NCBI RefSeq assembly: GCF_018398425.1
Contig: NZ_JADPMV010000001.1
Location: 2,728,001-2,792,000, forward strand
DNA from: Pseudomonas lalucatii
GTDB taxonomy: Bacteria > Pseudomonadota > Gammaproteobacteria > Pseudomonadales > Pseudomonadaceae
Length of the DNA stretch: 64,000 bases
Reading direction: 5' to 3'
Numbering within the stretch: the first letter of the stretch is position 1; every line of letters starts with the position of its first letter. A model generated the notes under the pieces. It was not told where the DNA came from. It was given only the letters and a program-made list of their open reading frames with translations, and did not search any database. The translations under genes were made by a program, and so were the position numbers. Shown here in pieces: positions 1 through 64,000 of the stretch.

Positions 1-758
1 TCGACCGGGTCTACCGCGGCATCGTCCTCACCGAGGCCGGCGAGCTGCTGCTGCGCCACGTGCGCGACGGCTTGCAGAGCCTGGACGACGGCCTGGCGGC
101 GCTCAGCGCCCAGCCGCAGCACGAGGTGCTGCAGGTGGCCACCGACTTCGCCGTCGCCGCCTACTGGCTGATGCCGCGCCTGCATCGCTTCAACCAGCGC
201 CATCCGGAGCTGGACGTCAGCCTGATCACCACCAACCGCGACCTGGGCGTGCTGCCGCCGGAGATCGACGTGGCCATCGCCTTCGGCGACGGCCGCTTCA
301 AGCACGGCGAGGCGCACCTGCTGTTCGCCGAGGAGGCCTTCGCCGTGTGCAGCCCTCAGCTGCTCAAGGATCGCCCGCAGCCGTTGCCGGCGGCGGCCCT
401 GGCCGAGCTGCCGCTGCTGCACCTGCGCCCCGACAGCCGCTCGCGCTGGCTCGACTGGAACGGCCTGTTCCGCGCCCTGGCCATCGCCGAGGCGCCGAGT
501 CCCGGCAGCCTGCGCTTCGACAACTACACCCTGCTGATCCAGGCCGCCATCGCCGGCCAGGGCGTGGCCATCGGCTGGCGGCACCTGGTCGACGAGTTGC
601 TCGAGCAGAACCTGTTGTGCCGGGTGTGCCGCGAAGCGGCGCGCACCGAGTTCGGCTATTACGTGGTGCTGCCCGAGCGCAAGCGCCGCCAGCGCCTGAC
701 CGAGCAGTTCGTCGACTGGCTCAAGGCCGAACTGGGCGGCGAGGGCGCGCCGCTCTAG
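1..758 (+). CDS. LysR-family transcriptional regulator, 5' part outside the window
   Basis: The frame enters from the left edge (first full codon at base 3) and ends at TAG 756–758, giving 251 visible residues. The first residues ([17 protein letters not shown]) are the end of a LysR winged-helix domain, in the stretch just after the recognition helix. The rest is a type 2 periplasmic-binding-like effector domain, with the usual [14 protein letters not shown] strand and the late [14 protein letters not shown] segment. Length and order fit a GcvA/AmpR-like LysR protein missing about 50 N-terminal residues. The effector and target are not visible, because the divergent partner normally regulated lies outside the window. 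Confidence 0.85.
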
Positions 759-807
759 CAGGGTCCGCGCCGGCTGACGAAAGGTGGCCGCCCGGGGCCC
801 CGGCCCC

Positions 808-836
808 TGCAAGGGCGCCGGCCGACTGCCTATACT
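808..836 (+). promoter_or_regulatory. candidate sigma-70 promoter for pbpG
   Basis: A good −10 hexamer (TATACT, 831–836) sits 17 bp after a weak −35 (TGCAAG, 808–813), about 57 bp before the pbpG start. The stretch between is not coding. The −35 is poor, so this is a suggestion only. Confidence 0.35.
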
Positions 837-892
837 GTCGGAGGCGGAACCCAGCGTTGCGCCGACCTCCCCCTCAGCCAGTGAAACCTTCC

Positions 893-1804
893 GTGAAAAT
901 CCGTCATTCGATAGTAAGCCTGCTGCTGATCTGCAGCTGCGTTGTAGTTGCATCGAACAGCCATGCCGTGCAAAAGCTCCCCCGCCAGCAGGAGCTGGCC
1001 GCCGGCAGCGCCCTGCTGGTCGACCTGCAGACCGGCCAGGTGCTCTATTCCAGCCATCCCGACCTGGTGTTGCCGATCGCCTCGGTGACCAAGCTGATGA
1101 CCGCCCTGGTCACCCTCGACGCCAAGCTGCCGCTGGATCAGGTCCTGCCGATCACCATCCGCGACAACAAGGAGATGCAGGGGGTGTTCTCGCGGGTGCG
1201 CATCGGCAGCGAACTGAGCCGCCGCGACATGCTGCTGCTGGCCCTGATGTCCTCGGAAAACCGTGCCGCCTCCAGCCTGGCCCACCACTATCCGGGCGGC
1301 TACGCGGCGTTCATCGCGGCGATGAACGCCAAGGCCCTGGCCCTGGGCATGCGCAGCACGCGCTTCGTCGAGCCCACCGGCCTGTCCGAACACAACGTCT
1401 CCAGCGCCAACGACCTGGTGCTGCTGCTCAAGGCCAGCCAGCAGTACCCCCTGCTCAGCCAGTGGAGCACCACCTCGGAGAAGACCGTGGCCTTCCGCAA
1501 GCCCAACTACAGCCTGGGTTTTCGCAACACCAACGGCCTGGTGCGCAAGGCCAACTGGAGCGTGCAGCTGAGCAAGACCGGCTTCACCAACGAGGCCGGC
1601 CACTGCCTGGTGATGCGCACCGTCATGGCCAAGCGGCCGGTGGCCTTCGTGGTGCTGGACGCCTTCGGCAAGTACACCCACATGGCCGACGCCAACCGCC
1701 TCAAGCGCTGGCTGGAAACCGGCCAGGTCACCCCGGTGCCGGCGGCGGCCATCAGCTACCGCAAGCACAAGCAGGCCCAGCGCGGTTTGCAGGTGGCCCA
1801 GTGA
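893..1804 (+). CDS. pbpG: D-alanyl-D-alanine endopeptidase (PBP7/8 type)
   Basis: This is a low-molecular-mass penicillin-binding protein of the S11 family that cleaves D-Ala–meso-DAP crosslinks in periplasmic peptidoglycan. The protein has 303 residues, starting at GTG 893 ([11 protein letters not shown]); a GTG four codons upstream at 881 is possible. A signal peptide covers about residues 1–26. All three penicillin-binding motifs are present: SVTK at 64–67 (nucleophile Ser64), SEN at 121–123 and KTG at 228–230. The length fits PbpG and lacks the C-terminal amphipathic extension typical of carboxypeptidases PBP5/6. It is a single gene with no obvious operon partner. Confidence 0.9.
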
Positions 1805-1906
1805 ACGAGCCGCGAGGTGCCCTGTGCGCCCCGTGGGCAGAGGAGAATCTGGTCTAGAGCGGCCCAACCTTAGTTGGGTAGATGCCCGGATGGCGACTGC
1901 GCTTTA

Positions 1907-1968
1907 GTTGGAGTCCGGCGTTGCAATGGTTCTGCCATCGACGCCGGCTAGTACTGCTCGACTCCAAC
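1907..1968 (+). promoter_or_regulatory. nested hairpin in the leader of the phospholipase-like gene
   Basis: A 9-bp outer stem (GTTGGAGTC 1907–1915 with GACTCCAAC 1960–1968) encloses a second 7-bp stem (CCGGCGT 1915–1921 with ACGCCGG 1941–1947), and inside that ATGG pairs with CCAT. The two stems share base 1915, so it can belong to only one. The structure ends 20 nt before the ATG at 1989. A smaller perfect hairpin (CCCAAC/GTTGGG) lies at 1863–1878. It could be a folded 5' UTR, an attenuator or a protein-binding palindrome; no known riboswitch family is recognised. Confidence 0.5.
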
Positions 1969-1973
1969 AACAA
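1966..1973 (+). promoter_or_regulatory. candidate Hfq/Crc CA motif
   Basis: AACAACAA fits the AANAANAA catabolite-repression motif bound by Hfq with Crc in Pseudomonas. It lies 15 nt before the ATG of the phospholipase-like gene, over the expected ribosome-binding region, and no strong Shine-Dalgarno is seen there. Translation repression on preferred carbon sources is an inference from motif and position only. Confidence 0.4.
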
Positions 1974-1988
1974 AAGAGCGCTCTGCCC

Positions 1989-2978
1989 ATGAAAACCATC
2001 CCCACCCTGGCCCTCGGTCTAGGCCTTGCCGTCTGCGCCGGCCAGGCGGCCGCCTGGTCGCAACCCACCCACAAGCACATCGTCAAGGACGCCCTGGCGT
2101 TCATGAACTCCGGCTCCGCCAGCGCCGAGATGCGCCGCGCCTACCAGTTCTACGTCGCCGCCGCCGGCAGCGAGGCCAGGGCCGGCGAGATCCTCGGCCA
2201 GGCCGCCTACGACGTCGACGACTTCAAGGACACCCGCCTCGGCGGCTGGTGGGTCGGCTACGAGCACGCCCCGGTGGCCGGCGCCGCCGCCTCCCTGGTC
2301 AACTACACCTCCTACTGGCACTTCATCAACATGGCCCGCCAGGGCGACGCCCACGGCAACGACCACGGCGGCTACGACTACCGCTACCGCAAGGTCGACG
2401 GCAGCTGGAGCGGCGACGTCGACTGGTACGCCATGGTCTACCTGTACAACCGCGAGCTGAAGAAGAGCGACTTCGACAGCACCGAGGCGCACTACCGCCA
2501 GGGCAGCCGCTCGAACTGGCAGGAACACTACGGCGACTTCCAGACCGCCGCCTTCCAGCCCATCGACAACCTGGCCAAGTACTGGTTCGACCAGTTCAAG
2601 GCTGCGCCCTCGCTGCAGACCATCGGCTACTCGCTGCACGCCACCGGCGACGTGGCCCAGCCGCATCACGCCTGGGTCACCTCGGGCAACGGCCACTCCG
2701 GCTGGGAAGGCTGGGTCGACGACCACTACTTCAGCGAGCGCCTCAACGACCCATCGGCAGTAGCCAACCTGGTCGGCCGCTACGATCCACAGCAGCCGTT
2801 GCGCGACCTCCTGACGCAGACCGCCCAGGTCGCCTACCAGCACCCCGAGCCGCTCTACGACACCAGCTACGCCACGCGCCTGCGGGTGGCCCGGGAGCTG
2901 ATACCGGAGTCCATCGCGCTGACCGTCAACGTGCTGACCAAGGGGGCGAACAGCTTCTACGGCCAGGGCGGGCTCTGA
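1989..2978 (+). CDS. exported zinc-dependent phospholipase C / S1-P1 nuclease-like protein
   Basis: The protein has 329 residues with a clear signal peptide (1–22, ending AQAAA-like). The mature protein would begin at Trp23 (WSQPTHKHI); an N-terminal Trp that binds zinc is the hallmark of the zinc PLC / P1 nuclease fold. Further ligand candidates are His28/His30, His111, His217, Asp221 and His226 within LHATGDVAQPHH, then His236 and Glu240 in GHSGWEGW. This matches the family's trinuclear zinc pattern HxxxDxxQPxH. The substrate could be phospholipid or nucleic acid. The ATG at 1989 is chosen because it starts a canonical signal peptide. The next gene, a prolyl isomerase, starts 2 nt after the stop. 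Confidence 0.8.
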   Translation: MKTIPTLALGLGLAVCAGQAAAWSQPTHKHIVKDALAFMNSGSASAEMRRAYQFYVAAAGSEARAGEILGQAAYDVDDFKDTRLGGWWVGYEHAPVAGAAASLVNYTSYWHFINMARQGDAHGNDHGGYDYRYRKVDGSWSGDVDWYAMVYLYNRELKKSDFDSTEAHYRQGSRSNWQEHYGDFQTAAFQPIDNLAKYWFDQFKAAPSLQTIGYSLHATGDVAQPHHAWVTSGNGHSGWEGWVDDHYFSERLNDPSAVANLVGRYDPQQPLRDLLTQTAQVAYQHPEPLYDTSYATRLRVARELIPESIALTVNVLTKGANSFYGQGGL

Positions 2979-2979
2979 G

Positions 2980-4230
2980 GTGGCGGCTTCTTTGCGCCGT
3001 GCCTTGGTCGTGCTGGGGCTGGCAGGCATTTGCCTGTCGGCCCAGGCCGCCCAGGACCTGCAGATCGACGGCGAACGCCTGCCGGGCAAGAGCATCGCCC
3101 TGCTCGAGCAGGCGCTGACCCGGGTCAAGTTCAACACCGACCGCGCCCAGCTGCGCGCCGGCCTGGTGGAGAACCGCCTGCTGGCCCGGGACGTCGAGGC
3201 CGAGCTGCAGCCCCGCTACCGCGCCGAGCTTGAGGCGCTGACGGCGGTGGAGGCGGCCAACCTCATCGAGCAGGTCCATGGCCGGCGCTTCGAGCATGAC
3301 GTGCGGCCCTTCCTGCGCCAGCCGCAGCCGCTCAGTGCCGAGCGCCTGCGCCAGGTGCTGGCGCCGCCGCAGCAGGGGGTGGTGCTCGACAGCCTGCAGT
3401 TGAGCCCGGCGCAGCAGGCCGAAGCGGGAGAGGTGCAGCTGATCGCCTGGCAGTTCCCCGGCCAGGCCGAGCGGCGCCTCGACCTGCTGGCCCTGTACCA
3501 GGGCGACAACGTCCAGGGCCGGGTCGAGCTGCAGCAGGGCAACCTGGCCTACCTCGGCGAGCAGGTGCGTCAGCACGTGCTGCGCGACTACCTCTGGTAC
3601 CAGCTGGCCGAACAGGGCTTCAGCGAGGCCGAGCGCCAGGGTCTGCGCCTGCTGGTGCGCGACAAGCTGATCCGCCACCAGTACCTGCACCAGATCGGCC
3701 TGCACGGCGACTTCCATCACGAGACCGACAGCCTGAGGCAGCTGGCCCGCCAGGTCGGCGATGCCGACGCCGAGGCCTACTACCGGCGCCACCTGGCGCA
3801 GTACCGCAACGTCGCCCAGGTGCAGGCCGCGCATATCCGCCTGGCCGACCAGGCCAGTGCCGACCGGGTGCATGGCGAACTCATCGCCGGCCTGGACTTC
3901 GACGAGGCGGTGCGCCGCCATTCCCTGGCCGACGACAAGGGGCGCACCCCGCCCGGCGACCTCGGCCTGATCCGCCCGCAGGACCCGCAGCTCGATCTGC
4001 TGCGCAAGACCGCCTTGCTGCAGAAGGCCGGCACCCTTTCGCAGCCGATGCGGATCGATGGCGCCTTCGAGATCGTCCGGGTGCGCCGGCGCGAGGACCG
4101 CCAGCTGCCCCTGAGCGACCCCAGCGTGCGCTACGAGGTCAACCAGGCGGTGGCCAAGGAACAGCTGGCCAGCCAGTTGCAGGCGCGTCTGCAGGCCTTG
4201 CGGGCCAAGGCCAGGGTGGAAGGCCTGTGA
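2980..4230 (+). CDS. periplasmic parvulin-type peptidyl-prolyl cis-trans isomerase
   Basis: The 416-residue protein starts at GTG 2980, one base after the preceding stop, so translation is probably coupled. It has a signal peptide at 1–23, a long helical, charged N-terminal region (SurA/PrsA-like chaperone layout) and one PPIC domain at about 275–365, with the conserved AAHIRLADQ strand, a RHSLAD segment and GDLGLI. A C-terminal helix follows. It probably helps fold exported proteins. Its position directly behind a multi-zinc secreted enzyme suggests a dedicated foldase, which is inference. It is not SurA itself: it has a single PPIC domain and different neighbours. Confidence 0.75.
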   Translation: MAASLRRALVVLGLAGICLSAQAAQDLQIDGERLPGKSIALLEQALTRVKFNTDRAQLRAGLVENRLLARDVEAELQPRYRAELEALTAVEAANLIEQVHGRRFEHDVRPFLRQPQPLSAERLRQVLAPPQQGVVLDSLQLSPAQQAEAGEVQLIAWQFPGQAERRLDLLALYQGDNVQGRVELQQGNLAYLGEQVRQHVLRDYLWYQLAEQGFSEAERQGLRLLVRDKLIRHQYLHQIGLHGDFHHETDSLRQLARQVGDADAEAYYRRHLAQYRNVAQVQAAHIRLADQASADRVHGELIAGLDFDEAVRRHSLADDKGRTPPGDLGLIRPQDPQLDLLRKTALLQKAGTLSQPMRIDGAFEIVRVRRREDRQLPLSDPSVRYEVNQAVAKEQLASQLQARLQALRAKARVEGL

Positions 4231-4814
4231 GGCGCTGGCTGGGGGCGGCCCTGCTCTGCTGCGCTGCTGCGGTGGTCCTGGCCGCCTGGTGGGTGGCGTC
4301 TGAGCCGGCACCTTCGCCCGCGCTGCCGCAGGCCCGCGCGGTCGAGCCCGCGCCGCCGTCCTGGCCCGCCACCCTCCCCGTCGCGCCAGGCGCCGCATCT
4401 ATCGCCTCGCCGGCCGCCATTGCGAGTGCGCAGCGGCCTGCCGCTGCCGAGCCGTCAGCCAACCTCGCGCCGCTGGAAGACCAGCTGCTGATACAGCTCA
4501 TGCTCGAACGCGGCGATCCGCGCAGCCCGGCGCTGGGCGAACTCGCGCCGCGGCCGACGCCCTCCGCGGCGGTGCTGGCCAACCCGGCGCAGTACCAGGC
4601 CTTCGAGGACCGCCACAGCCGCGCGCAGATCCAGGCCTACGCCGGCGGCGTGCAACAGATACCGGCGATCCGCGCACGCATCGAGCAGGCGGCGCAATCC
4701 GGCGAGCGCAGCGCGGTGGAACTGGACGAAGCCCGCGCCGCCCTGGAGCAGCTGGAGATGCTCCAGGCCAGGTTGCGGCGCGAGGCGCCCGAGCTGCTGC
4801 CGAGTTCGCCTTAG
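4227..4814 (+). CDS. membrane-anchored Pro/Ala-rich protein of unknown function
   Basis: The 195-residue protein starts at GTG 4227, overlapping the PPIase stop by 4 bases (GTGA), so it is the third gene of the same operon. It has one N-terminal membrane segment (about 5–23), then a low-complexity Ala/Pro linker to about residue 85, then a helical, Glu/Gln-rich C-terminus with probable coiled coil. No family is recognised. The layout (anchor, flexible linker, periplasmic helix) resembles lipase chaperones in general form but no Lif motif is visible. It may hold or fold the upstream exported enzyme (inference). Confidence 0.6.
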   Translation: MRRWLGAALLCCAAAVVLAAWWVASEPAPSPALPQARAVEPAPPSWPATLPVAPGAASIASPAAIASAQRPAAAEPSANLAPLEDQLLIQLMLERGDPRSPALGELAPRPTPSAAVLANPAQYQAFEDRHSRAQIQAYAGGVQQIPAIRARIEQAAQSGERSAVELDEARAALEQLEMLQARLRREAPELLPSSP

Positions 4815-4881
4815 TCGATCTGTGGATAGCCGTGCACGCGCTGGCCTATAACTACATGGGTCTTCTCTTGGTGATCACTGC

Positions 4882-5388
4882 ATGGGAGCCGGTATGACCC
4901 CTTCAGCAACGCCCGCCCCCGAGTGGCGGGTGCAGCGCTGGTTCAACACCCGGCAGGTGCCGAGCGTGGCCAGCCTGCGCGGCAAGGTGATAGTGCTGGA
5001 GGCCTTCCAGATGCTCTGCCCGGGCTGCGTGAGCGAAGGCCTGCCACAGGCGCAGCGGGTGCGGGCCAGCTTTTCCCCCGAGCAGGTGGCGGTGGTCGGC
5101 TTGCACACGGTCTTCGAGCATCACCAGGCCATGACGCCGGTGGCTCTGGAGGCCTTCCTCCACGAATACCGCATCGGCTTCCCGGTCGCCGTCGACCTGC
5201 CGGACCCGCAAGGGGCCGTGCCCTGCACCATGCGCGACTACGGGATGCGCGGTACGCCGACCCTGGTGCTGATCGACGCACAGGGCTGTATCCGCCAGCA
5301 GCACTTCGGCAAGGTCGGCGACCTGGTGCTGGGGGCGCAGATCGCCCTGCTGATCGCCGAGGCCGGGCACAGCACCGCGGGCGGATAG
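4882..5388 (+). CDS. thioredoxin-like redoxin / AhpC-TSA family protein
   Basis: The 168-residue protein has a CPGC active-site motif near residue 51 inside a TlpA/peroxiredoxin-type fold (LRGKVIVLEAF before it; GTPTLVLIDAQG with the cis-Pro near residue 125). No signal peptide or anchor is visible, so it is probably cytoplasmic. The start at ATG 4882 or ATG 4894 cannot be decided from the sequence. The role could be disulfide reduction or peroxide handling; the partner is not visible. Confidence 0.75.
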   Translation: MGAGMTPSATPAPEWRVQRWFNTRQVPSVASLRGKVIVLEAFQMLCPGCVSEGLPQAQRVRASFSPEQVAVVGLHTVFEHHQAMTPVALEAFLHEYRIGFPVAVDLPDPQGAVPCTMRDYGMRGTPTLVLIDAQGCIRQQHFGKVGDLVLGAQIALLIAEAGHSTAGG

Positions 5389-5468
5389 CGCTATGCTTCG
5401 CCAGGCCGGATCGCCGGACCCGCTGCCCGGTGCATTCGGCAAGACCCATACCCCAGGGAGGGAATCCT

Positions 5469-5756
5469 ATGTTTGTCGTGCTGCTGAAGTTTTCTGAGAA
5501 CAAAGGCCAGGCCGCTCGGCTGATGGACGGCCATAACCAGTGGATCAAGAGCGGTTTCGATGCCGGCGTGTTTCTCCTGGTCGGCAGCCTGCAGCCAAAC
5601 CTGGGGGGCTCCATCCTGGCCCACAACACGACGCTCGGCGAACTGCAGGAGCGCGTGAATGGCGATCCGTTCGTGAAGGAGAATGTCGTCAGCGCCGAGA
5701 TACTGGAGATAGCGCCCAAGAAAGCGGACGCGCGCCTGAGCTTTCTAGTGGATTGA
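5469..5756 (+). CDS. YCII-related small protein
   Basis: The 95-residue protein starts at ATG 5469 behind a strong purine-rich ribosome site (AGGGAGGGAAT). It has a ferredoxin-like alpha/beta YciI fold, with the family His within LMDGHNQWI and the closing DPFVKENVV segment. The function of most family members is unknown (dehalogenase-like or dioxygenase-like). It stands alone between the redoxin and the trpA terminator. Confidence 0.8.
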   Translation: MFVVLLKFSENKGQAARLMDGHNQWIKSGFDAGVFLLVGSLQPNLGGSILAHNTTLGELQERVNGDPFVKENVVSAEILEIAPKKADARLSFLVD

Positions 5757-5823
5757 CGGTGTCACACAGCCTCAACGATCCCGGGCTTGAGGGCAAGGCC
5801 TCGAGACTGCCGGTGCAGGCATG

Positions 5824-5863
5824 AAAAAAGCCGCTGCCTCCCCAAGGGAGCAGCGGCTTTTTT
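5824..5863. terminator. bidirectional intrinsic terminator between the YCII gene and trpA
   Basis: AAAAAAGCCGCTGC (5824–5837) pairs with GCAGCGGCTTTTTT (5850–5863); the stem extends inward through CTCCC/GGGAG with one bulged C. A-tract and T-tract flank both sides, so it can end trpBA transcription (minus strand) and the YCII transcript (plus strand). Confidence 0.9.
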
Positions 5864-5876
5864 GTGGCTTAGGCTT

Positions 5877-7965
<2,089 letters not shown>

Positions 7966-8043
7966 GATCTGTGTTGAGGATACGGCTGTGGCGGTTGACA
8001 GAAAAGCGATAAGATCGCCTGGACCTGTCAGGAAATCTCACAG

Positions 8044-8931
8044 ATGAGCCAGGAGCTCCCCCCCCTCAACGCCCTGCGCGCCTTCGAGGCGGCGGCCCGC
8101 CTGCAGAGCGTCAGCCAGGCGGCCGACGAGCTGCATGTCACCCACGGCGCGGTCAGCCGGCAGATTCGTGGCCTGGAGGAACACCTCGGGGTGGCGCTGT
8201 TCGTCAAGGAAGGACGCGGCCTTAAACTCACGGATGCCGGGCTGCGCCTGCGCGACGCCAGCGGCGAGGCCTTCGCCCGCCTGCGCGGCGTCTGCGCCGA
8301 GTTGCAGCAGGGCCAGGCCGAGGCGCCCTTCGTCCTCGCCTGCCCCGGCAGCCTGCTGGCGCGCTGGTTCATCCCCCGGCTGGATCGCCTCAACCGCGAG
8401 CTGCCGGAGCTGCGCCTGCAGCTGTCGGCCAGCGAGGGCGAGCTGGACCCGCGCCGCCCCGGCGTCGACGCCACCCTGCTGTTCGCCGAGCCGCCCTGGC
8501 CGGCGGACATGCGGGTGTTCGAACTGACCGCCGAGCGCATCGGCCCGGTGCTCAGCCCGCGCTACGGGCGTTTCGCCGAGTTGCACCGGGCACCACCGGC
8601 GGCGCTGCTGAACGAGCCGTTGCTGCACACCAGCTCGCGGCCCCAGGCCTGGCCGAGCTGGGCGGCCAGCTGTGGCCTGGACGCCGGGGCGTTGAAGCCG
8701 GGCCAGGGCTTCGAGCATCTCTACTACCTGCTGGAGGCAGCGGCGGCCGGGCTGGGCGTGGCCATCGCCCCGCAGCAGCTGGTGGCCGACGACCTGGCGG
8801 GCGGGCGCCTGGTCGCGCCCTGGGGCTTCGTCGAGACCCCGGCGCGCCTGGCCCTGTGGGTACCGGCGCGGCAGCTGGACAAGCGCGCCCAGCGCCTGGC
8901 CGAGTGGCTGCGCGGCGAGCTGGGCGGCTGA
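8044..8931 (+). CDS. trpI: LysR-type activator of trpBA
   Basis: The 295-residue protein has an N-terminal winged helix ([25 protein letters not shown] region, then TDAGLRLRD) and a LysR effector-binding domain. Its position divergent from trpBA with a 149-bp shared control region is the classical Pseudomonas arrangement, in which TrpI bound to indole-glycerol phosphate activates trpBA and represses itself. ATG 8044 is the first plausible start. Confidence 0.92.
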
Positions 8932-9017
8932 GCGGCCGGCCGGTTCCGCAACAATCCGGAGCACATGGCCGGCACTTCTCGTCTAGCGTTTAACTATCGC
9001 TCAGAGGAGGAATCGCC

Positions 9018-9233
9018 ATGTCCAACCATCACACCTACAAGAAGATCGAGATCGTCGGCTCGTCGCCGGTCAGTTCCGACGAGGCGATCAACAACGCCCT
9101 GGCCGAGTGCGCCAAGTCCATCCGCAACCTGGAGTGGTTCGAGGTGGTGGAAACCCGCGGCCATATCGAGAACGGCAAGGTCGGCCACTACCAGGTGACG
9201 CTCAAGGTGGGTTTCCGTATCGCCAATAGCTGA
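9018..9233 (+). CDS. dodecin (flavin-binding dodecamer)
   Basis: The 71-residue protein has the dodecin pattern [10 protein letters not shown], a helix with [15 protein letters not shown] and a YQVTLKVGF strand. The Trp in LEWFEV stacks on the flavin. Dodecins assemble as hollow 12-mers that store or buffer riboflavin or FMN. A good Shine-Dalgarno (AGAGGAGG) precedes ATG 9018. Monocistronic. Confidence 0.92.
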
Positions 9234-9346
9234 GAACTGTGCCGGTCGATCGTCTGCCCTTGGAATCTTCCGCAGCAAGCCCCACTACTGGACTCGGATA
9301 TCGGCGCCGCCCCGGCGTCGATCAGCAGGGGTCACCAGGCGGGCCG

Positions 9347-10351
9347 ATGAGCGTTCTAGCACAGACCAGGATTTCCATTCTCGACCTCGCGCCGATCCGC
9401 GACGACGGCGGCCCAGCCCAGGCGCTGGGCAACTCGCTGAAGCTGGCGCAGCACGCCGAGCGGCTCGGCTTCAGCCGCTTCTGGGTCGCCGAGCACCACA
9501 ACATGGACGGCATCGCCAGCTCGGCCACCGCGGTGCTGCTCGGCTACCTGGCCGCCGGCACCTCGAGCATCCGCCTCGGCTCCGGCGGGGTGATGCTGCC
9601 CAACCATGCGCCGCTGGTGATCGCCGAGCAGTTCGGCACCCTCGCCACGCTCTATCCCGGGCGCATCGAACTGGGCCTGGGCCGTGCCCCGGGGGCCGAT
9701 CAGTTCACCGCGCGGGCGCTGCGCCGGGAGCGCTCCGGCAGCGCCGACGACTTCCCCGCGGATGTCGCCGAGCTGCAGCGCTACCTGGGCCCGCGCAGCC
9801 CGCAGCAGCGGGTCATCGCCATGCCCGGCAGCGGCACCCAGGTGCCGCTCTGGCTGCTCGGCTCCAGCCTGTTCAGCGCCCAGCTGGCCGGCGAGATGGG
9901 CCTGCCCTATGCCTTCGCCTCGCATTTCGCGCCGCGCTACCTGCACGAGGCGATTCGCGTCTATCGCAATCACTTCAAGGCCTCGGCGGTGCTCGAGCGG
10001 CCCTACGTGATGCTCGGCGTGCCGCTGGTGGCGGCCGACAGCGACGAACGCGCCGATTACCTGGCGACCTCGGTGTACCAGCGGATTCTCGCCCTGCTGC
10101 GCGGCCATAGCCTGGTGCAGCGCCCGCCGGTGGCGAGCATGGACGGCCTGTGGCTGCCCCACGAGAAGCAGGCGGTGGCCGACTTCCTCGGCCTGGCGGT
10201 GGTCGGTGGCCCGGCCAAGGTGCGGGCGAAACTGGAGGTGTTGCTGGAGCAGACCGGTGCCGACGAGCTGATCTTCACCGGCGACCTGTACGACTTCGAC
10301 GATCGCCTGCGCTCCTTCGAGCTGCTGGCCGAGTTGCGCCAGGCCGCCTGA
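9347..10351 (+). CDS. luciferase-like flavin monooxygenase (LLM class)
   Basis: The 334-residue TIM-barrel protein is of the bacterial luciferase/LLM superfamily, sub-group of alkanal-monooxygenase-like proteins named for [13 protein letters not shown] near the N-terminus and [13 protein letters not shown]. It would use reduced flavin supplied by a reductase that is not encoded nearby. ATG 9347 is chosen because family members start at [15 protein letters not shown]; an upstream in-frame extension would be non-conserved. The substrate is unknown. Confidence 0.82.
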
Positions 10352-10364
10352 CCCGCCGTCCCGC

Positions 10365-10787
10365 TCAGAAGGTGCCGCAACGCAGCACCCGGCCGCGGGC
10401 CAGGACGTTGCGCTGGTCGTCGTACAGCCAGGCCTGGGCGTTGTACATGATGGAGCGCGCCTCCAGGCGGTAGCGCTGGCCGGCGGCGAAGTCGGCGTAG
10501 CGCACGCGGATCTCGCAGGTGCGCTGGATCGGCTCGGACATCATGTCGGAACCGCTACCGCCACCCGGCACCTCGAACAGGAAGCGGCTGATCAGCTCGT
10601 GGGAGCCCGGCGACACCTGGAAGTAGCGGCCGTCGTCGAGGCGCTTGCCGTCGAGCTCGTCGGCCATCAGCAGGTCGCTGGCCGGGGTGTACAGCTCGAC
10701 CCAGGCAAGTCCCGGGTCGTGCGGTGGCAGCGGCGAGGCGCAGGCGCCGAGGAGGGACAGGCTGGCGATCAGGGCGAAGCGACGCAT
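10365..10787 (-). CDS. small lipoprotein of unknown function
   Basis: The 140-residue protein has a lipoprotein signal peptide (LSLLGACAS; acylated Cys near residue 16). The mature part is mainly beta (ELDGKRLDDGRYFQVSPGSHELISRFLFE), resembling the PEGA-like or SHOCT-free beta-sandwich lipoproteins seen in Pseudomonas. No catalytic motif is seen. It is divergent from the aminopeptidase gene across 84 bp. Confidence 0.7.
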   Translation of the reverse strand: MRRFALIASLSLLGACASPLPPHDPGLAWVELYTPASDLLMADELDGKRLDDGRYFQVSPGSHELISRFLFEVPGGGSGSDMMSEPIQRTCEIRVRYADFAAGQRYRLEARSIMYNAQAWLYDDQRNVLARGRVLRCGTF

Positions 10788-10871
10788 GACGGTCTCCGAG
10801 TCTAGGGAATGGATCAGTCCAGATCGATCCCATGTTGGAGGCGTTGGCGACAATGCGCTAGCGTGGCGCGC

Positions 10872-11954
10872 ATGACACACAACCGCGCTCCTTTCTCTAT
10901 CGACTCCCCGGCCTGGCGCTGGGTTCCGCTGCTGGCGGCCCTGCTGCTGGGTGGCTGCGGCACCCTGGACTACTACGGCCAGCTGGCCCGCGGCCAGTTC
11001 GAGCTGCTGCGCGCACGCCAGCCGGTCGAGCGCCTGCTGGCCGATCCCGCCACCCCCGCGCCGCTGCGCCAGCGGCTGTCGTTGGCCCAGCAGGCACGGT
11101 CCTTCGCCAGCGCCGCGCTGGCCCTGCCGGACAACCGCAGCTACCGCCTGTACGCCGATCTTGGGCGGCCCTATGTGCTGTGGAACCTGTTCGCCACCGG
11201 CGAGTTCTCGGTCGAGCCCGAGCTGCACTGCTTTCCCATCGCCGGCTGCGTCGCCTACCGCGGCTACTACCGCCAGGGCCGCGCCCGCGGCGCTGCTGCG
11301 CTGCTGCGCCAGCAGGGCCTGGATACCTACATCGGCGGCGTCGAGGCCTATTCGACCCTGGGCTGGTTCGACGACCCGCTGCTCAACACCATGCTGGCCT
11401 GGAGCGACGAGCGTCTGGTGGCGGTGATCTTCCACGAGCTGGCCCACCAGCAGCTGTATGTGGCCGGCGACACGGCGTTCAACGAGTCCTTCGCCACCTT
11501 CATCGAGCGCGAGGGCCTGCGCCAGTGGCGGGCGAGCCGTGGCCTGGCCGAGGCAGACGCGGCGCCGGAGCGGCAGCGCGCCCAGTTCAGCGAACTGGTG
11601 CTGGCCAGCCGCGAGCGCCTGCGAATCCTGTATGCCGGCGACCTGCCGACGGCGGCCATGCGCGCCGCCAAGCAGGCCGAGTTCGCGCGCCTGCGCCGCG
11701 ACTACCGGACCCTGCGCGAACGCCAGTGGGGCGGCGTGGGCCGCTACGACGCCTGGGTCGAGGCGCCGCTGAACAACGCCAAGCTGTTGCCGTTCGGCCT
11801 GTACGACCGTTGGGTGCCGGCCTTCGCCAGGTTGTACGCCGAGGCGGGCGGCGCCTGGCCGGCCTTCTACCGCCGCGCCGAGCGACTCGGCCGCCTGCCG
11901 GCGCCGCAGCGAGCCGAGGCCTTGCAGGCCCTGCAGGGCGACGGCCAGAACTAG
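10872..11954 (+). CDS. putative zinc aminopeptidase, lipoprotein
   Basis: The 360-residue protein belongs to the predicted aminopeptidase family PF10023. A lipobox (LLLGGC) lies near residue 35. The zinc motif HELAH spans residues 188–192 and is followed by AFNESFATFIERE, whose first Glu would be the third ligand (gluzincin layout HExxH plus E). It is probably anchored in the envelope. ATG 10872 gives a normal signal segment. The substrate is not known experimentally as far as I recall. Confidence 0.8.
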   Translation: MTHNRAPFSIDSPAWRWVPLLAALLLGGCGTLDYYGQLARGQFELLRARQPVERLLADPATPAPLRQRLSLAQQARSFASAALALPDNRSYRLYADLGRPYVLWNLFATGEFSVEPELHCFPIAGCVAYRGYYRQGRARGAAALLRQQGLDTYIGGVEAYSTLGWFDDPLLNTMLAWSDERLVAVIFHELAHQQLYVAGDTAFNESFATFIEREGLRQWRASRGLAEADAAPERQRAQFSELVLASRERLRILYAGDLPTAAMRAAKQAEFARLRRDYRTLRERQWGGVGRYDAWVEAPLNNAKLLPFGLYDRWVPAFARLYAEAGGAWPAFYRRAERLGRLPAPQRAEALQALQGDGQN

Positions 11955-12008
11955 CGGGGCATGCCGCGGGTCCAACCCTAGGAGTCTCGCGACCAGAGGC
12001 GATGGACC

Positions 12009-12239
12009 ATGAACAGATGGATGCTGGTACCTGTGATCGGCCTGCTCGGCGCCGCCGCGCTGGCGCAGCCCAAGCCCTGCGAGGAGCTGAAGCGGGAGAT
12101 CGAGGTGAAGATCCAGGCCGCCGGGGTGATCAGCTACACCCTGGAGATAGTGGCGAACGACGAGGTGCACGACCCGAGCATGGTGGTCGGCAGCTGCGAC
12201 AACGGCACCAAGAAGATCATCTACCAGAAGAACGGCTGA
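12009..12239 (+). CDS. DUF1161 small periplasmic protein
   Basis: The 76-residue protein has a signal peptide (about 1–19) and a compact domain with two cysteines (CEELKREIEVKI and VGSCDNGTKKIIY), the DUF1161 pattern. The Cys pair could form a disulfide. Function is unknown. Confidence 0.8.
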   Translation: MNRWMLVPVIGLLGAAALAQPKPCEELKREIEVKIQAAGVISYTLEIVANDEVHDPSMVVGSCDNGTKKIIYQKNG

Positions 12240-12264
12240 GCCCGGCCGGCCAGGGTGGCGGCGC

Positions 12265-12912
12265 CTAGGCGGCGAAGGCCCGGCGCAGCTCGCCCAGGGT
12301 GGCGAAGTGGTAGGTCGGCGCCTCGCCCAGCAGCTCCTCGGCGCTGCCGAAGCCATAGCCCACCGCCGCCGCATCCAGGCCGTTGCGCCGGGCGCCGATC
12401 AGGTCGTGCTTGCGGTCGCCGATCATCAGCGTGCTGGCGGCTTGCAGCCCTTCCTCCTGCAGCAGATGGCCGATCAGCTCGGCCTTGTCGGTGCGGGTGC
12501 CGTCCAGTTCGCTGCCGTGGATGGCGCGGAAGTGCCGGGCGAAGCCGAAGTGTTCGGCGATCCGCGCGGCGAACAGGGTCGGCTTGCTGGTGGCGATATA
12601 CAGCCTGCGGCCTTGGTCGTTCAGGGTCGCCAGCAGCGCCTCGATGCCGTCGAACACGCGGTTCTCGTACAGCCCGACCTCGGCGAAACGCTCGCGGTAG
12701 TGGCCCACCGCCCGCCAGGCCGTGGCCTGGTCGAAACCGTAGGTCTGCATGAAGCACTGCAGCAGCGGCGGGCCGATGAAGTGTTCCAGCGCCTGCAGCT
12801 CGGGTTCGTCGATGCCCAGGCGGGCCAGGGCGTGCTGCACCGAGCGGGTGATGCCCTCGCGCGGGTCGGTGAGGGTGCCGTCGAGGTCGAAGAGGATGTT
12901 CCGGTAGTGCAT
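12265..12912 (-). CDS. HAD-superfamily phosphatase, phosphoglycolate-phosphatase-like
   Basis: The 215-residue protein has all HAD motifs: DLDGTLTD at residues 9–16 (nucleophile Asp), the Ser/Thr in YIATSKP, the Lys of motif III and MIGDRKHDLIGA (motif IV). A helical C1 cap lies between motifs I and II. Such enzymes dephosphorylate phosphoglycolate or nucleotides. The substrate cannot be read from the sequence, and it is distinct from Gph by its short length. Confidence 0.85.
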   Translation of the reverse strand: MHYRNILFDLDGTLTDPREGITRSVQHALARLGIDEPELQALEHFIGPPLLQCFMQTYGFDQATAWRAVGHYRERFAEVGLYENRVFDGIEALLATLNDQGRRLYIATSKPTLFAARIAEHFGFARHFRAIHGSELDGTRTDKAELIGHLLQEEGLQAASTLMIGDRKHDLIGARRNGLDAAAVGYGFGSAEELLGEAPTYHFATLGELRRAFAA

Positions 12913-12935
12913 GGACAGCCTTGTGCCGGTCGCGA

Positions 12936-13481
12936 TCAGTTGGAGGAGTAGCCTTCCATCAGGTGCTGGTCCTTCAGGCGCACGTAGTTGTCGGCGCTGT
13001 AGCGGAAGTAGCTGCGCTCCTGTTCGGTCAGCGGGCGGGCCTGCCTGGCCGGGCTGCCGACATACAGGTAGCCGCTCTGCAGGCGCTTGCCCGGCGGCAC
13101 CAGGCTGCCGGCGCCGAGCACCACCTCGTCCTCGATCACCACGCCGTCCATGACGATGCTGCCCATGCCGATCAGCACCCGGTTGCCGACGCTGCAGCCA
13201 TGCAGGGTGACCTTGTGGCCGACGGTCACGTCGTCGCCGATGTTCAGCGGGTAGCCGCCGGGGTTGAAGGGGCCGGCGTGGGTGATGTGCAGCACGCTGC
13301 CGTCCTGCACGCTGGAGCGCTCGCCGATGCGGATGCTGTGCATGTCGCCGCGGATGACCACCAGCGGCCAGACCGAGCTGTCGTCGCCGATCTCGACGTC
13401 GCCGAGGATCACGGCGGAGGCGTCGACGAACACCCGTTCGCCGAGTTGCGGGGTGAACTGCTGGTAACTGCGAATCGCCAC
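12936..13481 (-). CDS. gamma-carbonic anhydrase-like hexapeptide-repeat protein (YrdA type)
   Basis: The 181-residue left-handed beta helix has recurring hexapeptides (VILGDVEIGDDSSVWPLVVIRGD, VTVGHKVTLHGCSVG, VLIGMGSIV, VVLGAGSLV). The zinc ligand histidines appear in HITHAG and GHKVTLHG. The family includes YrdA/CaiE-type metal-binding proteins; carbonic anhydrase activity is often absent. GTG start 13481. It lies 23 bp upstream of the HAD gene on the same strand, so they may be co-transcribed. Confidence 0.88.
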   Translation of the reverse strand: MAIRSYQQFTPQLGERVFVDASAVILGDVEIGDDSSVWPLVVIRGDMHSIRIGERSSVQDGSVLHITHAGPFNPGGYPLNIGDDVTVGHKVTLHGCSVGNRVLIGMGSIVMDGVVIEDEVVLGAGSLVPPGKRLQSGYLYVGSPARQARPLTEQERSYFRYSADNYVRLKDQHLMEGYSSN

Positions 13482-13617
13482 GATAGAAACCTCTTAAGCT
13501 GCGGTGAGCGGTGATTGTAATTAAGATAGCCGGCAAATCCGCCGAAACCTGGCTTTGCAGGCTTTTTGCCAGCGCCGGTTCCGCCATGAAACTCCCTCGG
13601 TTACAGGTGACCCAGTC

Positions 13618-15666
13618 GTGACTGCGAACAACCCCCTGCTGCAAGACTTCGACCTGCCGCCCTATTCCGCCATCCGTCCCGAGCATGTCGAGCCGGCCAT
13701 CGATGCCATTCTCGCCGACAGCCGCGCGGCCATCGGCGAACTGCTCAAGCAACAGTCTGGCACACCGAGCTGGGACGGCCTGGTGTTGGTGCTCGACGAG
13801 CTGCACGCGCGCCTCGGTCGCGCCTGGGGTCCGGTCAGCCACCTCAACGCGGTGTGCAACAGTGCCGAACTGCGCCAGGCCTACGAGGCCTGCCTGCCCA
13901 AGCTGTCCGAATACTGGACCGAGCTGGGCCACAACCGCGCGCTGTACCAGGCCTATCAGGCCCTGGCCGACAGCCCGGCCGCGGCCCAGTTCGAGGTGGC
14001 CCAGCAGACCATCCTCGAGCACGCCCTGCGCGATTTCCACCTGTCCGGCATCGACCTGGCCGAGGCCGACAAGCAGCGCTTCGGCGCCATCCAGAGCAAG
14101 CTGTCCGAGCTCGGCAGCCGCTTCTCCAACCAGCTGCTCGATGCCACCCAGGCCTGGACCAAGCACATCGCCGACGAAGCGACGCTGGCCGGCCTGACCG
14201 ACTCGGCCAAGGCGCAGATGCAGCAGGCCGCCGAGGCCAAGGGCCTGGACGGCTGGCTGATCAGCCTGGAGTTCCCCAGCTACTACGCGGTGATGACCTA
14301 CGCCGACGACCGCGCCCTGCGCGAAGAGCTGTATGCTGCCTACTGCACCCGCGCTTCCGACCAGGGGCCGAACGCCGGCCAGCACGACAACGGCCCGGTG
14401 ATGGCGGAGATCCTCGACCTGCGCCAGGAGCTGGCCCGGTTGCTCGGCTTCGGCAACTACGCCGAGCTGAGCCTGGCCACCAAGATGGCCGAGTCCAGCG
14501 AGCAGGTGCTGAGCTTCCTGCGCGACCTGGCCGTGCGCAGCAAGCCGTTCGCCGCCCAGGACCTGGACGAGCTGCGCGCCTTCGCCGCCGAGCAGGGCTG
14601 CAGCGACCTGCAGAGCTGGGACGTCGGCTACTACGCCGAGAAGCTGCGCGAGCAGCGCTACAGCATCTCCCAGGAGATCCTGCGGCCCTACTTCCCCATC
14701 GACAAGGTGCTCGGCGGCCTGTTCGCCATAGTCGAGCGGCTCTACGGCATCCAGATCGAGGAGCTCAGCGGCTTCGACAGCTGGCACCCGGACGTGCGCC
14801 TGTTCGAGATCAAGGAGCACGGCCAGCACGTCGGGCGCTTCTTCTTCGACCTCTACGCCCGCGCCAACAAGCGTGGCGGCGCCTGGATGGACGGCGCCCG
14901 CGACAAGCGCCGCAGCGCCAGCGGCGAGCTGATCAGCCCGGTGGCCAACCTGGTGTGCAACTTCACCCCGGCGGTGAACGGCAAGCCGGCGCTGCTGACC
15001 CACGACGAGGTCACCACCCTGTTCCACGAGTTCGGCCATGGCTTGCACCACCTGCTGACCCGGGTCGAGCAGGCCGGCGCCTCGGGCATCAACGGCGTGG
15101 CCTGGGACGCGGTCGAGCTGCCCAGCCAGTTCATGGAGAACTGGTGCTGGGAGCCCGAAGGCCTGGCGCTGATCTCCGGCCACTTCGAGAGCGGCGAGGC
15201 GCTGCCCCAGGACCTGCTGGACAAGATGCTGGCGGCGAAGAACTTCCAGTCCGGGTTGATGATGGTGCGTCAGCTGGAGTTTTCCCTGTTCGACTTCGAG
15301 CTGCACGCCCATCACGGCGACGGCCGCAGCGTGCTGCAGGTGCTCGAGGGCGTGCGCGACGAGGTCTCGGTGTTGCGTCCGCCGGCCTACAACCGTTTCG
15401 CCAACGGTTTCGCGCACATCTTCGCCGGCGGCTACGCGGCCGGTTACTACAGCTACAAGTGGGCCGAGGTGCTGTCCGCCGACGCCTTCTCGCGCTTCGA
15501 GGAGGAAGGCGTGCTCAACGGCGACACCGGCCGCGCCTTCCGCGAGGCGATCCTGGCCCGCGGCGGTTCCCGGGAACCCATGGTGCTGTTCGTCGACTTC
15601 CGCGGCCGCGAGCCGCGCATCGACGCCCTGCTGCGCCACCTCGGCCTGAGCCAGGAGGCGGCATGA
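13618..15666 (+). CDS. prlC: oligopeptidase A (M3 family metallopeptidase)
   Basis: The 682-residue cytoplasmic zinc peptidase degrades short peptides and cleaved signal peptides. The HEFGH zinc motif is at residues 470–474, inside the M3 context LFHEFGHGLHHLLT, and the third ligand Glu is in the VELPSQFMENW segment. GTG start 13618 (VTANNPLLQDFDLP) matches the family's N-terminus; upstream in-frame codons look non-coding. The stop overlaps the next gene (ATGA). Confidence 0.95.
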   Translation: MTANNPLLQDFDLPPYSAIRPEHVEPAIDAILADSRAAIGELLKQQSGTPSWDGLVLVLDELHARLGRAWGPVSHLNAVCNSAELRQAYEACLPKLSEYWTELGHNRALYQAYQALADSPAAAQFEVAQQTILEHALRDFHLSGIDLAEADKQRFGAIQSKLSELGSRFSNQLLDATQAWTKHIADEATLAGLTDSAKAQMQQAAEAKGLDGWLISLEFPSYYAVMTYADDRALREELYAAYCTRASDQGPNAGQHDNGPVMAEILDLRQELARLLGFGNYAELSLATKMAESSEQVLSFLRDLAVRSKPFAAQDLDELRAFAAEQGCSDLQSWDVGYYAEKLREQRYSISQEILRPYFPIDKVLGGLFAIVERLYGIQIEELSGFDSWHPDVRLFEIKEHGQHVGRFFFDLYARANKRGGAWMDGARDKRRSASGELISPVANLVCNFTPAVNGKPALLTHDEVTTLFHEFGHGLHHLLTRVEQAGASGINGVAWDAVELPSQFMENWCWEPEGLALISGHFESGEALPQDLLDKMLAAKNFQSGLMMVRQLEFSLFDFELHAHHGDGRSVLQVLEGVRDEVSVLRPPAYNRFANGFAHIFAGGYAAGYYSYKWAEVLSADAFSRFEEEGVLNGDTGRAFREAILARGGSREPMVLFVDFRGREPRIDALLRHLGLSQEAA

Positions 15667-15941
15667 CAGACTCGGCGCCGAAGAAGCGTTTTATCGCCGG
15701 TGCGGTGTGCCCGGCCTGCAGCGAGATGGACAGCATCAAGATGTGGGACGAGGACGGCGTGCCGCACCGCGAGTGCGTGCGCTGCGGCTACGCCGACACC
15801 CTGGACGAGCGCGGCAACTCGGTGGCCAAGGAGCTGCCGACCCGGGTCAACGTCGGCGCCCTCAAGCCCAAGGCCGTCGACCCCAAGGTCAAGGCGGTGC
15901 AGTTCTTCCCCAATCCCAAGCTCAAGAAACCCACGGAGTAA
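15663..15941 (+). CDS. YheV-family zinc ribbon protein
   Basis: The 92-residue protein has two CxxC knuckles (CPAC and CVRCGY) forming a small zinc ribbon near the N-terminus, followed by a basic Lys/Pro tail. ATG overlaps the prlC stop by 4 bases, which is the usual arrangement for this family in gammaproteobacteria. The function is unknown; coupling with prlC suggests a shared role. Confidence 0.85.
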   Translation: MTDSAPKKRFIAGAVCPACSEMDSIKMWDEDGVPHRECVRCGYADTLDERGNSVAKELPTRVNVGALKPKAVDPKVKAVQFFPNPKLKKPTE

Positions 15942-15988
15942 TATCCGGGCGGCGTTTTGCTCAAGCCTGCCCCGACTCGGATGCAGTT

Positions 15989-16016
15989 CCGTAGCCTGGA
16001 TTAGCCTAGGCTACGG
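15989..16016. repeat. intergenic palindrome, possible terminator of the prlC operon
   Basis: CCGTAGCC (15989–15996) pairs with GGCTACGG (16009–16016) around a loop beginning TGGATTAG. The sequence resembles dispersed GTAGCC-GGAT type repeats of pseudomonads. There is no T-tract, so termination is uncertain. Confidence 0.45.
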
Positions 16017-16123
16017 TCCATTTCGCTCAGCGCCTGGTTGTGTCGATTTACGACCTCTGCAAACGATTAACTGGTAGTCCGCGCCATTCCCAGCGATGAC
16101 GGGATTCGACCAGGAGAGCCGCC

Positions 16124-16621
16124 ATGTCGCGCATACAAAGGATCAACCCCTGCCTGTGGTTCGATGACCAGGCCGAGCAGGCCGTCGCGTTCTACCTGTC
16201 GATCTTCGCCAATTCGCGGATCGTCAGCCTCTCGCGCTACGGCGAAGCGGGACGCGAAATCCACGGCAAGGCGCCGGGCACGGTGATGGCTCTGGCCTTC
16301 GAGCTGGATGGCCAGGCCTTTACCGCACTCAACGGCGGTCCGCTGCTGCGCTTCAACGAGGCCATCTCGCTGCAGGTCAATTGCCAGACCCAGGCCGAGG
16401 TGGATCACTACTGGGACGAACTCTGCGCCGGCGGCGATCCCGCCGCGCAACAGTGCGGCTGGCTCAAGGACCGCTACGACCTGTCCTGGCAGATAGTGCC
16501 CAGCGTGTTGCCGGAGCTGCTCAGCGACCCCGACCCGAGCAAGTCGCAGCGGGTCATGGCGGCGCTGCTGCAGATGCGCAAGCTCGACATCGCCGCCCTG
16601 CAACGAGCCTACACCGGCTAG
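16124..16621 (+). CDS. PhnB/VOC-family protein
   Basis: The 165-residue protein of the vicinal-oxygen-chelate superfamily, PhnB-like sub-group (often mislabelled 3-demethylubiquinone methyltransferase), has paired beta-alpha-beta-beta-beta modules. Recognisable segments are CLWFDDQAEQAVAFYLSIF, FTALNGGP and WQIVPSVLPELL. A good ribosome site (CAGGAGAG) precedes ATG 16124. The substrate is unknown. Confidence 0.85.
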   Translation: MSRIQRINPCLWFDDQAEQAVAFYLSIFANSRIVSLSRYGEAGREIHGKAPGTVMALAFELDGQAFTALNGGPLLRFNEAISLQVNCQTQAEVDHYWDELCAGGDPAAQQCGWLKDRYDLSWQIVPSVLPELLSDPDPSKSQRVMAALLQMRKLDIAALQRAYTG

Positions 16622-16746
16622 CTGGGTGGCCTGGACGATTCGAGAACGGCTGTTGCGGATTGCTTCGGCGCTTATCCGGGTTATCAGGGCTGGGCAGGGG
16701 ATGCCGGCGGCAGGCGACGGCAGGTACTTGGTTACAGGGCAAAATA

Positions 16747-16764
16747 ACTGTATTTATATACAGT
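16747..16764. promoter_or_regulatory. LexA (SOS) box
   Basis: ACTGTATTTATATACAGT contains CTGT-N8-ACAG, a full match to the gammaproteobacterial LexA consensus with an AT-rich centre. It ends 20 bp before the radical SAM ATG. Homologues of that gene in P. aeruginosa are known to me as LexA-controlled, so the site probably puts it in the SOS regulon. Confidence 0.9.
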
Positions 16765-16783
16765 ATTTTGCCGGAGCCGTCCC

Positions 16784-17842
16784 ATGTCCGTTTCCCTGCC
16801 GCCGCGAGGCCGCGGCACCGCCAGCAATCCCGCCAACCGCTTCGCGCCGAGCCGCTCGGTGGCCGAAGACGACGGCTGGTTCCAGGAGGTACCGCCGAGC
16901 CGCGCCACCGAGGTGCGGGTGGAGATGGCCAAGAGCATCATCACCCGCAACCAGTCGCCGGACCTGCCGTTCGACCGCTCGATCAACCCCTACCGGGGCT
17001 GCGAGCACGGTTGCATCTACTGCTACGCGCGGCCCAGCCACGCCTACTGGGACCTGTCGCCGGGGCTGGACTTCGAGACGAGGCTGATCGCCAAGAGCAA
17101 CGCGCCGAGCCTGCTCGCGCAGCAGCTGGCCAGGCCCGGCTACGTCTGCGCGCCGATCAACCTGGGTTCCAACACCGATCCCTACCAGCCGATCGAGCGC
17201 CAGCAGCAACTGACCCGGCGCACCCTGCAGGTGCTGCTCGAGCACCGCCATCCGGTGACCATCGTCACCAAGGGCGCGCTGATCCTGCGCGATCTCGAGC
17301 TGCTCGGGCAGCTGGCCGAGCAGCGCCTGGTGGCGGTGATGATCAGCCTGACCACCCTGGACGACGAGCTCAAGCGCATCATGGAGCCGCGCGCGGCCTC
17401 GCCGGCGGCGCGCCTGCGGGCGATCCGCGTGCTGCGCGCGCAGGGCGTCCCGGTGGGCGTGCTCTGTGCGCCGATGATTCCGATGATCAACGACATGGAG
17501 CTGGAGCGCCTGCTCGAGGCGGCCAAGCAGGCCGGGGCGCAGCGCGCGGCCTACATGTTCCTGCGCCTGCCGCGGGAGGTCGCGCCGCTGTTCGAGGAGT
17601 GGCTGCAGGCGCACTACCCGCAGCGCGCCGAGCACGTCCTCAGCCTGGTGCGGCAGAGCCGCGGCGGCGCGCTGTACGACAGCCGCTTCGGCGCACGCAT
17701 GCGCGGCGAGGGGGCCTTCGCCGCCCTGCTGGCGCAGCGCTTCGCCGTGGCCAGCAGGCGCCTCGGCCTGCAGGGCCGCGAGGACTTCGAGCTGGACTGC
17801 TCGCGCTTCTGCCCGCCGGGCGGGCAGCTGGCGCTGTTGTGA
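16784..17842 (+). CDS. SOS-regulated radical SAM protein (PA0069 family, SplB-like)
   Basis: The 352-residue protein has the radical SAM cluster motif CEHGCIYC (Cys73, Cys77, Cys80; CxxxCxxC), typical for this COG1533 group related to spore photoproduct lyase. A TIM-barrel core follows, with GSNTDPYQPIE and ITKGALILRD-like strands, and a Cys-containing tail (CSRFCPPGG) that could bind a second metal site. A LexA box lies just upstream. A DNA repair role is plausible from regulation and family but unproven. Its last 38 bp recur at 27842–27879. Confidence 0.88.
   Translation: MSVSLPPRGRGTASNPANRFAPSRSVAEDDGWFQEVPPSRATEVRVEMAKSIITRNQSPDLPFDRSINPYRGCEHGCIYCYARPSHAYWDLSPGLDFETRLIAKSNAPSLLAQQLARPGYVCAPINLGSNTDPYQPIERQQQLTRRTLQVLLEHRHPVTIVTKGALILRDLELLGQLAEQRLVAVMISLTTLDDELKRIMEPRAASPAARLRAIRVLRAQGVPVGVLCAPMIPMINDMELERLLEAAKQAGAQRAAYMFLRLPREVAPLFEEWLQAHYPQRAEHVLSLVRQSRGGALYDSRFGARMRGEGAFAALLAQRFAVASRRLGLQGREDFELDCSRFCPPGGQLALL
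17798..17835 (+). repeat. direct repeat, left copy (3' end of the radical SAM gene)
   Basis: This 38-bp segment matches 27842–27879 at 36 of 38 positions in the same orientation. It includes the palindrome CTGCCCGCC-G-GGCGGGCAG. The two copies bracket the mannitol cluster. Confidence 0.85.
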
Positions 17843-18047
17843 GCGCCGCATGGCCGGTGCGGGCGCGGGTCAGCCGGTGCGACTCGCGCTGCCCCTGCCG
17901 ATCGGCTAGGCGCCGCTTCTCCGGCTGGCAGGGCTACTCTGTCAAAGGGAGTACCATGGGTCAGGCGGCTGGCCGGACGGAGCCGCCTCGGCATTGTGCT
18001 CCGGCGCCGCCGCACAACCTGCAACCAGCCCGAATCTGCCAGTCACC

Positions 18048-18953
18048 ATGAACCGTACCCTGCGCGTCCCCGAACCCTCCTTCGAACTGATGGACGATCA
18101 CGAGGGCCACTCGCTGATCTATCGCCAGCATGGCTTCCCCAGCCCGCTGGTGCGCTGGCATTTCCACAAGGAATACGAGCTGCACCTGATAGTCGCCAGC
18201 TCCGGCAAGGTGTTCATCGGCGACTACATCGGCAACTTCTCCCCGGACAGCCTGTTCCTCACCGGGCCCAACCTGCCGCACAACTGGATCAGCCAGGTGG
18301 AAGAGGACGAGGTGTTCGCCGAGCGCGACATGCTGGTCAACTTCACCGACAAGGTGCTGGACAGCGGCATCCCGGTATTCGACGAGCTGAAGAGCCTGGC
18401 GCCGCTGCTGGCGCGGGCGCAGTTCGGCATCGAGTTCCGCGACCCGCGCTGCATCCGCGAGGCGCGCCAGTTGCTGCAGAAGATCGCCGACTCCCAGGGC
18501 GCCACCCGCCTCGGCCACTTCTTCATCCTGCTCGAACTGCTGGCCGCCTGCGAGGACTACCAGCTGCTCTCCGGCCGGCTGCCCACCCAGCCGGCGGACG
18601 AGCTGCATGTCGACCGCATCAACCGCGCGGTGGACTACATCTTCCAGCGCTACGCCCAGGACCTGGGCCAGGAAGAGGTGGCGCAGTACCTGGGCATGAC
18701 CCCGACCTACTTCTCGCGCTTCTTCAAGCAGGCCACCGGGCGCGGCTTCGTCGAGTTCGTCAATCGCCTGCGGGTGAGCAAATCCTGCGAGCTGTTGAGC
18801 CAGAGCGACATGCCGGTGACCGAGGTCTGTTTCGAGTCCGGGTTCAGCAACATTTCCAACTTCAACCGACGCTTCCAGCAGTTGAAGGGCATGACGCCCT
18901 CGGACTACCGCAAGCAGGTGGTGCAGCGCCTGACCGAGCAAAACCTGTACTGA
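18048..18953 (+). CDS. mtlR: AraC-family activator of the mannitol cluster
   Basis: The 301-residue protein has an N-terminal cupin sensor (PLVRWHFHKEYELHLIV, then GPNLPHNWIS) and two C-terminal helix-turn-helix units (EEVAQYLGMTPTYFSRFFKQATG and PVTEVCFESGFSNISNFNRRFQ). It sits directly before and in line with the mtl transporter genes, 212 bp upstream of mtlE. MtlR of P. fluorescens is an AraC activator for the same set of genes, which fits; the symbol rests on this context. Confidence 0.85.
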   Translation: MNRTLRVPEPSFELMDDHEGHSLIYRQHGFPSPLVRWHFHKEYELHLIVASSGKVFIGDYIGNFSPDSLFLTGPNLPHNWISQVEEDEVFAERDMLVNFTDKVLDSGIPVFDELKSLAPLLARAQFGIEFRDPRCIREARQLLQKIADSQGATRLGHFFILLELLAACEDYQLLSGRLPTQPADELHVDRINRAVDYIFQRYAQDLGQEEVAQYLGMTPTYFSRFFKQATGRGFVEFVNRLRVSKSCELLSQSDMPVTEVCFESGFSNISNFNRRFQQLKGMTPSDYRKQVVQRLTEQNLY

Positions 18954-19031
18954 TTTGTAGAGAATCCAGATGGATGTGCCTGATTTTGTTGGGTTGTAGC
19001 GGGTAGTTAGGGATTTGGCTCTGTTTATTGA

Positions 19032-19058
19032 GTGCAAAAAAGTATCGGTTCAGGTGCA
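19032..19058 (+). promoter_or_regulatory. candidate AraC-type operator upstream of mtlE
   Basis: Two GTGCA half-sites (19032–19036 and 19054–19058) lie 22 bp apart start to start, two helical turns, as expected of direct-repeat sites for AraC activators. They are 108 bp or more before the mtlE start in an otherwise AT-richer intergenic stretch. This is inference from spacing only. Confidence 0.4.
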
Positions 19059-19112
19059 GTCAGGGATTTGTTCCAGCCAGCCCCCGGAGGTGTAATGCAG
19101 GTCGACTAATAC

Positions 19113-19120
19113 AAAAACAA
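19113..19120 (+). promoter_or_regulatory. candidate Hfq/Crc CA motif in the mtlE leader
   Basis: AAAAACAA within ACAAAAACAATACC matches AANAANAA, 45 nt before the mtlE ATG. Sugar-uptake operons in Pseudomonas are frequent Crc targets; the distance from the start codon is longer than usual, so confidence is modest. Confidence 0.35.
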
Positions 19121-19165
19121 TACCGTGCTCCTGGTGCTGTAGCGGCTCAGGAGGGGAGTTCGAAA

Positions 19166-20476
<1,311 letters not shown>

Positions 20477-20568
20477 CCAACGCCTCCGGGCGTTCCCGGC
20501 GCCGCGCCTGCAGTCCCGATGGCCGGCGCCCGACTGCCCGCTCTCTCCCGGATTTACACGGAGTCGCC

Positions 20569-21501
20569 ATGAATACTTCGACCCTCGACGCGCCCCTGAA
20601 AAGTGCCCCCGCGGCCAGCGGTGCCAAGCGTCGTCCACTCAAGCTCGGCTGGTTTCTGGTCAGCCCTTCGGTCGGCCTGCTGCTGCTGTGGATGATCGTG
20701 CCGCTGGGCATGACCGTCTATTTCTCGCTGATTCGCTACAACCTGCTGTATCCCGGCGAGAACCCCTTCGTCGGCCTGGAGAACTTCGAGTACTTCCTCA
20801 GCGACGCCGGCTTCATGCCGGGTGCGCTCAACACCCTGACCCTGGTCGGCAGCGTGCTGCTGATCAGCGTGGTGTTCGGCGTGCTGATCGCCGCGCTGCT
20901 GGAGGCCTGCGAGTTCTGGGGCCGGGGCGTGGTGCGGGTGCTGCTGATTTCGCCCTTCTTCATCATGCCCACGGTCAGTGCGCTGGTGTGGAAGAACCTG
21001 ATCTTCCATCCGGTCTCGGGGATACTCGCGGCGATCTGGAAGTTCTTCGGCGCGCAGCCGGTGGACTGGCTGGCCGAATACCCGTTGCTGTCGATCATCT
21101 TCATCGTCTCCTGGCAGTGGCTGCCGTTCGCCATCCTGATCCTGATGACCGCCATGCAGTCGCTGGACCAGGACCAGAAGGAGGCCGCGCGCCTCGACGG
21201 TGCCGGGCCCATCGCGATCTTCTGGCACCTGACCCTGCCGCACCTGGCCCGGCCGATCGCCGTGGTGGTGATGATCGAGACGATCTTCCTGCTCTCGGTG
21301 TTCGCCGAAATCTTCACCACCACCGCCGGCGGCCCGGGCTTCGAGTCCACCAACCTGGCCTACCTGATCTACAACCACGCGCTGCTGCAGTTCGACGTCG
21401 GCATGGCATCGGCCGGCGGCTTGATCGCGGTGGTCATCGCCAACCTCGCGGCGATCGTGCTGATCCGGATGATCGGCAAGAACCTCACCAACCAGCAATG
21501 A
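20569..21501 (+). CDS. mtlF: mannitol ABC transporter permease 1
   Basis: The 310-residue inner-membrane protein has six predicted transmembrane helices and the cytoplasmic EAA loop EAARLDGAGPIAIFWHLTLP that docks on the ATPase. It is MalF-like without the large periplasmic loop. The Ala/Lys-rich N-terminal tail (about 25 residues) precedes the first helix. It pairs with MtlG. Confidence 0.92.
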   Translation: MNTSTLDAPLKSAPAASGAKRRPLKLGWFLVSPSVGLLLLWMIVPLGMTVYFSLIRYNLLYPGENPFVGLENFEYFLSDAGFMPGALNTLTLVGSVLLISVVFGVLIAALLEACEFWGRGVVRVLLISPFFIMPTVSALVWKNLIFHPVSGILAAIWKFFGAQPVDWLAEYPLLSIIFIVSWQWLPFAILILMTAMQSLDQDQKEAARLDGAGPIAIFWHLTLPHLARPIAVVVMIETIFLLSVFAEIFTTTAGGPGFESTNLAYLIYNHALLQFDVGMASAGGLIAVVIANLAAIVLIRMIGKNLTNQQ

Positions 21502-21511
21502 GGCCTTGATC

Positions 21512-22345
21512 ATGTTGACCCTCAAACAATCCCGTCGCCTGCAGAGTGTGCTGGTGGGTTCCTCGGCCTGGGCCATCGCCGCGCTGATCTTCTTCCCGAT
21601 CCTGTGGATGATCCTCACCAGCTTCAAGACCGAGATCGACGCCTTCGCCACGCCGCCGCAGTTCCTCTTCATGCCGACGCTGGAGAACTACCTGCTGATC
21701 AACGAGCGCAGCGACTACTTCAGCTTCGCCTGGAATTCGCTGCTGATCTCGGTCACCGCGACCCTGCTGTGCATGCTCATCGCCGTGCCGGCGGCCTACT
21801 CCATGGCCTTCTTCGAGAGCCGCCACACCAAGCGCACGCTGCTGTGGATGCTGTCGACCAAGATGCTGCCGCCGGTGGGCGTGCTGATGCCGATCTACCT
21901 GATCTGCCAGAGCCTGGGCCTGCTCGATTCGCGCATCGCGCTGATCGTCATCTACACCCTGATCAACCTGCCGATCGTGGTCTGGATGATTTACACCTAC
22001 TTCAAGGACATCCCCGTCGACATCCTCGAAGCCGCGCGCCTGGACGGTGCCACCACCCTGCAGGAAATCGCTCGCGTGCTGTTGCCGATCGCCCGCGGCG
22101 GCCTGGCCTCGACCATGCTGCTGTCGCTGATCCTGTGCTGGAACGAGGCCTTCTGGTCGCTCAACCTGACCAGCTCGGCCGCCGCCCCGCTGACCGCCCT
22201 GGTCGCCTCCTACTCCAGTCCGGAAGGCCTGTTCTGGGCCAAGCTCTCGGCCGTTTCGACCCTGGCCTGCGCGCCCATCCTGATTTTCGGCTGGATCAGT
22301 CAAAAACAACTCGTGCGCGGCCTGTCCTTCGGCGCCGTCAAGTAA
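21512..22345 (+). CDS. mtlG: mannitol ABC transporter permease 2
   Basis: The 277-residue MalG-type permease has six helices and the EAA loop EAARLDGATTLQEIARVLLP. ATG 21512 is preferred over an in-frame TTG at 21506, since the TGAGG ribosome site around the mtlF stop then has normal spacing. The gene follows mtlF by 10 bp. Confidence 0.92.
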   Translation: MLTLKQSRRLQSVLVGSSAWAIAALIFFPILWMILTSFKTEIDAFATPPQFLFMPTLENYLLINERSDYFSFAWNSLLISVTATLLCMLIAVPAAYSMAFFESRHTKRTLLWMLSTKMLPPVGVLMPIYLICQSLGLLDSRIALIVIYTLINLPIVVWMIYTYFKDIPVDILEAARLDGATTLQEIARVLLPIARGGLASTMLLSLILCWNEAFWSLNLTSSAAAPLTALVASYSSPEGLFWAKLSAVSTLACAPILIFGWISQKQLVRGLSFGAVK

Positions 22346-22360
22346 CAAGAGGATTTCCCC

Positions 22361-23464
<1,104 letters not shown>

Positions 23465-23497
23465 GGCCGCCCGTCAGCCCCATCCAGGAATTCTCAG

Positions 23498-24970
23498 ATG
23501 AAACTCAATCGCCAGCATCTCGACCGGCTGGCGGCGCCTATCGCGCTGCCCGCCTACCGTGCCGACGCCACCCAGCAGGGCATCGTCCATATCGGCGTCG
23601 GTGGTTTCCACCGCGCCCACCAGGCGGTCTACACCGAGGCCCTGATGAACCGGGGCGAGGCCCTCGACTGGAGCATCTGCGGCGTCGGCCTGCGCGGCGC
23701 CGACCGCGCCATGCGCGATGCCCTGGCCGCGCAGGACTACCTCTACACCCTGGTCGAGCTGGGCGACGATGCGCACGGTGCGGTGCGGGTGGTGGGCGCC
23801 ATCAGCGGCATGCTGCTGGCCGAGGATTCGCCCCAGGCGCTGATCGACAAGCTGGCCGATCCGGCGATCCGCATCGTCTCGCTGACCATCACCGAGGGCG
23901 GCTACTGCATGGACGACAGCAGCGGCGAGTTTCTCGCCGAACTGCCGGACATCCAGCACGACCTGGCCCGTCCCGAGGCGCCGCGCAGCGTCTTCGGCTT
24001 CCTCTGCGCGGCCCTGGCCAGGCGCCGCGCCGCCGGCACCCCGGCCTTCACCCTGATGTCCTGCGATAACCTGCCGCACAACGGTGCGGTGACCCGCAAG
24101 GCGCTGCTCAGCTTCGCCAATCTGGCCGACCCCGGGCTGGCGGCCTGGATCGAGGCCAATGTCAGCTTCCCCAATGCCATGGTTGACCGCATCACCCCCA
24201 TGACCAGCGCGGCGCACCGCCAGCAGCTGGCCGAGCGCCACGGCATCGAGGACGCCTGGCCGGTGGTCTGCGAGCCCTTCGTGCAATGGGTGCTGGAGGA
24301 CAAGTTCGTCAACGGCCGGCCGGCCTGGGAGAAGGTCGGCGTGCAGTTCACCGACGACGTCACCCCCTACGAGGAGATGAAGATCAAGCTGCTCAACGGC
24401 GGCCATATGGCGCTGACCTATCTGGGCTTCCTCAAGGGTTATCGCTTCGTCCACGAGGCGATGAACGATCCGCTGCTGCGCCGTTACCTGCGCACCTTCA
24501 TGGACCAGGACGTCACCCCGCAACTGGCGCCGGTGCCGGGCATCGACCTGGAGGCCTACAAGGACACCCTGATCGAGCGCTTCTCCAACCAGGCCATCGC
24601 CGACCAGCTGGAGCGCATCTGCTCCGATGGCTCGTCGAAGCTGCCCAAGTTCATCGTGCCGACCCTCAATCGACTGATCGCCGACGAGCGCCCGCTGGAG
24701 CGCGCGGCGCTGGTGCTGGCGGCCTGGGCGCTGTATCTCGAAGGCGTCGACGAGCGCGGCGAGCGCTTCGCCATCGCCGACCCGCGCGCCGCCGAGTGCC
24801 AGCAGCTGGTGGCCGACCGCGAGCGGATCAGCACCCGCTTGCTCGGCGCCGAGGCGATCTTCGGCACGGCGATCCCGAACTCGGCGGCGTTCGTCGCCGC
24901 CTTCCAGCGCAACCTCGACAGCCTGCGCAGCCAGGGGGTCACGGCCACCCTGGAGACCCTGCTGGCCTGA
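23498..24970 (+). CDS. mtlD: mannitol 2-dehydrogenase
   Basis: The 490-residue polyol-specific long-chain dehydrogenase oxidises mannitol to fructose with NAD. The N-terminal Rossmann motif is HIGVGGFHRAHQAVY. The catalytic Lys is in MKIKLLNGGHMALTYLG near residue 295, followed by the conserved Asn/His pair of the family. Some homologues also accept sorbitol and arabitol. Length is standard. Confidence 0.95.
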   Translation: MKLNRQHLDRLAAPIALPAYRADATQQGIVHIGVGGFHRAHQAVYTEALMNRGEALDWSICGVGLRGADRAMRDALAAQDYLYTLVELGDDAHGAVRVVGAISGMLLAEDSPQALIDKLADPAIRIVSLTITEGGYCMDDSSGEFLAELPDIQHDLARPEAPRSVFGFLCAALARRRAAGTPAFTLMSCDNLPHNGAVTRKALLSFANLADPGLAAWIEANVSFPNAMVDRITPMTSAAHRQQLAERHGIEDAWPVVCEPFVQWVLEDKFVNGRPAWEKVGVQFTDDVTPYEEMKIKLLNGGHMALTYLGFLKGYRFVHEAMNDPLLRRYLRTFMDQDVTPQLAPVPGIDLEAYKDTLIERFSNQAIADQLERICSDGSSKLPKFIVPTLNRLIADERPLERAALVLAAWALYLEGVDERGERFAIADPRAAECQQLVADRERISTRLLGAEAIFGTAIPNSAAFVAAFQRNLDSLRSQGVTATLETLLA

Positions 24971-25032
24971 TCCGCCAGGAATCCCGGTCCGCCTTGGGCG
25001 CCCAGGCGCCCTCATCTCATGTGGAGTCAGTT

Positions 25033-25974
25033 ATGTATCTGGTATGTGGCGAAACCCTGTTCGATGTCTTCAGCCAGGACGCCGGCGCGCGCAGCAGCGA
25101 GCTGGGGTTCAAGGCGATTGCCGGCGGCTCGCCGTTCAACGTGGCCGTCGGCCTGCGCCGCCTGGCCGCCGATTCGGCGCTGTTCGCCGGGATTTCCACG
25201 GATTTTCTCGGTGCCCGCCTGCGCCGGGTGTTGCACGAGGAAGGGGTGAGCGGCGACTACCTGGTGTCCAGCGATGCACCCACCACCCTGGCCATGGTCG
25301 CGGTCGATGCCCAGGGCGTGCCGCATTACAGCTTCCGCGGCGAGGGCTGCGCCGACCGCGTGCTGGGCCTTGAGCATCTGCCGGCGCTGGATGCGCGGGT
25401 GCGCGGTATCCATGTCGGCTCCTACTCCCTGGTGGTGACGCCGGTCGCCGATACCCTGCTGGCGCTGGTGCGGCGCGAGAGCGAGCGGCGCCTGATCAGC
25501 CTCGACCCCAACGTGCGGCTCAATGTCGAGCCGCGCGTCGCCGTCTGGCAGCAGCGCATCGAGGCCTTCGCCGGCCAGGCCCATCTGATCAAGGTCAGCG
25601 AGGAAGACCTGGCCCTGCTGTACCCGGACCACAGGGCCGAAGAGGTGGTCGAGCGCTGGCTCGGCCAGCGCTGCCAGCTAGTGTTCCTCACCCGCGGCAG
25701 CGACGGCGCCAGTGTCTTCAGTCGCCTGCACGGCCATTGGTCGGTGCCGGCGCAAGCGGTGGCCACCCGCGACACCGTCGGCGCCGGCGACACCTTCCAG
25801 GCCGCGCTGCTGGCCTACCTGGCCCGGCACGGGCTGGACAGCCCCGCCGCCCTGGCCGAGCTGCCGATCGCCCATGTCGAGGCGATGCTCGATTACGCCG
25901 TGCGGGCGGCGGCGGTGACCTGCTCGCGGGTCGGCCCGGACCTGCCCCGTGCCCATGAGCTGCAGGCCCGCTGA
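25033..25974 (+). CDS. mtlZ: fructokinase (PfkB/ribokinase family)
   Basis: The 313-residue PfkB-family sugar kinase has the N-terminal [15 protein letters not shown] signature and the C-terminal [17 protein letters not shown] with catalytic Asp and anion hole. It would phosphorylate the fructose released by MtlD to fructose-6-phosphate. In P. fluorescens the equivalent gene is mtlZ, preceded by a xylulokinase gene mtlY, which is missing here. ATG 25033 begins [11 protein letters not shown]. Confidence 0.88.
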
Positions 25975-26023
25975 AGCGCAGGCCGGCGTCGTGCCCTCCC
26001 CAACCCTATTCGCAGGAGCCGTT

Positions 26024-27688
26024 ATGTCGCATTTCCCGTCACCCTTCGATGTCACCCGTTCGCCCGGCTGGCAGGCCCTGGCCGGGCATCGCGAGCAGTT
26101 CGCCGGCTTCAGCATGCGCGAGACATTCGCCGAAGATCCCCAGCGTTTCGCCGAGTTTTCCCTGAACGACTGCGGCCTGTTTCTCGACTACTCGAAGAAC
26201 CTGATCACCCGCCAGACCCGCGAGCTGTTGGTCGAGCTGGCCCAGGAGGCGGGCCTGCAACAGGCCATCGCCAGCCTGTTCGCCGGCGCGCCGATCAACG
26301 CCTCGGAGGGCCGCCCGGCCCTGCACACCGCGTTGCGCCGGCCGATCGGCGACCAGGTGCTGGTCGATGGTGTCGACGTGATGCCCGAGGTACATCGGGT
26401 GCTGCAGCAGATGAGCGAACTGGTCGGCCGTCTGCATGGCGGCCTGTGGCGCGGCTACAGCGAAAAGACCATCACCGACGTGGTCAACATCGGCATCGGC
26501 GGCTCCTTCCTCGGCCCGCAGCTGGTCTCCGAGGCGCTGCTGCCCTTCGCCCAGCGCGGCGTGCGCTGCCACTACCTGGCCAACATCGACGGCAGCTCGT
26601 TCCACGAACTGGCGGCCAAGCTGCGCGCGGAAACCACCCTGTTCATCATCTCCTCGAAGACCTTCGGCACCCTGGAGACCCTGAAGAACGCCCAGGCGGC
26701 GCGCAGCTGGTATCTGGCCCAGGGCGGCACCGAAGCCGAGCTGCACCGCCACTTCATCGCGGTATCGAGTAACGTGCCGGCGGCGGTGGCCTTCGGCATC
26801 CGCGAGGAGAACGTCCTGCCGATGTGGGACTGGGTCGGCGGCCGCTACTCGTTGTGGTCGGCCATCGGCCTGCCGATTGCCATGTCCATCGGCATGTCCA
26901 ACTTCAAGGAGCTGCTGTCCGGTGCCTACCGCATGGACGAGCATTTCCAGAGCGCGCCGTTCGAACGCAACATGCCGGTGCTGCTGGCGCTGCTCGGCAT
27001 CTGGTACGGCAACTTCTGGGGCGCCCAGAGCCACGCGATCCTGCCGTACGACCATTACCTGCGCAACATCACCAAGCACCTGCAGCAGCTGGACATGGAG
27101 TCCAACGGCAAGGCCGTGCGCCAGGACGGCAGCCCGGTGCACTGCGCCACCGGTCCGGTGATCTGGGGCGGCGTCGGCTGCAACGGCCAGCACGCCTATC
27201 ACCAGCTGCTGCACCAGGGCACCGCGCTGATCCCGGCGGACTTCATCGTGCCGGTGAGCAGCTACAACCCGGTCGCCGACCACCAGCAGTGGCTGTTCGC
27301 CAACTGCCTGTCGCAGAGCCAGGCGCTGATGCGTGGCAAGACCCTGGCCGAAGCCGAGGCGGAGCTCAGGGCCAGGGGCCTGGACGAGGACGAGGTGCAG
27401 CGCCTGGCGCCGCACAAGGTGATCCCGGGCAACCGGCCGAGCAACACCCTGGTGATGGAGCGGGTCAGCCCCCGTCGCCTCGGCGCCCTGGTGGCGCTGT
27501 ACGAGCACAAGGTGTTCGTGCAGAGCGTGATCTGGGGCATCAACGCCTTCGACCAGTGGGGCGTGGAGCTGGGCAAGGAGCTGGGCAAGAGCGTCTATTC
27601 TCGTCTGGTGGGCAGCGCAGCGGGGACGGCGGAGGATGGCTCGACCCAGGGCCTGATCGACTTCTTCCGTGGCCGCCATCGCGGCTGA
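26024..27688 (+). CDS. pgi: glucose-6-phosphate isomerase
   Basis: The 554-residue PGI superfamily enzyme interconverts fructose-6-phosphate and glucose-6-phosphate. The sugar-isomerase segments [30 protein letters not shown] and [13 protein letters not shown] are visible; active-site Lys and Glu lie in the conserved C-terminal region. A GGAG ribosome site precedes ATG 26024, 49 bp after the fructokinase stop. Its place as last gene of the hexitol cluster would feed the Entner-Doudoroff route, since pseudomonads generally lack phosphofructokinase. A housekeeping copy elsewhere in the genome cannot be excluded. Confidence 0.93.
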
Positions 27689-27769
27689 CCGGCGGCGGGA
27701 CCCTCCAGGCGCCCGCTGAGGGTGGCGCGGCTATGACCCGCTGCCCGCTGCGGTTGTCCAGTACAGGTT

Positions 27770-27886
27770 GACAGCCGTCCAGCCGCGGGGCTTCTGCGAG
27801 TCGGCGGGGCTTTTGCATCCTCGAGGTCTGCAGCATGGGATTGCTCGCGCTTCTGCTCGCCGGGCGGGCAACTGGCGCTCCCGTAA
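27770..27886 (+). pseudogene. decayed C-terminal remnant of the radical SAM gene
   Basis: In one frame this reads DSRPAAGLLRVGGAFA, then about six residues, then WDCSRFCSPGGQLALP and TAA (27884–27886). The intact gene at 16784–17842 reads DSRFGARMRGEGAFA and LDCSRFCPPGGQLALL before its stop. Start and core are absent, and about 15 codons are missing between the two matching blocks. The rest of the 27689–27980 interval shows no gene. Confidence 0.75.
27842..27879 (+). repeat. direct repeat, right copy
   Basis: It matches 17798–17835 with two differences in 38 bp. It lies within the remnant coding frame and marks the right edge of the mannitol block. Confidence 0.85.
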
Positions 27887-27980
27887 ATTGTGACTCTTCG
27901 GGGCCGACGGCTGTCCGCATGGCAGTCTGGTAGTCTTCACCTTCGCCACCGCGCGACCGTTTCAGCACGAGGTAGATGCA

Positions 27981-28706
27981 ATGCCCTACAAGCACAACGC
28001 CATTCCCTTGAAAGCACGTACCGCGCCGGAAAGCGCCGATGAGGCGCTGAATGCCATAGTCGGCGGCTTCAAGCGCTTCCGCCATGAGGTCTTCCCGCAG
28101 CAGCAGGAACTGTTCAAGGCGCTGGCCAGCGCGCAGAACCCGCGCGCCATGTTCATCACCTGCGCCGACTCGCGCATCGTGCCCGAGCTGATCACCCAGA
28201 GTGCCCCGGGCGACCTGTTCGTCAGCCGCAACGTCGGCAACGTGGTACCGCCCTACGGCCAGCTCCTGGGCGGGGTCTCCACCGCCATCGAGTACGCCGT
28301 GCTGGCGCTGGGCGTGCAGCACATCATCGTCTGCGGCCATTCCGACTGCGGGGCGATGAAGGCGGTACTGGCGCCCGAGAGTCTGGAGCGCATGCCGACG
28401 GTCAAGGCCTGGCTGCGCCACAGCGAGGTGGCGTTGCGGGTGGTCGAGCAGAACTGCGGCTGCGACGGCCACGACACCCTGGGCATCCTCACCGAGGAAA
28501 ACGTGGTCGCCCAGCTCAACCACCTGTCCACCCACCCGTCGGTCGCGGCCAAGCTGGCCAGCGGCCAGCTGTTCATCCACGGCTGGGTGTATGACATCGA
28601 GACCTGCGCGATCCGCGCCTACGATGCGGAGAAGGGCGAGTTCCGCCCGATCGACGACGGCCCCTTGCCGATGGCCACGCCGCGGGCGCGCTATCCGCAG
28701 AGCTGA
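27981..28706 (+). CDS. can: beta-class carbonic anhydrase
   Basis: The 241-residue zinc enzyme hydrates CO2 to bicarbonate. Ligands are Cys61, His120 and Cys123 (VCGHSDCGAM), with the Asp63–Arg65 dyad in CADSRI. Length and the GNVVPPYG segment are typical of the plant-type beta class. Monocistronic; it ends at a strong convergent hairpin. Confidence 0.93.
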   Translation: MPYKHNAIPLKARTAPESADEALNAIVGGFKRFRHEVFPQQQELFKALASAQNPRAMFITCADSRIVPELITQSAPGDLFVSRNVGNVVPPYGQLLGGVSTAIEYAVLALGVQHIIVCGHSDCGAMKAVLAPESLERMPTVKAWLRHSEVALRVVEQNCGCDGHDTLGILTEENVVAQLNHLSTHPSVAAKLASGQLFIHGWVYDIETCAIRAYDAEKGEFRPIDDGPLPMATPRARYPQS

Positions 28707-28720
28707 ACCAGCGCTGTACC

Positions 28721-28754
28721 GGCCGGCGACGGTCGCGGGCGCCCGTCGCCGGCC
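28721..28754. terminator. hairpin between convergent can and the downstream gene
   Basis: GGCCGGCGACGG (28721–28732) and CCGTCGCCGGCC (28743–28754) form a perfect 12-bp stem with a 10-nt loop. It lacks a T-tract but lies between two convergent stops. Confidence 0.6.
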
Positions 28755-28768
28755 GGGCCGGACGCGGT

Positions 28769-29425
28769 TTAGCTGGCCGCGCGGGACTGGTCCAGCACCA
28801 GTTCGACCCCCAGCTGCGCGGACAGGCAGGGCCAGCGCTGCCAGGCCGCCTCGGTGTGCGGGTCGTTCAGACGCTCCCGGTAGGCGCGCACCGAGGCCTG
28901 GCCGAAGCGCTCCTCGTCGAGCATGCCGTCCACCGCATGATGCACGGCCTCGTCCAGCTGGTTGGCGAAGGGTTCGCCGATCAGCTGGTGGGCGATCAGG
29001 TTGGCCACCGTGGTGTCCAGCGGAATCAACGGCCGCCCCAGGTGGCTGCTGTAGCGGTCGTTGACCTCCTCGACCAGGCGGTGGGCCAGGTAGGCCTCGT
29101 CGAGCAGGCCGTCGAGGCCCTCGTGCCCCTCCATCAGCGCCGGCGGCTGCAGGAAGAACTGCTCGGCCACCTTCAGCACCGGTTTGATTCCTTCCTCTAT
29201 CCCGGCCTCGCGGGCCACCTGCTGGGCGGCGTCCAACACGTCCGGCACCTGCTCGATATAGGCCGTGACGAAGCGCGTGAGGGCGCCCAGGGCATCCTGG
29301 TGCGGCAGGCGGATGGAGGGGTGCAGGCGGTCGAGCTGGGCTTGCAGTTGCTGCGCCAACTGACTGCTGGCGGCTTCGTGCTGGTGGGCGCGTTGGATCA
29401 GTTCGCGCAGGGCGGCGGTGTTCAT
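28769..29425 (-). CDS. protein of unknown function (PA0104-like)
   Basis: The 218-residue mostly helical protein has no signal peptide or membrane segment. Stretches such as EGLDGLLDEAYLAHRLVEEVNDR and ANLIAHQLIGEPFANQLDEAVHHAVDGML are His/Glu-rich and could bind metal. I do not recognise a domain. Its place between carbonic anhydrase and coxB is the same as I recall for P. aeruginosa PA0104, so it is a conserved neighbour of the cox genes. Confidence 0.7.
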   Translation of the reverse strand: MNTAALRELIQRAHQHEAASSQLAQQLQAQLDRLHPSIRLPHQDALGALTRFVTAYIEQVPDVLDAAQQVAREAGIEEGIKPVLKVAEQFFLQPPALMEGHEGLDGLLDEAYLAHRLVEEVNDRYSSHLGRPLIPLDTTVANLIAHQLIGEPFANQLDEAVHHAVDGMLDEERFGQASVRAYRERLNDPHTEAAWQRWPCLSAQLGVELVLDQSRAAS

Positions 29426-29608
29426 GACTGCTCCTGAGGTGAGGACATGGACGTGAACCTTAGCTGGCCGGGCGCGGCAGCTAAGATGCAATTGTCATAA
29501 TTTTTTAATGCTTATGCGAGTGGGCTATAACCGCCAGGGGCCTATTGCGCCCGGCCATCGGCCTCGCGTGACGTTTAGGACAAGGCTTCGGCCATTTTTC
29601 TCTGCGCG

Positions 29609-29636
29609 TTGCCAGCCTGAAGTCGCCGTCTATACT
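29609..29636 (+). promoter_or_regulatory. sigma-70-like promoter of the cox cluster
   Basis: TTGCCA (29609–29614), 16-bp spacer, TATACT (29631–29636), about 145 nt before coxB. The 354-bp interval 29426–29780 otherwise contains an AT-rich stretch at 29490–29515, which may hold the promoter of the minus-strand gene, and no reading frame I can support. Confidence 0.6.
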
Positions 29637-29780
29637 CGAACCCGAAAGGCTGTATCTGATGGAACCGGACGGGCTTCGGCACGGAGAGGTTTCGACAGTT
29701 GTCGCCAGCAGTTCTGGCAGTCGATCCCTTTGCCGCAGGCCTTGCCGGCGGGATAACAAGAACCATAAGGGGAACCCGCA

Positions 29781-30905
29781 ATGATGCGACATCCACGAGT
29801 CTGGATGGGCCTCCTGCTGTGGTTGGCGATGGGCTCGGCGCAGGCCGAGTGGGGCGTGAACATAGCGCCCGGCGCCACCGAGGTCAGCCGCTCAGTTTTC
29901 GATCTGCACATGACCATCTTCTGGATCTGCGTCGTCATCGGCGTGCTGGTGTTCGGCGCCATGTTCTGGTCGATGCTGGTGCACCGCCGCGCCGCCGGCC
30001 AGAAACCCGCGCACTTCCACGAGAGCACCACGGTGGAGATTCTCTGGACCGTGGTGCCTTTGCTGATCCTGGTGCTGATGGCCATTCCGGCGACCAAGAC
30101 CCTGATCGACATCTACGACAGCGGCGAGTCCGAGCTGGATGTCCAGGTCACCGGTTACCAGTGGAAATGGCATTACAAATACCTGGGCCAGGACGTCGAG
30201 TTCTTCAGCAACCTGACCACGCCGGCCGAACAGATCAACAACCAGGCCGAGAAGGGACCGCACTACCTGCTCGAGGTCGACGAGCCGCTGGTGGTGCCGG
30301 TCGGGGCCAAGGTGCGCTTCCTCATCACCTCGGCCGATGTCATCCACTCCTGGTGGGTGCCGGCGCTGGCGGTGAAGAAGGACGCCATCCCCGGCTTCGT
30401 CAACGAGTCCTGGACGCGCATCGACGAGCCCGGCATCTTCCGCGGCCAGTGCACCGAGCTGTGCGGCAAGGACCACGGCTTCATGCCGGTGGTGGTCGAG
30501 GCCAAGTCCAAGGAGGACTTCGCAGCCTGGCTGGCCGAGCGCCAGCAGGCCGCCGCCGCCGAGAAGGAGCTGACCAGCAAGCAGTGGACCCTCGAGGAGC
30601 TGATGGCCCGCGGCGAGAAGGCCTACGCCACCAGTTGCGCGGCCTGCCACCAGGCCGGCGGCGAGGGCCTGCCGCCGATGTTCCCGGCGCTGAAGGGCTC
30701 GGCCATCGCCACCGGCCCGGCCGACGGCCATATCGCCATAGTGGTCAACGGCAAGCCCGGCACCTCCATGGCCGCCTTCGGCAAGCAACTGTCGGAAGTC
30801 GACCTCGCCGCCATCATCACCTACGAACGCAACGCCTGGGGCAACAAGCTCGGTGACATGGTCACCCCGCAGGACATCGTCGCGTTCAAAAAGGCTCAGG
30901 AGTAA
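29781..30905 (+). CDS. coxB: cytochrome c oxidase subunit II with fused cytochrome c domain
   Basis: The 374-residue protein has a signal segment (1–22), two membrane helices (about 43–65 and 88–105) and a cupredoxin domain carrying the CuA site: His189, Cys224, Cys228, His232, Met235 (CTELCGKDHGFM). A C-terminal heme c domain has CAACH at 286–290 and a distal Met. This is the caa3 layout. It accepts electrons from cytochrome c and passes them to CoxA. Confidence 0.97.
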   Translation: MMRHPRVWMGLLLWLAMGSAQAEWGVNIAPGATEVSRSVFDLHMTIFWICVVIGVLVFGAMFWSMLVHRRAAGQKPAHFHESTTVEILWTVVPLLILVLMAIPATKTLIDIYDSGESELDVQVTGYQWKWHYKYLGQDVEFFSNLTTPAEQINNQAEKGPHYLLEVDEPLVVPVGAKVRFLITSADVIHSWWVPALAVKKDAIPGFVNESWTRIDEPGIFRGQCTELCGKDHGFMPVVVEAKSKEDFAAWLAERQQAAAAEKELTSKQWTLEELMARGEKAYATSCAACHQAGGEGLPPMFPALKGSAIATGPADGHIAIVVNGKPGTSMAAFGKQLSEVDLAAIITYERNAWGNKLGDMVTPQDIVAFKKAQE

Positions 30906-30909
30906 GGAC

Positions 30910-32499
30910 ATGAGTGCAGTGATCGACCAGGGTCATGCCGCGCATGACCACCACCATGGCCCGGCCAAGGGCTTGATGCGCTGGGTACTGACCACCAACC
31001 ACAAGGACATCGGCACCATGTACCTGTGGTTCAGCTTCGCCATGTTCCTGCTGGGCGGGTCCATGGCCATGGTGATCCGCGCCGAACTGTTCCAGCCCGG
31101 GCTGCAGATCGTGCAGCCGGAGTTCTTCAACCAGATGACCACCATGCACGGCCTGATCATGGTCTTCGGCGCGGTGATGCCGGCCTTCGTCGGCCTGGCC
31201 AACTGGATGATCCCGCTGATGATCGGCGCGCCGGACATGGCCCTGCCGCGGATGAACAACTTCAGCTTCTGGCTGCTGCCGGCGGCCTTCGGCCTGCTGG
31301 TCAGCACCCTGTTCAGCGCCGGCGGCGGGCCCAACTTCGGCTGGACCTTCTATGCGCCGCTGTCCACCACCTATGCGCCGGAATCGGTGACCTTCTTCAT
31401 CTTCGCCGTGCACCTGATGGGCATCAGCTCGATCATGGGGGCGATCAACGTGGTCGCCACCATCCTCAACCTGCGCGCCCCGGGCATGACCCTGATGAAG
31501 ATGCCGCTGTTCGTCTGGACCTGGCTGATCACCGCCTTCCTGCTGATCGCGGTGATGCCGGTGCTGGCCGGTTGCGTGACCATGATGCTGATGGACATCC
31601 ACTTCGGCACCAGCTTCTTCAGTGCCGCCGGTGGCGGCGACCCGGTGCTGTTCCAGCACGTGTTCTGGTTCTTCGGCCACCCCGAGGTGTACATCATGAT
31701 CCTGCCGGCGTTCGGCGCGGTCAGCGCGATCATCCCGGCCTTCGCCCGCAAGCCGCTGTTCGGCTACACCTCGATGGTCTACGCCACGGCGTCCATCGCC
31801 TTCCTGTCGTTCATCGTCTGGGCCCACCACATGTTCACCGTCGGCATCCCGCTGACCGGCGAGCTGTTCTTCATGTACGCCACCATGCTGATCGCCGTGC
31901 CCACCGGGGTGAAGGTGTTCAACTGGGCCAGCACCATGTGGCAGGGCGCCATGACCTTCGAGACGCCCATGCTGTTCTCGGTGGCCTTCGTCATCCTCTT
32001 CACCATCGGCGGCTTCTCCGGGCTGATGCTGGCCATCGCCCCGGCGGACTTCCAGTACCACGACACCTACTTCGTGGTGGCGCACTTCCACTACGTGCTG
32101 GTGCCGGGGGCGATCTTCGGCATCTTCGCCTCGGTCTACTACTGGCTGCCCAAGTGGACCGGGCGCATGTACGACGAGACCCTCGGCAAGCTGCATTTCT
32201 GGATGAGCTTCATCGGCATGAACCTGGCGTTCTTCCCCATGCACTTCGTCGGCCTGGCCGGCATGCCGCGGCGCATTCCCGACTACAACATGATGTTCGC
32301 CAACTTCAACATGGTCTCCTCGATCGGCGCCTTCATGTTCGGCGCCACCCAGTTGCTGTTCCTGTTCATCGTCATCAAGTGCATCCGCGGCGGCGCACCG
32401 GCGGCGGCCAAACCCTGGGACGGCGCCGAGGGGCTGGAGTGGAGCGTGCCGTCGCCGGCGCCCTACCACACCTTCCAGACCCCGCCGGAAGTGAAGTAG
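30910..32499 (+). CDS. coxA: cytochrome c oxidase subunit I
   Basis: The 529-residue protein has 12 membrane helices and carries heme a, heme a3 and CuB. Visible ligands are the helix II His in TTMHGLIMVFG, HPEVYIMILPAFG with the crosslinked His-Tyr pair, WAHHMF (CuB) and HFHYVLVPG (heme ligands). The N-terminus carries a His-rich stretch (HAAHDHHHGP). ATG 30910, 4 nt after the coxB stop. Confidence 0.97.
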   Translation: MSAVIDQGHAAHDHHHGPAKGLMRWVLTTNHKDIGTMYLWFSFAMFLLGGSMAMVIRAELFQPGLQIVQPEFFNQMTTMHGLIMVFGAVMPAFVGLANWMIPLMIGAPDMALPRMNNFSFWLLPAAFGLLVSTLFSAGGGPNFGWTFYAPLSTTYAPESVTFFIFAVHLMGISSIMGAINVVATILNLRAPGMTLMKMPLFVWTWLITAFLLIAVMPVLAGCVTMMLMDIHFGTSFFSAAGGGDPVLFQHVFWFFGHPEVYIMILPAFGAVSAIIPAFARKPLFGYTSMVYATASIAFLSFIVWAHHMFTVGIPLTGELFFMYATMLIAVPTGVKVFNWASTMWQGAMTFETPMLFSVAFVILFTIGGFSGLMLAIAPADFQYHDTYFVVAHFHYVLVPGAIFGIFASVYYWLPKWTGRMYDETLGKLHFWMSFIGMNLAFFPMHFVGLAGMPRRIPDYNMMFANFNMVSSIGAFMFGATQLLFLFIVIKCIRGGAPAAAKPWDGAEGLEWSVPSPAPYHTFQTPPEVK

Positions 32500-32510
32500 G
32501 GGGCCTGGAC

Positions 32511-33059
32511 ATGAGCGAGGCCATGGGAACCCGTCGCCTGGTCCAGCGCCTGCTGCTGCTGGTGGCCGTCATGTTCGGCTTCGGTTTCGCCCTGGTGCCG
32601 ATCTACGACGTCATGTGCCAGGCCTTCGGCATCAACGGCAAGACCGCCGGTGCCTACCAGGGCACCCAGGTGGTGGACGAAATGCGCCAGGTGCGCCTGC
32701 AGTTCCTCGCCACCAACGCCGCCGGCATGGTCTGGGAGTTTCGCCCGCTGGCCGACGAGATCACGGTGCACCCGGGGGCGAGCCACGAGATGCTGTTCGT
32801 CGCCCACAACCCCACCGATAAGCCGATGACCGCCCAGGCCGTGCCCAGCGTGGCGCCGTCCAAGGCCGCGGCCTATTTCCACAAGACCGAGTGTTTCTGC
32901 TTCACCCAGCAGGTGCTGCAGCCCGGCGAGCGTGTGGAGATGCCGGTGCGCTTCATCGTCGACAAGGACCTACCGCAGGACGTGAAGCACCTGACCCTGG
33001 CCTACACGCTGTTCGATATCACTGCGCGTAAACCGCCTGTCGCCCAGGCGACTCCATAA
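32511..33059 (+). CDS. ctaG: cytochrome c oxidase assembly protein CtaG/Cox11
   Basis: The 182-residue protein has one N-terminal membrane anchor (10–30) and a periplasmic immunoglobulin-like domain. The CFCF copper motif (KTECFCFTQQ) delivers copper to CuB of subunit I. It lies 11 bp after coxA, before coxC as usual. Confidence 0.95.
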   Translation: MSEAMGTRRLVQRLLLLVAVMFGFGFALVPIYDVMCQAFGINGKTAGAYQGTQVVDEMRQVRLQFLATNAAGMVWEFRPLADEITVHPGASHEMLFVAHNPTDKPMTAQAVPSVAPSKAAAYFHKTECFCFTQQVLQPGERVEMPVRFIVDKDLPQDVKHLTLAYTLFDITARKPPVAQATP

Positions 33060-33070
33060 GGAGCACAACA

Positions 33071-33958
33071 ATGTCGAGTCACGAGCAGTACTATGTTCCG
33101 GCCCAGAGCAAGTGGCCGATCATCGCCACCCTCGGCCTGCTGATCTCGGTCTACGGGGTCGGCACCTGGTTCAACGACGTGAAGGCCGAGCGGGCGGACT
33201 CCAACGGCCCGCTGCTCTTCTTCATCGGCAGCCTGTTCCTCGCCTACATGCTGTTCGGCTGGTTCGGCAATGTGATCAGGGAGAGCCGCTCCGGCCTGTA
33301 CAGCGCGCAGATGGACCGCTCGTTCCGCTGGGGCATGAGCTGGTTCATCTTCTCCGAGGTGATGTTCTTCGCCGCCTTCTTCGGCGTGCTGTTCTACGTG
33401 CGCACCTTCGCCGGCCCATGGCTCGGCGGCGAGGGCGACAAGGGCGTGGCCAACATGCTGTGGCCGGGTTTCGAATACACCTGGCCGCTGCTCAACAGCC
33501 CGGACCCCAAGCTCTACCCGGCGCCCAGCGGGATCATCAGTCCCTGGGAGCTGCCGCTGCTCAACACCGTGCTGCTGGTGACCTCCAGCTTCACCCTGAC
33601 CTTCGCCCACCACGCCCTGCGCAAGAACCAGCGCAAGCCGCTGAAACTCTGGCTGGCGCTGACCATTGCGCTGGGGGTGGCCTTCCTGGTGTTCCAGGCC
33701 GAGGAATACATTCATGCCTACACCGAGCTGGGCCTGACCCTGGGCTCGGGCATCTACGGCGCGACCTTCTTCATGCTCACCGGCTTCCACGGCGCCCACG
33801 TGACCCTGGGAGCCATAATGCTGACGGTCATGCTGGTGCGCATCCTGCGCGGGCACTTCAGTCCCGATCAGCACTTCGGCTTCGAGGCGGCCGCCTGGTA
33901 CTGGCACTTCGTCGACGTGGTGTGGATCGGTCTGTTCACCTTCGTCTATGTGCTGTGA
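33071..33958 (+). CDS. coxC: cytochrome c oxidase subunit III
   Basis: The 295-residue integral membrane protein has seven helices; the conserved Glu/His-rich helix reads VFQAEEYIHAYTE and the last part is GFHGAHVTLG through AWYWHFVDVVWIGLF. It has no redox centre and stabilises the oxidase and its proton uptake. The ribosome site AAGGAG precedes ATG 33071. Confidence 0.96.
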   Translation: MSSHEQYYVPAQSKWPIIATLGLLISVYGVGTWFNDVKAERADSNGPLLFFIGSLFLAYMLFGWFGNVIRESRSGLYSAQMDRSFRWGMSWFIFSEVMFFAAFFGVLFYVRTFAGPWLGGEGDKGVANMLWPGFEYTWPLLNSPDPKLYPAPSGIISPWELPLLNTVLLVTSSFTLTFAHHALRKNQRKPLKLWLALTIALGVAFLVFQAEEYIHAYTELGLTLGSGIYGATFFMLTGFHGAHVTLGAIMLTVMLVRILRGHFSPDQHFGFEAAAWYWHFVDVVWIGLFTFVYVL

Positions 33959-33963
33959 GGTGG

Positions 33964-34167
33964 CTACCAGGTGACCTGGGAGCCCAGCTGGCCGCTGTAG
34001 AAGCCCCAGGCGATCAGGCCGACGGTCAGCGCGGTGAGGGTCACCCGCAGGGTCAGGGCATTGACCAGGCGCGAGCTGCGGCCCTCGTCCTTGACCAGGA
34101 AGAACAGGCCGCTGAACAGGCTGGCCAGGGTGGCCAGCAGCAGGAGGACGATGGCGACCTTGAGCAT
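33964..34167 (-). CDS. twin-transmembrane small protein (DUF2909)
   Basis: The 67-residue protein has two membrane helices (4–24 and 38–60) joined by a short charged loop (KDEGRSSR). It is encoded on the strand opposite to the cox genes, 5 bp from the coxC stop, and recurs at this place in pseudomonads. Function is unknown; association with oxidase assembly is inferred from context. Confidence 0.85.
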   Translation of the reverse strand: MLKVAIVLLLLATLASLFSGLFFLVKDEGRSSRLVNALTLRVTLTALTVGLIAWGFYSGQLGSQVTW

Positions 34168-34241
34168 AGGGAACTCCGGGGCAGGGCAATGCGCGGTAGA
34201 GGCAGTATACCCAAGCGCTTCGCTGTTCTGGCGGGGTGTCC

Positions 34242-34973
34242 ATGAGCGCCTTCCGTCCCGGCCTGCTGCCCAGCCTGGTGGTGATGGCGCTGCTGCCGCT
34301 GTTGCTCGGCCTGGGCCTCTGGCAGCTGACCCGGGCCGAGGAGAAGCGCGCGTTGCTGGCCATGCACGAGTCCCGGCGCCTCGCGGAGCCGGTCACTGTC
34401 GCGCAACTGCAGCGGCGACAGGATCGGGCCTATGTGCGGGTCCGCCTGCACGGGCGCTTCGATGCCGAGCATGGCCTGCTGCTGGACAACCGTATTCGCG
34501 GCGGCCGGGCCGGGGTGGAGGTGCTGCAGCCTTTCTACGACCAGGCCAGTGGCCTGTGGCTGCTGCTCAATCGCGGCTGGCGGCCCTGGCCGGACCGCCG
34601 CGTCGTGCCCGCCTTCACCACGCCAGAGGGGGCCCTGAGCCTGACCGCCTGGGCCTACGTGCCGCCGGGGGAGCCTTTCCAGCTGCCGCGGGGTGCGGAC
34701 GCGCCGGGCTGGCCGCGGCTGGTCACCACGGTCGAGCCCGCGGCCCTGTGGCGCCACCTCGGGCGCGCCGGCCTGCCCCAGGAACTGCGCCTGGAGGCGG
34801 GCCCCGCGACTTTCCAGGCCGACTGGCCGGTGGTCGCCATGAGCCCGGACAAGCACCTGGGTTACGCCGTGCAGTGGTTCGCCCTGGCGGCGGCCCTGCT
34901 CGGCCTGTTTATCTATCTTGGTCTGCATAACGCGCGGGAGACTCGCCATGAACCCAGCCATCGCCCTGCCTGA
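34242..34973 (+). CDS. SURF1-family cytochrome oxidase assembly protein
   Basis: The 243-residue protein has two membrane helices flanking a periplasmic beta domain, the Surf1/Shy1 layout (GLGLWQLTRAEEK at the start, LLLNRGWRPWP in the middle, HLGYAVQWFALA at the end). It helps heme a insertion. ATG 34242 is preferred to GTG 34236. The 3' end overlaps the next gene by 26 bp. Confidence 0.92.
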   Translation: MSAFRPGLLPSLVVMALLPLLLGLGLWQLTRAEEKRALLAMHESRRLAEPVTVAQLQRRQDRAYVRVRLHGRFDAEHGLLLDNRIRGGRAGVEVLQPFYDQASGLWLLLNRGWRPWPDRRVVPAFTTPEGALSLTAWAYVPPGEPFQLPRGADAPGWPRLVTTVEPAALWRHLGRAGLPQELRLEAGPATFQADWPVVAMSPDKHLGYAVQWFALAAALLGLFIYLGLHNARETRHEPSHRPA

Positions 34974-35529
34974 CACCTCGGCCAAGCGCCGGCGGCGTGG
35001 CCGCCTGCAGCTGCTGCTGATCCTGGCCGTGGTCATCGGACCGATGATCCTGGCCAGCGCCATGTACCAGTGGCGCTTCTGGGTGCCGGAGACCCGCAGC
35101 TACCACGGCGAACTGATCGGCACCGGCCAGACCCGCGCCGATCTGGGCGTGACGGCCGAGGAAAGCCGCTGGCAGCTGCTGGTCACCAGCGCGGATGCCT
35201 GCGGGCAGGATTGCCAGCAGCTGGTGTTCCTCGCCCGGCAGATCCATATCGGCCTCAATCGCGACGCCACCCGTGCCGTCCATGGCCTGGCCAGCGGCGC
35301 GGCGCTGGACGCCGACCTGGATGCCAGGCTGCGTCGCGAGTACCCCCAGTTGGGGCGCTATCGCCTGCAACTGCCGATCTACCAGCAGAGCACGCAGCAG
35401 AGCGGTGGCGCCCAGCTGTGGATAGTCGACCCCCATGGCAACCTGGTGCTGCGCTACGACAGTCGCAGCAAGGGCAAAGCCATCCTCGACGACCTACGCT
35501 ATCTGCTGAAGATCTCGCAAATCGGCTAA
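34948..35529 (+). CDS. Sco-like membrane-anchored protein lacking the copper histidine
   Basis: The 193-residue protein has one membrane helix (about 20–41) and then a thioredoxin-like domain. A CxxxC pair is present (Cys85–Cys89 in SADACGQDCQQ), as in SCO1, but where SCO1 has NHSG this protein reads QQSG (around residue 151). The strand LWIVDPHGNLVLRY then matches SCO1. It probably has a thiol or accessory role in CuA maturation rather than classical copper transfer; this is inference. Confidence 0.75.
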   Translation: MNPAIALPDTSAKRRRRGRLQLLLILAVVIGPMILASAMYQWRFWVPETRSYHGELIGTGQTRADLGVTAEESRWQLLVTSADACGQDCQQLVFLARQIHIGLNRDATRAVHGLASGAALDADLDARLRREYPQLGRYRLQLPIYQQSTQQSGGAQLWIVDPHGNLVLRYDSRSKGKAILDDLRYLLKISQIG

Positions 35530-35538
35530 GGACTCGCC

Positions 35539-36591
35539 ATGCACAAACCCGGATACCGACTGGCCCTGTTCGCCACCCTGCTGGCCCTGCTGGTGGTCAT
35601 GCTCGGCGCCTATACCCGGCTCAGCCATGCCGGCCTGGGCTGCCCGGACTGGCCCGGTTGCTACGGTTTTCTCGGCGTGCCGATGAGCGAGCGGAGCCAG
35701 GCCCTGGCCGCGGCGCGTTTCCCCGAGGCGCCGCTGGAAGTGGCCAAGGGCTGGTACGAGATGGTCCATCGCTATTTTGCCGGCGGCCTCGGCCTGGTGA
35801 TCCTCGCCCTGGCGGTACAGGCGCTCGGCCGCCGCGGTACACCGGGCCAGCCGTGCAAGCTGCCGTTGCTGCTGCTCGGCCTGGTGCTGGTGCAGGCCGC
35901 GTTCGGCATGTGGACGGTGACCCTCAAGCTCTGGCCGCAGGTGGTCACCGCCCATCTGCTCGGTGGCTTCGCCACCCTCAGCCTGCTGTTCCTGCTGACG
36001 CTGCGGCTGTCCGGCGCGGTCGCCCCCCTGTCCGCAGCGCCGGCGCCGCTGCGCGGCCTGGCCGCGTTCGCCCTGCTCCTGGTGATCGGCCAGGTCGCCC
36101 TCGGCGGCTGGGTCAGCAGCAACTACGCGGCGGTCGCCTGTGTCGACCTGCCGACCTGCCACGGCCAGTGGTGGCCGGCCATGGATTTCGCCAATGGCTT
36201 CCACCTGACCCAGCACATAGGCCCGAACTACCTCGGCGGCCAGCTCGACAGCGACGCGCGCACCGCCATTCACATGAGCCACCGTCTGGGCGCCGTGCTG
36301 GTCGGCCTGACCCTGCTGCTGCTGGCCTGGCGACTGCGCGCCGCCGGAGCCGCTCGCCTGGCCGCCCTGCTGGTGCTGGCCCTGGGCCTGCAGCTGACTC
36401 TGGGCATCAGCAACGTGCTGCTGCACCTGCCGCTGGCCGTGGCGGTGGCGCACAACGCCGGCGGTGCCGGGCTGCTGCTGTGCCTGGTGCTGATCAACTA
36501 CCGCCTGCACCTGGCGGCCGCGGCGAGGTGCCGGGTGCAGGGCGAGGCACGACCGTCCAGTCGCGGGCTGCGAGCGCTGCCGAGCGAATAA
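35539..36591 (+). CDS. ctaA: heme A synthase (CtaA/Cox15)
   Basis: The 350-residue eight-helix membrane protein converts heme O to heme A. The four heme-ligating histidines are visible in [20 protein letters not shown] and HNAGG. A cysteine pair occurs in the extracytoplasmic loop ([13 protein letters not shown]). It lies 9 bp after the Sco-like gene. Confidence 0.95.
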
Positions 36592-36616
36592 CCAGAACGA
36601 TCGAGGAGAAATGCCG

Positions 36617-37516
36617 ATGGCTACCCTATTGCGCAAGCAACACGTCCACGCCGGCTGGCGCGACTACCTGGAGCTGACCAAGCCCAGGGTGGTACTGCTG
36701 ATGCTGATCACCTCCCTGGTCGGCATGTTTCTCGCCACCCGCGCCGGGGTGCCCTGGACGGTGCTGGTCTTCGGCAACCTGGGCATCGGCCTGTGTGCCG
36801 GCGCGGCGGCGGCGGTCAACCATGTGGTGGATCGACGCATCGACTCGATCATGGCGCGTACCCACAAGCGCCCGTTGGCCGAGGGCCGCGTCTCACCGGC
36901 CGCGGCGCTGAGCTTCGCCCTGCTGCTGGCGGTGGCCGGCCTGGCGCTGCTGCTGGCCTTCACCAACCCCTTGGCGGCCTGGCTGACCCTGGCCTCGCTG
37001 CTCGGCTATGCGGTGATCTACACCGGCTTCCTCAAGCGCGCCACGCCGCAGAACATCGTCATCGGCGGCCTGGCCGGGGCCGCGCCGCCGCTGCTCGGCT
37101 GGGTCGCCGTGACCGGCCACATGAGTGCCGAACCGCTGCTGTTGGTGCTGATCATCTTCGCCTGGACCCCGCCGCATTTCTGGGCCCTGGCCATCCACCG
37201 CAAGGCCGAGTACGCCAAGGCCGACATCCCCATGCTGCCGGTGACCCACGGCGAGCACTACACCAAGGTGCACATCCTGCTCTACACCTGCGTGATGTTC
37301 GCGGTGACCCTGCTGCCCTACGCCATCCACATGAGCGGCCTGCTCTACCTGGTCTGCGCCGTCGCCCTGGGCCTGCGCTTTCTGCACTGGGCCTGGGTGT
37401 TGTACCGTGACAGCCGGCCGCACGCGGCGATCAACACCTTCAAGTACAGTATCTGGTACCTGTTCCTGCTGTTCATCGCTTTGCTGGCCGATCACTACCT
37501 GCTGCTCAACCTGTAA
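36617..37516 (+). CDS. ctaB: protoheme IX farnesyltransferase (heme O synthase)
   Basis: The 299-residue UbiA-family prenyltransferase converts heme B to heme O. Both Asp-rich motifs can be seen ([20 protein letters not shown] and the later [15 protein letters not shown]). ATG 36617 is preferred to ATG 36611, because the GAGGAG ribosome site at 36602 is too close to the latter. Confidence 0.95.
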
Positions 37517-37528
37517 ATCGTTGGTGTC

Positions 37529-38164
37529 ATGACCCGTACCCAGAAAACCGTCTTCATCCTCGTCGCCGTCGTCGCCCTGGTCCTCGGCCTGACCGTCAAC
37601 AAGGTGCTGACCAGCCAGGGCCAGGCCGACCCCACCGCCCTGCTCGACGCCGGCATCGTGCTGCTGCCGCAGAGCCGCGACCTGCCCGAGCTGAGCCTGG
37701 TCGACCAGGACGGCCAGGCGTTCAGGGTCGACCAACTCGAGGAGCAGTGGAGCCTGCTGTTCTTCGGCTACACCTTCTGCCCGGACATCTGCCCGGCCAC
37801 CCTCGCCGAGCTGCGCCAGCTGCGCACCCTGTTGCCGGCGGAGGCGCGGGCCAACCTGCGGGTGGTACTGGTCAGCGTCGACCCCCAGCGCGACACGCCG
37901 GAGCAGCTGAAGAAGTACCTGGGCTATTTCGACGCCGAGTTCATCGGCCTGACCGGCGAGCCGGAGGCCATCCAGAAGTTGGCCAACGCGGTGAGCATTC
38001 CCTACATCCCGGCCGACACCAGCGAAGAGAACTACACCGTCAACCACAGCGGCAACCTGGTGATCATCGGCCCGGACGGCACCCAGCGCGGCTTTATCCG
38101 CGCGCCGCTGAAGAACGCCAAGCTCGCCGCGCAGCTGCCCGCGCTGCTCAAGCCGGCCGGCTGA
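37529..38164 (+). CDS. SCO1/SenC copper chaperone
   Basis: The 211-residue protein has an N-terminal anchor (8–27) and a thioredoxin-like domain with the copper site Cys84–Cys88 (FCPDICP) and His173 (VNHSG). It delivers copper to CuA of CoxB and closes the oxidase assembly cluster. Confidence 0.95.
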   Translation: MTRTQKTVFILVAVVALVLGLTVNKVLTSQGQADPTALLDAGIVLLPQSRDLPELSLVDQDGQAFRVDQLEEQWSLLFFGYTFCPDICPATLAELRQLRTLLPAEARANLRVVLVSVDPQRDTPEQLKKYLGYFDAEFIGLTGEPEAIQKLANAVSIPYIPADTSEENYTVNHSGNLVIIGPDGTQRGFIRAPLKNAKLAAQLPALLKPAG

Positions 38165-38173
38165 CTCGGCAAC

Positions 38174-38194
38174 GGCCGCGCACGCGGCGCGGCC
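38174..38194. terminator. hairpin between convergent senC and the VOC gene
   Basis: GGCCGCG (38174–38180) pairs with CGCGGCC (38188–38194); no T-tract. It lies in the 40-bp gap between two convergent stops. Confidence 0.45.
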
Positions 38195-38204
38195 TGGCGC
38201 TCGG

Positions 38205-38630
38205 CTACTTGGCGAACAGCTGGTCGATGTCCCTGAACGCCTTGAACTCCAGGGCGTTGCCGCAGGGGTCGAGGAGGAACAGGGTGGCCTGCTCGCCCAC
38301 CTGACCCTGAAAGCGCACATGAGGCTCGATGACGAAGCGGGTGCCCCGGGCGACCAGGCGCTCGGCCAGGCGCTGCCAGTCATCCCAGGCCAGCACCACG
38401 CCGAAATGCGGCACCGGCACGTCGTGGCCGTCCACCGGGTTGCTGTGGGCGGCTTCCTGCTGCGCCATCTTCGGTGCCTGATGGATCACCAGCTGGTGGC
38501 CGAAGAAATCGAAATCCACCCACTGCGCACTGCTGCGCCCTTCGGCGCAGCCGAACAGCTCGCCGTAGAAGCGTCGGGCGGCAGCCAGATCGAAGACGGG
38601 AATGGCCAGATGGAAGGGCGCGAGTGGCAT
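38205..38630 (-). CDS. VOC-family (glyoxalase/dioxygenase fold) protein
   Basis: The 141-residue protein opens with the family signature [23 protein letters not shown] and closes with [16 protein letters not shown]. Metal ligand candidates are His in FHLAIP, His in PHFGVV and Glu in ALEFK. The start ATG 38630 is chosen at the conserved N-terminus. It is divergent from a LysR gene, which probably controls it. Confidence 0.85.
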
Positions 38631-38741
38631 GGCGAGGCTCCTTGAGGGGCTATGTCCGCTCCATTCTAGTAACGACGAAATCGATTGAAAGCGAATATCC
38701 TTGTGCGCGAGCACAAAAGAAATCGATCAGTCGAGGTGGCG

Positions 38742-39623
38742 ATGCTGCGCGAGCTGAAAACCTTCCTGATGGTCGCCCGGCAGGGTACCTTCGCCGCCGC
38801 CGGCCAGCACCTGGGCCTGACCCAGTCGGCGGTCAGCGCGCAGATGCGCGTGCTGGAACAGCACCTCGGCGTGCGCCTGTTCGACCGCAGCGGCCGCGCC
38901 GCCGTACTCAACGCCGCCGGGCGGCATGCCCTGCCGCTGGCCGAGCAGATACTCGCGCTCTACGGGCAGATGGCGCAGCCCACGGCCCTGGCCGAGTGGC
39001 AGGGCGAACTGCGCGTTGGCGCCATCGCCACGGTGCAGACCGGTCTGCTGCCCGAGGCCCTGCCGCGCTTTCGCGCCGCCGCGCCGCGGGTCGAGCTGAA
39101 GCTGGTGCCGGGGGTGTCGCTGCACCTGCTGAGCCAGGTGGATGCCGGCGAGCTGGACCTGGCGCTGCTGATCAGACCGCCGTTCGAGTTGCCCAAGGAA
39201 CTGCTGCAAGTCGGCCTGGCCCGGGAGCCCTTCGTGTTGATCGCGCCGCTGGGCGTCGAGGGCGATGAGCCCCTGCGCCTGCTCGCCGAGCAGCCCTTCG
39301 TGCGCTACGACCGTGCCTCCTTCGGCGGCCGGCGGGTCAGCCAGTTCCTCCGCGAGCAACGCCTGGAGGTGCGCGAGACCCTGGAACTGGACGAGCTGGA
39401 GGCCATCGTGCGCATGGTCGAGTGCGGCCTCGGGGTGTCGCTCATCCCCCGCGCCGGCCTGTGGCTGCAGCGGCCGGCGCAACTGCGGGTGATCGAACTG
39501 GGTCCGCTGACCTTCCACCGCGAACTGGTCGCGGTCATGCGCCGGGCCCAGCGCCAGCCGGCGCTGGAGTGTCTGTTGGCGTGTCTGCGGCCGCAGGCTG
39601 GCGGGGATCTCTCCGGGCCCTGA
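38742..39623 (+). CDS. LysR-family transcriptional regulator
   Basis: The 293-residue protein has a typical N-terminal helix-turn-helix (LKTFLMVARQGTFAAAGQHLGLTQSAVSAQMRVLE) and effector domain (GELRVGAIATVQTGLLPEALPRF, LDLALLIRPP). It is divergent from the VOC gene across 111 bp, so that gene is its likely target. The effector is unknown. Confidence 0.9.
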   Translation: MLRELKTFLMVARQGTFAAAGQHLGLTQSAVSAQMRVLEQHLGVRLFDRSGRAAVLNAAGRHALPLAEQILALYGQMAQPTALAEWQGELRVGAIATVQTGLLPEALPRFRAAAPRVELKLVPGVSLHLLSQVDAGELDLALLIRPPFELPKELLQVGLAREPFVLIAPLGVEGDEPLRLLAEQPFVRYDRASFGGRRVSQFLREQRLEVRETLELDELEAIVRMVECGLGVSLIPRAGLWLQRPAQLRVIELGPLTFHRELVAVMRRAQRQPALECLLACLRPQAGGDLSGP

Positions 39624-39647
39624 CGGCGCGCGGCGCGCAGAAGCGAC

Positions 39648-39670
39648 GAGCCCCGCACTAGGCGGGGCTC
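39648..39670. terminator. hairpin between the LysR gene and metQ
   Basis: GAGCCCCGC (39648–39656) and GCGGGGCTC (39662–39670) form a 9-bp stem between convergent genes. No strong T-tract follows on either strand. Confidence 0.6.
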
Positions 39671-39696
39671 GGCATGACGTGAGAGCGGCGGGCGGC

Positions 39697-40467
39697 TTAG
39701 AAGGCCGGCACCACGGCGCCCTGGTACTTCTCGGCGATGAAGGCCTTCACCTCGGCGCTGTTCAGCGCCTTGGCCAGCTTCTGCAGGGCGACGCCGTCCT
39801 TGTTGTCGGCACGGGCCACCAGGATGTTGACGTAGGGCGAGTCGCTGCCCTCGATGGCCAGGGCGTCCTGGGTCGGGTTGAGCTTGGCTTCCAGGGCGTA
39901 GTTGGTGTTGATCAGCGCCAGGTCGACCTGGTTCAGCACCCGCGGCAGGGTCGCCGCTTCCAGTTCACGCACCTTGATGGCCTTGGGGTTCTCGGCGATG
40001 TCCTTGGGTGTGGCGAGGATGTTGCCGGCGTCCTTGAGCTTGATCACCCCGGCCTTCTGCAGCAGCAGCAGGGCGCGGCCGCCGTTGGTGGCGTCGTTGG
40101 GAATCACCACCTGGGCGCCCTCGGGCAGGGCGTCGAGGCTCTTGTGCTTGCCGGAATAGGCGCCGAAGGGCTCGACGTGCACGCCGGCGACGGCCACCAG
40201 CTCGGTACCACGGCTCTTGTTGAACTCGTCGAGGTAGGGCTGGTGCTGGAAGAAGTTGGCGTCCAGGCGCTTCTCGGCCACCTGCACGTTGGGCTGCACG
40301 TAGTCGGTGAAGACCTTGATCTCCAGCTCGACGCCGTCCTTGGCCAGGGCCGGCTTGACGAACTCGAGGATCTCCGCGTGAGGCACCGCGGTGGCGGCGA
40401 CGCTGAGGCTCTCCGCCTGGGCGGACAGGGCGGCGAAGGCCGCGGCGGCAACTAGCAGTTTTTTCAT
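39697..40467 (-). CDS. metQ: methionine ABC transporter binding protein (NlpA/MetQ family)
   Basis: The 256-residue protein has a signal peptide (1–18, AALSAQA) but no lipobox Cys, so it is probably a soluble periplasmic protein, unlike the lipoprotein MetQ of E. coli. The NlpA family features are HAEILEFVKPALAKDGVELEIKVF, NFFQHQPYLDEFN and the ALINTNYA segment. Last gene of metNIQ. Confidence 0.9.
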   Translation of the reverse strand: MKKLLVAAAAFAALSAQAESLSVAATAVPHAEILEFVKPALAKDGVELEIKVFTDYVQPNVQVAEKRLDANFFQHQPYLDEFNKSRGTELVAVAGVHVEPFGAYSGKHKSLDALPEGAQVVIPNDATNGGRALLLLQKAGVIKLKDAGNILATPKDIAENPKAIKVRELEAATLPRVLNQVDLALINTNYALEAKLNPTQDALAIEGSDSPYVNILVARADNKDGVALQKLAKALNSAEVKAFIAEKYQGAVVPAF

Positions 40468-40543
40468 GAAGGGCTCCTTGTGGGATCGGCGAGCGGCAGC
40501 GGGTGGCTGCCCTATTTTCTGGACTGTTATTTACGAGAGCTTT

Positions 40544-41209
40544 TTACTTTCTGGAGAAGTGCACCACCAGCTTGTCGCCGGCGCTTTGCAGTATCTGCAC
40601 GAGGATCAACAGCAGCACCACGGTGACCAGCATCACGTCCGGCTGGTAGCGCTGGTAACCGTAGCGCACCGCCAGGTCGCCGAGGCCGCCGCCGCCGATC
40701 AGGCCGCTCATGGCGGTGTAGGACACCAGGGTGATGGCGGTGACGGTCACCGCCGCGACCAGGCCCGGCAGGGCCTCGGGCAGCAGGGCGTTGGTGATGA
40801 TCTGGCGGGTGCTGGCGCCCATCGCCTGGGTTGCCTCGATGATGCCGCGGTCCACTTCGCGCAGGGCGGTCTCCACCAGGCGCGCGAAGAACGGCGTGGC
40901 GCCCACCACCAGCGGCGGGATGGCACCGGCCACGCCCAGGGAGGTGCCGGTGACCAGCACGGTGAGCGGGATCATCAGGATCAGCAGGATCACGAAGGGC
41001 ACCGAGCGCAGCACGTTGACCAGCAGCGAGAGCACGCCGTACAGGGCCTTCTGCTCGAACAGCTGGCGCGGCCCGGTGAGGAACAGCAGCACGCCCAGGG
41101 GCAGGCCGAGCAGCACGGTGAACAGCAGCGAGCCGCCGAGCATGCTCAGGGTATCCAGGCTGGCCTGCCAGATCTCCGGCCAGTCGACGTTGGGAAACAG
41201 CGTGTCCAT
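40544..41209 (-). CDS. metI: methionine ABC transporter permease
   Basis: The 221-residue protein has five to six helices; its EAA-type loop reads IIEATQAMGASTRQIITNALLPEALPG. The ATG overlaps the metN stop by one base (TGATG), so the two are translationally coupled. Confidence 0.93.
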   Translation of the reverse strand: MDTLFPNVDWPEIWQASLDTLSMLGGSLLFTVLLGLPLGVLLFLTGPRQLFEQKALYGVLSLLVNVLRSVPFVILLILMIPLTVLVTGTSLGVAGAIPPLVVGATPFFARLVETALREVDRGIIEATQAMGASTRQIITNALLPEALPGLVAAVTVTAITLVSYTAMSGLIGGGGLGDLAVRYGYQRYQPDVMLVTVVLLLILVQILQSAGDKLVVHFSRK

Positions 41210-42216
41210 CAGCGCAGCACCTCCAGGTGCACGTCCGCCGCCTCGAAGCGGGCGATGGCGGCGTCCAGGTCGCCGCCGGTCAGGGCCAGGGTCAGCTGGC
41301 CGTAGGGGGTGTCCTTGATCCGGTCGATGCGCCCGGCGAGGATGCTGTAGTCCACCCCGGTGTCCCGGGCCACGGTGCCGAGCAGCGGCGCATAGGTGGC
41401 CTGGCCCTGGAAGGTCAGGCGCAGGATGCGGCCGGCGACATGGGCGAAGTCATCGCGCTGCTCGTCCTCGTCGACGTGCTCGGACTCCAGCACGAAGCGC
41501 TTGGTGGTGGGGTGTTGCGGGTGCAGGAAGACCTCGGCCACCGCCCCCAGCTCGACGATCTGGCCGGCGTCCATCACCGCCACGCGGTCGCAGACGCGGC
41601 GGATCACGTCCATCTCGTGGGTGATCAGCACTATGGTCAGGCCCAGCTCGCGGTTGATCTCGGCCAGCAGCTGCAAAACCTGCGCGGTGGTCTGCGGATC
41701 GAGGGCGCTGGTGGCCTCGTCGCACAGCAGGATCTGCGGCTCGGTGGCCAGGGCGCGGGCGATGCCGACCCGCTGCTTCTGCCCGCCGGACAGCTGCGCC
41801 GGGTATTTGTGGGCATGCTCCTGCAGGCCGACGCGGGCCAGCAGCGCGGCGACGCGCCGGTCGATCTCGCGGCGCGGCAGCTCGCCGGCCAGCTTCAGCG
41901 GCAGGGCGACATTGGCGGCGACGGTCTTGGAGGACAACAGGTTGAAGTGCTGGAAGATCATCCCCACCCGCTGGCGGAAGCGCCGCAGGCCGTCGGCGTC
42001 GAGGGCGGTGGTGTCGACCTCGTCGACCACGATGCGCCCGCCGGAGGGCTCTTCCAGGCGGTTGATCAGGCGCAGCAGCGTGCTCTTGCCGGCGCCGGAG
42101 TGGCCGATGATGCCGAACACCTCGCCGCGGGCGATGTGCAGGTCGGTCGGTTGCAGGGCTGGGATGGCGCGTCCGGCGACGTGGTACGCCTTGTGGACAG
42201 ACTGGAATTCGATCAC
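41209..42216 (-). CDS. metN: methionine ABC transporter ATPase
   Basis: The 335-residue protein has Walker [10 protein letters not shown], signature LSGGQKQR, Walker [13 protein letters not shown] and H-loop ITHEMD. The C-terminal NIL domain (from about 260) senses methionine and inhibits transport. GTG start at 42216. First gene of metNIQ. The region upstream (42217–42404) is AT-rich near 42295–42335, suitable for the promoter; I see no known riboswitch there. Confidence 0.94.
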
Positions 42217-42366
42217 GCGGAAACCTTTTGGGTTCGTCGAGCCGGCGGGTAGGCCGTAAAGGCCGGCTAGTCTACCGGGGCTTGTTTAGGTCGCAAAAAT
42301 CTTTGTAGACCTATACTTATAGCTAAATTGCATTAACTGAGGCCCGGAGCCAGGCCCGCAATGCAA

Positions 42367-42388
42367 ACGGCCGGGCGAACCCGGCCGT
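42367..42388 (-). terminator. intrinsic terminator of the lipoprotein gene
   Basis: ACGGCCGGG / CCCGGCCGT stem with a TTCG loop on the minus strand, followed by TTTGCATT. It starts 17 bp after the stop of the minus-strand lipoprotein gene. Confidence 0.65.
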
Positions 42389-42404
42389 GCCCTGCCTCGC
42401 GGCC

Positions 42405-43253
42405 CTAGGGCCGGTGGGTCGGGCTGAGCACCAGCTGCGGCACCTGCCCCGGCTTGAGCGCCTGGGTCAGTTGCGGGCTGAAGCTCGGGTCGAGGCGCTT
42501 GACCCGGGCGTTGAGCAGGGCGGCGACCCACTGGTAGTCCTTGGCCTGGCGTACCTCGATGCGCACCGCGCAGCGGTACGCCACCACGTCTGCGGCGACC
42601 CGGTCGAGCAGGTTGCGCAGGCCTTCGTTGTCCTGCCGGTCGAGCATCGGCAGCGGTATCGCGCTGCTGGCGGCGCCGGGGTCGATCAGTTGGGCCCGGG
42701 GTGCGGCGGGGGCGGCCGGTGCGTTCGGCAACTGGCTGCGCCGAATGGCGGCGGCCTGGCGCTCGGCGGCCAGGCGCAGCTGGCGCGCCTGCTCCTGGCG
42801 GGCCTCTTCGGCCCGCGCGGCGGCCTGCTCGGCGGCGCTGTGGGCGCGGTCGGCGGCATCCAGTTCGGCGTCGCGGGCCTGGGCGATGGCGCCGTCCAGG
42901 CCGGTGGTCAGCGCCGGGGCCTGGGGCATCAGGCGGCGGGCCTGGCTCAGGGCGGTGGTGGCGCTATCCAGGTCGCCGCTCTGCAGGGCCTGCTGGCCCT
43001 TCTGCAGGTAGGCCTCGGCCAGCTGCCGCTGGTACTGCTCCAGGCGGGTGTCGCCGCCGGCCCGCTGTTGCAGGGCGTCGAGCCGGGCCTCGGCCGCTTC
43101 CAGCTCGCCCGCGGCCAGGCTGCGGTCGAGCTGGCGAAAGGCGCTGACCAGTTCGTCGGTCGGCAGCGCGGCGACCTGAGGCGCCTGCTGGCAGGCGGCC
43201 AACAGCCAGGCGGTTGCGAGCAGGGCCAGGCAACGTGAGGCGAACGACTTCAT
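42405..43253 (-). CDS. lipoprotein with helical repeat region, unknown function (PA5502-like)
   Basis: The 282-residue protein has a lipobox (LLAACQQ, Cys near residue 21), then TPR-like helices (residues 35–125: QLAEAYLQKGQQALQSGDLDSA) and a long Ala/Glu/Arg coiled coil (about 125–175). The C-terminal compact domain is from about 200. ATG 43253 is at the signal peptide. No enzyme motif is seen. It is probably a periplasmic scaffold (inference). Confidence 0.7.
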   Translation of the reverse strand: MKSFASRCLALLATAWLLAACQQAPQVAALPTDELVSAFRQLDRSLAAGELEAAEARLDALQQRAGGDTRLEQYQRQLAEAYLQKGQQALQSGDLDSATTALSQARRLMPQAPALTTGLDGAIAQARDAELDAADRAHSAAEQAAARAEEARQEQARQLRLAAERQAAAIRRSQLPNAPAAPAAPRAQLIDPGAASSAIPLPMLDRQDNEGLRNLLDRVAADVVAYRCAVRIEVRQAKDYQWVAALLNARVKRLDPSFSPQLTQALKPGQVPQLVLSPTHRP

Positions 43254-43334
43254 GGCTGCGAGTCTCGAGTTGTGCAAAAAGTGCGCAAGTCTACACCGCC
43301 CGACCGGCAGGCACCAAGCCGTGCCGCACATGGC

Positions 43335-44123
43335 TCAGGCCGCGCGGCGTGGCGCGGCCAGGCTCAGCAGGAACAGGCTGGCGGCGGCGACCACGATCGA
43401 CGGGCCGGCGGGGGTGTCCTGGAACCAGGATAGGCTGAGCCCGCCGCACACCGCCAGGACCCCCAGCAGGCTGGCGCCCACCGCCATCTGCTCCGGGGTG
43501 CGGGCATGGCGCTGGGCGGCGGCGGCGGGGATGATCAGCAGCGAGGTGATCAGCAGCACCCCGACTATCTTCATCGCCACGGCGATCACCACGGCGATCA
43601 GCAGCATCAGGCTCAGGCGGATCGCCGCTACCGGCAGGCCCTCGACCCGGGCCAGTTCCTCGTGCACGGTGATCGCCAGCAACGGTCGCCACAGCAGGCA
43701 CAGCAGCAGCAGGACCAGGGCGCTGCCGGCGACAATCCAGGCCAGGTCGGCCGCGCCGACGGCCAGCAGGTCGCCGAACAGGTAGCTCATCAGGTCGATG
43801 CGCACCTCGCGCATAAAGCTCAGCACCACCAGGCCGAGGGACAGGGTGCTGTGGGCGAGGATCCCCAGCAGGGTGTCGGAGGCCAGCGGCTGGCGGGTCT
43901 GCAGGGTCACCAGCAATACCGCCAGGAGCACGCAGCCGACGGTCACCGCCAGGGTCGGGCTGACGTCCAGCATCAGGCCGAGGGCCACGCCGAGCAGGGC
44001 GGCGTGCGACAGGGTGTCGCCGAAGTAGGCCATGCGCCGCCACACCACGAAGGAGCCCAGGGGGCCGGCGACCAGGGCCAGGGCCAGGCCGGCGAGCAGG
44101 GCGTTGAGCAGAAAGTCAGCCAT
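43335..44123 (-). CDS. znuB: zinc ABC transporter permease
   Basis: The 262-residue ABC-3 family permease has eight or nine helices; [21 protein letters not shown] at the N-terminus is the family motif. ATG 44123 overlaps the znuC 3' end by 8 bp. It works with ZnuA and ZnuC in high-affinity zinc uptake. Confidence 0.94.
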
Positions 44124-44919
44124 GGTTGCAGCCATCTCCGTGGACGTGCGGTTTCAGCGGGCCCTGGATCTTCAGGCCGTCGCGCGCCTCGACCACGGCG
44201 CCGTGCAGGTCGTGCTCGTGGTCGTGGTGGTGGTGGTAGACCGCCAGGCTCTTGGCGTCCTGGCCGAACAGCTCGACGAAGGCCGGGTCGAAGCTGACCT
44301 GCTCGGGGTGGCCGGAGCAGCAGACGTGGCGGTTGAGGCAGACCACCTGGTCGGTGGTGCTCATCACCAGGTGCAGGTCGTGGGAGACCATCAGTACGCC
44401 GCAGCCATGGCGGTCGCGCAGGCGGGTGATCAGGCGATACAGCTCGGCCTGGCCGGCCACGTCGACGCCCTGCACCGGCTCGTCCAGAACCAGCAGTTCG
44501 GGCTTGCGCAGCAGGGCGCGGGCCAGCAGCACGCGTTGCAGTTCGCCGCCGGAGATGCCCTGCAGCGGGCTGTCGAGCACCTGGCCGGCGCCGACCTCGG
44601 CCAGGGCGGCCTGGGCGCTGGCGCGATCGACCCCCGGCACCAGGCGCAGGAAGCGCAGCACGCTGAGCGGCAGGGTGGCATCGACATGCAGCTTCTGCGG
44701 CATGTAGCCGATGCGCAGTTTCGGCTTGCGCCAGACGCGGCCGCTGTCGGGCTGCAGCAGGCCGAGCACGGCGCGCACCAGGGTGGTCTTGCCGGCGCCG
44801 TTGGGGCCGATCAGGGTGACGATCTGCCCGGGCTGGACGCTCAGTTGCACGTCCTGCAGCACGGCCTGCCCGGCGAAGCTGACGCCCACGCCGTCGAGGC
44901 GGATCAGCGCCGCGCTCAT
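44116..44919 (-). CDS. znuC: zinc ABC transporter ATPase
   Basis: The 267-residue protein has Walker [10 protein letters not shown], signature ISGGELQR and Walker B LLVLDEP. The C-terminus carries a His-rich tail (HHHHDHEHD and [10 protein letters not shown]), probably zinc-sensing or buffering. It overlaps zur by 4 bases. Confidence 0.95.
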
Positions 44920-45401
44920 TCGGCCTCCCGGCAGCCGGCGCACAGGCCGACCACTTCGACGGTCTGGCTGTCGACGCCGAAGCCCACGGCCGCGGCGGCC
45001 GCGACTATCGCCTGGCTGATCGCCGCCTGCTCCAGTTCGATCGCCGCGTGGCACTGGCGGCAGATGAGGAACTGGCCCTGGTGCACGTGCTCGGGCTGGT
45101 TGCAGCCGACGAAGGCGTTGAGCGAGGCGATGCGGTGCACCAGGCCGTGCTCCAGGAGGAAGTCCAGGGCGCGGTAGACGGTCGGCGGCGCGGCGCGGCG
45201 GCCGTCTTCCTCGCTCAGCACGGCGAGGATGTCGTAGGCGCCGAGGGGCTTGTGGCTCTGCCAGACCAGCTCCAGCACGCGCTTGCGCAATGCGGTCAGG
45301 CGCAGGCTTTGGCGCGCGCAGATGCTCTCGGCCTCGGCCAGGGCCTGGCTGACGCAGCGCGAATGGTCGTGGGGACGGGAGGCCAGCGGCGTGAGAATCA
45401 T
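44916..45401 (-). CDS. zur: zinc uptake regulator, Fur family
   Basis: The 161-residue protein has a winged helix ([34 protein letters not shown]) and a dimerisation domain with two CxxC motifs (CRQC, CAGC) for structural zinc plus the regulatory His/Cys site. Zn-Zur represses the divergent znuA and its own zur-znuCB transcript. In P. aeruginosa this gene was called np20. Confidence 0.94.
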
Positions 45402-45427
45402 GTGCGGCGACGCCTTGGTAGAGAGAC

Positions 45428-45440
45428 GTTATTATATTAC
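45428..45440. promoter_or_regulatory. Zur box in the zur–znuA intergenic region
   Basis: GTTATTATATTAC is an imperfect palindrome close to the known Zur core GTTATA-N-TATAAC. It lies 27 bp from both divergent start codons, positioned to control both transcripts. It is the only AT-rich segment here. Confidence 0.75.
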
Positions 45441-45467
45441 CTGTTTCTTCCAGCCCGAGTATTCGCC

Positions 45468-46445
45468 GTGTCGCATCTTTCTTCCGCCGCCAGCCTCTTG
45501 TTCGCCAGCCTTGTCCTCAGTTTCAGCGCCCAGGCCGAGGTGCGCCTGCTGACCTCCATCAAGCCGCTGCAGCTGATTGCCGCCGCCGTGCAGGACGGTG
45601 TCGGCGTCCCGGAGGTGCTGCTGCCGCCGGGCGCCTCGCCGCACCACTACGCGCTGCGTCCCTCGGACGTGCGCCGGGTGCGCGAGGTCGAGTTGCTGTA
45701 CTGGGTCGGCGCCGACCTGGAGAGTTTCCTGCCGCGGCTGCTGCAGGCGCGGGACAAGCCGAGCATCGCGGTGCAGGACCTGCCGGGCATGCAGTTGCGG
45801 CATTTCGGCGACGAGCATGCAGGGCATGATGGACATGACGAGCACGATGGGCATGACGAGGCCGAGCACGGTGAGCACGAAGACGAGCATGAGGCGGACG
45901 AGCACGACGATGCCCACCGCCCCGGCAGCCTGGACGCCCACCTGTGGCTGGCGCCGGCCAATGCCCGGGTGATCGCCGCGCGCATGGCCGCCGACCTGGC
46001 CGCCGCCGATCCGGCCAATGCGCCGCGCTACCGGGCCAACCTGGCCGCCTTCGAGGCGCGCCTGGCGGATCTCGACCGGCGCCTGCGCGTACGCCTGGCC
46101 GGCGTCGCCGGCAAACCCTACTTCGTCTTCCACGAGGCCTACGACTACTTCGAGGCGGCCTATGGCCTGCGGCATGCCGGGGTGTTCAGCCTCGGCGGCG
46201 AGGTGCAGCCCGGCGCCCGCCATGTGGCGGCGATGCGCGACCGGCTGGCGCAGGCCGGCCCGGCCTGCGTGTTCAGCGAGCCGCCGCTGCGCCCGCGCCT
46301 GGCCGAGACCCTGAGCGCCGGCCTGCCGGTGGCCCTGGCCGAGCTTGACGCCATGCGCGGCGCCCTGGCGGTCGAGGCCGACGGCTACGAGCGCCTGCTC
46401 GAGCAACTGGGCGAGAACCTGGCCGGTTGCCTGGAGGGCCTGTAG
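45468..46445 (+). CDS. znuA: zinc ABC transporter periplasmic binding protein
   Basis: The 325-residue cluster A-I metal-binding protein has a signal peptide (1–23) and zinc ligand His in [20 protein letters not shown] and FHEAYDYF. A long Asp/His/Glu-rich loop (residues about 119–146: [19 protein letters not shown] then more) is the typical zinc-loading loop of ZnuA. GTG start at 45468. Confidence 0.95.
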
Positions 46446-46594
46446 CGTCGCGTCGCGACCGGCGCGCCTCCACGATCGCCGCCCAGCGGCTAAGGTAGAA
46501 GGCAGCGGCCCCGGGGCGCGCGGGGCGGCGGGCGACGCGCCGGATGCCGCCGATCCTGACGCGGCCGCGTGGCTCGGCGCCGGGAGGACGGCTG

Positions 46595-48736
46595 ATGACG
46601 AAGCGCGGCAAGAGCAAGGCGACGGCGGTCCCCGAGATCCCGCTGCAGGCCGCCGCCCTGGATATCTGGGCGCAGAAGTACTGCCTGCGCGATGCCCATG
46701 GCGCGGCGCTGGATGCCAGCGTCGAGCACACCTGGCAGCGCATCGCCCGGGCGGTGGCGGAGGTCGAGGCGCCGGCGCTGCGCGCGCACTGGTATCGGGA
46801 ATTCCTCTGGGCCCTGCGCCACGGCGCCATCCCGGCCGGGCGCATCGTCGCCAACGCCGGCGCCGGGGCCCATAAGCCGGCCACCTCGACCATCAACTGC
46901 ACCGTCTCGGCGACCCTCGAAGACTCCATGGAGGCGATCCTCGGCCGGCTGCAGGAGGCCGGGCTGACGCTCAAGGCCGGCTGCGGCATCGGTTACGAGT
47001 TCTCCACCCTGCGCCCCCGCGGCGCCCGAGTCTCCGGGGCCGGCGCGCAGACCAGCGGGCCGCTGTCGTTCATGGATATCTACGACAAGATGTGTTTCAC
47101 GGTGAGCTCGGCCGGGGGCCGGCGCGGCGCGCAGATGGCCACCTTCGACATCGCCCACCCGGACGTGCGCGCCTTCATCGACGCCAAGCGCGAGGACGGC
47201 CGGCTGCGCCAGTTCAACCTCAGTCTGCTGGTCGGCGACGACTTCATGCAGGCGGTCGAGCAGGACAAGGACTGGCCCCTGCTGTTCCCGGTGCATGCCA
47301 AGGAGCGCGACACCCTGGATCTCGGCGATCCGGCCCAGGTGCGCTGGCGCGACTGGCCGCTGCAGCAGGGCTACTGCGTCGGCGAGGACGGCCGGGTGGC
47401 CTGCAGGGTCTACGGCAGCCTGCCGGCCCGCCAGCTGTGGGATCAGCTGATGGCCGCCACCTACGCCTACGCCGAGCCGGGCTTCATCCTCATCGACCGG
47501 GTCAATGAGTGGAACAACAACTGGTGGTGCGAGCACATCCGCGCCACCAACCCCTGCGGCGAGCAGCCGCTGCCGCCCCATGGCTCCTGCCTGCTCGGCT
47601 CGATCAACCTGACCCGCTTCGTCCTCGACCCCTTCGGCGCGACGGCGCGCTTCGACTGGGAGGCTTTTCGTCGCGTGGTGCGCATCTTCACCCGGCTGCT
47701 GGACAACGTGGTGGAGATCAACGGCCTGCCGTTGCCGGCCCAGCGCGAGGAAATCCTCGGCAAGCGCCGCCACGGCATGGGCTTCCTCGGCCTGGGCTCG
47801 GCCCTGGCGCTGCTCAAGCTGCGCTACGGCAGCGCCGAGGCCTGCGCGTTCACCGAGGAGGTGGTGCGGGAGATGGCCCTGACCGGCTGGCAGGTGGCCC
47901 TCGAGCTGGCCGAGGAGAAGGGTCCGGCGCCCTTGCTGGCCGAGGAGTTCGAGGTGAGCGCGCGGATGCTGCGGCTGCGTCCGGAGTTGGCGGCCGACGG
48001 TTATCAGGCCGGCGACAAGGTTCCCGGCCGGGTCCTGCATGCCAGGTACTCGCGCTATATGCAGCGCCTGGCCGAGCAGGCCCCCGAGCTGGTGGCGGCC
48101 CTGGCCGAGCGTGGCGCGCGCTTCACCCACCACAGCTCCATCGCGCCCACCGGCACCATCAGCCTGAGCCTGGCCAACAACGCCTCCAACGGCATCGAGC
48201 CGAGCTTCGCCCAGCACTACTGGCGCAACCTGATCCGCCCCGGGCGCAAGAGCAAGGCGCGGGTCGAGGTGTTCAGCTACGAGCTGCTGGCCTACCGCGC
48301 CCTGGTCAACCCGCGGGCCATGCCCGGCTCCGATGACCCGGCCGAGCGCCTGCCCGACTACTTCGTCAGCAGCGAGGACATCGGCCCTACCGAGCACGTG
48401 GATATGCAGGCGGCGGCGCAGAAGTGGATCGACTCGTCGATCTCCAAGACCGCCAACGTGCCCGCCGACTACCCCTTCGAGGCGTTCAAGGACATCTACC
48501 GCTACGCCTGGCGCCAGGGCCTCAAGGGCTGCACCACCTTCCGCTTCAACCCGGCGGCGTTCCAGGGGGTGCTGGTCAAGCAGGCGGACCTGGCGCGCAC
48601 CCGCTACCGCTTCGAGCTGGAGGACGGCAGCCAGGTGGAACTGCAGGGCGACGAGGAGGTGGAGTACGACGGCCAGGTGCACAGCGCCGCCAACCTGTTC
48701 GAGGCGCTGAAGGAAGGCTATTACGGCAAGTACTGA
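46595..48736 (+). CDS. nrdJa: adenosylcobalamin-dependent (class II) ribonucleotide reductase, large part
   Basis: The 713-residue protein has the catalytic barrel. The thiyl-radical loop NPCGEQ contains Cys321 and Glu323, and the substrate-site segment is THHSSIAPTGTISL. An N-terminal partner Cys for the redox pair lies in TINCTVSA. It reduces ribonucleotides using coenzyme B12, with or without oxygen. The enzyme is split in Pseudomonas; the remainder is NrdJb. ATG 46595 follows a GGGAGGA ribosome site. The 149-bp upstream region is too short for a full cobalamin riboswitch. Confidence 0.94.
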   Translation: MTKRGKSKATAVPEIPLQAAALDIWAQKYCLRDAHGAALDASVEHTWQRIARAVAEVEAPALRAHWYREFLWALRHGAIPAGRIVANAGAGAHKPATSTINCTVSATLEDSMEAILGRLQEAGLTLKAGCGIGYEFSTLRPRGARVSGAGAQTSGPLSFMDIYDKMCFTVSSAGGRRGAQMATFDIAHPDVRAFIDAKREDGRLRQFNLSLLVGDDFMQAVEQDKDWPLLFPVHAKERDTLDLGDPAQVRWRDWPLQQGYCVGEDGRVACRVYGSLPARQLWDQLMAATYAYAEPGFILIDRVNEWNNNWWCEHIRATNPCGEQPLPPHGSCLLGSINLTRFVLDPFGATARFDWEAFRRVVRIFTRLLDNVVEINGLPLPAQREEILGKRRHGMGFLGLGSALALLKLRYGSAEACAFTEEVVREMALTGWQVALELAEEKGPAPLLAEEFEVSARMLRLRPELAADGYQAGDKVPGRVLHARYSRYMQRLAEQAPELVAALAERGARFTHHSSIAPTGTISLSLANNASNGIEPSFAQHYWRNLIRPGRKSKARVEVFSYELLAYRALVNPRAMPGSDDPAERLPDYFVSSEDIGPTEHVDMQAAAQKWIDSSISKTANVPADYPFEAFKDIYRYAWRQGLKGCTTFRFNPAAFQGVLVKQADLARTRYRFELEDGSQVELQGDEEVEYDGQVHSAANLFEALKEGYYGKY

Positions 48737-48765
48737 GCGGCCCGCGCCGGCCGATGGAGACGCGC

Positions 48766-49449
48766 ATGGTGGTGAAGATCGAGCAATGCATCACGGGCTT
48801 CCAGCTGGTCGACGAGGCGCCGCCGTCGCCGCGGGCCACGGCCGAGGCGCCGCCGCCGGTGCAGATGGACGAGACGCTGCAGCGTCCCGAGACCCTGTTC
48901 GGGGTGACCTACAAGATCAAGTCGCCGCTGTTCGAGCATGCCCTGTACGTCACCATCAACGACATCCTGCTCAACGCCGGCACGCCCCACGAGCAGCGCC
49001 GGCCCTTCGAGATCTTCATCAACTCCAAGGGCATGGAGCACTTCCAGTGGATAGTGGCGCTGACCCGGATCATGTCGGCGGTGTTCCGCAAGGGCGGCGA
49101 CTGCACCTTCCTGGTCGAGGAACTCAAGGCGGTGTTCGACCCCCGCGGCGGCTACCTCAAGCGCGGCGGGGTCTATATGCCGTCGCTGGTGGCGGAGATC
49201 GGCGCGGTGCTGGAGCGCCACCTGACCGCCATCGGCCTGCTCGAAGGTCACGCGCTGGATGAGCAGCAACGGCGCCTGCTGGCGGAGAAGTGGGCGGTCT
49301 ACCAGGCCAGCCAGGATGCCGCCACGGTGGAGCCCGGGGAGGGCTTCCCCCCCGGCGCGCAGCTGTGCGGCAAGTGCCAGACCCAGGCGGTGGTGCAGCT
49401 GGAGGGCTGCGCCACCTGCCTCAACTGTGGCTATTCCAGGTGCGGCTGA
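48766..49449 (+). CDS. nrdJb: class II ribonucleotide reductase, C-terminal partner with zinc ribbon
   Basis: The 227-residue protein carries the C-terminal domain of class II reductase as a separate chain (FGVTYKIKSPLFEHALYVTINDI, FEIFINSKGMEHFQWIVALTRI). It ends in a zinc ribbon (CGKCQTQ and CATCLNCGYSRCG) whose terminal cysteines re-reduce the active site. ATG 48766 is chosen (GGAGA spacing); ATG 48754 is possible. It lies 29 bp after nrdJa and both chains are needed. Confidence 0.92.
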   Translation: MVVKIEQCITGFQLVDEAPPSPRATAEAPPPVQMDETLQRPETLFGVTYKIKSPLFEHALYVTINDILLNAGTPHEQRRPFEIFINSKGMEHFQWIVALTRIMSAVFRKGGDCTFLVEELKAVFDPRGGYLKRGGVYMPSLVAEIGAVLERHLTAIGLLEGHALDEQQRRLLAEKWAVYQASQDAATVEPGEGFPPGAQLCGKCQTQAVVQLEGCATCLNCGYSRCG

Positions 49450-49453
49450 GCGG

Positions 49454-50404
49454 CTACAGGGCGAACGGCAGCGGCTGCTCGACCCGCTGGCGCTGGGCCA
49501 GGCGACGGAGGAACTCGTTGGGATCGTGGATCAGCACTTCCTGGCCGGCGAAGGACTCGGCGGCGATCAGCCGCGACAGCCAGAAGCGCACGCAGGCCAC
49601 GCGCAGCATGGCCGGCCACAGCTCGGCCTCGGCGGCGCCGAACGGTCGCAGCGCCGCATAGGCGCCGAGCAGGGCCTGGGCGCGGGCGTGATCGAGGCTG
49701 CCGTCGGCTTCCGAGCACCAATCGTTGAGGGTGATCGCCAGGTCGTAGAGCATCGGCCCCGAACAGGCGTTGTAGAAGTCGATCACCCCGGTCAGGTGGT
49801 TGCCGTCGAACAGCACGTTGTCGCGGAACAGGTCGGCGTGCAGGTTGGCCCGCGGCAGGGCGAGAATCTTCGCCTTCAGCGCGGCGATCTCGGCCAGGGC
49901 GTCGCGCAGCAGCGGCAGGTCGGCGTCCGGCAGCTTCAGCGCCAGGCTCGGGCCTTCGGCGAGCATCCAGTCCAGGCCGCGGTCGCTCTTGCGCTCGAGG
50001 GGGTGGCCGCGGGTGGCCAGGTGCAGGTGGGCCAGCAGGCTGCCGACCTCGGCGCAGTGGTGGGCGTTGGGGTGGCTGATGTGCTTGCCGGGCAGGCGCG
50101 GCTGCAGCAGCGCCGGCTTTTCCGCCAGCTCGCGCAGCGCCTCGCCGCTCTCGGTGCGCAGGGCATAGGGCACCGGCAGGCCGGCCTCGTGGAGCACGTC
50201 GAGCAGTTCGATGAAGAACGGCAGGTCGGCGCTCGGGCCGCGCTCGATCAGGGTCAGGACGAACTCGCCCTGTTCCAGGCTGACGAAGAAATTGCTGTTC
50301 TCGCTACCGGCGGCGATGCCCTGGAAGTCGCGCAGGCGACCGAGCCCGTAGGGCGCGAGAAAGGCTTCCAGTTCATGACGCTCGAGGGGGGTGAAGACCG
50401 ACAT
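49454..50404 (-). CDS. thrB: homoserine kinase (ThrB, APH-like family)
   Basis: The 316-residue aminoglycoside-phosphotransferase-fold kinase phosphorylates homoserine in threonine synthesis. The catalytic loop LHADLFRDNVLFDG and metal-binding GVIDFYNACSGPMLYDLAI are clear. Its stop is 4 bp from the convergent nrdJb stop, with no room for a terminator. Confidence 0.93.
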   Translation of the reverse strand: MSVFTPLERHELEAFLAPYGLGRLRDFQGIAAGSENSNFFVSLEQGEFVLTLIERGPSADLPFFIELLDVLHEAGLPVPYALRTESGEALRELAEKPALLQPRLPGKHISHPNAHHCAEVGSLLAHLHLATRGHPLERKSDRGLDWMLAEGPSLALKLPDADLPLLRDALAEIAALKAKILALPRANLHADLFRDNVLFDGNHLTGVIDFYNACSGPMLYDLAITLNDWCSEADGSLDHARAQALLGAYAALRPFGAAEAELWPAMLRVACVRFWLSRLIAAESFAGQEVLIHDPNEFLRRLAQRQRVEQPLPFAL

Positions 50405-50417
50405 TATGAGGATCGCT

Positions 50418-50702
50418 TTACCATTTGAAGATTTCCCACGCCGGAATCAGCATGTCCGGGTGGTCGGAGCGCACGAAGTTGCCATCACTGCCATCGGCAC
50501 GCACCAGGAAGTAGGGTTTACCGCCTTTCGGCGTGACCTTGATCGCATAGAGGAAGCCATTGACCCGGTACTCCTGGATGGTCTTGTCGCCTTCCTGGCG
50601 GATGGTCACGTCCGGTTCCGCGGACACCGGATCCTCGGCTTGCGCCGCGACCGCGGCGAATGCCAGCAGGCTGGCCAGCAACAGGCGATTGGCTGTGCGC
50701 AT
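50418..50702 (-). CDS. DUF2782 small periplasmic protein
   Basis: The 94-residue protein has a signal peptide (1–22) and a compact beta domain (VTIRQEGDKTIQEYRVNGFLYAIKVTPKGGKPYFLVRAD). It is found next to thrB/polA in pseudomonads. It lies 13 bp upstream of thrB, likely the same transcript. Function is unknown. Confidence 0.85.
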   Translation of the reverse strand: MRTANRLLLASLLAFAAVAAQAEDPVSAEPDVTIRQEGDKTIQEYRVNGFLYAIKVTPKGGKPYFLVRADGSDGNFVRSDHPDMLIPAWEIFKW

Positions 50703-50776
50703 GATAACCTTGTCCCTTTGTCGTCAATGGTGCAGTCATTCTAGCGCTGCCTCCGCCGAAAAGGTTGATCCTGCTC

Positions 50777-53548
50777 ATGTCAAACGCTCCCCTGGTGCTG
50801 GTCGACGGCTCCTCGTACCTGTACCGCGCCTTCCATGCCCTGCCGCCGCTGACCACCTCCAAGGGCCTGCCCACCGGCGCGGTCAAGGGCGTGCTGAACA
50901 TGCTCAAGAGCCTGCGCAAACAGTACCCGGACAGCCCCTTCGCCGTGGTCTTCGATGCCAAGGGCGGGACCTTCCGCGACGAGCTCTACGCCGAATACAA
51001 GGCCAACCGCCCGTCCATGCCCGACGAGCTGCGGGTGCAGGTCGAGCCGCTGCACGCCAGCGTCCGCGCCCTGGGCCTGCCGCTGCTGTGCGTCGAGGGG
51101 GTGGAGGCCGATGACGTGATCGGCACCCTGGCCCGCCAGGGCGCCGCCGAGGGCCGCGACGTGGTGATCTCCACCGGCGACAAGGACATGGCGCAACTGG
51201 TCTGCCCGCACGTTACGCTGGTCAACACCATGACCGGAAGCCACTACGACGTGGAGGGCGTGAAAGAGAAATTCGGCGTCGGTCCCGAGCTGATCATCGA
51301 CTACCTGGCGCTGATGGGCGACAAGGTCGACAACATCCCCGGCGTGCCCGGGGTCGGCGAGAAGACCGCCCTGGGCCTGCTGGTCGGCCTCGGCGGCGGC
51401 CTCGACGTGCTCTACGCCAACCTCGACAAGGTGCCCGCGCTGCCGATCCGCGGCGCCAAGTCGCTGCCGGCCAAGCTCGCCGAGCACCGCGAGATGGCCT
51501 ACCTGTCCTACGAGCTGGCGACCATCAAGCTGGACGTGCCGCTGAATATCGAGATCGACAGCCTGCACCCGGGCGCGGCCGATGTGCCGGCGTTGCTCGA
51601 GCTGTACGACGAGCTGGAATTCAAGAGCTGGCTGGACGAGCTGCAGCGTCAGGACAAGCAAGCGGCGACCAAGGTCGCGGCGCCGGCCGGTGAGTCCGCC
51701 GCCGAGGCGCCCGGCGAGGCCGCTGTCCCCGCGGCCGACTACCAGATCGTCCTGGAGCAGGCGCAGTTCGAGGCCTGGCTGGGCAAGCTCAAGGCGGCCG
51801 AGCTGATCGCCTTCGACAGCGAGACCACCAGCCTCGACGCCCAGCAGGCGCAGCTGGTCGGCCTGTCCTTCGCGGTCAGCGCCCGGGAGGCCGCCTACAT
51901 CCCCCTGGCCCACTCCTACATGGGCGTACCCCAGCAGCTGGACCGCGACGCGGTGCTGCAGGCGCTCAGGCCGCTCCTCGAGGACCCGGCCAGGGCCAAG
52001 GTCGGCCAGCACGCCAAGTACGACATCAACGTCCTGGCCAACGCCAGCACGCCGATCAATGTGCGGGGCGTGGCCTTCGACACCATGCTCGAGTCCTATG
52101 TGCTGGACGCCACCGCCACCCGTCACGACATGGACAGCCTGGCGCTCAAGTACCTGGGCCACAGCACCACCCGGTTCGAGGACATCGCCGGCAAGGGCGC
52201 CAAGCAGCTGACCTTCGACCAGATCGCCCTGGAGCAGGCCGGGCCCTACGCGGCGGAAGACGCCGACATCACCCTGCGCCTGCACCAGACGCTGTGGGCC
52301 AAGCTCGAGCAGACGCCGTCCCTGGCCCAGGTGCTCAAGGAGATCGAGATGCCGCTGGTGCCGGTGCTGGCGCGTATCGAGCGCCAGGGCGCGCTGGTCG
52401 ACGCCAAGCTGCTCGGCGAGCACAGCCAGGAACTCGGCGACAAGCTGGTGGAGCTGGAGCGCCAGGCCTTCGCCATCGCCGGCGAGGAGTTCAACCTGGC
52501 CTCGCCCAAGCAGCTCGGGGTGATCCTCTACGAAAAGCTCGGCCTGCCGATCCTCAGCAAGACCGCCAAGGGCCAGCCGTCCACCGCCGAGGCAGTGCTC
52601 GCCGAGCTGGCCGAGCAGGACTTCGAGCTGCCCAAGGTGCTGATGCAGTACCGCAGCCTGAGCAAGCTCAAGAGCACCTACACCGACCGCCTGCCGGAGC
52701 AGATCAACCCGCGCACCGGGCGCATCCACACCAGCTACCACCAGGCGGTGGCGGCCACCGGGCGGCTGTCCTCCAGCGACCCGAACCTGCAGAACATCCC
52801 GATCCGCACCGCCGAGGGCCGGCGCATCCGCCAGGCCTTCGTCGCGCCCAAGGGCTACAAGCTGCTGGCCGCCGACTACTCGCAGATCGAGCTGCGCATC
52901 ATGGCCCACCTGGCCAAGGACGCGGGCCTGCTGGACGCCTTCCGCCACGACCGCGACGTGCACCGCGCCACCGCCGCCGAGGTGTTCGGCGTGGCCCTGG
53001 AGGAGGTGACCACCGAGCAGCGGCGCAGCGCCAAGGCGATCAACTTCGGCCTGATCTACGGCATGAGCGCCTTCGGCCTGGCCAAGCAGATCGGCGTCGA
53101 CCGCAAGCAGTCCCAGGCCTATATCGACCGCTACTTCGCCCGCTACCCCGGCGTACTGGCCTACATGGAGCGTACCCGCGAGCAGGCCGCGCAGCAGGGC
53201 TTCGTCGAGACCCTGTTCGGCCGCCGCCTGTACCTGCCGGAGATCAACGCGAAGAACCAGGCGCTGCGCAAGGGCGCCGAGCGCACGGCGATCAACGCGC
53301 CGATGCAGGGCACCGCGGCGGACATCATGAAGCGCGCCATGGTCGCGGTGGACGCCTGGCTGGGCGAGTCCGGGCTGGACGCCAAGGTGATCCTGCAGGT
53401 GCACGACGAACTGGTGCTGGAGGTGCGCGAGGACCTGGTCGAGCAGGTCGGCGAGCGGATCAAGGCGCTGATGGGCGCCGCCGCGCAGCTGGAGGTGCCG
53501 CTGCTGGTCGAGGTCGGGGTGGGCGACAACTGGGACGAGGCGCACTGA
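50777..53548 (+). CDS. polA: DNA polymerase I
   Basis: The 923-residue protein has three domains: 5'-3' exonuclease/flap domain (about 1–290, with [15 protein letters not shown] and [11 protein letters not shown]), 3'-5' proofreading exonuclease (about 325–510, active DxE in AFDSETTSL) and polymerase (about 530–923, motifs [33 protein letters not shown]). Proofreading acids are intact. ATG 50777 is preferred to upstream TTG. Confidence 0.97.
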
Positions 53549-53600
53549 GGGCGCGGCCGGGCGCCCCTGTGGCACAGCGCCGCTGGGGCCGGCCCTGCCT

Positions 53601-53632
53601 AAAACCCTATCGCCTTAACGGGATTTTTTTTA
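53601..53632 (+). terminator. possible polA terminator
   Basis: AAAACCC and GGGATTTTTTTT flank a 13-nt loop; the stem is short but the T-tract is long (53624–53631). It lies about 50 bp after the polA stop. Confidence 0.4.
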
Positions 53633-53658
53633 TTGCTAATGGATTTTAAAAGGGCGCT

Positions 53659-53686
53659 GAACTTTGCGTTTGCCCGGGCAGTCAGA
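53659..53686 (+). promoter_or_regulatory. AlgU (sigma-22)-type promoter of the ErsA-like sRNA
   Basis: GAACTT (53659–53664), 17-bp spacer, TCAGA (53682–53686). The −35 is a perfect extracytoplasmic-stress sigma match; the −10 is close to TCTGA. ErsA of P. aeruginosa is transcribed by AlgU, so position and motif agree. Confidence 0.65.
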
Positions 53687-53690
53687 GTCT

Positions 53691-53823
53691 AGGAATGGCC
53701 GTTAAAGCCTTCGATGCTCTTATGTTGTGTTAAGTGTTGGCAGACATCTGAACCCCGCCCTAGCGGTTCAGACCCTTAAACCCCGAACTTCTCCCTCCCC
53801 ATACGAAGCTCGGGGTTTTTTTT
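53691..53823 (+). ncRNA. ersA: ErsA-like small RNA (Spot 42 position, polA–engB)
   Basis: The segment runs about 133 nt from a transcription start placed just after the −10 to the end of an 8-T run. It contains a hairpin (TCTGAACC with GGTTCAGA, 53747–53772) and a terminator hairpin whose loop, TCCCTCCCC, is C-rich and complementary to ribosome-binding sites. ErsA is about 132 nt and lies between polA and engB in P. aeruginosa, where it controls algC and other envelope genes. Identity is by synteny, length and structure, not by alignment. Confidence 0.75.
53779..53823 (+). terminator. Rho-independent terminator of the ErsA-like sRNA
   Basis: CCCCGAACTTC (53781–53791) pairs with GAAGCTCGGGG (53805–53815) with one mismatch, extended by A/T pairs, followed by TTTTTTTT (53816–53823). 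Confidence 0.88.
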
Positions 53824-53882
53824 GCCCCGCAGAAAAGTGGCGTGGCGCCGTGGCGATGGGCCGCAGCCCTCGCCGTTCGTCC

Positions 53883-54524
53883 CTATCGCTCCTCGACTTC
53901 GGCCGCCTGGCCCAGCCCCAGCCACTCGGCCAGCACCGCCTGGGCTTCCTCCACGCCCTGGCGCTTGGGCGCGGAGAACAGCTGGATGCTGACGCCCTCG
54001 CCCCAGCCCTTGCGAATCTCCTGCTGGACCTTGAGCAGCGCGTTCTTCGCCGCGCCGAAGGCCAGCTTGTCGGCCTTGGTCAGGAGGATGTGCATGGGCA
54101 TCCGGCTGGCGCCGGACCAGTCCAGCATCAGGCGGTCGAACTCGGTCAGCGGATGGCGGATGTCCATCATCAGGATCAGCCCGCGCAGGCTCTCGCGGCT
54201 GCCCAGGTAGGCCTCCAGGTGCTTCTGCCAGTGCTGCTTGAGCGGGATCGGCACCTTGGCGTAGCCATAGCCGGGCAGGTCGACCAGGCGACGCTCGTCG
54301 TCCAGGCGGAAGAAGTTGAGCAGCTGGGTGCGTCCCGGGGTCTTCGAGGTGCGCGCCAGGCTGGCATGGGTCAGGGTGTTCAGCGCGCTGGACTTGCCGG
54401 CGTTGGAGCGCCCGGCGAAGGCCACTTCATAACCGAGGTCGTCCGGGCACTGGTCGACCTTGGCGGCACTGATGAGGAAGCTGGCCTGTTGACACAGGCC
54501 CATAATGGGATTCTTGGTTTGCAT
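53883..54524 (-). CDS. engB: ribosome biogenesis GTPase EngB (YsxC/YihA)
   Basis: The 213-residue TRAFAC GTPase has G1 GRSNAGKSS (38–46), a G2 Thr in [13 protein letters not shown]3 DLPGYG, G4 TKAD and G5 FSA. It is needed for large-subunit assembly. It is convergent with the ErsA-like sRNA, 59 bp from its end. Confidence 0.95.
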
Positions 54525-54628
54525 CGGGCATCCGTTGAGGGCGGGCGTGGGAGCGTACGGGCGCGCGCGGCCCTTGCGACAATTGCGCGCATCCTGCCGG
54601 GCGCTACGCCGCGCGGCAAGTGGCGTCG

Positions 54629-54657
54629 TTTCCGTTTCGGTGGCGCCAGTATATAAT
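54629..54657 (+). promoter_or_regulatory. promoter for the cytochrome c5/c4 genes
   Basis: TTTCCG (54629–54634), 17-bp spacer, perfect TATAAT (54652–54657), about 114 nt before the first cytochrome gene. The rest of the 246-bp engB–cytochrome gap is GC-rich and shows no gene. Confidence 0.65.
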
Positions 54658-54770
54658 GCCGCAGATTTTGTGTGCGCTTTGTCCAGCCGTTGGCTCAGTG
54701 TTCACGGGAGCGATATAGACCATCTGCCTTTAGAAAGCAGGACGTTCCCCTCCGCGATGAGGTCGATCTC

Positions 54771-55061
54771 ATGAAGAAATTACTGCTTGCCGCCGCCGTA
54801 TCGATGTTGTCGTTCCAGGCCCTCGCCGCCCAGGATCCGGAAGCCGTGTACGCCCGAGCCTGCGCAGCCTGCCATAACGGCCAGCTGCCGATGGCACCAC
54901 AGAAAGGCGACAAGGCCGCCTGGGAACCGCGCCTGGCCAAGGGCATGGACGTGCTGGTACAGAACGTCACCAATGGTCTCAATGCCATGCCGCCCCGCGG
55001 TTTGTGCATGGACTGCAGCGCCGAGGATTACCAGGCGGTCATCGAGTTGATGAGCCAGTAA
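54771..55061 (+). CDS. cytochrome c5 family monoheme protein
   Basis: The 96-residue periplasmic protein has a signal peptide (1–19, FQALAA), heme motif CAACH near residue 31 and distal Met in NAMPPRG; a second Cys pair (GLCMDC) is typical of the c5 group. It may donate electrons to terminal oxidases. It lies 46 bp before cytochrome c4. Confidence 0.9.
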   Translation: MKKLLLAAAVSMLSFQALAAQDPEAVYARACAACHNGQLPMAPQKGDKAAWEPRLAKGMDVLVQNVTNGLNAMPPRGLCMDCSAEDYQAVIELMSQ

Positions 55062-55107
55062 CGCCGACGCACATCTCTTTCTCTTTTAGCCGTAGTTGGA
55101 TTAGCTG

Positions 55108-55716
55108 ATGAACAAACTACTCGTGAGTCTGCTGTTGACCCTGGGCATCACCGGCCTGGCCCAAGCCGCAGGTGGTGATGCCGCTGCCGGTCAGGGCAAG
55201 GTCGCGGTCTGTGGCGCCTGCCATGGTGCCGATGGCAACAGCGCTGCACCGAACTTCCCGAAGCTGGCCGGCCAGGGCGAGCGCTACCTGCTCAAGCAGC
55301 TGAACGACATCAAGTCCGGCGACCGCCAGGTGGTGGAGATGACCGGCCTGCTGGATAACCTCAGCGAACAGGACCTGGCCGACATGGCCGCCTACTTCGC
55401 CAGCCAGAAGATGAGCGTCGGCGCGGCGGACCCGAAGCTGGTGGCGCGCGGCGAGGCGCTGTTCCGCGGCGGCAAGCTGGAAGAAGGCATGCCGTCCTGC
55501 ACCGGTTGCCACGCACCGAACGGCGCCGGCCTCGATGCGGCGGGCTTCCCCCAGCTGGGTGGCCAGCATGCGGCCTATGTGGCCAAGCAGCTGACCGACT
55601 TCCGCGAGGGCAACCGCACCAACGACGGCGACAGCCTGATCATGCGCTCGATCGCGGCCAAGCTGAGCAACAAGGACATCGAAGCGCTGTCCAGCTACGT
55701 GCAGGGTCTGCACTGA
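55108..55716 (+). CDS. diheme cytochrome c4
   Basis: The 202-residue periplasmic protein has a signal peptide (1–20) and two homologous heme domains, with CGACH (about 35) and CTGCH (about 131). Each has a distal Met (VVEMTGLL, LIMRSIAA). It is an electron carrier to cytochrome oxidases. It ends at a strong terminator. Confidence 0.94.
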   Translation: MNKLLVSLLLTLGITGLAQAAGGDAAAGQGKVAVCGACHGADGNSAAPNFPKLAGQGERYLLKQLNDIKSGDRQVVEMTGLLDNLSEQDLADMAAYFASQKMSVGAADPKLVARGEALFRGGKLEEGMPSCTGCHAPNGAGLDAAGFPQLGGQHAAYVAKQLTDFREGNRTNDGDSLIMRSIAAKLSNKDIEALSSYVQGLH

Positions 55717-55748
55717 GTACTGCAACAGCTTGCAATGCTGTAACGAGT

Positions 55749-55774
55749 AAAGGGTGGCTTCGGCCACCCTTTTT
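55749..55774 (+). terminator. intrinsic terminator after cytochrome c4
   Basis: AAAGGGTGGC, loop TTCG, GCCACCCTTTTT: a 10-bp stem with a stable UUCG tetraloop and T-tract. Confidence 0.95.
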
Positions 55775-55871
55775 CGTGGGGGGCACCGCTACAATAACTG
55801 GAACCGCGAATCGCGCCGCGGGTCGAACGCTGGCTGCCCCAGGGCACCGCTCAATCCTCAAGGAGTCACAC

Positions 55872-56501
55872 ATGCGTAACCTGATTCTCAGTGCCGCTCT
55901 CGCCACCGCCAGCCTGTTCGGCATGGTCGCCCAGGCCGAGCCGATCGAGGCCGGCAAGCAGTACGTCGAGCTGACCAGCCCGGTGCCGGTGTCCAAGCCG
56001 GGGCAGATCGAAGTGGTCGAGCTGTTCTGGTACGGCTGCCCGCACTGCTATCAGTTCGAATCGACCATCAACCCCTGGGTCGAGCAGCTGCCGGACGACG
56101 TCAACTTCGTGCGCATCCCGGCGCTGTTCGGCGGCGTGTGGAACGTGCATGGCCAGGCGTTCATCACCCTGGAGAGCATGAAGGTCGAGCAGAAGGTGCA
56201 TGACGCGGTGTTCGACGCCATTCACAAGCAGGGCAAGAAGCTGGCGTCCCCGGAAGAAATCGCCGAGTTCCTGGTCGGCCAGGGCATCGACAAGGACGCC
56301 TTCCTCAAGACCTACAACTCCTTTGGCGTCAAGGGCCAGATGGAGAAGGCCAAGAAGCTGGGAATGGCCTACCAGATCAGCGGCGTGCCGGTGATGATCG
56401 TCAACGGCAAGTACCGCTTCGACATCGGCAGCTCCGGCGGCCCGCAGCAGGCCCTGCAGGTGGCCGACCACCTGATCGACCGGGAGCGTGCCGCGCAGTA
56501 G
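55872..56501 (+). CDS. dsbA: thiol:disulfide interchange protein DsbA
   Basis: The 209-residue periplasmic oxidase introduces disulfides into exported proteins. Signal peptide 1–22; active site Cys56-Pro-His-Cys59; cis-Pro near 173 (SGVPVM). An AGGAG ribosome site precedes ATG 55872. DsbB is not in the window. Confidence 0.95.
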   Translation: MRNLILSAALATASLFGMVAQAEPIEAGKQYVELTSPVPVSKPGQIEVVELFWYGCPHCYQFESTINPWVEQLPDDVNFVRIPALFGGVWNVHGQAFITLESMKVEQKVHDAVFDAIHKQGKKLASPEEIAEFLVGQGIDKDAFLKTYNSFGVKGQMEKAKKLGMAYQISGVPVMIVNGKYRFDIGSSGGPQQALQVADHLIDRERAAQ

Positions 56502-56523
56502 GCGGCCGCAGCGAGCGCCGGGC

Positions 56524-57401
56524 ATGCTGCGTCGATGGTCCAACGCACGCCAGGCCGGCCTGTGTGATCCGCGGGTCAACCCGGCCTGTCCGGTGGCCGG
56601 CGACTGGCCCGGCGATGGCCGTCTGCGCCTGCTCAGCTTCAACATCCAGGTCGGCATCAGCACCGAACGCTATCGCCACTACCTGACCCGCGGCTGGCAG
56701 CACCTGCTGCCGCACCCCGGCCGCGCCGGCAACCTGCAGCGCATCGGCGCGCTGCTCGGTGACTACGACCTGGTGGCGTTGCAGGAGGCCGACGGCGGCA
56801 GCCTGCGCTCCGGCTTCGTCAACCAGGTCGAGCACCTGGCCCACCTCGGCGCCTTCCCCTATTGGTACCAGCAGCTCAACCGCAACCTCGGGCGCCTGGC
56901 CCAGCACAGCAACGGTGTGCTCAGCCGGCTGCGCCCCAGCCTGCTGGAGGACCACCCGCTGCCCGGTCCCCCGGGCCGCGGGGCGATGCTGCTGCGTCTG
57001 GGCGAGGGGGCGGATGCCATCGCGGTGGTGATGATGCACCTGGCCCTCGGCGCCCGCACGCGCACCCGCCAGCTGGCCTATATCCGCGAGCTGATCGGCG
57101 ACTATCGCCACCAGGTGCTGATGGGCGACATGAACACCCATGCCCGCGACCTGCTGCAGCATTCGCCGCTGCGCGATCTCGGCCTGCTGGCGCCGCAGCT
57201 CGAGGCGACCTTCCCCAGCTGGCGGCCGCAGCGCTGCCTCGACCACATCCTGCTCAGCCCGGGGCTGCAGCTGGAGCGTTTCGAGGTGCTGGACCTGCCG
57301 ATCTCCGATCACCTGCCGGTGGCGGTGGAGATCCGCCTGCCGCAATCCCGCGAGCAGCCGCGCACGCCTGCGCTGACGAAGCCGTCCCGAGGAGGTCAGG
57401 C

Positions 57402-57405
<4 letters not shown>
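56524..57405 (+). CDS. endonuclease/exonuclease/phosphatase (EEP) family protein
   Basis: The 293-residue protein has the EEP fold: [11 protein letters not shown], the metal-binding Glu in ALQEADGG, the catalytic His in [19 protein letters not shown] and the final [10 protein letters not shown]. The catalytic Asp, Asn and His residues are present, so it should be an active Mg-dependent phosphodiesterase on nucleic acid, lipid or other substrate. ATG 56524 is chosen over GTG 56488, which lies inside the dsbA 3' end. Its stop overlaps the next gene by 4 bp. Confidence 0.85.
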
Positions 57406-59381
<1,976 letters not shown>

Positions 59382-59394
59382 CCAGCGTCGGCGC

Positions 59395-60372
59395 TCAGGC
59401 CGCCCTGGGCAGGTAGGGACGCCAGGTCTCGGGGATCTGCTCCAGGCGCGGGTAGTTCAGCGCCTGCAGCTGCAGCTGCGGCAGCAGGAAGGGCGTGTGC
59501 CGCAGCTGCTGCGGCAGGTGGCGCAGTTCCGGCAGCCAGAGGCCGACGTAGGCGGCGTCGGGGTCGTAGGCGCGGGCCTGGCGCAGGGCGTTGAACAGGC
59601 GGCCGCGCTGCGGGTCGCTGGCGACGCCGGCGAGGTAGGCCCAGTTGCCCCAGTTGCTGGCCGGTTCGTAGTCGATCAGGTGTTCCTCGAACCAGGCGGC
59701 GCCGTGCCGCCAGTCCTGCTGCAGGTCGTGGATCAGGTAGCTGGCGACCAGCTGGCGGCCACGGTTGGACAGGTAGCCGGTGGCCGCCAGCTCGCGCATG
59801 TTGGCGTCCACCAGGGGCAGGCCGGTGCGGCCGAGGCACCAGCGCCGGAAACGTCCGTCGAGCTGGCTGGGCGCGCGCCTGGTCGCCTTCACCCCGCCGG
59901 CGCGGAACAGCGCACTGCCGTGGCGCACCAGGGTCCAGCGGAAAAAGTCGCGCCAGAGCAGTCCCAGCCACAGGCTCTGGGTGGCGTCGTTGCGCCCGGC
60001 CTGGGCCTCGTGGCGGCGCAGCTCGGCGGCCACCCGGCGCGGCGACAGGCTGCCATTGGCCAGCCAGGGGGAAAACTTCGACGAATATTCGCTGCCGATC
60101 AGGCGGTCGCGGCCCTCGCCGGAGTGGCGCAGCGCCGGGCTGGCCCACAGGTAGTCGCGCAGGCGCGCCTGCCCCGCGGCCTCGCCGCCGTAGAAGGGGA
60201 AGGCGCTGGCGGGGACGCTGAGCGGCTCGCCCAGGCCCAGCTGGGACAGGCTCGGTAGCGCCTGCCGCAGTGCCTCGGCGCCCTCCGGCAACGGCGGCAG
60301 CCGGCTCGGCGCCGCCTGCGGCTGGAACACCTGCAGGCGCTGTTCGAGCCGTTCGCGGAACTGGCTGTACAA
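59395..60372 (-). CDS. cryptochrome DASH photolyase, C-terminal fragment (split by artefact)
   Basis: About 325 residues contain the FAD-binding helical domain: YSSKFSPWLANGSLSPRRV, LGLLWRDFFRW, LVDANMRELAATGYLSNRGRQ and ASNWGNWAYLAGV, the cryptochrome-DASH signature. It lacks its own natural start; the N-terminal domain is at 60411–60832 in another frame. The break lies at the Nextera adapter insertion, so in the organism the gene is probably intact. Role: photorepair of UV dimers (single-stranded DNA) or light sensing. Confidence 0.85.
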   Translation of the reverse strand: MYSQFRERLEQRLQVFQPQAAPSRLPPLPEGAEALRQALPSLSQLGLGEPLSVPASAFPFYGGEAAGQARLRDYLWASPALRHSGEGRDRLIGSEYSSKFSPWLANGSLSPRRVAAELRRHEAQAGRNDATQSLWLGLLWRDFFRWTLVRHGSALFRAGGVKATRRAPSQLDGRFRRWCLGRTGLPLVDANMRELAATGYLSNRGRQLVASYLIHDLQQDWRHGAAWFEEHLIDYEPASNWGNWAYLAGVASDPQRGRLFNALRQARAYDPDAAYVGLWLPELRHLPQQLRHTPFLLPQLQLQALNYPRLEQIPETWRPYLPRAA

Positions 60373-60428
60373 CGGCGGCAGCCGGCTCGGAGATGTGTAT
60401 AAGAGACAGGTGTACAGCCAGTTCCGCG
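60354..60428. repeat. inverted repeat around the adapter junction
   Basis: CGCGGAACTGGCTGTACA (60354–60371) and TGTACAGCCAGTTCCGCG (60411–60428) are perfect 18-nt inverted arms on either side of the adapter. A 21-bp segment next to the adapter (60370–60390) is an exact copy of 60289–60309. Both point to a fold-back or chimeric read. Confidence 0.9.
60391..60409 (+). other. Tn5 mosaic end / Nextera adapter contamination
   Basis: AGATGTGTATAAGAGACAG is the exact 19-bp hyperactive Tn5 mosaic end used in tagmentation libraries. There is only one copy, with no transposase gene, IS50 sequence or 9-bp target duplication, so it is a library artefact. Translated here it gives the well-known false peptide LIHISEP on the minus strand. 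Confidence 0.97.
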
Positions 60429-60832
60429 CGGCGCAGCAGTCCGCTGCCCTCCAGCTGCTGCAGCGCCACCTCGCCGAGGCTGTGCCGCACCCGTTCGACC
60501 TCGGCCCGCTCGTGCGGGGCGATCTCCTCCAGGGTCAGCACCCGGTCCAGGCCCAGGCGGGCCACCAGCTCGGGAATCACCTGCTCGGCGCGGCCCGGCA
60601 GCACCAGCAGGCGGGAGCCGCGCTGGCGCAGGGCGCCGTCCAGCGCGGCCAGGCTTTCCAGGAGGAAGCGCGCGCGGTGCACGCCCAGGCGGCGGGTGCC
60701 GAATTCGCCCGGCTGCAACTGTGCCGGGTCGAAGACGAACAGCGGCAGCAGGCGCTCGGCCTGCAGGGCGGCCCGCAGGGCCGGGTGATCGTCGAGACGC
60801 AGATCCTGTTTGAACCAGAGCAGGGCGTGCAT
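60411..60832 (-). CDS. cryptochrome DASH photolyase, N-terminal fragment (split by artefact)
   Basis: About 140 residues of the antenna-binding alpha/beta domain: ALLWFKQDLRLDDHPAL at the start (ATG 60832), RARFLLESLAALDGALRQRGSRLLVLPG in the middle, ending at RRAELAV. The frame then runs into adapter sequence. The continuing gene is in a different frame at 60372. The 191-bp gap before marC (60833–61024) contains a small hairpin (60916–60932) and no gene. Confidence 0.85.
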
Positions 60833-61024
60833 GGCGGGCTCCTCGGAAACCTGGCGATGCCCGATGAAATCTACTGCCGGGACCCGCTCACTGTGGCCCA
60901 GGTGGCCTGGCGCTGTCAGCCTTCGGCTGACGGACGACGCCGTTCTATCCGCCGAAGGGCGCTTTACCGACAGACGGACGTGGCGCATATCACTAAACTG
61001 TGGCGATGCGTTGAGGAGTGCAGC

Positions 61025-61618
61025 ATGGACATATTCGGCATCGCCGCGCTGATCTTTCTGGTCACCGACCCCTTTGGCAATATCGCCATCTACATCGCCG
61101 CGCTGAAGAACGTCGCGGCCAAGCGCCGTCTGTGGGTGGCCGGACGCGAGCTGCTGTTCGCCCTGGCCCTGCTGCTGCTGTTCCTCAGCTTCGGCGACAA
61201 GCTGCTCAGCGGCCTGGGCCTGTCGCGCGAGGCCACCGCCATCGCCGGCGCCATCATCCTCTTCGTGGTGGCCATGCGCCTGATCTTCCCCAGCCCCCAG
61301 GGGCTGCTCGGCGACCTGCCGGACGGCGAGCCGATGCTGGTGCCGCTGGCGACCCCGGCGGTGGCCGGGCCCTCGGCCCTGGCGGTGCTGATGACCCTGC
61401 GCAACACCCACGAGGGACCGCTGTGGGAGCTCTACCTGGCGGTGATCCTGGCCTGGGCGGCGACCGCCTGCATCCTCCTGCAGGCCTCGTTCCTGCAGCG
61501 CTTCCTCGGCGCCCGCGGCCTCACCGCGGTGGAGCGGCTGATGGGCATGCTGCTGATCATGCTCAGCGTCGACATGCTGCTGGACAACCTGCAAAGCGTG
61601 CTGCACATCAGCCCATGA
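61025..61618 (+). CDS. MarC/YhgN-family membrane protein
   Basis: The 197-residue protein has six membrane helices and the NAAxxP-like family pattern FLVTDPFGNIAIYIAALKN at the N-terminus and ATPAVAGPSALAVLMTL in the middle. Function is unknown (an old link to multiple antibiotic resistance was withdrawn). ATG overlaps the next start: the MarC stop and the amidase ATG share ATGA. Confidence 0.88.
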   Translation: MDIFGIAALIFLVTDPFGNIAIYIAALKNVAAKRRLWVAGRELLFALALLLLFLSFGDKLLSGLGLSREATAIAGAIILFVVAMRLIFPSPQGLLGDLPDGEPMLVPLATPAVAGPSALAVLMTLRNTHEGPLWELYLAVILAWAATACILLQASFLQRFLGARGLTAVERLMGMLLIMLSVDMLLDNLQSVLHISP

Positions 61619-62391
61619 GAGTCTTCTGCCTCGTCCTGTTCCTCGCCCTGCTCGCCGGCTGCGCCCGCGGCCCGCAGATCGATACGCGGTACAGTGCCGT
61701 CGGCCAGAACAGCCGGGTGCAGTACATCATCCTGCACTACACCTCGGCCGACCTGGCGCGCTCGCTGCGCCTGCTGACCGAGGGCGAGGTCAGCAGCCAC
61801 TACCTGATCGGCGACGCCCCGCCGACCATCTACCGCCTGGTCGACGAGAACCGCCGTGCCTGGCACGTCGGCGACAGCCAGTGGCGGGGGCGCACCTGGC
61901 TCAATGCCAGCACCATCGGCATCGAGCTGGTCAACCAGGGCTACTACGAGGGACCGAACGGGCGCTATTGGCAACCCTTTGCGCCGGCGCAGATCGAGGC
62001 GTTGATCGTCCTGCTCCAGGACCTCATGCGCCGCCACGACCTGGCGCCCGGCAGCATCCTCGGCCACAGCGACGTGGCGCCGCAGCGCAAGGTCGACCCG
62101 GGGCCGCTGTTCCCCTGGCGGCGCCTGGCCGAGGCCGGCCTGGTGCCCTGGCCGGATGCCCAGGCGGTGGCGCGCCAGCAGGCGCTGTTCGCCGCCAGCC
62201 TGCCGAGCGTGGCCTGGTTCCAGGCGCAGCTGGCCCTGCAGGGCTACGACGTGCCCCGGCATGGCGAGCTGGATGAAGCCACGCGCAACGTGCTGGCGGC
62301 CTTCCAGATGAAGTACCGGCCGGCCCGTTACGACGGCGAGGCGGATGCCGAGACGGCGGCCCTGCTGCTGCTGCTCAACAGCCCGGACTGA
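61615..62391 (+). CDS. ampDh2: N-acetylmuramoyl-L-alanine amidase, lipoprotein (AmpDh2-like)
   Basis: The 258-residue protein has lipobox LLAGCAR (Cys16), an amidase_2 domain with zinc ligands His41 (ILHYTS), His151 and Asp161 (GHSDVAPQRKVDPG), and a C-terminal peptidoglycan-binding domain (about 190–250). It cleaves the glycan–peptide bond in the periplasm, part of the AmpD family that influences beta-lactamase induction. The symbol is from motif, size and neighbourhood. Confidence 0.85.
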   Translation: MRVFCLVLFLALLAGCARGPQIDTRYSAVGQNSRVQYIILHYTSADLARSLRLLTEGEVSSHYLIGDAPPTIYRLVDENRRAWHVGDSQWRGRTWLNASTIGIELVNQGYYEGPNGRYWQPFAPAQIEALIVLLQDLMRRHDLAPGSILGHSDVAPQRKVDPGPLFPWRRLAEAGLVPWPDAQAVARQQALFAASLPSVAWFQAQLALQGYDVPRHGELDEATRNVLAAFQMKYRPARYDGEADAETAALLLLLNSPD

Positions 62392-62457
62392 GCGCCCGGG
62401 CGCGCCGGCAGCCGACAGCCGCGCTATCATCCGCGCCATCGAATGGGGGGATGCAGC

Positions 62458-63687
62458 ATGCTCAACGGCCTGTGGCTGAGTTTTTTCCTGGTGGCGGCGG
62501 TGGCCGGGCTGTCGCGCTGGCTGCTCGGCGGCGAGCCGGCGGTGTTCGCCGCCATGGTCGAGAGCCTGTTCGCCATGGCCAAGCTGTCGGTCGAGGTGAT
62601 GGTGGTGCTGTTCGGCACCCTGACCCTCTGGCTCGGCCTGCTGCGCATCGCCGAGAAGGCCGGCCTGGTGGATGGCCTGGCGCGCCTGCTCGGCCCGCTG
62701 TTCGCCCGGTTGATGCCGGAGGTGCCGCGCGGCCACCCGGCCCTCGGCCTGATCACCATGAACTTCGCCGCCAACGGCCTGGGGCTGGACAACGCCGCCA
62801 CGCCGATCGGCCTCAAGGCCATGCGCGCCCTGCAGGACCTCAACCCCAGCAGCACCACGGCGAGCAATGCGCAGATCCTCTTCCTGGTGCTCAACGCCTC
62901 CTCCCTGACCCTGCTGCCGGTGAGCATCTTCATGTACCGGGTGCAACAGGGCGCGCCGGACCCGACCCTGGTGTTCCTGCCGATCCTCCTGGCCACCAGC
63001 GCCTCGACCCTGGTCGGCCTGCTGTCGGTGGCGCTGATGCAGCGCCTGCGCCTGTGGGACCCGGTGGTGCTGGCCTACCTGGTGCCCGGCGCCCTGGCCC
63101 TGGGCGCCTTCATGGCGCTGCTCGCCGGGATGAGCGCCACGGCGCTGGCGGCGCTGTCCTCGCTGCTCGGCAACCTGACCCTGTTCGGCGTCATCGTCGC
63201 CTTCCTGCTGCTCGGCGCGCTGAAGAAGGTGGCGGTCTACGAGCAGTTCGTCGAGGGTGCCAAGGAAGGCTTCGACGTGGCCAAGAGCCTGCTGCCCTAC
63301 CTGGTCGCCATGCTCTGCGCGATCGGCGTGCTGCGCGCCTCCGGCGCCCTGGAGATCGGCCTGGACGGCATCCGCTGGCTGGTCGAGGTGCTCGGCTGGG
63401 ACACCCGCTTCGTCGACGCCCTGCCCACCGCCATGGTCAAGCCGTTCTCCGGCAGCGCGGCGCGGGCCATGCTGATCGAGACCATGCAGAGTCAGGGGGT
63501 CGACAGCTTCCCGGCGCTGGTCGCGGCCACCGTGCAGGGCAGCACCGAGACCACCTTCTACGTGCTGGCGGTGTATTTCGGCGCGGTCGGCATCCAGCGC
63601 GTGCGCCACGCGGTGGGCTGCGCCCTGCTGGCCGAACTGGCCGGGGTGCTGGCGGCGATCGGGGTGTGCTACTGGTTCTTCGGCTGA
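62458..63687 (+). CDS. nucleoside recognition (Gate) domain membrane protein, SpmA/SpmB-like
   Basis: The 409-residue protein has about ten membrane helices and two Gate-type halves, resembling a fusion of spore maturation proteins SpmA and SpmB (TMNFAANGLGLDNAATPIGLKAM in the first half, VQGSTETTFYVLAVYFGAVG in the second). Pseudomonas does not sporulate; the transport role is unknown. ATG 62458 is chosen because a GGGGGG ribosome site fits; ATG 62443 is possible. Confidence 0.85.
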   Translation: MLNGLWLSFFLVAAVAGLSRWLLGGEPAVFAAMVESLFAMAKLSVEVMVVLFGTLTLWLGLLRIAEKAGLVDGLARLLGPLFARLMPEVPRGHPALGLITMNFAANGLGLDNAATPIGLKAMRALQDLNPSSTTASNAQILFLVLNASSLTLLPVSIFMYRVQQGAPDPTLVFLPILLATSASTLVGLLSVALMQRLRLWDPVVLAYLVPGALALGAFMALLAGMSATALAALSSLLGNLTLFGVIVAFLLLGALKKVAVYEQFVEGAKEGFDVAKSLLPYLVAMLCAIGVLRASGALEIGLDGIRWLVEVLGWDTRFVDALPTAMVKPFSGSAARAMLIETMQSQGVDSFPALVAATVQGSTETTFYVLAVYFGAVGIQRVRHAVGCALLAELAGVLAAIGVCYWFFG

Positions 63688-64000
63688 ACCGGCAGCACCA
63701 GCCCCAGGTTGCGCACGGCGTCGTCGTGCACCCCGGCGGCCGCCTGCGCGGCCAGTACGCGGAAGCGCAGCACGCCGATCAGCTGCCCGGCCTCGGTGAG
63801 TACCTGGACCTGCCAGCGGCCGAGCGCGTCGGCGGGGAAGTTGCGCTTGTGGGTCCAGGCCCGATAGCCCTGCTTGCGCCCGCCGTGGATCGACAGGGCG
63901 ATGCGTTCGATCTCTTTTCCCTCGTGGCGCCAGACGTGGTAGATGCGCTCGTTCAGCCCCCGCGGGGCGCTGATCGCGGTGTAGGCGAACAGGCCCTGGC
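63669..64000 (-). CDS. DUF2914-domain protein (DUF5924-like), 5' part outside the window
   Basis: The frame is open on the minus strand from the right edge to TAG (63669–63671), about 110 residues visible. Reading includes IYHVWRHEGKEIERIALSIHGGRKQGYRAWTHKRN, then a strand ending GVLRFRVLAAQ, the DUF2914 beta domain. Its 3' end overlaps that of the Gate protein by 19 bp, tail to tail. The membrane-spanning N-terminal part lies outside. Confidence 0.8.
   Translation of the reverse strand, partial: QGLFAYTAISAPRGLNERIYHVWRHEGKEIERIALSIHGGRKQGYRAWTHKRNFPADALGRWQVQVLTEAGQLIGVLRFRVLAAQAAAGVHDDAVRNLGLVLPVQPKNQ

Follow-up and report, generated by a model that had tools for sequence, protein, structure and literature searches.

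The 19-bp Tn5 mosaic end is an engineered, hyperactive derivative that replaces the natural ends of Tn5 as the transposase recognition sequence (PMC3046479 and PMC4248319), and the sequences of the oligonucleotides Tn5ME-A and Tn5ME-B are printed in PMC4248319. PMC7111523 treats local assembly errors in general, and our literature search on adapters embedded in assemblies returned nothing on the case described here. Among public genome contigs, at least 119 stretches contain the exact 19-mer. Positions were analysed for 87 matches in 80 of these stretches, the stretch ends being taken as contig ends by eye from some of the lengths listed. In 79 of the 87 matches, the stretch ends no more than 60 nt beyond the outer side of the mosaic end. 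Eight lie further in: four abut runs of N, two belong to a single contig, 150 and 171 nt from its ends, and the remaining two lie 480 nt (L099) and 1,022 nt (L093) in. At least four tag letters precede the mosaic end in 68 of the 87 matches (A tag, 39; B tag, 29); 13 matches are too short and 6 show neither tag. The matches in L093 (3073-3091) and L099 (3882-3900) fall inside public metagenome-assembled contigs and not against N runs, one with three tag letters and the other with a full A tag, and both are candidates for the same kind of assembly error as that proposed below.

Within the genus Pseudomonas, two of the 398 genomes searched contain the 19-mer, the present one included; in the other (L172, G095 C22:93962-93980) a mosaic end with a Nextera A tag lies 21 nt from the stretch end. 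The copy described here shares its 19 nucleotides with the residues in public contigs, most of which also carry an A or a B tag, and differs from them in position: it is internal and gap-free, whereas they sit mostly at contig ends or N runs. It lies inside the 2,890,753-base contig C1, in the window (the whole stretch of 64 kb that was analysed, C1:2728001-2792000), which contains no N. At 53714-53831 on the plus strand, the same window carries the ErsA/Pseudomon-1 small RNA (Rfam RF01719, 130 bits).

Identity and extent of the adapter sequence

The mosaic end, AGATGTGTATAAGAGACAG, is present on the plus strand without a single mismatch. No second copy occurs in the 64-kb window at up to three mismatches, a tolerance at which none of 100 shuffles of the window yielded a match. 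Genome-wide (two contigs, 4,583,128 bases), there is no further copy at up to two mismatches and the inner 14 nt do not recur. Given the dinucleotide make-up of the window, about 6e-7 copies of the 19-mer are expected per genome of this size, and a chance origin is ruled out by the shuffles and by composition. The exactness and singularity of the mosaic end, both asserted in a preliminary description of this DNA, are thus borne out in the window and in the genome.

The match extends beyond the mosaic end. The 26 nt at 60384-60409 are the exact 3′ end of the Illumina Nextera oligonucleotide Tn5ME-B as printed in PMC4248319, seven B-tag bases standing directly 5′ of the mosaic end, whereas identity with Tn5ME-A ending at the same base stops at 19 nt. 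The adapter-derived part is therefore taken to be 60384-60409, for which an identity of this length is expected about 2e-10 times per genome. In all, 26 of the 34 nucleotides of Tn5ME-B are shared, contiguous and exact up to where the mosaic end stops; the outer eight are absent, and a copy of nearby gene DNA stands in their place. The adapter features are as follows:

60391..60409, plus strand: 19-bp Tn5 mosaic end, the engineered transposase recognition sequence; exact, single copy (PMC3046479, PMC4248319)
60384..60409, plus strand: 3′ end of Tn5ME-B, seven tag bases followed by the mosaic end (oligonucleotides printed in PMC4248319)

An adapter origin of 60384-60409 is strongly supported. 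The earlier view of a 19-bp insert holds for the mosaic end itself and falls short in extent, the adapter match covering 26 nt of the printed oligonucleotide and the non-native patch about 49 nt.

The interrupted DASH cryptochrome gene

The adapter interrupts a gene on the minus strand, in which the frame reading ...AVHLSLIHISEPAAAV... at the site was confirmed. The gene is present as two pieces:

60410..60832, minus strand: N-terminal piece, 141 aa, with the DNA_photolyase domain PF00875; positions 3-142 of the TIGR02765 profile
59395..60372, minus strand: C-terminal piece, 325 aa and stop, with the FAD-binding domain PF03441; positions 151-431 of the 431 of TIGR02765

Together the two pieces carry both domains of a DASH cryptochrome. 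Both score on the NCBIfam model TIGR02765, as do the DASH cryptochromes of the genus Pseudomonas: the C-terminal piece reaches 338 bits, above the cut-off of 317.05, and the N-terminal piece alone 88 bits. The nearest database relatives, from P. benzenivorans and Pseudomonas sp., are 85-87% identical to the C-terminal piece. The gene had been called a photolyase, which is right at the level of the superfamily; DASH cryptochrome is the more exact name, because TIGR02765 and the nearest Pseudomonas proteins both match.

The difference from other Pseudomonas DASH cryptochromes lies in the reading frame, which the patch, together with a frame shift, breaks in this assembly. The DNA of the C-terminal piece was matched in 47 of 398 Pseudomonas genomes, its own included (E ≤1e-50), and the window gene was aligned with 29 relatives (30 loci from the genus DNA search minus its own). 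In all 29 the frame is open across the site, with at least 473 residues each, and among the best 120 of 4,419 homologous proteins most are 472-473 aa long. When the split gene, read through as it stands (484 aa), served as query, with candidates limited to 0.55-1.75 times its length, 123 proteins were matched at E ≤1e-30, of which the best 120 were cryptochrome/photolyase relatives; the genome's own chimera was not among these 120. The strings LIHIS, MCIRD and VYKRQ, the latter two of which we take to be adapter readings, occur in none of the 146 proteins compared, the genome's own C-terminal protein (P0001) included. The DASH cryptochrome gene is probably intact in the strain.

A probably non-native patch and its likely formation

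The anomaly is wider than the adapter. Two conserved anchors that are separated by 30 nt in relatives (15 of the 29 were inspected around the site for this spacing) are separated here by 49 nt, a net excess of exactly 19 nt. At the protein level the spacing is constant in 119 of 119 homologues (the best 120 of 4,419 matches minus P0001), with 12 residues from a conserved L to an F/Y anchor inclusive, 10 of them at the patch. The elements in and around the patch are:

60370..60418, no strand: whole patch, judged non-native from the alignment of 29 relatives and the spacing in 119 of 119 proteins
60354..60371, plus strand: left arm of a perfect inverted repeat of 18 nt; alignment with relatives holds to about 60369
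60411..60428, plus strand: right inverted-repeat arm, alignable with relatives over the outer 10 nt (60419-60428)
60289..60309, plus strand: first copy of an exact direct repeat of 21 nt; aligns with relatives and is taken as native
60370..60390, plus strand: second copy of the direct repeat; continues into the adapter

Read along the plus strand, the patch thus consists of the 21-nt copy, the mosaic end and 9 nt, all but the first of which belong to the right inverted arm. The inner part of that arm repeats the left flank in inverted orientation. The two copies of the direct repeat are 81 nt apart, and the last seven letters of the second, GGCTCGG, are at the same time B-tag letters.

Neither repeat exists in any of the 29 relatives, in which only 7-14 of the 21 letters are common between the direct-repeat columns and inverted matches over the same stretch reach at most 5-8 nt. 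The window has no other exact inverted pair of 18 nt whose loop is up to about 42 nt long; equally unique there, apart from a tandem array at 58187-58237, is an exact 21-nt direct pair no more than 100 nt apart. The array itself (plus strand) consists of 8.5 perfect copies of a 6-nt unit that encode an (EP)n run in a diguanylate cyclase (DGCcoil and GGDEF), possibly a length-variable site. When the letters of the flanks were shuffled 1,000 times, the 21-nt direct repeat never arose, and an inverted match of at least 18 nt arose in 16 shuffles, self-overlapping palindromes counted; because of these 16, the inverted repeat is by itself suggestive and not proof. The residues read beside the adapter are foreign to the family, as judged from the aligned proteins: the A and the V after the conserved L are each found in 0 of 119, the L at column 148 in 0 of 119 and the P at column 147 in 1 of 119.

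These observations point to a local error of assembly by which an Illumina Nextera (Tn5ME-B) adapter, left untrimmed, entered the consensus, an interpretation to which we assign a probability of roughly 95%. A fragment of the left flank cut by Tn5 would give short reads that begin with the adapter and run outward on the other strand, and assembly, gap filling or polishing could have taken such an adapter-bearing read in the wrong orientation. One join would have been made through the 10 bases at 60419-60428 common to the read and the right flank, and the other through GGCTCGG, common to the adapter and to the gene 81 bp away; alternatively, the joins may stem from a chimeric library molecule. 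The outcome would be a consensus of 49 nt with a net gain of 19 nt, a frame shift and a split DASH cryptochrome gene. An inverted stub with the adapter on its outside and joins at microhomologies thus argues for overlap-driven joining of adapter-bearing reads, or for a chimeric molecule. Three features run counter to this explanation: the 19-nt excess equals the length of the mosaic end, a match that must then be called a coincidence; assemblers ordinarily work with longer overlaps than the 7-10 nt of these joins; and where the 21-nt copy meets the left flank, no more than a few bases are shared.

The quality of the assembly, which is otherwise good, with two contigs and a completeness of 99.95, also counts against this explanation, since it makes an internal adapter unusual. 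Across the two contigs, three 16S copies are complete and another is present in pieces, which suggests a long-read or hybrid assembly. The rRNA operons include two pairs of nearby, nearly identical copies, at C1:1825681-1832784 (L179) and C2:1355023-1361347 (L178), and the second copy on C2 is broken by a 2,500-base run of N, which may be masked sequence.

The coincidence of the excess with the length of the mosaic end would be accounted for most simply by a clean insertion into native consensus, in which all letters outside the 19 nt belong to the gene, and the gene does regain a normal length once the mosaic end is left out. Such an insertion is nevertheless improbable: seven native bases would have to be identical to the Nextera tag by coincidence (about 2.5e-4 per site), the gene would have to contain on its own two exact repeats, one inverted (18 nt) and one direct (21 nt), that occur in 0 of 29 relatives, and the gene would then encode residues that are absent or nearly absent from these columns among the 119 relatives. 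By sequence comparison the feature is almost certainly an artefact, whether it was pieced together as proposed or cleanly inserted.

Readings in which the strain's own DNA carries the change fare worse. That the whole patch truly belongs to the strain, as a microhomology-templated replacement of 49 nt that contains adapter letters acquired in the laboratory and inactivates the cryptochrome, is very improbable.

Still less credible is a real laboratory insertion, whether of a whole transposon of the mini-Tn5 or EZ-Tn5 style, bearing mosaic ends, or of what is left of one; DNA flanked by mosaic ends does serve transposition (PMC3046479), and the site is inside a gene, but the tag beside the mosaic end is that of the Illumina oligonucleotide in PMC4248319 and the marks of transposition are missing. 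Instead of two inverted ends around a cargo, there is one end in window and genome. There is no 9-bp target duplication, the 9-nt flanks agreeing at 2 of 9 positions when the mosaic end is taken as the insert and at 3 of 9 when the 26 nt are. The genome contains no Tn5-type DNA-binding domain (PF14706, the sole domain searched genome-wide, with the E. coli genome matched as a positive control), which by this domain alone speaks against the transposase gene of a natural Tn5. The lack of target duplication and of transposon genes, on which the preliminary description had relied, is in agreement with these results, and mini-Tn5 and natural Tn5/IS50 are both rejected on the single end, the missing duplication and the missing PF14706 match. 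A natural element, either an IS50/Tn5 end or a functional hairpin with real loss of the cryptochrome, is scarcely credible to the same degree: a perfect 18-nt inverted repeat does surround the site and the frame is broken, but the mosaic end was engineered from the natural ends (PMC3046479 and PMC4248319), is present in none of the 29 related loci, leaves no LIHIS, MCIRD or VYKRQ in the 146 proteins compared (P0001 included), and in public contigs lies no more than 60 nt from a stretch end (79) or against N runs (4) in 83 of the 87 matches examined.

The earlier proposal of an adapter within the assembly is accordingly upheld by the 26-nt match to the Tn5ME-B sequence printed in PMC4248319 and by the lack of a second end, of a target duplication and of PF14706.

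Consequences for annotation and comparison

The split gene has already left a trace in protein databases, where the C-terminal piece stands as a separate truncated protein of 325 aa (P0001). The false database protein that the adapter was expected to create is in this case the truncated entry; protein-search candidates were limited to 0.55-1.75 times the query length, and within these limits no protein bearing LIHISEP was found, a 40-aa query around LSLIHISEP returning no candidate. LIHISEP had also been put forward as a known contaminant peptide, a status that could not be confirmed because the string was not found in the literature searched.

A second annotation is exposed on the other strand. 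A plus-strand frame at 60395-61618 opens within the mosaic end (MYKRQ...) and continues, in the same frame, into a MarC-family gene at 61025, so that a gene caller could start MarC too early; automatic start choice could add about 210 false residues to the protein. Removing the 19-mer alone would probably leave misplaced letters on both sides, since the surrounding consensus appears to be chimeric as well.

The present adapter, internal and gap-free within a near-complete genome, belongs to the rarer kind, 83 of the 87 matches examined elsewhere being near a stretch end or a gap. Its relevance is one of data hygiene and not of biology, and its biological interest is small: in comparative work, the DASH cryptochrome gene of this strain would count as broken.
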